This document shows positions 1 through 22,187 of a stretch of DNA of 22,187 nucleotides, one piece after another. Position numbers and translations under genes: made by a program. Positions within the stretch are counted from its first letter, which is position 1; every line of letters begins with the position of its first letter. The notes under the pieces were generated by a model that saw only the letters and a program-made list of their open reading frames with translations, did no database searches and had not been told where the DNA came from. The stretch is from a virus: the IMG/VR virus record IMGVR_UViG_3300036398_000824, positions 1-22,187 of that record. One strand, given 5' to 3'.

Positions 1-919
1 CCGCTTCGCTAGCAGTATTTGAAACCCAATCCTGAAGAGCACAATTAAATAACACTCGCGTATCGTTGAGTAAAGCATAGTAATCATTCTTTTCAAGATC
101 TTCATACACAGTCAGTTTGCCTTCTGCTTGTAGTCTGCGTGTACGTTCCATATATGAACTGTTATTAGACCGCAACTTGCTGCCGCTGAATACACAGAAC
201 TCTACCTGGGGCCAATTATTGTATGGTAATGCTTGATATTTGTGATACTCTTCAATGAGATCCATGTAGAAGTCAGGTTGCTTTTCTTGATCCCATCTAG
301 CCGCAAAACCTACACGGTAAGCACGATCCTTAAATGGCTTTAGTTCCCCGGGCACACGACCGCGAACTTCATCTTTACCAAATGCAAGACCACTAATGTT
401 ATAGATCGGCGCTTTCCAACCAGCCACCTTCATGTGCATGACCATTTCTTCGTTGGTAGCTAGAACAATATCTGCGAAACTGTCTACCATCTTTTCATAA
501 TGCCCCATCCATTCCTGCATGCCCCATACATGAACAAAGTCGTCAGGATCAATAGTTTGTGCAAGACAACGAACGGCAATACGAGGACGCATATTGCCAG
601 GCACTTGATCAAGAATGTAAGGTAGGCTCTCGATGCCGGGTTGAAACATGTCTTCAAAGTAGATAACATCTTCACTGGTAACCTCTCCTGCTTTCATCTT
701 ACGCACCAGATTCATTAGTTGGCTCATACCAAAAAATGTTCTGCCATGTGCATCTAATACTTGACCAGTAACAATTGCTTGGTCATTGCTCAATGTTTCG
801 CCTGGCACAATTTCATAATTGATACCACGACGTTCAAACACAGCTCTATTCCATTCTTGTAATTGTAGTGTGTATCTTGCTTTGTAAGGCTCAAGGCCCA
901 TGTACCATAACTTACGCAT
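1..919 (-). CDS. GT-B type glycosyltransferase (partial, C-terminus off left edge)
   Basis: The first 306 residues of a glycosyltransferase-like protein are present; the frame is still open at base 1. I did this translation by hand. It opens with MRKLWYMGLEPYKARYTLQL and has an acidic stretch VIYFEDMFQPGIESLPYIL (about residues 86-104). Later it has YNISGLAFGK and then a second alpha/beta domain beginning near YRVGFAARWDQEKQPDFY, typical of the C-terminal half of GT-B enzymes. It ends inside ALQDWVSNTASEA, where family members carry the sugar-nucleotide binding Ser/Glu motif. Its ATG overlaps the stop of the upstream gene (TAATG), with GGAGG a few bases before it. From memory, similar proteins are common in marine T4-like phages. 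Donor and acceptor sugars cannot be deduced; it may modify phage DNA, virion proteins or host glycans. Confidence 0.75.
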   Translation of the reverse strand, partial: MRKLWYMGLEPYKARYTLQLQEWNRAVFERRGINYEIVPGETLSNDQAIVTGQVLDAHGRTFFGMSQLMNLVRKMKAGEVTSEDVIYFEDMFQPGIESLPYILDQVPGNMRPRIAVRCLAQTIDPDDFVHVWGMQEWMGHYEKMVDSFADIVLATNEEMVMHMKVAGWKAPIYNISGLAFGKDEVRGRVPGELKPFKDRAYRVGFAARWDQEKQPDFYMDLIEEYHKYQALPYNNWPQVEFCVFSGSKLRSNNSSYMERTRRLQAEGKLTVYEDLEKNDYYALLNDTRVLFNCALQDWVSNTASEA

Positions 920-1389
920 TATTTTCCTCCAGGTAATACACCACTGTTGATTTTGATATTTAGATCGCGAAGATCAGTGGCGGAAATATTTCTAGCTACG
1001 GTGCTATTTGCATAATATTCTTTTTCCCAATATTCTTTGGCCGTTTGAGCTTGGGTATGAACATCTTGGGCTCTATAACCTTCTCTCTTGGAGCCAATAC
1101 TGCGAAGTAAGTCAAATTGATTTTTCATTGATTGTAGTTCTTCGCTTAATCGCATAGTTGATCTAGATAGATCATTTAGATCTTGTTGCATTCTACGCAA
1201 TGGACCTTTGTGTCTATGATCATAACTTGCATCTTCTTGTTCATTACTGGTTAAAATAACCATCATCATGAGTTGTCGAAGAGCATTCTTCACACGCGGA
1301 TCATCTGTTGTGAGCGCATAGTCGAACATTTCAATGAAACGTTCTAGTTCGTAATCCGAACTGTCTTTTTCTCTCATCGCATCACTCAT
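919..1389 (-). CDS. Hypothetical protein with coiled-coil segment
   Basis: This 156-residue acidic/basic mixed protein is not recognised. The centre (about residues 55-105) is rich in charged residues and leucines with a heptad-like pattern (RMQQDLNDLSRSTMRLSEEL), suggesting a coiled coil. The C-terminus is GVLPGGK. I chose the start at 1389, nine codons inside the longest open frame. It gives an ATGA overlap with the stop of the gene upstream, the style used elsewhere here; the longer start at 1416 would overlap that gene by 31 nt. It overlaps the downstream glycosyltransferase by one base. No function is proposed. Confidence 0.7.
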   Translation of the reverse strand: MSDAMREKDSSDYELERFIEMFDYALTTDDPRVKNALRQLMMMVILTSNEQEDASYDHRHKGPLRRMQQDLNDLSRSTMRLSEELQSMKNQFDLLRSIGSKREGYRAQDVHTQAQTAKEYWEKEYYANSTVARNISATDLRDLNIKINSGVLPGGK

Positions 1390-1607
1390 TGGGTACGCTC
1401 TTTTTTCACATACCACATGTTGCGAGGTTCACGACCTTTGAGACTGCGCTGATAATCGCCCCAGGGAGTTTTTTCATTGTATAAATGACGTTCATCAAAC
1501 GGATGACCATATTGAACACAAAATTCACGATAACGATCGAGGTCATCAAAAATTTGATTGACTTCGGGTTTCATAGTCAAATACTTCTTAAGCCATTTAG
1601 CGGCCAT
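1386..1607 (-). CDS. Small conserved phage protein (73 aa)
   Basis: A 73-residue protein with many charged and aromatic residues, including FDDLDRYREFCVQYGHPFDE and the C-terminal WYVKKERTQ. A strong Shine-Dalgarno (TAAGGAG) sits 7 nt before the ATG, and its TAA is the stop codon of the gene upstream. I recall similar small proteins in marine T4-like phages but cannot name a function. No signal peptide or membrane segment is visible. It is translationally linked on both sides (stop/SD overlap upstream, ATGA overlap downstream). Confidence 0.75.
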   Translation of the reverse strand: MAAKWLKKYLTMKPEVNQIFDDLDRYREFCVQYGHPFDERHLYNEKTPWGDYQRSLKGREPRNMWYVKKERTQ

Positions 1608-1617
1608 TTTTTTCTCC

Positions 1618-2052
1618 TTAGATTTTTATTGATAGAGAGGGTTGATGAGTAGCATAATTGATTGTACAACCATTTTCGTTGTCTTCGCTTACGCTAATTG
1701 TAACATTTCTTTCTGGATATCTGTTAGCGATTTGGAGATACAAATCATCTGCTATCATTTCGCAACTTTTATAGTCTAATTCTAAAATCGAATTGGCACT
1801 ACTATACAAGCCTTCCAGCCATCGTTTGAACTGGATGAATTCGATGTCCCGGTCATTATGGAACACATCGATTGACACCCTAAAATGGAAGATGTGACGA
1901 TGAGGGTAACCAAGAAAGCTAACGTCCGCAAGACCAGGATCCTCCAATGCTGCTGGATATTTATGAATGCCTTCTCGTTGGAAGGTCACCCATATTTGTC
2001 TTGATGCACGTTGCATTATTCTATCCGCAGTTTCTCTTTCCTCTAAGTTCAC
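1618..2052 (-). CDS. QueD / 6-pyruvoyl-tetrahydropterin synthase-like protein
   Basis: A 144-residue protein with the outline of the PTPS/QueD fold. There is an early strand with F-x5-H (His30 in GIHKYP), then a HxH-type strand PHRHIFHFRVSIDV (His51, His53), a helix after RDIEFIQFKRWLE, a second helix SCEMIADDLYLQIA, and a final strand VTISVSEDNENG with Glu123. In QueD and PTPS, three histidines bind zinc and the late Glu anchors the pterin. QueD makes 6-carboxytetrahydropterin in the preQ0/queuosine pathway. The usual catalytic cysteine is not obvious, so it may be a divergent relative. The start is GTG at 2052, supported by AGGTGA upstream and a GTGA overlap with the preceding gene. A DpdA-like gene in the same window makes a role in deazaguanine supply plausible. 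Confidence 0.55.
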   Translation of the reverse strand: MNLEERETADRIMQRASRQIWVTFQREGIHKYPAALEDPGLADVSFLGYPHRHIFHFRVSIDVFHNDRDIEFIQFKRWLEGLYSSANSILELDYKSCEMIADDLYLQIANRYPERNVTISVSEDNENGCTINYATHQPSLSIKI

Positions 2053-2579
2053 TTAATCACCTCATCTTTAGTGTATTTTGACCAATCAGTAAAGGTTTCA
2101 CGATTGGATAGATTATGCAAACTATGACACCAAACTCCTGGATTAGTAGCTGCAAAATCTTTGTCATCTAGTTTGATTGTAGCATTATATCCTAATTGCT
2201 GTAAATAGGGCAATTTAACCGAGATCATTGGAATAAACTTATGATGTTCTGTTAACCCTGTTTCTAAAAGCCCTTCAACGCAATTTACATCCAAATCTAG
2301 TGTGCACCAGTATCCTTGCATAAGAAATGGAAAGATCATATTTTCCCATGCGGTCCAGTCTTGACTGTTTGTGTCTAGTCGAGGAAAACTTTGATTGGCA
2401 CCAAAGTATAAATGATCAATTTGTGTTCCAAATTTTGTGAACGGATCCTCTAGAATTTTTTCTATATCTTCCTTGGGTTGTACACCTACAATGAAAAGAG
2501 TCTTCATGCCGTAAGCTGGGCTATGCTCAACCTCTTTGCCTAGAAACATAGCGATTTTGTTGTGTCCTGGTCTGTTCAT
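2049..2579 (-). CDS. Conserved phage protein of unknown function, coupled to the QueD-like gene
   Basis: About 176 residues starting MNRPGHNKIAMFLGKEVEHS. It has alternating short strands and helices, with GMKTLFIVGVQ and HLYFGANQSF, and a C-terminal NPGVWCHSLHNL motif with Cys and two His. No membrane segment. Three in-frame starts exist: TTG at 2597, ATG at 2591 and ATG at 2579. None has a good Shine-Dalgarno. I chose 2579 because it follows the stop of the upstream gene and gives the best family-like N-terminus. Its stop overlaps the GTG of the QueD-like gene (GTGA), so the two are probably translated together. I recall related proteins beside PTPS-like genes in marine phages, but no activity is known to me. 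Confidence 0.7.
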   Translation of the reverse strand: MNRPGHNKIAMFLGKEVEHSPAYGMKTLFIVGVQPKEDIEKILEDPFTKFGTQIDHLYFGANQSFPRLDTNSQDWTAWENMIFPFLMQGYWCTLDLDVNCVEGLLETGLTEHHKFIPMISVKLPYLQQLGYNATIKLDDKDFAATNPGVWCHSLHNLSNRETFTDWSKYTKDEVIK

Positions 2580-2580
2580 G

Positions 2581-3219
2581 TTAAGTTGCATTAACAAAAG
2601 TTACTTTGTTGTATAATTCATAGTCTGCTTTTAAATAATCTAAAACTTTTTCTTTGCGACGTAAATTTTTACCATCAAAAAAATAGGTAGAGATTTTTTT
2701 ATGTAATTCGTCTTCGTTACTTCGTGCATGTATTTTAGCATTGTTTAAGTTATTTGGGCAACCTTCGTTGTGTAACCAATAGTTCAATGCCTGCCCTAAT
2801 TTATCTGTCATTTTAAAAAAAGCTATTTGTTCTTGAGGCAAAACTTCAAAAATTAGATTTAAGATTTGTGTCTGTAGTTGCGCATGTGCATCAAAACAAA
2901 GAACATCTCTATCTATAAGAAAATCAATAAACCAATTTAAGTTTACATTTCCATTATAAAAAATATTTTCTAACTCTTTTGTTTCTTCAGGCGACCTATA
3001 ATAAATCCACTTTGATAAATCCTGAGTAAATGCTGTTAACCATCTTTCATATGGATCTCTAAGAATGACAAATCTTTTAATTTTTCTATCAATTGGAACG
3101 TACTTTAGGTGCCAATTTAAATTAGATAGTGTAGTTGCAAGATAAGTTGTAGCATTTTTTAGAATTGGAATATTCTGCACACGATAGTTTGGATCACAAA
3201 ATCCTAAAATTTCATTCAT
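2581..3219 (-). CDS. Sulfotransferase-like protein 1
   Basis: A 212-residue protein with the two PAPS-binding signatures of sulfotransferase family 2-like proteins. A 5'-phosphosulfate loop-like IPILKNATTYL lies near residues 17-27, and a 3'-phosphate-binding RDPYERW at 54-60. The rest is helical with many aromatic residues. Sulfotransferases move sulfate from PAPS to sugars or other hydroxyl or amine groups; the acceptor here is unknown. The start at 3219 gives an ATGAATGA overlap with the upstream stop; a start at 3249 would overlap that gene by 38 nt. It is distinctly AT-rich, like the second sulfotransferase-like gene at 7010-7615, suggesting paralogs or a shared origin. Confidence 0.65.
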   Translation of the reverse strand: MNEILGFCDPNYRVQNIPILKNATTYLATTLSNLNWHLKYVPIDRKIKRFVILRDPYERWLTAFTQDLSKWIYYRSPEETKELENIFYNGNVNLNWFIDFLIDRDVLCFDAHAQLQTQILNLIFEVLPQEQIAFFKMTDKLGQALNYWLHNEGCPNNLNNAKIHARSNEDELHKKISTYFFDGKNLRRKEKVLDYLKADYELYNKVTFVNAT

Positions 3220-3424
3220 CACTATATCCGATACGTTGTGTGTCTTCATCCCATTGTAATTTGTTTAATCTATTAATTTCATCTTTAACTTGCAATTTTT
3301 TCTTTTTTAGTTCAGATAAATGTGCTTCATCAATGTGCGGATGATTGGTCTGCATTTCATTGATTTGTTTGTCCAGCAGTTTATGCATTTCTTCCAGATG
3401 TTGAATTCTACCTTTGTAGTTCAT
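3212..3424 (-). CDS. Small YdcH/DUF465-like coiled-coil protein
   Basis: Seventy residues, nearly all helical. The pattern is LEEMHKLLDKQINEM, then an acidic turn, then LSELKKKKLQVKDEINRL. This matches the YdcH/DUF465 (PF04325) layout of a short helical hairpin with LKKxKLxxKDEI. The role of this family is not established. A GGAG lies about 8 nt before the ATG. Its stop overlaps the start of the sulfotransferase-like gene. Confidence 0.7.
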   Translation of the reverse strand: MNYKGRIQHLEEMHKLLDKQINEMQTNHPHIDEAHLSELKKKKLQVKDEINRLNKLQWDEDTQRIGYSDE

Positions 3425-3445
3425 ATGTATTCTCCGTACTCTTGA

Positions 3446-4411
3446 TTAAACAAATAATGTTTCAACTACTTTGTTATCAGCTTTAGATTTTTTCTTTTGT
3501 TTCATACCAGGATGAACTTTTTTGTTCTTAAATTCAGTTGCTTGAAATATTGTGCGTGGTACAAAAAATCTATCCATAACACCGCTGACCTTTTGATATG
3601 TTGTGCCAAGGTCGTTGCCATTAAAATCGCACATTACATAATCTCCTAGACTCATCATAAGATCAATGATATCATCACACTTGTAACCAAAACGTTTGCA
3701 GTGTGTATCACGAAGTTCAACTTGGACTACTGGTTGCCATTGCTTGATAGTTTCTACTGCACCTTGCAGTACAAATAGTTCTGTGCCTTCAACATCAATC
3801 TTGATTAGATCAACTTCTTGGAAATTAAAACTATCCAAAGTTCTTTGATCTGCTGTCTGTGTAGGATTCTTTGTTTTTCTACCTTCTACTAAAACAGCAT
3901 CGCCGCGACTGCACTCTGCTGTTTTTTCTTCCATAACAATTGTTCCAGAATCTGCACCAAGAGCATACTCAAAAAATTCAATATCGCCCACTAGCTTTAA
4001 ACTAGCAAAGGTTCCGTCAGCTTGTTTAAACCATCCATCATCATGGTCTGGCTGATGTCGTACTTGTTTTAATTTGTTATCCCAATATCTACCTTTGAGT
4101 TTAGCGTTACGAGCAATATCAACGTTTAATTTCATTAGTTCTAGACTAGATTGCATAGGTTCAAAACTTTTTACGTTCTTACACCATGTTGCATATTCTA
4201 TTGTATTCATGCCGATATTTGCACCTACATCAATTACAGTTCGCGCATCGGGCAATAGTCGTCTATTCATTACTAGATTACGAGCTTGATATGGACCATT
4301 CTCTCGCGCCATTCTTTGCTCATACAGCTTATCTGTGGACCAGATCCAGTATTCTCTACCAATACGATTTATAACTTTTTTCTTATTGTTTATGTCAAAT
4401 AGTTGTGTCAT
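3446..4411 (-). CDS. FkbM-family SAM-dependent methyltransferase
   Basis: A 321-residue protein with an FkbM-type methyltransferase core: SAM-binding motif I VIDVGANIGMNT (residues 59-70), an acidic strand end SFEP (82-85), and the family hallmark DLIKIDVEGTE (201-211). A typical C-terminal strand FFVPR follows. FkbM enzymes are O-methyltransferases, often acting on sugars or secondary metabolites. Between motifs there is a phage-specific insert (about 105-140) rich in charged residues. The C-terminal 25 residues are lysine-rich. It sits among sulfotransferase and glycosyltransferase genes, which fits glycan decoration. A sigma70-like promoter lies just upstream. Confidence 0.85.
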   Translation of the reverse strand: MTQLFDINNKKKVINRIGREYWIWSTDKLYEQRMARENGPYQARNLVMNRRLLPDARTVIDVGANIGMNTIEYATWCKNVKSFEPMQSSLELMKLNVDIARNAKLKGRYWDNKLKQVRHQPDHDDGWFKQADGTFASLKLVGDIEFFEYALGADSGTIVMEEKTAECSRGDAVLVEGRKTKNPTQTADQRTLDSFNFQEVDLIKIDVEGTELFVLQGAVETIKQWQPVVQVELRDTHCKRFGYKCDDIIDLMMSLGDYVMCDFNGNDLGTTYQKVSGVMDRFFVPRTIFQATEFKNKKVHPGMKQKKKSKADNKVVETLFV

Positions 4412-4428
4412 TAATGTTTACCTAATAA

Positions 4429-4458
4429 AATATAGTATACATATTTACAAGCATACAA
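4429..4458 (-). promoter_or_regulatory. Possible sigma70-like promoter upstream of the FkbM gene
   Basis: Read on the minus strand: TTGTAT (4458-4453), an 18-nt spacer, then TATATT (4434-4429), ending 17 nt before the ATG. The -35 hexamer is the same as in the promoter at 13655-13683. A TGTAAATA string (4449-4442) lies in the spacer but is further from the ATG than the late-type motifs elsewhere. Confidence 0.4.
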
Positions 4459-4481
4459 TATTGAGGTAGAGAAAACAATAG

Positions 4482-5396
4482 TTACTTTTTCTTCCATCGA
4501 TCTTTAAATGCATCTGGACACCACTTGGTAGCAATCTCCAATGGATCATTACGAGCTAAAATAGCCATGTTTTCGTCTGTCATCTCTATTAATCTACGAT
4601 CAGTAGATCCGGGTTCGAGATAATATAGATTATGTTTAATTTTTTGATTTACTTCTTCAAAATCAGTATCAGGAATTTCTTCAAATAAAGTAAAAAATGT
4701 TTTGTAATATGGATTACGATTCCATCTATTATACATAACTTCTTGAAGAGTGGCATTTGTTACATCAACAAATTTACCATCAACATACTGCAACACTCCG
4801 TCGTTGTATTTTTCAAATGGTCTTAGATTTTCGTTTATAGTTGGCCCGCCATGTTGCCGTTCAGAAAGATGAACCGTAGTAGCCAATGCATGATTCATTA
4901 CATATCTTGCCATTTCTTTGGGTGTTACTCTTTTACCCTTTTCAATGACGTCTTTAATTAAATCTTTCTCAATTTGCTTTACTGGATATGTATGTTCACA
5001 GTGCCATTCTGAAGCAAAGTTTTCTCCTGTTAATCCAACCAACCCAAGCTCATGCATTCTTCCAAGAGCTTTACCAGTAATTAGATCAGTTCCACTATTT
5101 CCGGTACTGTGTTGTAGTCCTAAAGCATCAGAATGTAAACCTCTTACGCCACCATTACTCCAATGCACACTGTCGCCTGTAATACTAGCTTGTTTATATT
5201 CTGGACTTACAGCAAAGCCTCCATTGAAGAATCTTTTAAAATAGCAATATTCATTAAGTTCATCAATAGTTCTTGCTTTTACATAATTGGCGAAAGTTCG
5301 CAAATCATTTGCCATGAATGATAATTTTGCCCCTGCTCCAATTGCTTTTGTAACAGCCTTATGCGGATCTTGACTTAAAAGTTTTTGGATATTCAC
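4482..5396 (-). CDS. Hypothetical protein with HNH-like His motifs
   Basis: A 304-residue protein I do not recognise. Notable is EWHCEHTYPVKQIEKDL (about residues 130-146), a Cys/His-rich motif reminiscent of the first strand of HNH nucleases (xxxHxxPV). It is followed by a helical stretch and HLSERQHGGPTINENLRPFE, with further histidines and an asparagine. This arrangement could form a metal-dependent nuclease site, but the match is by eye. The N-terminal 100 residues are mixed, with NGGVRGLHSDALGLQHSTG suggesting an additional ligand-binding segment. The start is GTG at 5396, preceded by AGGA and a good sigma70-like promoter with a 71-nt gap upstream, so it may be an early gene. It lies directly downstream of the DpdA-like gene. 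Confidence 0.7.
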   Translation of the reverse strand: MNIQKLLSQDPHKAVTKAIGAGAKLSFMANDLRTFANYVKARTIDELNEYCYFKRFFNGGFAVSPEYKQASITGDSVHWSNGGVRGLHSDALGLQHSTGNSGTDLITGKALGRMHELGLVGLTGENFASEWHCEHTYPVKQIEKDLIKDVIEKGKRVTPKEMARYVMNHALATTVHLSERQHGGPTINENLRPFEKYNDGVLQYVDGKFVDVTNATLQEVMYNRWNRNPYYKTFFTLFEEIPDTDFEEVNQKIKHNLYYLEPGSTDRRLIEMTDENMAILARNDPLEIATKWCPDAFKDRWKKK

Positions 5397-5423
5397 AAAA
5401 GATTCCTAAATTTAAGATACACA

Positions 5424-5453
5424 ATTATACAATGTGTTTGTATTTGTAGTCAA
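5424..5453 (-). promoter_or_regulatory. Sigma70-like promoter upstream of the 4482-5396 gene
   Basis: Minus strand: TTGACT (5453-5448, five of six consensus bases), an 18-nt spacer, then a perfect TATAAT (5429-5424). It lies in the gap between the DpdA-like gene and the GTG start, 27 nt before that start. Confidence 0.65.
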
Positions 5454-5467
5454 TCTTTAGATAATTG

Positions 5468-7006
5468 TTAAACTTCTAATAATGAATTTAACTTGTTGTC
5501 ATCAAAATCTTCTTGGCTTGTTTGGTCTGGTGCATCGTGTTCTAGTTCAAATAAAGCATTAAACATTGTATTAGAATTTTTGGTTTTTTTACCTTTAAAT
5601 CCACGAGTACCTACAACATCCATCCAATAACGATCATAATGTTCAATAATTGATTCAGATTCTCTACGGTCAGAAGTTGCAAAAATTGCATCCACTATGT
5701 CTCTAAATTTGGCATGATCACCGTTTGAGTTCCATAACATGTTTGGCCATTTGCCATTATCATATTCACGATTGGCACGTTGTACTGCTTCAATGTGTGT
5801 CCAAACATTGTGACCCATTAGTAACATATAACTAAAACTATCCCAACTGGTCTTACCTTCTTTACCATTTTTGTTTAAGTCACCAGGCTTGTACACACAG
5901 ACATCTTTCATAGCAATGTTTTTAGATATAGGACTTTCATCAAATACTTTAATTAATCCATCTGCTAGAACTGCCTGACCAAAAGGTCTAGTGTCTGTGG
6001 AATACTTTTTATCATCTACAATAGGACTCATGCGATAACACCATTTACCATCGTGTGGCAAATCAATGTGATGATATACTTGACCATTAGCTGTTGCTAA
6101 AAACGGACTAGCACAATCAAAGCTAATTGTAAAATTAGGATTTATGTAACGACGCACGGCTCTTTGAATATCAGTGAGAAGTAGTGCCCATTCTAATTTG
6201 CTTGTACCTAAAAAATGCATCCAGTCATGCACACCTTCTTGTAATAGATTATCATGTCTAAGGGCAACCAACCGTTTAAGAACAAGATGAACATCGCACA
6301 TGTTTTGTCCACCCATTGCCCAACCATTAAAATGCGTATCTGGATACTTTACAGGATCGCAATAATCCTTCATCATCTGATACCATTCTTCTGCATGAGT
6401 ATGATTACCGCCTTGTAGTACGTTTAAGAACTTGGTGCCGCCGTTCTTGATACCTTTACGGTGTTTCATAAAGTATTCGTTATTATAGTGTGTGGCTTTG
6501 ACTGCTTCGTCTAGTGTGCTGATGCCAGACTTCCACCCATTCTTTTCATTGATAACAAAACTTGGAATATCCAATGTCATTGCATAATCAGCAATGCCAT
6601 CTAGCCATGCTAATGCTTGTTCACGTTTCTTCTGTGCTTTCGGACAACCTGAACCTGCACGCCAATCTCCATCCCATACACCTTTAGCAATCTGGAAACC
6701 ACCAGAGTCGCCTAGCATGATGGTACCTGGTTCGCGTTTACGAACCATATCTTCACTAGCGTCATCTTTAGACAAATCTAAGTTTGCGTGTCCGCCTGAG
6801 TAAAGACTCCACCGATAGGGGAAGAGGGCCTTTTGGCTGTTGAGCCAATTGAATTGCTCCATGTCTTGCAGCGCCTGTGGCATACGAGCAAGGTCAACAT
6901 AGTCATTGTTAACACGTTGTTTTCCTATAAAAGTTGCGTAAAAGCCAGATATAGCAGGTAAGAACACCGCATAATCATTTTGCTTTGCTGTTAAATTATC
7001 TTGCAT
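5468..7006 (-). CDS. DpdA-like / tRNA-guanine transglycosylase-like DNA 7-deazaguanine transglycosylase
   Basis: A 512-residue protein of the TGT superfamily. Visible signatures are GDSGGFQ (99-105, the TGT hallmark), TLDIP with Asp146 where TGTs carry a catalytic Asp, VLQGG (196-200), GWAMGGQ (228-234), FLGTS (265-269) and SFDCASPF with Asp297 where TGTs carry the covalent nucleophile. The classical CxCxxC zinc site of bacterial TGT is not evident, as expected for phage DpdA-type enzymes. DpdA enzymes replace guanine in DNA by preQ0 or derivatives, which protects phage DNA from host nucleases. At 512 residues it is longer than bacterial TGT, with a C-terminal extension of about 180 residues. 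It starts 3 nt after the sulfotransferase-like gene, with no clear Shine-Dalgarno, so translational coupling is likely. A tRNA substrate is less likely but not excluded. Confidence 0.75.
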   Translation of the reverse strand: MQDNLTAKQNDYAVFLPAISGFYATFIGKQRVNNDYVDLARMPQALQDMEQFNWLNSQKALFPYRWSLYSGGHANLDLSKDDASEDMVRKREPGTIMLGDSGGFQIAKGVWDGDWRAGSGCPKAQKKREQALAWLDGIADYAMTLDIPSFVINEKNGWKSGISTLDEAVKATHYNNEYFMKHRKGIKNGGTKFLNVLQGGNHTHAEEWYQMMKDYCDPVKYPDTHFNGWAMGGQNMCDVHLVLKRLVALRHDNLLQEGVHDWMHFLGTSKLEWALLLTDIQRAVRRYINPNFTISFDCASPFLATANGQVYHHIDLPHDGKWCYRMSPIVDDKKYSTDTRPFGQAVLADGLIKVFDESPISKNIAMKDVCVYKPGDLNKNGKEGKTSWDSFSYMLLMGHNVWTHIEAVQRANREYDNGKWPNMLWNSNGDHAKFRDIVDAIFATSDRRESESIIEHYDRYWMDVVGTRGFKGKKTKNSNTMFNALFELEHDAPDQTSQEDFDDNKLNSLLEV

Positions 7007-7009
7007 AAG

Positions 7010-7615
7010 TTATTTTGCTGCCTGTAATAAAAAATAGTCTAAACGATATGTGTTTTTTATTTTTTCTACGTATTTTTGATCAAGTCGTGTACGGAAAAAA
7101 TTTACTAAATTATTTGTGTCGTAATTATTCTGTGACGCATTATCATTTGTAATTCTTAAATCAAACGATAATGTGTTACCAATATACTTAGACAGATTAT
7201 CTAGCAGTGTGATTTTATTTGCTAAAAAATATTCTATGTGTTTATTAGCAGGAACAAAGTTTACAAATTCTATTTGAGGTGTTGTATGATCGTCAAATAT
7301 AATATTATCAAAAATAAAACGTTCAACTAATTCATTGTAATCGTCAATGAACATATCACTACCATAGTTTTCACCTAGTAGATTTGCTGCTACATAAGTA
7401 GCCATGCCTGAGATCCATCTTTCAACCGGATCTCTAATTATACAAATTACATTTGACCCATTGTAAACACTTAGATCACTATATTGCCAATTGTTTTGTC
7501 TTAATACACTTGAAATAAAAACGCTAGCATTTTTTGGAATACTTAAGAAAAAGAAATCTCCATCTGGAGAGATCAACCCGCCACCAATCTTATGACCTCT
7601 CCCTAGAAGATTCAT
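7010..7615 (-). CDS. Sulfotransferase-like protein 2
   Basis: A 201-residue protein with a clear sulfotransferase outline: FFFLSIPKNASVFISSVL (residues 21-38) as the 5'-phosphosulfate-binding loop and VICIIRDPVERWISG (56-70) as the 3'-phosphate-binding segment. Helical regions follow. It resembles protein 1 (2581-3219) in both motifs and in length. The start overlaps the clamp gene stop (TAATG), so it would be co-transcribed with the clamp from the promoter at 8358-8386. The acceptor is unknown; surface polysaccharide is the usual target of this family. Confidence 0.7.
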   Translation of the reverse strand: MNLLGRGHKIGGGLISPDGDFFFLSIPKNASVFISSVLRQNNWQYSDLSVYNGSNVICIIRDPVERWISGMATYVAANLLGENYGSDMFIDDYNELVERFIFDNIIFDDHTTPQIEFVNFVPANKHIEYFLANKITLLDNLSKYIGNTLSFDLRITNDNASQNNYDTNNLVNFFRTRLDQKYVEKIKNTYRLDYFLLQAAK

Positions 7616-8334
7616 TATTTTGTTTGTGCTGGTAAAATGTAGTTATAAATTGCTAGACCGCTATCAACTGTAATTTGAACAGCCCCTTCATCACTGAAAC
7701 GAATCATTTTATCACCGGACAAACTTAGAATACTAATTACTGCACTTAGTGGCCAAGACCATGCTTTAGATAAAGTTCCAGCAACGTCATGTGCAAACAC
7801 AAAGTTACCTGCATGACTACTGTGATCACCAAAATAAAATACTAGGTTGTTGTTTTCGGTTTTGGCAATAAATGTTGTTTCTCCGCTGTTTGCTTGTGCT
7901 TGAAACTTTAAACGTTGAATTGCTGCAACACTGGGTTCAATCTCTACGCCCCACTTAACACCTTTAAATTTTACAGTTTTAAGTTGGTCGTTTACTATTT
8001 CGGCACTCATAAAACGATAGTCGTTTTTAAAGTCCCCTAGCGAGTTTTCAAAATGTATTCCAGAAGGCGAATCATCTTTTTTAGTAATAGATAACTTAGA
8101 GTCATCTTTATATTCAGGAATATTAAGAATAGTGTTTAGCTTACCTAAGTTAGGCATGCCAAATGTACCAATAAATTCAGGAACAGGATTGTGAAACTGT
8201 GCTTGTACGATGACTGTTCGTTCTTCACTGACAGCTTCAATCAATGTACTTGAATCACTACCTATAATTTTTACTAAGTCAATGATGCCTAAACTGTGTG
8301 TGTGCTGAACAATATCCTGCAAATAGTCTTTCAT
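7615..8334 (-). CDS. Sliding clamp, DNA polymerase processivity factor (gp45-like)
   Basis: A 239-residue protein close in length to T4 gp45 (228 residues). Its beta-rich pattern and its C-terminal end, MIRFSDEGAVQITVDSGLAIYNYILPA, match the gp45 family. Gp45 forms a trimeric ring that holds the polymerase on DNA, and in T4 it is also the mobile activator of late transcription. It is the partner of the DNA polymerase encoded at 9337-11997, whose C-terminal tail has a clamp-binding look. A GGAG lies 7 nt before the ATG, and a near-consensus promoter lies upstream. The clamp-loader genes (gp44/62) are not in this window. Confidence 0.85.
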   Translation of the reverse strand: MKDYLQDIVQHTHSLGIIDLVKIIGSDSSTLIEAVSEERTVIVQAQFHNPVPEFIGTFGMPNLGKLNTILNIPEYKDDSKLSITKKDDSPSGIHFENSLGDFKNDYRFMSAEIVNDQLKTVKFKGVKWGVEIEPSVAAIQRLKFQAQANSGETTFIAKTENNNLVFYFGDHSSHAGNFVFAHDVAGTLSKAWSWPLSAVISILSLSGDKMIRFSDEGAVQITVDSGLAIYNYILPAQTK

Positions 8335-8357
8335 GTATAATCTCCAATAATAATAAA

Positions 8358-8386
8358 ACTATAGTATTTTTTTAGTAACAAGTCAA
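8358..8386 (-). promoter_or_regulatory. Sigma70-like promoter of the sliding clamp gene
   Basis: Minus strand: TTGACT (8386-8381), a 17-nt spacer, then TATAGT (8363-8358), each five of six consensus bases. The -35 box contains the stop codon of the upstream methyltransferase gene. The -10 ends 23 nt before the clamp ATG. Confidence 0.7.
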
Positions 8387-9312
8387 TTATTTTTTCTTGT
8401 TATTGCACCAAGAGCTTGACTTGCTCGTATTGATTTAAGAACTCCTGGTTTTGACAATTCAATTACTGCAAACGCTGGTTCATACTCCAAACTATAATCA
8501 ACAATGAAACCAACACTTTCTGCCATGGGTACCAAAAGGCTTTTTGGTACATAGGTCATAAAATAAGAATCAGCATAGCCTGCTGCCCCTGGTAAGTCAG
8601 CATCATTATAAGTAAAAATAATTTTGCCTCCAGGACGCAACCATCCAAAAGATTGTATAAGGAATTGTTTAATACTATCTAAACTAAGATAGTTAAAAAA
8701 ATTATAACTAAAAATCAAACCAAATTGGTTAGATGGTAAATTACTAATCACGTTGTTTGTGATTTTGTATTGTAAAACTCTACCTTTATATGCGTCGTGA
8801 AATTGTTCTACAGTTGAATTTAAGAATTCGTCACAAGTGTCTGCAATATATAATGGATCGCTAGCTACTAAAAATTTTGTCCAGTCACCATCTCTACAAC
8901 CAATTTCTAATGCAGGATATTGCCAAGAACTATATAATCTAATCCTATTTCTAATAATTTCGTGAAAATTTTCGTCGTGCTGGAGTATTCTTATTGCTCT
9001 AATTTTGTCAGCTTCAAAATATTGAAGTTCAAGCTCATAATTTTCAGTAAAGAATTTTTTAGTGTGTTGATTTATTTCTTCTTGTATAATTTCAATTATT
9101 GATTCAATTTCGTTGGTATGATTCTCAAAATTATTAATTAGCAATCTATGCTTATCTACTAGATCTAAAATAATACTTTTTCTTTCGTATATTGTGCATT
9201 CATAAAGACTTGTTAATTGTGAACAATTTTTTTCAACTTCTTCCCTGAGCGTTTCAATTTTTAACGCCGAAGTAAGAGAGTTACGTAAATTAACTAGATC
9301 TGTTAGTAACAT
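8383..9312 (-). CDS. SAM-dependent methyltransferase with N-terminal coiled coil
   Basis: A 309-residue protein in two parts. Residues 15-110 are helical, Glu/Ile/Leu-rich and look like a coiled coil. Residues 130-300 form a class I methyltransferase domain with motif I PALEIGCRDGDW (133-144), an acidic end of strand 2 in YIADTCDEF, and the post-motif LRPGGKIIFTYND (225-237). The substrate is unknown; the coiled coil suggests oligomer formation or attachment to a partner. The gene lies between the clamp and polymerase genes, is very AT-rich and is preceded by a late-type motif rather than a sigma70 promoter. It may be a later insertion in the replication block. Confidence 0.75.
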   Translation of the reverse strand: MLLTDLVNLRNSLTSALKIETLREEVEKNCSQLTSLYECTIYERKSIILDLVDKHRLLINNFENHTNEIESIIEIIQEEINQHTKKFFTENYELELQYFEADKIRAIRILQHDENFHEIIRNRIRLYSSWQYPALEIGCRDGDWTKFLVASDPLYIADTCDEFLNSTVEQFHDAYKGRVLQYKITNNVISNLPSNQFGLIFSYNFFNYLSLDSIKQFLIQSFGWLRPGGKIIFTYNDADLPGAAGYADSYFMTYVPKSLLVPMAESVGFIVDYSLEYEPAFAVIELSKPGVLKSIRASQALGAITRKNN

Positions 9313-9333
9313 GTATAATTGAATCTAAGACAA

Positions 9334-9341
9334 TATTTATT
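9334..9341 (-). promoter_or_regulatory. Late-type promoter motif AATAAATA
   Basis: AATAAATA on the minus strand, 21 nt before the methyltransferase ATG. It resembles the T4 late consensus TATAAATA. The TAA inside it is the stop codon of the DNA polymerase gene. Confidence 0.5.
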
Positions 9342-11997
9342 CAAAAGTAAATAGACTATCAAAAGTTGTCTTAATATCTGTGTGTGCAGGTATATCCCAT
9401 TCTAGCACACCTAACAAGTTTTCAACTTTTTGATCAACAATAGTTCCTTCCATTTCACTATCATCAAATGGCAGTTCTTTAAACCAATTTGGTAAGTGTG
9501 TTTCGTCTGTGGGATAACCTACACTGGTGTATCCTAGTGGATTGTCTTTTAATTTACACACAATGGTTTTCATACCATCCACAATGGCCATAGAGTAATT
9601 GTCACTGTGCATTCTACGCAAGTTATTCCAATTCATAGCAGCACGTACATGTCCTGGCATGTTCGCCTTGCCTAGTCTTTCTTCTTCTTTTGTATATTTG
9701 GTCAAGTTGTTTACACGCTTGGGCGTACCTTTTTCCCATGCCGGTCTATCTTGGAACGCGAGTTTGAACTCTCTAACTTTGTCATATACATGTTCTGGTG
9801 CTGCCCTTGTTAGAACATCTGTCAATAGTTCACTCAAAAAGTCTTGTACAACCTTGGGAGTATCTGATCGCTTCAAATCAAGACCCATGGCCTTGACCTT
9901 ACCTGGCTTACCATGTGTGTCTAATCTATTGCCTTCAAGATCGTATATGAGAACAGCATAGCGTTTCTTCTTTATAAATAATCCCTTACTCGCAACCAGT
10001 TCACGACCGCCTTTGATGAGTTCACCGTTAGATCTGGGCACATGACAGGCTCGTTCCATGAACGCCGGAAAGCTGGCATTGACCTGGTCCGCAATAGTGT
10101 CATAAAGCTGCGAACAAATTTCCTTATTCCATTCCATTCGTCCAGCTTCAACTTCATCTCTAACTGCAGGCCAAGCCGTGAAATAGCATGAATCAGTGTC
10201 GCCGTAGATGATACTTTTACCGACATGGTCATAGTCTCCGAATATGCACTCATTGATATATGCGTCCATGTGTCTGGCGATAATCCTTCCAGTGAGCGTA
10301 GTAGATTGACCAATCCTTTTGTCAAAAAATCTACAACCTGGGTTGAGGATCGCTCCGTAGAGACTGTTAAGGTTAATCTTTTTGACCAACTGTCTCTTGT
10401 CCCAGAATGCTCGATCTTCATCTGTAGTTGCCTCTTTCTTCTTTGCTTGAAGTTCCTTGCGTTCAGCGTACCACCGTTCTAGTAAGCCAGGAACAACTGC
10501 CTTTTGTTCATAACTAAAGATAGTTCCATTTGCACTTAGCATCCAGGGTTGATTGCTATCAAAGATCATACGCCAGATGTCAGCAGCACTCATTACATCC
10601 GATCCACCTGCTTCCCAATCTACAGTTATTTCTGTGCCAATTTCTCCATTCATAACTGCCGTATATTCAAGAGTACCAAACATGTTTTCCCAGGCATCTG
10701 CAAAGGAACTGCCTGTGTTCATTTTTTCTTGAATATACCGATCGGTCATTATCGGTCTAAGTTGGCCAACAATCGACTCTTGTGCCATGTTAAGAGCGCG
10801 GATTGCTGACGGGTAGAGCGAGTTGATGTCAATGGCGCCGATCCAGTCGTGCATTCCTTTCTTGGGGAAAGCAACATAGGCACCTGCTGCTTGCGTGTCT
10901 CCTTGGTCATCTCTTCCTTTCCTATTAGGTACAACCATACCTCGTTGATGTGCTTCGTTGATAATTGCCTGCTCGGTTACTGCTACTGCGCCCATTGTTG
11001 TTGGTAGCAACACTGTGTTATCATGTGCAAGTTCATTGGCAAGATCCAAGAATCTAAGCTTGCGATCTAGTTTGGCAACAAGCATAGTATCTTGTCTGTT
11101 GTAGTCAATGAACTTAGGAAAGTCTTTATTGTATAATTGATCTAGTGTACCTTCGTACTGCGTTTTGCGCTCATCTAATTCATATTCGCCAATGGCATCT
11201 AAGGAATAACTGTGTCGTTCTTCATAAGTGTATTTGCGATACAGTTGCATATAATCCATATGCACACGACCTATTAGATCGAATGTCAAGTTCTCTGCAC
11301 CAAAGCGTTCAAACGTCCTTTGTTTAGGCAGTTGCCCCCAGAGGCAAAATCTACGTGTATCATCTTTATTCAATACCCTAGTCACACGCATGACCATGTA
11401 CGGAATATCAAAACCTTCTGAGTTCCAGCCGCTTAAGATGTCGGCATCATCAATAATATCAAGGAATGTGTTTAAGAGATCTTCTTCGCGTTCAAACAAA
11501 AAACAGTTATCATATTTTTCGCAAATTTCTTCTGCTGTTTGCCACGAGTAGCTTTTAGGAGGGACAACCAAGGTGACCAGTCGATCCATCCAATCTAAAT
11601 AAACTGATATTGCAGTTATTGGATTAAACGGATCCTCAGGTTTACTAAAACCTCGTTCCGGGTCAAAATCAACCTCAATGTCGAAAAACGCCGTATGTAA
11701 ATGGGGAGATGTAGACCCAATATAGTGTTCTTCGAGACAACGGAATACCGGATTAATATCCGACTCCCAAAGACGCTTGTTACTGTTAATACGAAGTTCT
11801 TTTTGAAATTCCTTATTCGACCTGGTTGAAAACCTACTAACAGGAGTACCGTACACAGTACGAAATTTACCACGTGGGTCATCGTAGTAAAATACGTAGT
11901 TTGCGGGATATTCTTTGTAGACTCGTTCACCTCCAACACGTTCCACAATGTGGATACGATCCTGGTTGCGATCATATAATGCGTCAACATAACTCAT
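9337..11997 (-). CDS. Family B DNA polymerase (T4 gp43-like)
   Basis: The replicative polymerase: 886 residues, close to T4 gp43 (898). Exonuclease motifs are ExoI FFDIEVDF (104-111), ExoII ILSGWNSEGFDIPY (187-200) and ExoIII YNRQD (299-303). Polymerase motifs are A, DINSLYPS (390-397, Asp390), B, KKINLNSLYG (539-548), and C, YGDTDS (598-603, Asp600 and Asp602). A KKKRY motif follows. All catalytic acids are present, so both polymerization and proofreading should work. The tail DSLFTFE (880-886) resembles the clamp-binding tail of T4 gp43 and fits the gp45-like gene nearby. The start at 11997 matches the usual family N-terminus (MSYVDALYDRN). The -10 box ends only 6 nt before the ATG, so a leaderless or nearly leaderless message is possible. 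No intein or split is seen. Confidence 0.97.
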   Translation of the reverse strand: MSYVDALYDRNQDRIHIVERVGGERVYKEYPANYVFYYDDPRGKFRTVYGTPVSRFSTRSNKEFQKELRINSNKRLWESDINPVFRCLEEHYIGSTSPHLHTAFFDIEVDFDPERGFSKPEDPFNPITAISVYLDWMDRLVTLVVPPKSYSWQTAEEICEKYDNCFLFEREEDLLNTFLDIIDDADILSGWNSEGFDIPYMVMRVTRVLNKDDTRRFCLWGQLPKQRTFERFGAENLTFDLIGRVHMDYMQLYRKYTYEERHSYSLDAIGEYELDERKTQYEGTLDQLYNKDFPKFIDYNRQDTMLVAKLDRKLRFLDLANELAHDNTVLLPTTMGAVAVTEQAIINEAHQRGMVVPNRKGRDDQGDTQAAGAYVAFPKKGMHDWIGAIDINSLYPSAIRALNMAQESIVGQLRPIMTDRYIQEKMNTGSSFADAWENMFGTLEYTAVMNGEIGTEITVDWEAGGSDVMSAADIWRMIFDSNQPWMLSANGTIFSYEQKAVVPGLLERWYAERKELQAKKKEATTDEDRAFWDKRQLVKKINLNSLYGAILNPGCRFFDKRIGQSTTLTGRIIARHMDAYINECIFGDYDHVGKSIIYGDTDSCYFTAWPAVRDEVEAGRMEWNKEICSQLYDTIADQVNASFPAFMERACHVPRSNGELIKGGRELVASKGLFIKKKRYAVLIYDLEGNRLDTHGKPGKVKAMGLDLKRSDTPKVVQDFLSELLTDVLTRAAPEHVYDKVREFKLAFQDRPAWEKGTPKRVNNLTKYTKEEERLGKANMPGHVRAAMNWNNLRRMHSDNYSMAIVDGMKTIVCKLKDNPLGYTSVGYPTDETHLPNWFKELPFDDSEMEGTIVDQKVENLLGVLEWDIPAHTDIKTTFDSLFTFE

Positions 11998-12003
11998 GGA
12001 TAT

Positions 12004-12032
12004 ATTATACTAGTTTATTAAAAGTCTTACAA
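12004..12032 (-). promoter_or_regulatory. Sigma70-like promoter of the DNA polymerase gene
   Basis: Minus strand: TTGTAA (12032-12027), a 17-nt spacer, then perfect TATAAT (12009-12004). The -35 and spacer lie within the end of the small membrane protein gene. The expected start of transcription falls on or next to the polymerase ATG (11997). Confidence 0.6.
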
Positions 12033-12300
12033 GACCAATAGCATCAATTGTAGTTAGCAATAGATAATTAGCCAGCATACCGAATGACTTCCTGGTCCAA
12101 GCCGCCCAGGCATATAAAGTGCAACCAGTAATCCAAATAGGATAAAGAGCAAGCAGTGGAGGAGCAGGAACAGTAAACGCCATTACGGCTGCGCATCCAA
12201 TACTAATGGCCCACGCAGTAAGTTCAATAATAAAACGGAGACGATAAGAACGAAAGTCATCCTTGATCCAATCTACTGTGGGGCGAAATATTTCAAACAT
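12010..12300 (-). CDS. Small membrane protein (96 aa)
   Basis: A 96-residue protein with a charged N-terminus (residues 1-24) and about three hydrophobic segments: roughly 25-45, 47-69 and 76-95. It is likely an inner-membrane protein with three helices. Positive residues between segments (WTRKS) suggest the middle loop is cytoplasmic. I do not recognise a family. The start overlaps the stop of the upstream glycosyltransferase by 8 nt, so the two are coupled. Phage small membrane proteins can take part in superinfection exclusion or lysis control, but nothing here indicates which. Confidence 0.7.
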   Translation of the reverse strand: MFEIFRPTVDWIKDDFRSYRLRFIIELTAWAISIGCAAVMAFTVPAPPLLALYPIWITGCTLYAWAAWTRKSFGMLANYLLLTTIDAIGLVRLLIN

Positions 12301-13369
12301 TAAATAATCCTAAAAATTTTTCATAAGTTGTAGTATGACGTAATTTAATCAAGGCATTTAAGTTTTTATTTTGAATATCTCTTAATTTGTTTACATCAAA
12401 AATTTTGTTTTGTAGTTTTTGTATTAAATTGATTACCGCTTCCATTCTTTCGTCAAGATCGTCAATTGAGTCATAACTTTCATCAATAATTTCGCTGTAA
12501 GTTGTAAATCCAAGACTATGTAAGAATTTTAAATAATTAGGAGTTCCTATAACTACAAATGGGTGCCCTAACATTATACATTTCATAGTTTTTTCCGTGA
12601 CATGATATTCTTCTAATTCAGCTTCGGTTTCAACTATGACACTAAATTTTGTTGAATAAAATAATTCATTTTTTGTAAAATAACTGAGATTGTATTTAAA
12701 CTTAGTGTCAGGAATAGTTATTGCTTGATAAAATTTATTTTCAAACTCAAATTTAGAGTTTGATCTTTCGTAAGGAATATCAATATTCAATAACTCATTG
12801 CTGCCCAAACATTTACCATAATACGAAGTAAGCGAGTTTGTTAAGTTTATTTCAGTTTCTAATTTTTCTACAAATTTGTCACGCCACAATTTTGATCTTC
12901 CAACTAGACAAAGAAAATCATATTGGGGTTTATATTTAGACAAAAAATCTAAATCAATCAAATGAAAATATAAATTAGATCTATTAGATAATCTATTTTG
13001 ACAATCTGCAATGTCCCATGGCATGTAGATTAATTCGTAATCTAAATCTATTTTGTACTTTTGACAATCCCAATATGACTCGCTGAACACAATGTATTTT
13101 TTATTTGTATCTAATTCATTTGCAATTGATAAAAACTGTTTTAGAGTTTCAACTGCAATTATATTAGTTTCTTTAAAATCTATTCGGCTGTTATTGAAAA
13201 ATTCAAATATGTCGTAAATGGGTATTCCGTCATTGGCAAAGTTAAATCTAACAACATCTTTGCCATGTTGAAGATGTTGTACATGTTGATAATGGTCCAC
13301 ATGATCTAAAAAACTTAAGAAACTTTGATATCCAACCGTATTCTTAATTAGACCAAGTTGTACTTCCAT
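12293..13369 (-). CDS. Glycosyltransferase with a fucosyltransferase-like C-terminal motif and period-3 His repeat
   Basis: A 358-residue protein. The C-terminal half has FSVIVETEAELEEYHVTEKT followed by a conserved glycine/proline turn (LGHPFVVIG). This resembles the nucleotide-sugar binding region of alpha-1,3-fucosyltransferase-like and related phage glycosyltransferases (VTEKxxK motif near 257-263). The N-terminal half has a Rossmann-like start with FSESYWD. Near residues 23-35 five histidines occur at every third position. The start is ATG at 13369 with a TGATG overlap with the dsbA-like stop; a TTG at 13372 is possible but less likely. The gene is very AT-rich. The sugar and acceptor are unknown. 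Confidence 0.65.
   Translation of the reverse strand: MEVQLGLIKNTVGYQSFLSFLDHVDHYQHVQHLQHGKDVVRFNFANDGIPIYDIFEFFNNSRIDFKETNIIAVETLKQFLSIANELDTNKKYIVFSESYWDCQKYKIDLDYELIYMPWDIADCQNRLSNRSNLYFHLIDLDFLSKYKPQYDFLCLVGRSKLWRDKFVEKLETEINLTNSLTSYYGKCLGSNELLNIDIPYERSNSKFEFENKFYQAITIPDTKFKYNLSYFTKNELFYSTKFSVIVETEAELEEYHVTEKTMKCIMLGHPFVVIGTPNYLKFLHSLGFTTYSEIIDESYDSIDDLDERMEAVINLIQKLQNKIFDVNKLRDIQNKNLNALIKLRHTTTYEKFLGLFNV
13265..13303 (-). repeat. 9-nt periodic repeat encoding HxxHxxHxxHxxH
   Basis: Five CAT histidine codons are spaced exactly nine bases apart inside the glycosyltransferase gene. Three of the four spacers end in CAA. The arrangement suggests slippage-type expansion of a 9-nt unit. Confidence 0.8.
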
Positions 13370-13629
13370 CAAAGAGTTTTACCCACAGTTTCTAGAATAG
13401 TGTTTAACTCTTCGTTGTCGGCGTTTTCTTCGCCCAGTTTTGATTTGAATGCAGTACGGATCGCTTTTTTAAGAATAGAGGGTTTGATTTCCATTTCTTC
13501 AGCTACTGCTTTGATAGTATCACTTAAGCCCGCATTTAGATCTTCAACTTCTTGCATGATAGTCATGCCTTCGTTAATAATTTGAGTTAGCTTGGCTTTT
13601 TGTTCTGAGGAAAACATTCTTGAACTCAT
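13369..13629 (-). CDS. DsbA-like double-stranded DNA-binding late transcription protein
   Basis: An 86-residue, fully helical protein: SSEQKAKLTQIINEGMTIMQ, then LSDTIKAVAEEMEIKPSILKKAIRTA, then an acidic tail ending ETVGKTL. The pattern and length (T4 DsbA has 89 residues) fit the DsbA family, which binds double-stranded DNA next to late promoters and helps late transcription. From memory, marine T4-like phages have close relatives with LKDTVKAIAEE and IKPxxLxKAI. It has a strong Shine-Dalgarno (AGGAG, 6 nt before the ATG) and its own sigma70-like promoter. It heads a short coupled unit with the glycosyltransferase and membrane protein. Confidence 0.65.
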   Translation of the reverse strand: MSSRMFSSEQKAKLTQIINEGMTIMQEVEDLNAGLSDTIKAVAEEMEIKPSILKKAIRTAFKSKLGEENADNEELNTILETVGKTL

Positions 13630-13654
13630 AAAATCTCCTGGATTAAGTTAGAAT

Positions 13655-13683
13655 ATTATAAATGATTAAATTTGAGAATACAA
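13655..13683 (-). promoter_or_regulatory. Sigma70-like promoter of the dsbA-like gene
   Basis: Minus strand: TTGTAT (13683-13678), a 17-nt spacer, then perfect TATAAT (13660-13655), 25 nt before the ATG with AGGAG in between. The promoter lies downstream of the GC-rich structured segment, so that segment is not in this promoter's leader. Confidence 0.7.
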
Positions 13684-13700
13684 GTGATATTTGCTCACTT

Positions 13701-13809
13701 TAATCAGTTTCGGGCACGACTCCGAGTTAGATAGCGCAGCAGCCGCGCACACCGGTCCTAAGGGTGTTCTATTGCACTAAAGAAACTCCACACTATCATG
13801 TATGGTATT
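13701..13809 (-). ncRNA. Candidate structured RNA (GC-rich, possible pseudoknot)
   Basis: The gap between the alpha/beta hydrolase stop and the dsbA promoter is GC-rich and full of complementary segments, unlike its AT-rich flanks. On the minus strand GATAGTG (13797-13791) can pair with CGCTATC (13736-13730), seven pairs with one G-U. AGTTTC (13787-13782) can pair with GAAACT (13711-13706). The two interleave, as in a pseudoknot. A local hairpin ACACC/GGTGT (13767-13763 with 13753-13749) lies between. No family is recognised, and strand and transcription are inferred only from neighbouring genes. It could also be a 3' untranslated element of the hydrolase message or a DNA-level site. Confidence 0.4.
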
Positions 13810-14388
13810 TCACCTAACATCTGCTATCCTTTTTTTGATGATTTCAATCACTTTATCATTGAGTACAACTTCATAATGATTACATTCCAGCTCAATTAAT
13901 TCCATTATGTCTCCGCGATGACTTTGACTGGCAATAGTAACCACACCATCATTTGGCGCAGATATCCAGGGTGCTGATCCGGTTGTAGTAACTATGTTGG
14001 CCCAGGGGCGATGCAGATCAAACGAGTGTGCTTTTTTCATAGCCCATGAATTGGGACCTATATCTTTAAGTAATCTGCTGTACGGTAAGAAATATTTTGC
14101 AACATCTGCAGATTCAGCACCACCGTATGGTGTGCTCAATGTAACTGCTCCTAACACCTGATCAGGAAATTCCTGTGCTAAATGTAGTGCATAGATGCCA
14201 CCTAGACTGTGACAAATAAAAAACATGTCTTTCTGAGCCAACAACAGCTCTTTCATGTTCTCTAAATTTTTTTCAAAGCCATTCCTACTGTCGTAGTTAA
14301 TTAGCAGTTCTTTGCCTTTTATTTGTTTACGGATATAATTGAAACTTTCACTGGTGGCACTGGCACCGTGAATATAAACTAACAACAT
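13810..14388 (-). CDS. Alpha/beta hydrolase (lipase/esterase-like)
   Basis: A 192-residue single-domain alpha/beta hydrolase. Strand 1 leads to the oxyanion turn YIHGAS (5-10). The nucleophile elbow is CHSLGG with Ser61. The acid is probably Asp147 in APNDGVV and the base His171 in ECNHYEV. The triad is complete in order and spacing, so it should be an active serine hydrolase. STPYGG (85-90) and the compact size recall lipase or PGAP1-like enzymes. There is no signal peptide, so it would act in the cytoplasm or be released at lysis. It follows the Dps-like gene by 7 nt with no strong Shine-Dalgarno. A substrate cannot be inferred. Confidence 0.8.
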   Translation of the reverse strand: MLLVYIHGASATSESFNYIRKQIKGKELLINYDSRNGFEKNLENMKELLLAQKDMFFICHSLGGIYALHLAQEFPDQVLGAVTLSTPYGGAESADVAKYFLPYSRLLKDIGPNSWAMKKAHSFDLHRPWANIVTTTGSAPWISAPNDGVVTIASQSHRGDIMELIELECNHYEVVLNDKVIEIIKKRIADVR

Positions 14389-14395
14389 GATAAAC

Positions 14396-14830
14396 TTATT
14401 TAAGCGTTGCTCTCAACATCCAAGAATGTTTTGCATGCGCATCTTGTCTGCTAGCTAGGAAATCACTTAGCCCATGTAGGCCTAGTTCTTCGGCCGCTCT
14501 AAAAACTATACGAAACATTTCTTCCATGCGTTCACTGTCTTGAAGTAATTCTGCTAACATTGCTTCAGCTGGTAATATTTCTAACTCGTCATCAATTTGA
14601 CTTAACATGCTAAATCTTGCGAATGATCCGGGAGTGTATGTTCCAGTGGCGCGAATTTCCTCTGCAAACTTGTCTATGCTGCCATATACTTCTTCGTAGA
14701 TGTTGGCAAACAGTTCGTGATATTGAGGAAAGTTAGGGCCTTCCACATTCCAATGAAAATAGTGAGCTTTTAAATAAAAAGTGTATTCACTAGCAAATGC
14801 AATTTTTAAAGCCTTTTGTAAAGATTCCAT
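14396..14830 (-). CDS. Dps-like ferritin
   Basis: A 144-residue four-helix protein of the Dps/ferritin-like family. The signature AHYFHWNVEGPNFPQYHELF is followed by YGSIDKFAEEI. The ferroxidase ligands of Dps (His26, His38, Asp53, Glu57 by position) are all present, so iron oxidation is plausible. Dps proteins form 12-subunit shells that store iron, remove peroxide and sometimes bind DNA. The protein is shorter than typical bacterial Dps (about 165) and lacks a lysine-rich N-terminal DNA-binding tail. The start at 14830 gives the expected family N-terminus. A GATAAATA motif ends only 5 nt before the ATG. Confidence 0.85.
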   Translation of the reverse strand: MESLQKALKIAFASEYTFYLKAHYFHWNVEGPNFPQYHELFANIYEEVYGSIDKFAEEIRATGTYTPGSFARFSMLSQIDDELEILPAEAMLAELLQDSERMEEMFRIVFRAAEELGLHGLSDFLASRQDAHAKHSWMLRATLK

Positions 14831-14838
14831 ACCAGTAT

Positions 14839-14988
14839 TTATCTGCCTTGCCCTCTATTAGCTTTGAAGCTGCGTTTGTAGCTTTTATTCATTGTGCTGG
14901 TTTTTGGTCTAAGTCCGCCAACGTGTGTACGCTTTACAACATGATCAATTGCTGGTTTTCCTGATGCAGTTCCTTTAGCTTTTGCCAT
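14839..14988 (-). CDS. Small basic protein (49 aa)
   Basis: A short gene found by translating the gap between 14831 and 15005. It begins MAKAKGTASGKPAIDHVVKR and ends FKANRGQGR, with about a dozen Lys/Arg and almost no acidic residues. GAGGAG lies 8 nt before the ATG, a strong ribosome binding site, and the gap to the upstream gene is 17 nt. The strong site, codon use like its neighbours and the good fit of the gap make it a real gene in my view. It probably binds nucleic acid or sits in the virion; I do not recognise a family. Confidence 0.75.
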   Translation of the reverse strand: MAKAKGTASGKPAIDHVVKRTHVGGLRPKTSTMNKSYKRSFKANRGQGR

Positions 14989-15005
14989 TTTGCTCTCCTC
15001 TAAAA

Positions 15006-15689
15006 TTATTTGAACTTTTTATCTTTACCGTAGTGTTCCTCTGTATAACTGGCTTTTTCATACATCACAGTGTCGGTATCACCTAACCTCCACTTGGGAT
15101 TTTGTTCTACCACATATTTTCGAGTACACACTCGAAAATCAGGAAACTTCATATCAGTAGGATTGCTAGCAGCATCATAGAACAAACAACGATTGTTTGG
15201 CTGTGCTGCATATTGTCCATTGTCTAGTTCAATAAAATTAAAACTTTTATGATCTTCGGGCCATTCGCTGTAACCGGTATCAATTATGTTATGATCAGGA
15301 TGTGCGTTGTCCACAGTAAACATGTAGTTGCCTGAATACATGTTTTTATCTTTGGCGTAAAACTTACAACTTAGATTTTTGAGAAATGCTTTTTGTATAA
15401 TGGCCATGTCATAATCAAAACAGTCCCAGATCTGTAATGAGTCTAAAGATAAAAAATTTTGTGTGTCAAGATTCTCTGTGCGTGACACAAACGCATGTAA
15501 AGGTAGTTTGTCATAAAGTGCGCCATAGTTTGGTAAGTATGCCTCAATTCTAAATGCCTGTCCTCTTATACTTTTGATTGAGATCCAGATGCAAGGTTCG
15601 TATTCTCCATGACCCCGTTCGAAGTCGTACAAAAATTCACGCCTAATATACGAGTGTACTGGTGGTATATTCGCTACTAAAAAACTCAT
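15006..15689 (-). CDS. Conserved T4-like marine phage protein, unknown function
   Basis: A 227-residue protein beginning MSFLVANIPPVHSYIRREFL. It is mostly beta, with PNYGALYDKLPLHAFV, LQIWDCFDYDM and AAQPNNRCLFYD segments. From memory, closely similar proteins of this length are conserved in marine T4-like phages, but I know no assigned role. No membrane or signal segment. AAGGTG lies before the ATG. It follows the likely virion cluster by 12 nt and may belong to it. Confidence 0.75.
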   Translation of the reverse strand: MSFLVANIPPVHSYIRREFLYDFERGHGEYEPCIWISIKSIRGQAFRIEAYLPNYGALYDKLPLHAFVSRTENLDTQNFLSLDSLQIWDCFDYDMAIIQKAFLKNLSCKFYAKDKNMYSGNYMFTVDNAHPDHNIIDTGYSEWPEDHKSFNFIELDNGQYAAQPNNRCLFYDAASNPTDMKFPDFRVCTRKYVVEQNPKWRLGDTDTVMYEKASYTEEHYGKDKKFK

Positions 15690-15701
15690 TAATTGAACAC
15701 C

Positions 15702-16274
15702 TTATCGTTGATCTTGGTCTTGTTGCATTCTTCTAATAATACTTTGATTTTGTCTTGCAGGATCTATGTAATTTTTAATTTCTTGATCGGCAAATGCCTT
15801 GGGATCTTGTAGAAGTTTCCCCGCTGTAAAAACTTTGCCTAAGAAATCTAATCCTTTTCTTACATTACTAGGCGGCTGTTGATCTTGTGGTTGCAGTTCG
15901 GGGATTCCTTGTTCCTTCATGGAACGAGTCTTGGTTGCTACGTTTTTAGCAGCTCCTCGGCGTTCAGGATTGGGATCTTCTCTACGCTTTTTGGCTGCTG
16001 AACTGGCACGGCCTTTTTTGCCTAGGCTGTGTGCTTTACTGGCTGGCAAGCATTTTGGTTTACCTTCGCCGCTGTCTCTGCCACCGCACTCGCCACGGAT
16101 CTTGCCATCTGGACCAAAGCGCACCCACTTCTCTTTGAACCATTTTTTAAGATCTTCTTCCAGTTCTTGCTCGCTCATCTTAACGCAGTTAGGCACCTGG
16201 CGGTCGCCTTTCTTTTTCATACCACGCTGTTGATAGCCATCCCAACAAGCTTCTAGAAGTTCTTTATATTTCAT
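15702..16274 (-). CDS. Basic, possibly virion-internal protein with leader-like N-terminus
   Basis: A 190-residue, very basic protein of low complexity. The first residues MKYKELLEACWDG look like the T4 capsid-targeting leader (MKTYQEFIAEA) and contain LLE|A, a good match to the T4 prohead protease rule (Leu/Ile-x-Glu|Ala/Gly). A WFKEKWVRFGPDGKIRGECG module and a KPKCLPASKAHSLGKKGR module follow, then a long Lys/Arg/Ala-rich region (about 85-125) and a Gln-rich C-terminus. Such a layout fits a DNA-associated internal head protein, which is my inference. The start overlaps the upstream stop (ATGA). Confidence 0.6.
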   Translation of the reverse strand: MKYKELLEACWDGYQQRGMKKKGDRQVPNCVKMSEQELEEDLKKWFKEKWVRFGPDGKIRGECGGRDSGEGKPKCLPASKAHSLGKKGRASSAAKKRREDPNPERRGAAKNVATKTRSMKEQGIPELQPQDQQPPSNVRKGLDFLGKVFTAGKLLQDPKAFADQEIKNYIDPARQNQSIIRRMQQDQDQR

Positions 16275-17350
16275 TTTTTACTCTTGTTGCCCCAATTTTT
16301 AGCACCTACTTTACGACAGCGCACCAGGGCGCCTGATGCATAGGCACTTGGCCACACTTTGTAACGACTTTTTACTTTACTGTAGCAAGCATCTTGCTTC
16401 TCTGCCAACATCTTGTCTTCGTATGCAGGACCTCCGCACTCAGGACATAGTGTTGCAGACTCGGTTACAATGTCATAACCAGCACGACGCATTTCTTCTA
16501 GATAACCCTCAATGTCTTCATTGGTCACTACCTTTGCGACGCCTACCATTTGGTCTTTAGGTTCAATTGGCTTTTTATTTTTCTCTTGTTCTTTATGCTT
16601 CTTAGCTGCTAAGTCTGCCACACTACCTTTACGAGGCTTCTTGGCACCGTATGAGAATGGTCCTGCTTCCGCCACACCTTGTCCACTAACCATGGTTTCG
16701 TCGCTATACCAAACTACATTGCCTTCAGGGTCTGTGATTTCAGCAGTGGCAAAAACATACTGCGGGAAGTCTTCAAACCAATCTTCGGCCCATAATATGG
16801 CATCATCTTCGCGACGGAATTTTTTTGTTTTAGTACGACTGTTAGGACGCTCGCCTGTGTTGATAGTTAAAGTGAATGGTCCGTATAGACCAGCCGCTTC
16901 CGCCACACCTTGCTCAAAATCATCCATCGAGAATGTCATGAACTGATTACCTTTGCGTAAAATGATATTCGGATCATCTTCGTCGATTTCAATACCCATT
17001 GATGCTAATGTTTTTGTTGCCTTTATATGTTGTTGCTCGTTGCCTGTCCACCACATTTTAGCAAGTTTGTACAATAAATCATATTCATCATCGTCATCAC
17101 CACCGTTAAATCCATCTGGTGCGAATTCATTCAATGAGCCTTCCGCCACACGATATTTCTTTTTAATCTCTGCTTGTGCCGCAATACGCTTGGTATCATC
17201 CTCAATGTCATAGGATGCTTTTAATTCTTTATAATAGTCAGGATCAGGCAGGCCGCTCTTCTTTCTTAGTTCTTGATGACGGCGATGTAGTCGATCTTGT
17301 GCCGAGCCTTCTGTTATTTTTTTATTTTCAAAGAGATCGTTAACGAACAT
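16271..17350 (-). CDS. Probable virion protein with repeated protease-like sites and a Cys-rich C-terminus
   Basis: A 359-residue protein of modules separated by short motifs. The N-terminus MFVNDLFENKKITEGSAQ resembles a capsid-targeting leader with ITE|G at 12-15. VAE|G (68-71), VAE|A (149-152) and VAE|A (226-229) follow, the last two inside QGVAEA. Between them are an acidic domain (77-147), a small alpha/beta domain with Trp-rich WAEDWFEDFPQYVF (187-200) and a Lys-rich linker. The C-terminus has CPECGG (302-307, a half zinc site) and DACYSKVKSRYKVWPSAYAS (320-339), a module I recall from marine phage virion proteins. It could be a polyprotein cut during head maturation; this is inference from motifs. 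Confidence 0.6.
   Translation of the reverse strand: MFVNDLFENKKITEGSAQDRLHRRHQELRKKSGLPDPDYYKELKASYDIEDDTKRIAAQAEIKKKYRVAEGSLNEFAPDGFNGGDDDDEYDLLYKLAKMWWTGNEQQHIKATKTLASMGIEIDEDDPNIILRKGNQFMTFSMDDFEQGVAEAAGLYGPFTLTINTGERPNSRTKTKKFRREDDAILWAEDWFEDFPQYVFATAEITDPEGNVVWYSDETMVSGQGVAEAGPFSYGAKKPRKGSVADLAAKKHKEQEKNKKPIEPKDQMVGVAKVVTNEDIEGYLEEMRRAGYDIVTESATLCPECGGPAYEDKMLAEKQDACYSKVKSRYKVWPSAYASGALVRCRKVGAKNWGNKSKK
16665..16681 (-). repeat. 17-nt direct repeat, copy 1 (encodes QGVAEA)
   Basis: This 17-nt segment is identical to 16896-16912, and a 12-nt part of it occurs again at 17140-17151. Each copy encodes a VAE(A/G) motif in the same gene. Confidence 0.85.
16896..16912 (-). repeat. 17-nt direct repeat, copy 2 (encodes QGVAEA)
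   Basis: Identical to 16665-16681 and lying 231 nt from it, a multiple of three, so the reading frame is kept. It encodes the second QGVAEA motif. Confidence 0.85.
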
Positions 17351-17351
17351 T

Positions 17352-17855
17352 TTAAATCGCCTGTTGTCTAAGTTGCGCTATCTGTGAAGAAAGTGCTTCA
17401 ATTTGTTGTTTTACACCAACTTTTTGTGCATTCATTTGTTGCAAGCTCATGGCCTTTTCTACAGGATTGGCACCTTGTGGAAATGCTTTATTCATGTCGG
17501 CCAACTGGGCACGAGCACCTTGCATTTGTGCAGTTAATCCAGCAACTTGATCTTTAATTTGCCCTTTTTGCTGATTTCTCTGTTGTGTTAGCATGGCTTC
17601 TTGATTAGGGTCCTTGGCAGTGTCATTGCCAATACCAGATCCAGGAGCACCATATTCGGCAAATTGTTGTCTCAGACTTTCTTCTAAATCTTCTTCAACG
17701 CTTTCGGAAGTACCGCCATCCCCTACCATGCGGCTACGAGATTTTTTGGCTGAATCTTTACCTCGCCAGTAACCAGGCCATCGTGGGCCTGTAGGCTTAC
17801 GCTCGGCAGCTGCCATAGCATCCATAGATTCTAACAGTTTTCTAATATCAGTCAT
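17352..17855 (-). CDS. Gln/Ala-rich coiled-coil protein, possible virion-internal
   Basis: A 167-residue protein. It starts MTDIRKLLESMDAMAAAERK, similar in style to the leaders of neighbouring genes though its LLE is followed by Ser. A basic Trp/Lys/Arg stretch follows (about 20-45), then a Glu-rich segment, then a long Gln/Ala/Leu-rich helix (about 90-167) likely to form a coiled coil. No enzyme motif is seen. It overlaps the upstream gene by one base (TAATG) and the downstream gene starts 1 nt after its stop, so it belongs to the same tight unit. A head scaffold or internal head role is plausible but unproven. Confidence 0.65.
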   Translation of the reverse strand: MTDIRKLLESMDAMAAAERKPTGPRWPGYWRGKDSAKKSRSRMVGDGGTSESVEEDLEESLRQQFAEYGAPGSGIGNDTAKDPNQEAMLTQQRNQQKGQIKDQVAGLTAQMQGARAQLADMNKAFPQGANPVEKAMSLQQMNAQKVGVKQQIEALSSQIAQLRQQAI

Positions 17856-18319
17856 TAATAAATGCCTTTACCTACCTCAACCTTTTTAGGCTTGTACGAA
17901 TTGCCTACTTTTTTAGGTACACCAGATATCTTTTTATTAGCAGGGCCAGTTATACTAGTTGCAACACCAGATGCGGAACTTGCACCACCTGTGGCCATTT
18001 CATTAATCATTTTGTCTAATGCATAATCGGCAGCCGCTTCTGCAAATGGCATCATTTCTGGTTGTTCACTTGCAGCTTCATATTTTAAATAATCTTGAAC
18101 ACTTTCTAAGTATTCACTAGCTACAGCAATTTTAGTTTGTACCCAACCTTCTAGGCCTTCCATTTCACTAACATTTTTCAGCAGTCTGTGAATTTGAATA
18201 GCTGCCTGTGCTGCACTGTACAGTTGACTACGAGCCATTTGTACTTCGTGATCTCTATGCATATCATCTGCTTCTTGTGCGATAATGCTGTTTTCTACGA
18301 TAAATTCTGTTGGTTTCAT
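17855..18319 (-). CDS. Helical protein conserved in marine T4-like phages, possible virion protein
   Basis: A 154-residue, mostly helical protein. The N-terminus MKPTEFIVENSIIAQEADD is leader-like (compare T4 MKTYQEFIAEA), although its candidate cut sites are weaker matches. The middle (about 25-82) has DHEVQMARSQLYSAAQAAIQ and MEGLEGWVQTKIAVASEYL, a pattern I recall from marine phage structural-type proteins. The C-terminus is Gly/Ser/Lys-rich and contains TSITGPAN (121-128), also found in the protein at 21228-21950. A late-type promoter motif lies 20 nt before the ATG. Confidence 0.65.
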   Translation of the reverse strand: MKPTEFIVENSIIAQEADDMHRDHEVQMARSQLYSAAQAAIQIHRLLKNVSEMEGLEGWVQTKIAVASEYLESVQDYLKYEAASEQPEMMPFAEAAADYALDKMINEMATGGASSASGVATSITGPANKKISGVPKKVGNSYKPKKVEVGKGIY

Positions 18320-18339
18320 GTTTGTTCCTAATAATATAG

Positions 18340-18347
18340 TATTTATT
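18340..18347 (-). promoter_or_regulatory. Late-type promoter motif AATAAATA
   Basis: AATAAATA on the minus strand, directly after the stop codon of the upstream gene and 20 nt before the ATG at 18319. Confidence 0.55.
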
Positions 18348-18668
18348 TTACCTAGATTTTAATTGATTATCAATTATAAAACGCCATTCAACTTGATTAT
18401 CGCCTTGACTTAAAAAGTATCTATTAACTGGAGTAGAATTAACTATAAATTGATCTAGTTCAAATCTGCCGTCTTTATTAACATTTTCTAGTTTAATAGT
18501 ATGTATACCTGTTTCTAAATAGCAGCTTACGAGTTCTTTAATATAAAATTCATACGACTTCCATCTAAACTTTCTTTCGGTGATTAGTTCTTGGTCTACA
18601 TAAATTCTATAAACAGGAGGCTGACCATCCCAATGGGCGTGAACATCAATCTCCAATTGATGATACAT
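18348..18668 (-). CDS. Small beta-rich protein, carbohydrate-binding-like
   Basis: A 106-residue protein of alternating strands: LEIDVHAHWDGQPPVYRIYV, LITERKFRW, IHTIKLENVN, FELDQFIVN and VEWRFIIDN. The Y-R-I-Y-V-D-Q-E-L strand pair followed by a Gly-rich turn recalls small beta-sandwich modules that bind sugars with calcium. This is a structural resemblance only. It resembles the protein at 19603-20085 in strand order and in phrases such as I-x-S/D-I and L-x-I. Its start shares the TAATG of the upstream stop. Confidence 0.55.
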   Translation of the reverse strand: MYHQLEIDVHAHWDGQPPVYRIYVDQELITERKFRWKSYEFYIKELVSCYLETGIHTIKLENVNKDGRFELDQFIVNSTPVNRYFLSQGDNQVEWRFIIDNQLKSR

Positions 18669-19573
18669 TATTTTTTCCTGCCCTGACAGTGGGCTCGTTG
18701 GCTAAAACCTTTTGGTGCATTACAATTGATACTTCTTTTGTATTTTGCACTCCACTTTTCTTTTAGTGTTCCGATTTCTTCTTTTAATTTTTGTACGTTA
18801 TCTGCCAGATGCATTTTACGAAGTTGTCTCCCAACTTCACCTGGTCTAATATCTACTGTTAGACTATGTGAATATCTTGGATCCTTGGCCTGTTTTTTGC
18901 TGGCTATTACACCTACGCCGCCCGCTTCTTCGTTGACTGTTTTGGGAATTTTATCTAGAACACGACCAAGTTCCGGATCATCTCTTCCGTACATTTGTAA
19001 CAGAAATTCTGATCTAGCTTTGGGATTGTCACGCACTGCGTTCCATGCTGCTCGTGATGGTGTTCCGTGACTTACATCTACTTGTTGTCCATTGATAGTA
19101 ATTACTTTTTGACGCTCGTCTGCAATTATTACATATCCGTGTTTGTCAGCAGTTGCGCATTTGTCTAAGCTTTCAAAAGTTTTAAAATACCCCGGACTGC
19201 CGTCCTTTTTTAAACTGTCAGGACGCAGACGATCTCGGTCCGGGGCACCTACTGCTGCAATAAAAATAGTGTTAGCAGGGTTAAATTGAGGTTCGGGTAG
19301 TTTGTAAGGATTGGTTACTTCAATGATACGGTCGCTGGGGATACCAGCTGCTGCCATTAAAACTGCTTTATCGGAAAAATTAAAAGGACTTTTTGGAAGT
19401 TCTACTTTATTACTAGTAGCTATGTAGACATTGTCTCTGCCAAATTTATTTTGCAGACTGCGAAAAACTTCGCCGTGCCCAAGATGAAAGGGTTGAAATC
19501 TGCCCGGATATAGTACTACTAAATTGGGTCCTGCTTCGGCTATGTAACTTTCAAATAAATCAGCAACGTACAT
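18668..19573 (-). CDS. Cytidylyltransferase-like nucleotidyltransferase (NMN adenylyltransferase type) with leader
   Basis: A 301-residue protein. Residues 1-14, MYVADLFESYIAEA, resemble the T4 internal-protein leader and end in IAE|A. The catalytic domain follows with VVLYPGRFQPFHLGH (19-33), the nucleotide-binding HxGH motif of NadM-like and related adenylyl/cytidylyltransferases, then FNFSDKAVLMAAAGIPSDRI and IEVTNPY. Such enzymes join a nucleotide to a phosphorylated small molecule, for example NMN to give NAD. The C-terminal 30 residues (about 272-301) form a basic Cys-containing module (INCNAPKGFSQRAHCQGRKK). The exact substrate is unknown. Leader, catalytic core and tail suggest an enzyme carried in the virion. 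A late-type motif precedes the gene. Confidence 0.7.
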   Translation of the reverse strand: MYVADLFESYIAEAGPNLVVLYPGRFQPFHLGHGEVFRSLQNKFGRDNVYIATSNKVELPKSPFNFSDKAVLMAAAGIPSDRIIEVTNPYKLPEPQFNPANTIFIAAVGAPDRDRLRPDSLKKDGSPGYFKTFESLDKCATADKHGYVIIADERQKVITINGQQVDVSHGTPSRAAWNAVRDNPKARSEFLLQMYGRDDPELGRVLDKIPKTVNEEAGGVGVIASKKQAKDPRYSHSLTVDIRPGEVGRQLRKMHLADNVQKLKEEIGTLKEKWSAKYKRSINCNAPKGFSQRAHCQGRKK

Positions 19574-19594
19574 GGGAATTCCATTTTATTGCTG

Positions 19595-19602
19595 TATTTA
19601 CC
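19595..19602 (-). promoter_or_regulatory. Late-type promoter motif GGTAAATA
   Basis: GGTAAATA on the minus strand, 21 nt before the ATG at 19573 and directly after the stop of the upstream gene. It matches the late consensus only in TAAATA. Confidence 0.4.
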
Positions 19603-20085
19603 TTAAATGTTCTCCAGTAACCAAATGTAGAAAGGACTTTGGAATGGCAAAATCCAGCGTCCATTCCATCCCAAATTGACACAATTTTTGACAGATTCTA
19701 TTAGTTCTTTGCCGTCTTTTATTGCCTGTTGTTTGTATGATTCTGGATAATTTGGTCTGTAATCACTAGCTGTCCAACACAATGAACCAAGATCAATATC
19801 GTCTATTTCAATTGACTCTATGTTTAATAACAAATCATCAACAATGTTACCCTGGGCATCAAGCACAGTATCATACACTGTTTTGTTTACAAATTCAACT
19901 ACTAGTTGACACTCTCCTTCCGGAACTTCGGCATCAAATTCAAAAAACTCCGGAATTTGAGCGTCAGTAGTAATTTGTGAATCTATATACTGCTGACCAT
20001 TTAATGAAACAATAAACTTAGGTTTCTTCTTGTTTGAAGAACTGCTTAGACCTATTTTAAAGTGTAAAGTTTCTTTATCTGACAT
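19603..20085 (-). CDS. Beta-rich phage protein, carbohydrate-binding-like
   Basis: A 160-residue acidic protein of repeated strands (PKFIVSLNGQQYIDSQI, FFEFDAEVPEGECQLVVEFV, LLLNIESIEIDDIDL), ending with CVNLGWNGRWILPFQSPFYI. It has the look of a beta-sandwich module similar to 18348-18668. From memory, marine phages encode relatives ending in a W-N-G and F-x-S-P-F-Y motif. A tail or decoration protein that contacts sugars is possible, but no binding residue can be pinned down. AAGG lies before the ATG; 8 nt separate it from the glycosyltransferase stop. Confidence 0.6.
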   Translation of the reverse strand: MSDKETLHFKIGLSSSSNKKKPKFIVSLNGQQYIDSQITTDAQIPEFFEFDAEVPEGECQLVVEFVNKTVYDTVLDAQGNIVDDLLLNIESIEIDDIDLGSLCWTASDYRPNYPESYKQQAIKDGKELIESVKNCVNLGWNGRWILPFQSPFYIWLLENI

Positions 20086-20093
20086 TGATAACC

Positions 20094-21020
20094 TTAAGCT
20101 GGCACTTTTTGTGCCATTTTAATTGCGTCCTGTAATGCAGCAGGGCCGCCATCAATAGCAGGAGCACTTCCTTGTGGTTTAGTAAAGTCAGGCATCTTGC
20201 TTAGATCGCCTACAAATTCATAGTGACCAATATGGTTCAACAATACTTTACCGTGTGCCCAGATTTCTCCACCCATGGCACTCCATCTACGGCAGAATAA
20301 CCAATCCTCGCTCAAGTAATGTCCTTTTTCATCAATTGCTACATCAAAAATACTATACATAGTTGGTTCGTATTGTTTACCTAAACCAACATCGTCTACA
20401 TACTTGCATTCAGGATGAGCTGCGCAAAGTTTTTCGTATACATGACGTTTGAATAGCAAGAAGCCGGTGCCCATTGTATCTACAGTAAAGATATCGCCTT
20501 GTACTTTTGTTTCGCGCTTGAGATTGATAACATAGTTGACTGGTAATGCTTTTTTAGGATACAAGCCACCGATAACATCTTTATCACAGGCAATCATTTG
20601 CAAGATTGATTCAGGTTGGAAACGAATATCAGCATCAATGAACATAAAGTGTGTTGCTACTTGGTTAGTCATCATTTTCGCCATTAGATTATTACGAGCT
20701 CTGGTAACCAATGACTCATTGACCATTGTATCAAGACTCCAATTTAGCCCAACTTGTTGTGCCATTAGGATAAATCTAAGCAATGATGTCATTGTGGGTT
20801 CACTTACATTGCCTCCGTAGCAGGGCATACCAATGTGTAAATGACACTTGGTGAAGTCAAACGGAACACCTTGTTGTTGTGTTTCTGCTTGTTTTTCAGC
20901 CTGTTTAGCTGCTGCTGCCTTGATCATTGCAACTGCATCTTTTTGTGGTGTTGCAGCCTTGATTGCTTCTACTGCGTCAGTTTGTGCAGACGCACCGTCT
21001 CCGATAATTTTTTTAGCCAT
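20094..21020 (-). CDS. GT-A (family 2-like) glycosyltransferase
   Basis: A 308-residue protein. After an Ala/Lys/Gln-rich N-terminal region with an imperfect DAVxxIKAA repeat (residues 15-48) comes a GT-A domain: CHLHIGMPCYGG (59-70), VNESLVTRARNNLMAK, then the DxD motif HFMFIDADIRF (Asp residues in IDAD), and VIGGLYPKK. SEDWLFCRRW matches the acceptor/base region (ExDW) of family 2-like enzymes. The full set suggests an active, metal-dependent transferase. From memory, this protein is widespread in marine T4-like phages. The acceptor is unknown. GAGAG lies before the ATG. Confidence 0.8.
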   Translation of the reverse strand: MAKKIIGDGASAQTDAVEAIKAATPQKDAVAMIKAAAAKQAEKQAETQQQGVPFDFTKCHLHIGMPCYGGNVSEPTMTSLLRFILMAQQVGLNWSLDTMVNESLVTRARNNLMAKMMTNQVATHFMFIDADIRFQPESILQMIACDKDVIGGLYPKKALPVNYVINLKRETKVQGDIFTVDTMGTGFLLFKRHVYEKLCAAHPECKYVDDVGLGKQYEPTMYSIFDVAIDEKGHYLSEDWLFCRRWSAMGGEIWAHGKVLLNHIGHYEFVGDLSKMPDFTKPQGSAPAIDGGPAALQDAIKMAQKVPA

Positions 21021-21039
21021 TGATATCTCTCTTTTTGAA

Positions 21040-21204
21040 TTAAGCTTTGTTTACTTCTACTACTACACCCTGACCTAGTAATTCTTCAGCTACAGATCCT
21101 AGCGCAGTAATAAAATCTTCGTTGATTATTTCCGTTGTGGTGTCGTTGTTTTTAACCAATTTGCTAACAGTTATTACAACAACTTCTTCATGTACTTTTG
21201 CCAT
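21040..21204 (-). CDS. Small protein (54 aa)
   Basis: A short gene read from the gap between the glycosyltransferase and the 240-aa protein. It begins MAKVHEEVVVITVSKLVKNN and ends VVVEVNKA, an alpha/beta-like acidic protein. AAGGA lies 7-8 nt before the ATG and a late-type AATAAATA lies 24 nt upstream. The ribosome site, promoter motif and exact fit of the gap support a real gene. I recall similar short proteins in marine phages; the function is unknown. Confidence 0.75.
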   Translation of the reverse strand: MAKVHEEVVVITVSKLVKNNDTTTEIINEDFITALGSVAEELLGQGVVVEVNKA

Positions 21205-21227
21205 TGAGCAATCCTTGAATAATACAA

Positions 21228-21950
21228 TTATTTATTATCCAAGCATACCAGCTCTGAAACTTCTCTAATTAGATCTGGTTGTATTAAACTAAGACAAGTA
21301 GCAACATGTTTGTCATTAGTCCAAAAGTTAGCACCCCAAATCCAGTTATGAGGTTTTTCTAAGTTAGCTCTTGAACCATTGCCCATTCTAACCAAATCTC
21401 CAAGACTGTCTAGATAAGCCAAAACTTGAAGTCTAACATCATAATCAAATTGTTTTTCCCTAAACCAAACTCTATATTTGTATTTGGGTGGGTTTTTAAC
21501 CAGCACAATATTTTTATCTAATAGAGCTTTTATTTCTTCATTGGCCGGGCCAGTAATGGATGTTAAATAGTCTCTATATCCTGGATCTATAGACCGAGCG
21601 ATTGATTGTAACACCAACTCATCTGTAGCATATACTGATACTTTTGGTTCTTCTGTGCGAATTTTTACATCAGGATGCCCATAGTACAAATCTTTAAGAC
21701 TGTACAAAAAGCCGATATTTGCATCTTGTAAATATTCAGCCAGGCGTTTATTCCACCAAGAACCTTGACGCCTATAATCTCTAACCCAATTTTTACGCTG
21801 TTCTATGTCTTCGGAAACACTGTCGCAACGAATACTTTTACAACCTGGGGCGTATATATCTAATCTAAAATAATACTGGTTGTAAAATTGTTTTTTTGAT
21901 TCTTCAATGTCAATATTGGGCGATAGGTTCTTCCAGAACAATGTATCCAT
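21228..21950 (-). CDS. Hypothetical phage protein (240 aa)
   Basis: A 240-residue protein, mixed alpha/beta, with many aromatic residues: MDTLFWKNLSPNIDIEESKK, FYNQYYFRLDIYAPG, YRRQGSWWNKRLAEYL, TSITGPANEEIKALLDKN and a C-terminus LEKPHNWIWGANFWTND. I do not recognise a domain. No membrane segment. The start at 21950 overlaps the end of the Clp gene by 41 nt; it is kept because the early FWKNL segment looks like part of the family and no good later start exists. It has no clear Shine-Dalgarno. The TSITGPAN peptide is also in the protein at 17855-18319. Confidence 0.65.
   Translation of the reverse strand: MDTLFWKNLSPNIDIEESKKQFYNQYYFRLDIYAPGCKSIRCDSVSEDIEQRKNWVRDYRRQGSWWNKRLAEYLQDANIGFLYSLKDLYYGHPDVKIRTEEPKVSVYATDELVLQSIARSIDPGYRDYLTSITGPANEEIKALLDKNIVLVKNPPKYKYRVWFREKQFDYDVRLQVLAYLDSLGDLVRMGNGSRANLEKPHNWIWGANFWTNDKHVATCLSLIQPDLIREVSELVCLDNK
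21229..21236 (-). promoter_or_regulatory. Late-type promoter motif AATAAATA
   Basis: AATAAATA on the minus strand, overlapping the final codons and the stop of the 240-aa protein gene, 24 nt before the ATG at 21204. Confidence 0.5.
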
Positions 21951-22187
21951 TTTCGTCTATTCTATGTTTAAAGTCAGCTGCAACTGGTTGAAAAACAAAT
22001 TTGTTGTCTATAAAATCTACTACAATTGTTGCATTAGGAATTATAGTTTCAAACAATATCTTTTTACTTAACGGTACCTTAATAGATTGATTAATCTTTC
22101 TTTGCAATGGTCTTGCACCCATTTTACTATCAAAGCCATTTGTTACTAGTTCATCAACAGCATTTTCAGTTAATCTAACACGTAGCT
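21910..22187 (-). CDS. Clp/Hsp100 AAA+ ATPase, C-terminal fragment (5' end off right edge)
   Basis: The reading frame is open to base 22187 and encodes the last 91 residues of a ClpA/ClpB-type ATPase. The hand-translated start of the fragment, LRVRLTENAVDELVTNGFDS, is followed by KMGARPLQRKI and PLSKKIL. This is the D2-small (C-terminal) domain of Clp ATPases, where GARPL carries the sensor-2 arginine that contacts ATP. The ATG at 22122 inside the fragment is an internal Met, not the start. The tail after LFETIIP is unlike bacterial Clp proteins. Clp ATPases unfold proteins for ClpP or for disaggregation; which applies here cannot be seen because the N-terminal part is missing. Confidence 0.85.
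   Translation of the reverse strand, partial: LRVRLTENAVDELVTNGFDSKMGARPLQRKINQSIKVPLSKKILFETIIPNATIVVDFIDNKFVFQPVAADFKHRIDENGYIVLEEPIAQY

Follow-up and report, generated by a model that had tools for sequence, protein, structure and literature searches.

Several described systems resemble, each in part, the phage RNA element that we report here. PNA and antisense oligomers directed against rRNA sites such as helix 69 are, like the loops of this element, short antisense sequences to the same kind of sites, but they are synthetic, whereas the phage sequences are loops of a natural conserved RNA; according to Kulik 2017, as cited in PMC7038079, a PNA oligomer that targets helix 69 inhibits the growth of E. 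coli. TURBS, the termination-reinitiation elements known from caliciviruses and influenza B, resemble it in being viral RNA beside a stop codon with complementarity to rRNA. However, TURBS are eukaryotic, lie upstream of the stop codon, involve a single 18S site and belong to a fixed gene pair, whereas the phage element matches several sites in 16S and 23S rRNA, is present in one copy per contig and lies beside variable genes. Bacterial 3'UTR-derived small RNAs are similar in that they follow a stop codon, have no room for a promoter of their own and contain hairpins, but they mostly target mRNAs, unlike the rRNA target that we propose for the phage element, and we know of no 3'UTR-derived small RNA directed at rRNA. 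Conserved structured RNAs of phages and metagenomes listed in Rfam, for example GOLLD, ROOL and HEARO, likewise came from comparative genomics; they are large, and none of them matches the phage element. In the open-access literature, we found no precedent for a phage RNA that is antisense to rRNA.

The element lies in a gap on the minus strand of IMGVR_UViG_3300036398_000824, whose 22,187 nt are the whole stretch of DNA analyzed here and are called the window below. Upstream of the gap is an alpha/beta-hydrolase-like gene (14388-13810) with weak Pfam matches below the cut-off, and downstream is a dsbA-like gene of 86 aa (13629-13369). The dsbA-like protein matches PHROG 12534 and, weakly, PHROGs 639 and 254, which are regulators of transcription or late promoters, and its homologue in phage MIJ3 is annotated as DsbA. 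A sigma70-like dsbA promoter, TTGTAT-17-TATAAT, was read from the sequence at 13683-13655 on the minus strand, just 3' of the RNA element, and the same arrangement can be read in relatives L010 and L028. Thus, a sequence-only reading of this DNA had correctly placed the element upstream of the dsbA promoter rather than in the dsbA leader. The contrast that it drew between a GC-rich gap and AT-rich flanks holds for the immediate flanks (0.475 at 13700-13819 versus about 0.28-0.33), but not for the interior of the hydrolase gene, where GC content reaches 0.50 (13900-14059). Elsewhere on the minus strand, the window encodes a Dps/ferritin-like protein at 14396-14830, and the protein encoded at 5468-7006 contains a tRNA-guanine-transglycosylase-like stretch, MLGDSGGFQ, that was spotted by eye. 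The latter protein, which has no Pfam match at 1e-3, is possibly the product of a DpdA-like 7-deazaguanine DNA-modification gene.

Searches with the dsbA-like and hydrolase proteins produced 108 related loci. When the gap was aligned to these, its 3' part (13769-13693) proved to be strongly conserved at both matching and non-matching genome positions. A covariance model matches this part of the minus strand with 66 bits (E 7e-15) as a structured RNA with the order P1-P2-P3-tail and a length of about 75 nt, with relatives reaching approximately 95-100 nt. P1 (ACACC/GGTGT, 13767-13749) holds a 9-nt loop, CTTAGGACC (13762-13754), and P2 (GCGC/GCGC, 13748-13734) holds the loop GGCTGCT (13744-13738). 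P3 (13732-13703) consists of ATC/GAT and an inner stem, TCGG/CCGA, with the loop AGTCGTGC (13721-13714), which is of the loop 3 type GGAGTCGTGCC. P1, P2 and P3 all covary in the family. The 3' tail, AAGTGAGC (13700-13693), is nearly invariant across the family and does not vary in alignments A1, A2 and A3. In the structural alignment, the corresponding parts are a P1 loop CUUAGGACC, a P2 loop GGCUGCU, the P3 apical loop and a tail AAGUGAGC, and the inner P3 stem UCGG/CCGA is swapped for UUGG/CCAA in relative L050. Among the 23 distinct rows of alignment A2, 99.4% of the pair cells are standard and both sides have changed in 8 of the 14 pairs; covariation is 0.499, whereas shuffles give 0.188 (0/500) and slid controls no more than 0.09. 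The type A alignment, with the loop 3-closing stem included, is 95.4% paired and has a covariation of 0.626 compared with 0.166 for shuffles (0/500). These compensatory changes, which exceed those of shuffled and slid controls, prove that the three hairpins are real. Across the family, the stems vary freely and the loops are nearly invariant.

The conserved structure is not the one that the sequence-only reading had described, which was a pair of stems interleaved as a-b-a'-b' with an extra hairpin between them. The minus strand does contain the complementary segments, a (GATAGTG, 13797-13791) with a' (CGCTATC, 13736-13730) and b (AGTTTC, 13787-13782) with b' (GAAACT, 13711-13706), and the extra hairpin, ACACC...GGTGT at 13767-13749, is P1 of the conserved RNA, but the pseudoknot is not conserved in relatives. 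Arms a and b are carried by the remnant of an ORF, 20 codons long (MLGEIPYMIVWSFFSAIEHP, 13820-13758, minus strand), that stops at the UAG of loop 1. In most relatives this ORF is intact at 59-64 codons. Its first 45-50 nt, with a and b, correspond to the 5' part of the gap in the window (13809 to approximately 13771), and the RNA element lies some 140 nt or more beyond them. BLASTN of relatives shows about 140 nt of extra sequence, indicating that this much has been lost from the copy in the window. Segments a' and b', for their part, are used family-wide for other, covarying stems. Since its 5' arms sit in a decayed gene remnant, we rejected the a/b pseudoknot as chance pairing. Compensatory changes are abundant among the homologues and leave an RNA standing, but they fall in helices other than the a/b stems. 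The small protein of relatives (59-64 aa, MLGEIPYMIVWGFFSAMGWM..., for example at approximately 2172-2365 of L010), which is truncated in the window, is possibly membrane-bound and has no PHROG match. As for a chance fold in a GC-rich gap, or a DNA site, as an account of the whole element, the minus-strand fold of the gap taken as a single sequence does not outperform that of shuffled sequence (z -0.90, with 37 of 200 shuffles as good), but strong covariation and loop invariance over hundreds of phage contigs make this account negligible. The covariation refutes a chance fold for the conserved part, and the chance account applies only to the a/b stems.

Searches against known RNA classes gave no family for the element. 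The Rfam check that had been proposed for the gap yielded no family above the gathering threshold; at these thresholds, Rfam 15 had no hits in the window, in L125 or in 20 loci related to the window. Scans of the window gap and eight diverse loci by E-value returned only sub-threshold chance matches and no ribozyme match. The plus strand resembles a D-arm plus anticodon arm, but a tRNA-like reading was rejected on the negative ARAGORN result, which was 0 tRNA or tmRNA genes in the window and in the scanned related loci. No intrinsic terminator (GC hairpin plus T run) could be read after the element in the window.

Pattern scans of IMG/VR on the loops raised the family to at least 274 distinct members on very different contigs of up to 353 kb. 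In searches of whole records, exactly one copy was present in 11 of 17, whereas two large contigs among the relatives and four large phages with sequenced genomes had none. The whole records of Phosso, Atu_ph07, MIJ3 and SCTP-2, jumbo phages with a dsbA homologue, lack the element. The RNA family was not found among 50,697 phage records, no isolate phage with the element came to light, and a DNA similarity search of phage records with the element returned nothing meaningful. One Polyangia match (L189) was judged to be due to chance and is a ribosome-binding site adjoining a gene start. Among the 274 matches listed, loop 3 is UCGCUAC in 156 and a close variant of it in 9 (165 with CGCUAC), GAGUCGUG, the type of the window, in 96, CGCCAUUC in 5 including L008, GGGAAUCC in 3 and something else in 5. 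Loop 1 is extended in many relatives and there carries a hairpin within it, CCUUAGGACC-GGUACUNGUUACC being one example. Relative L008, which is close to the window and likewise lacks the small ORF, has a loop 3 of the type ACGCCAUUC and not GGAGUCGUGCC, and by this comparison the third loop appears to be exchangeable as a module. L222, L229 and L315 share the same P3 and have different P1 modules, suggesting module exchange through recombination. The element of the window is one member of this undescribed family of structured RNAs, which hundreds of phage contigs carry.

Comparison of the loops with the rRNAs of E. coli rrnB revealed a common feature that the sequence-only reading had missed. 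Loop 1, (C)CUUAGGACCG, is antisense to 23S 1920-1930 with an exact match; the corresponding segment of the window, CCUUAGGACCG, is the exact antisense of these 11 positions in E. coli, and in relatives the exact match covers at least 1920-1928 and as many as 13 nt (1919-1931). Positions 1920-1930 belong to helix 69 to 71. For loop 2, the loop plus its closing pair, CGGCUGCUG, is the exact antisense of 16S 519-527, the 530 loop, in every distinct sequence shown. A match of loop 2 to 23S 1902-1910 (9/9, with two G-U pairs) was disfavoured, given that the 16S match is exact and that no variant with C was observed. In its commonest form, UUCGCUAC, loop 3 is antisense to 23S 1931-1938, a domain IV site that adjoins the loop 1 site; its CGCUAC core is antisense to 1931-1936. 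The rarer forms ACGCCAUUC and CGCCAUUC are antisense to 1968-1976 and 1968-1975, respectively, such that the three 23S target sites all lie inside 1920-1976. Loop 3 of the window (AGUCGUGC) and the tail have no exact match in E. coli rRNA, and this loop matches 16S 337-342 / 331-342 or 23S 1964-1971 only in part. All four of the loop motifs tested are antisense to rRNA and none is sense, and none of 3000 dinucleotide-shuffled rRNAs contained more than two of the four motifs (product of single chances, 6e-7). The loops are therefore complementary to rRNA beyond chance.

Some care is needed in reading loop invariance. Because exact patterns for loops 1-3 were used to collect members, the later counts of invariance are partly circular, and only the protein-homology set, loop 3 when it was left unqueried, and unselected blocks are free of this circularity. 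The rRNA matches of loops 1 and 2 were seen in nearly all distinct sequences of the protein-homology set, for which no loop selection was made, and loop 3 was left out of the pattern query that revealed its rRNA-antisense forms. When loop 1 was left unqueried, the variants CCUUAGGGCC and CCUUGGGACC were still able to pair with rRNA through G-U and other variants were not; given this mixture of wobble and mismatch, loop 1 variants are neutral evidence. Outside the Proteobacteria, the target strings are present in 22/57 and 23/57 assemblies of the phylum of Polyangia G022, the rest of which may lack assembled rRNA operons. No sense partner was found within the phage, as CGGTCCTAAGG is present at most once in each of 12 large phage contigs, so the partner would be host rRNA.

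The rRNA complementarity leaves the choice of strand to be made, because the plus strand has rRNA-sense loops by definition. A functional plus strand could be an rRNA mimic, comprising a mini helix 69 and 530 loop, that acts as a decoy for an rRNA-binding factor or an rRNA-cutting toxin, and decoys are a natural use of mimicry. However, G-U outnumbers A-C in the stems on the coding strand, at 28:8 in P1, 16:0 in P2 and 37:10 in P3. This excess favours the coding strand for every stem, with P2 as the clearest case, and the element is on the same strand as the upstream gene; we therefore consider a decoy highly improbable. The G-U counts point to the minus strand of the window, which runs in the direction of the genes, as the likeliest functional RNA. 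Such a one-sided excess of G-U also disfavours the earlier suggestion of a DNA site.

An RNA with covarying stems and invariant loops need not pair with rRNA, since protein-binding RNAs and ribozymes show this pattern too. The loops could instead be a surface for binding a protein or ligand, or a catalytic core, making the element, for example, an RNA that binds a phage protein, a new ribozyme or an aptamer, with rRNA matches that are coincidental. Such an account would suit the loop 3 type and tail of the window, which have no rRNA match. For type A, RNAalifold suggests a pairing of UUCGCU with AGUGAG that involves the tail and would also suit it, but we rejected this pairing because its pairs never covary, whereas the loop-closing P3 hairpin does. 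Coincidence also fits poorly with four loop motifs that match rRNA, all in the antisense direction under the shuffle control, and with the clustering of three 23S sites in 1920-1976. On balance, we regard the binding-surface account as unlikely.

The position of the element between genes is also informative. Of the 218 non-redundant upstream contexts listed, 121 have the stop codon of the co-directional gene between -8 and +6 nt relative to P1, and in 50 the UAG of loop 1 serves as that stop; it is 7-20 nt away in 20 and further away in 27. P1 is therefore partly coding in 50 of these contexts, as it is in the truncated ORF of the window. The upstream genes are very diverse and the downstream gene varies; in 210 of the 218 contexts listed, a possible start in the same direction follows no more than 200 nt on, mostly at 10-80 nt. 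A terminator-like hairpin lies within 90 nt downstream in 4 of the 218, and in 3 of these it is 27-29 nt past the tail. In L304, such a hairpin (GCCCCTTTCGGGGC plus T run) closely follows the AAGUGAGC tail, which would place the element near the 3' end of a transcript. Given that a promoter follows the element in dsbA contexts and that its neighbours vary, it is probably transcribed from upstream and is not the leader of one gene. A riboswitch or cis-regulator in a dsbA 5' leader was rejected on the same grounds, the promoter lying after the element and the downstream gene not being constant. The earlier suggestion of an independent small RNA or a 3' element of the hydrolase message agrees with this placement.

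Adjacency to stop codons raises the possibility of action in cis, in which the element would capture the terminating ribosome through pairing with rRNA and restart translation at the next gene, much as TURBS do with 18S rRNA. The stop at the 5' edge of P1 or within loop 1 in 171 of the 218 contexts listed, together with the possible downstream start in 210, would fit such a mechanism. It would not, however, be expected of an element that occurs singly on its contig, between arbitrary gene pairs and with no fixed downstream ORF, that is followed by a separate promoter in dsbA contexts, and that has a terminator-like hairpin downstream in four listed contexts. Tight packing of phage genes alone may account for the stop adjacency, and we judge restart in cis to be improbable. 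Variable neighbours, a single copy and persistence instead fit a trans-acting RNA.

We propose that the element is a trans-acting anti-rRNA phage RNA whose loops pair with host rRNA, most likely blocking or remodelling ribosomes or their assembly, and we assign this reading a probability of roughly 60%. Three hairpins hold up loops that are complementary to functional rRNA sites conserved universally among bacteria, loop 1 to 23S helix 69-71, loop 2 to the 16S 530 loop and, in most relatives, loop 3 to a further 23S domain IV site. The RNA would be transcribed together with the upstream operon, probably processed, and would act in trans through loop-loop or bulge pairing with host rRNA in the region of decoding and the subunit interface, the likeliest consequence being interference with host ribosomes or ribosome assembly. 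We infer rRNA pairing as the function from the sequence pattern, as an RNA that pairs with rRNA is expected to have stems that vary and loops that are fixed and are exact complements of functional sites. Action in trans is suggested by the presence of one copy per contig, in the 11 contigs with a match, beside very different genes. In the established structure of the ribosome, the decoding center and the subunit interface are where the 530 loop and helix 69-71 face. Part of the helix 69 target is base-paired within the ribosome, so pairing by loop 1 would need strand invasion or unfolded rRNA. Inhibition as the direction of the effect is a guess; an RNA that blocked every ribosome would harm the phage too, and a helpful role is conceivable instead, such as holding ribosomes for the phage or shielding rRNA from a host nuclease. 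With slightly less than even chances, we extend the proposal to a picture in which large phages known only from uncultivated sources carry a modular antisense RNA of natural origin, two or three loops of which would dock on the host 530 loop and helix 69-71, with the third being swappable, so as to take over or switch off ribosomes.

Without the link to rRNA, the element is still an undescribed RNA family on hundreds of phage contigs. If the link is true, it would be, to our knowledge, the first known natural RNA with which a virus targets the rRNA responsible for catalysis and decoding in bacterial ribosomes, pairing directly with sites that hardly differ between bacteria. The question of whether phages act on ribosomal RNA becomes directly testable. 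A positive answer would mean that phages control translation at a new level and would provide natural designs for rRNA-directed antisense antibacterials.

Follow-up and report, generated by a model that had tools for sequence, protein, structure and literature searches.

We identified a five-gene cluster that probably encodes the head cargo of a T4-like phage, including a polyprotein that an S77 protease would cut into cassettes, which appear to be exchanged at an in-frame repeat encoding the cut site. The cluster spans positions 15702-19573 of a 22,187-nucleotide viral sequence (the window; IMG/VR record IMGVR_UViG_3300036398_000824), and all five open reading frames were found on its minus strand. 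A sequence-only reading had proposed that several of these neighbouring genes start with a leader resembling that of T4 internal proteins. Such starts are real: the motif [LIV]-x-E, placing Glu at residue 8 or 9, is present in all five cluster genes vs none of the 20 other listed window genes. Taking as background the per-position motif frequency elsewhere in related-phage proteins (13.7 per 1,973 proteins), the arithmetic chance of at least 5 motif-bearing proteins in 25 is about 3e-5. One further gene, 18348-18668, lies mid-cluster and lacks a leader.

Across related phages, the leader is conserved while the cargo varies. The Glu position shows a sharp peak at residues 8 (72 proteins) and 9 (89 proteins), compared with a mean of 13.7. 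In T4-type internal head proteins, a leader of 10-19 residues at the N-terminus ends in L/I-x-E before Ala or Gly. The cluster shows this arrangement: Ala or Gly follows the cut directly in 15702-16274, while elsewhere the residue-8/9 site is followed by Asn or Ser, and Ala or Gly comes after a second leader site, at residue 13 in 18668-19573 and residue 14 in 16271-17350. Thirty-four otherwise unrelated related-phage proteins have only MRAxEFIxE↓ in common (the arrow marks the putative cut), a count partly biased by selecting on the pattern. Ten of the nearest contigs, with leaders of the MF[IV]xDLF or MKxxEFI types, had no match to a narrow DNA pattern designed for MRAxEF leaders. Scanning the window with Rfam and for tRNAs returned nothing, and neither did PADLOC on the leader genes.

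A search for a gp21-like protease found a T4-type S77 prohead protease encoded on 13 related contigs, one of which (221 kb) carries an orthologous cluster gene at 73%; the protease is absent from the window, a 22-kb fragment without the head region. In S77-bearing phages, the gp23 N-termini have LxE (NLAE↓T or YLKE↓N). Moreover, the cyanophage cytidylyltransferase T4-GC190 was detected in S-SM1 virions together with gp21 (PMC3037559), and its leaders in cultured phages, MKKFSAFLSE↓A and MKSFSQFLTE↓T, are of the same kind as those in the window. Together, leader conservation, S77 in relatives, the gp23 LxE and a virion-detected family strongly support, in silico, the earlier proposal that the cluster leaders are capsid-targeting sequences with a T4-type cut site.

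Cargo gene 1 (18668..19573; leader MYVADLFESYIAE↓AG) is a predicted nucleotidyltransferase with a cytidylyltransferase/nicotinate-mononucleotide adenylyltransferase-like fold. It matches CTP_transf_like (PF01467, 2.6e-6) and contains GRFQPFHLGH, corresponding to the GxFxPxHxGH signature of the fold. Its AF2 model has a pTM of 0.63, and the best Foldseek match was a NaMN adenylyltransferase (NadD; E 9.7e-4, TM 0.43). The leader (residues 1-13, 19535..19573), MYVADLFE↓SYIAE↓AGP, has possible cuts at LFE8↓S and IAE13↓A, is modelled with pLDDT <50 and is retained in about 20 orthologues; the C-terminus is a basic Cys/His module (SINC..PKGFSQRAHCQGRKK). Cargo gene 2 (17855..18319) encodes an unknown protein of the DHEVQMAR family with the leader MKPTEFIVE↓NS (residues 1-9, 18293..18319). 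The sequence-only reading had rightly seen a leader here but ranked it among the weaker versions, whereas MKPTEFIVE↓N is, of the five, the nearest to T4's MKTYQEFIAE type; leaders in its family include MKTTDFIVE, MKPQDFLTE, MNSKDFLHE and MKKSDFVKE. The unknown protein of cargo gene 3 (17352..17855; leader MTDIRKLLE↓SM) has a possible relative at other loci, starting MDIRDILKSFDQLTE↓G. In cargo gene 5 (15702..16274; phrog_727, 8.9e-17), the leader MKYKELLE↓AC (residues 1-8, 16251..16274) is followed by CWxGY and basic KCLPASKAHSLGKKGRASSAAKKRR segments. This CWxGY module also lies inside polyproteins (GELDE↓ACWKGYHKEG, internal in L195) and behind leaders elsewhere (MMRYREILE↓ACWTGY in L216; MRLTDFITE↓KCWKGY in L035).

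The remaining gene, cargo gene 4 (16271..17350), encodes a polyprotein: a leader and five segments with four V-x-E↓ sites between them (VAE70↓G, VAE151↓A, VAE228↓A and VTE297↓S), internal motif copies that the sequence-only reading had overlooked. The leader, MFVNDLFE8↓NKKITE14↓GS (17309..17350), precedes module 1 (residues 15-70, 17141..17308), a three-helix segment ending in VAE↓ (AF2 pLDDT 74-93) and found again in other contexts (L020, L268, L289 and L290). Module 2 (residues 71-151, 16898..17140) is alpha/beta (AF2 pLDDT >90) and ends in GVAE↓, and a 72% identical module occurs in a different context in L010/L118. Module 3 (residues 152-228, 16667..16897), modelled by AF2 as beta-beta-alpha-beta-beta, likewise ends in GVAE↓. 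Module 4 (residues 229-297, 16460..16666; AGPFSYGAKKPRKGSVADLAAKK) is mostly disordered and ends in VTE↓; L206 has it as a gene of its own, MFVNDIFKKLDE↓AGPFRS, and L002, L006, L289 and L297 contain internal copies. Module 5 (residues 298-359, 16274..16459) lies at the C-terminus, is basic and rich in Cys, and forms part of phrog_727 (1.4e-21); cyanophage T4-GC119 has a counterpart. In the AF2 model, the modules are folded but unnamed, and the four internal sites lie in or border low-confidence linkers between folded modules; Foldseek with the whole polyprotein gave no significant match. At the DNA level, three junctions carry copies of a repeat: 17138..17152 (core GTGTGGCGGAAGGC), 16895..16912 (CAAGGTGTGGCGGAAGCG) and 16664..16681 (CAAGGTGTGGCGGAAGCA).

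Related phages carry larger versions of this architecture, with up to eight [Q]GVAE↓ sites followed by Gly or Ala and about 190 module clusters in 102 ORFs. Stand-alone leader genes are homologous to internal modules, with homology beginning directly after the Glu. Among 37 non-redundant leader genes with such bodies, the preceding residue is Glu in 22, and a Glu lies at most one residue from the homology start in 29, vs a 12% background. Between phages, in a mixed locus set retrieved in part by the repeat itself, homology does not continue across 91-93% of VAE sites vs 23-26% elsewhere, and 167 of 732 homology ends have a site no more than 24 nt away in both phages, vs 7.3 expected. Codon usage at 87 sites from loci not selected by the repeat pattern was skewed: the site Ala is spelt GCG in 62 (71%, vs 5.7%; p 5e-57), and GTG occurs at 62 (vs 17%; p 2e-28). 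In the longest ORF, nearly all repeat copies (162/164) are read in the frame that gives QGVAE. In close relatives, the orthologous locus ranges from 237 to 874 aa via module turnover, between neighbours that are 67-100% identical.

As in polyvalent proteins, the polyproteins of these relatives join domains of several unrelated biochemical kinds in a single chain: GNAT, ParB_N, nucleotidyltransferase, DUF6321 and, weakly, Kinase-PolyVal. Most modules had no Pfam match, so a host-directed function for them is but weakly suggested, and none of the 17 polyproteins scanned contained a zincin-like metallopeptidase or other peptidase domain. We also considered, and rejected, a bacterial source for the repeat. 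The exact 18-mer had 26 matches in 257 Gb (genome_contigs), none with an array; nearly all were single and in an unrelated frame or gene, and we attribute them to chance. Sinorhizobium phage Phosso was rejected as a cultured array carrier because its GTGGCGGAGGC copies sit in a baseplate-region protein rich in Gly and Ser. We likewise discarded synteny with Phosso and Atu_ph07 in the interval from Clp to DNA polymerase, the genes there being collagen-like or fibre-like and having no leaders.

We propose that the leader, M-K/R/F-x-x-[DE]-F/L-[ILF]-x-E↓, directs each protein into the prohead core, where the phage's S77 protease (gp21) would cut after the leader Glu. A single leader would thereby bring the string of small modules of 16271-17350, and of the larger genes in relatives, into the head, where cutting of V-x-E before Gly or Ala by that protease would release them. 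The cut motif of T4 gp21 is L/I-x-E (PMC9026906) and the internal sites are mostly V-A-E; cleavage would therefore depend on a relaxed or shifted specificity. In DNA, each junction is an almost invariant repeat that stays in frame, about CAAGGTGTGGCGGAAGGC, and it is here that cassettes may be gained, lost or swapped between phages, presumably by recombination, with the frame and the cut site left intact. Once released, the modules would probably be delivered into the host along with the DNA, like T4 internal proteins.

Several alternatives bear on individual steps of this proposal. The modules may be cut and packaged yet, like T4 IPIII, remain in the head as structural or DNA-condensing proteins instead of acting on the host. 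Several recurrent C-terminal modules are indeed short, basic and Cys-rich, and DNA binding at low salt is known for T4 internal proteins (PMC9026906). We nevertheless lean against this reading, as other modules and leader genes match nucleotidyltransferase, GNAT, GH19, ParB_N and acid phosphatase-like enzymes, and their fast turnover is more like that of arms-race cargo than of structure. It seems rather improbable that the modules are packaged and active as one uncut multidomain (polyvalent) protein, in which QGVAEG is a flexible linker whose DNA promotes exchange. Strong DNA-level conservation of the repeat requires no protease, and polyvalent proteins containing kinase, ParB, nucleotidyltransferase and GNAT domains have been described, with weak matches to such domains here. 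However, modules recur as separate genes with a T4-like leader cut site exactly at the module edge, the P1' residue is Gly or Ala at most sites, and [VI]-x-E is retained at further junctions that lack the repeat DNA (VTE↓S, VNE↓D, VTE↓R).

A leader that directs proteins elsewhere than the head, such as to membrane or tail assembly, with its Glu motif uncut, is very unlikely given that the leaders seen here resemble the T4 leader in both position and form and that T4-GC190, whose leader is of this kind, was found beside gp21 in S-SM1 virions. We give hardly any credence to the idea that misassembly of metagenomes at short repeats created the mosaic architecture. The array-bearing contigs are all metagenomic, but usual assembly words are longer than the 15-18-nt repeat, identical architectures recur across data sets (L285 and L286, L290 and L291, L287 and L020), and frames stay open through all modules.

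Whether T4-like and jumbo phages maintain an exchangeable cassette system for injected effectors, with the translated repeat of about 18 bp as recombination joint, frame keeper and cut site, is a broader reading for which we see the case as evenly balanced. A captured module would then be automatically expressed, packaged, separated and delivered, and phages could mix and match their payload. If the cleavage proposal is correct, a tailed DNA phage would be using a polyprotein strategy in which the head protease does the cutting in trans, and this would account for the quick swapping of early-acting proteins in T4-like phages. The roughly 190 unnamed module clusters are candidate counter-defence or takeover factors, and the leader or VAE↓ junction offers a simple tag for spotting head cargo from sequence alone. 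For laboratory phages, T4 among them, the proposal also suggests how a single targeting signal could serve to package several separate proteins.

In the open-access literature that we searched, we found no earlier description of phage head polyproteins or of GVAEG. A close parallel is T4 itself, where IPI, IPII, IPIII and Alt also have a short N-terminal leader, an S77 cut after Glu, varied cargo and clustered genes (PMC9026906). T4 yields one mature protein per leader, however, whereas here up to about nine modules follow a leader, the sites are repeated, and the P3 residue at internal sites is Val instead of Leu or Ile. Polyvalent proteins of phages and conjugative elements, predicted by Iyer et al. 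2017 to be injected and processed, likewise carry many unrelated domains per packaged polypeptide, with overlapping domain types (PMC5512222). Their processing is ascribed to embedded metallopeptidases, zincin-like domains that are frequent in these proteins though not present in all (PMC5512222), whereas here repeated sites match a separate head protease and each joint carries an in-frame DNA repeat. The phiKZ/SPN3US prohead protease likewise makes x-x-E cuts in packaged ejection proteins, some at multiple sites; those cuts mainly remove N-terminal propeptides (PMC10052503), whereas here they would separate folded modules. Finally, cyanophage T4-GC190 is likewise a head-leader nucleotidyltransferase found in virions (PMC3037559), and T4-GC119 (phrog_727) has the same Cys-rich modules joined by [IV]-x-E↓; unlike the arrays described here, both have few modules and lack the QGVAEG repeat.

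All five minus-strand ORFs to which the sequence-only reading had assigned capsid-targeting-like leaders are present (18668-19573, 17855-18319, 17352-17855, 16271-17350 and 15702-16274), each with an [L/I]-x-E motif whose Glu is residue 8 or 9. A further site lies at residue 13 or 14 in two of them, and the other 20 listed genes of the window all lack the motif with Glu at residue 8 or 9. The leader of 17855-18319 had been recognized but called weak; the motif stands, but MKPTEFIVE↓N (arrow, predicted cut after Glu) is the best T4 match of the cluster, and relatives carry MKTTDFIVE, MKPQDFLTE and MNSKDFLHE. The leader is also conserved across related phages: among 1,973 of their proteins, the position of the Glu of [LIV]-x-E peaks at residues 8 (72 proteins) and 9 (89 proteins), against a mean background of 13.7 over positions 60-110 of the same proteins. 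This peak reflects a processing leader, not composition.

Two minus-strand genes on either side of cargo gene 1 (18668-19573), 18348-18668, within the cluster, and 19603-20085, are leaderless and look like distant paralogues, beta-sandwich-like. Immediately downstream of the cluster, 14396-14830 (minus strand) encodes a leaderless Dps/ferritin-like protein (PF00210, 1e-20; PHROG "DNA binding protein"). The 5468-7006 product (minus strand), with a GDSGGFQIAKG motif, resembles tRNA-guanine transglycosylase or DpdA-type enzymes, with 7-deazaguanine DNA modification as a possible role; 2581-3249 and 7010-7615 (minus strand) show sulfotransferase-like RDPYERW and RDPVERW motifs, and 3446-4411 encodes a candidate FkbM-like methyltransferase.

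An independent anchor for linking leader to virion is T4-GC190, a cyanophage cytidylyltransferase family found in purified S-SM1 virions alongside gp21 (PMC3037559). Its leaders include MKSFSQFLTE↓T (P-SSM2), MKKFSAFLSE↓A (Syn9), MKKFSAFLTE↓A (S-RIM2), VKSFGQFLTE↓A (S-SSM7), MKSFTSFFTE↓A (P-TIM68), MKKFSAFLNE↓A (ACG-2014b) and MKKFSEIIE↓A (Melnitz-2). The product of cargo gene 1 is likewise a nucleotidyltransferase (PF01467), and about 20 orthologues retain the leader. In its model, residues 1-13 have pLDDT below 50 and the confident core extends from residue 14 to ~212; the closest fold is NaMN adenylyltransferase, at a modest TM-score of 0.43.

The 16271-17350 protein contains internal copies of the motif (VAE70↓G, VAE151↓A, VAE228↓A and VTE297↓S). 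Its model comprises discrete folded pieces, with every site in or bordering a low-confidence linker; the pTM of 0.34 means that the pieces are not fixed in orientation relative to one another. In related contigs, ORFs reach ~1,570 aa and contain as many as eight [Q]GVAE↓G/A sites each. Splitting 102 such ORFs at VAE yielded ~190 module clusters with varying neighbours, one large cluster being chained through common C-terminal modules. Few modules have named domains (GNAT, GH19, ParB_N, nucleotidyltransferase and a weak Kinase-PolyVal). In many stand-alone genes, the part behind a T4-like leader is homologous to one of the internal modules: VAE↓AFDTPL is matched by MRATEFITE↓AFDKPY, MRAQEFVAE↓AFDRPY and MFFHEFRKQHLVE↓GFDQPY, and VAE↓AGPFSY by MFVNDIFKKLDE↓AGPFRS. 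Among 37 non-redundant cases, Glu immediately precedes the homology start in 22 and lies within one residue of the homology edge in 29, against a background of 12%; leader and internal sites are equivalent.

Two cultured-cyanophage loci (L090:11683-12498 and L091:11470-12675) carry the same Cys-rich modules as the polyproteins (T4-GC119), joined at [IVT]xE↓; the GenBank remark "similar to Synechococcus phage S-SM1 protein", common to this gene and virion proteins, may flag virion-detected proteins. At two further loci, L266:4785-5747 (plus strand) and L232:5751-8642 (minus strand; PF10518, 1.7e-4), the module immediately behind a [TV]xE site has a twin-arginine-like start (MNRRGFLGRAGAAAAVAAAPGLAKA), and cutting there would give a new N-terminus with an export-like signal.

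Comparisons between phages show that modules move and that their joints fall at the sites. Where 45 nt on one flank were common to two phages, homology stopped on the other flank across 91-93% of VAE sites versus 23-26% at other positions. Shared DNA had 732 internal ends, 167 of which had a site no more than 24 nt away in both phages (random, 7.3; SD 2.6). In the window's lineage, polyprotein orthologues are 237 to 874 aa long beside an adjoining gene 67-100% identical; several keep the first and C-terminal modules with the middle swapped. Identical architectures in contigs of different data sets argue against assembly error. At 87 sites from loci retrieved through protein homology only, Ala was encoded by GCG in 62 (expected 5.7%) and Val by GTG in 62 (expected 17%), and positional conservation drops past ~20 nt. 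A DNA scan of viral contigs gave 164 exact repeat copies, 162 of which read as QGVAE in the longest ORF; the 18-mer occurred at chance frequency in bacterial and archaeal genomes and formed no array there. The joint is conserved as both DNA repeat and protein motif, so both levels are constrained or recently copied; the simplest reading is exchange by homology or microhomology, with frame and cut site kept intact by selection.

The window's DNA polymerase is at most 51% identical to those of T4-superfamily phages and at most 94% to those of environmental contigs. The gp21-like protease for which the sequence-only reading had suggested a check was found as an S77 protease (PF03420) on 13 related contigs, the window itself being a 22-kb fragment in which the head region is missing; one carrier, of 221 kb, has a cluster gene 1 with 73% identity to that of the window. 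A related 199-kb contig encodes portal, gp67/68-like, S77 protease, scaffold and gp23 arranged as in T4. In these phages, gp23 has NLAE↓T or YLKE↓N at its N-terminus, at the position where T4 gp23 is cut.

The leader, site equivalence, breakpoints, repeat and relatives' protease gene can all be read from sequence comparison; by analogy with T4 (PMC9026906), the leader would direct the protein to the core, gp21 would cleave after Glu, and the products would remain in the head and then be ejected. The main rival is that modules are packaged uncut, like polyvalent proteins (PMC5512222); the same modules also occur as separate leader-tagged genes, which argues against it. Under processing in the head, polyprotein cleavage may be complete, and the modules may act in the host.

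In the open-access papers searched, we found no account of a head-cargo polyprotein that carries repeated prohead-protease sites and exchanges cassettes at them. T4-like cargo in which a conserved leader precedes diverse bodies is already known. The T4 protease motif is L/I-x-E, whereas the internal polyprotein sites have Val at P3, which the protease would putatively accept there.
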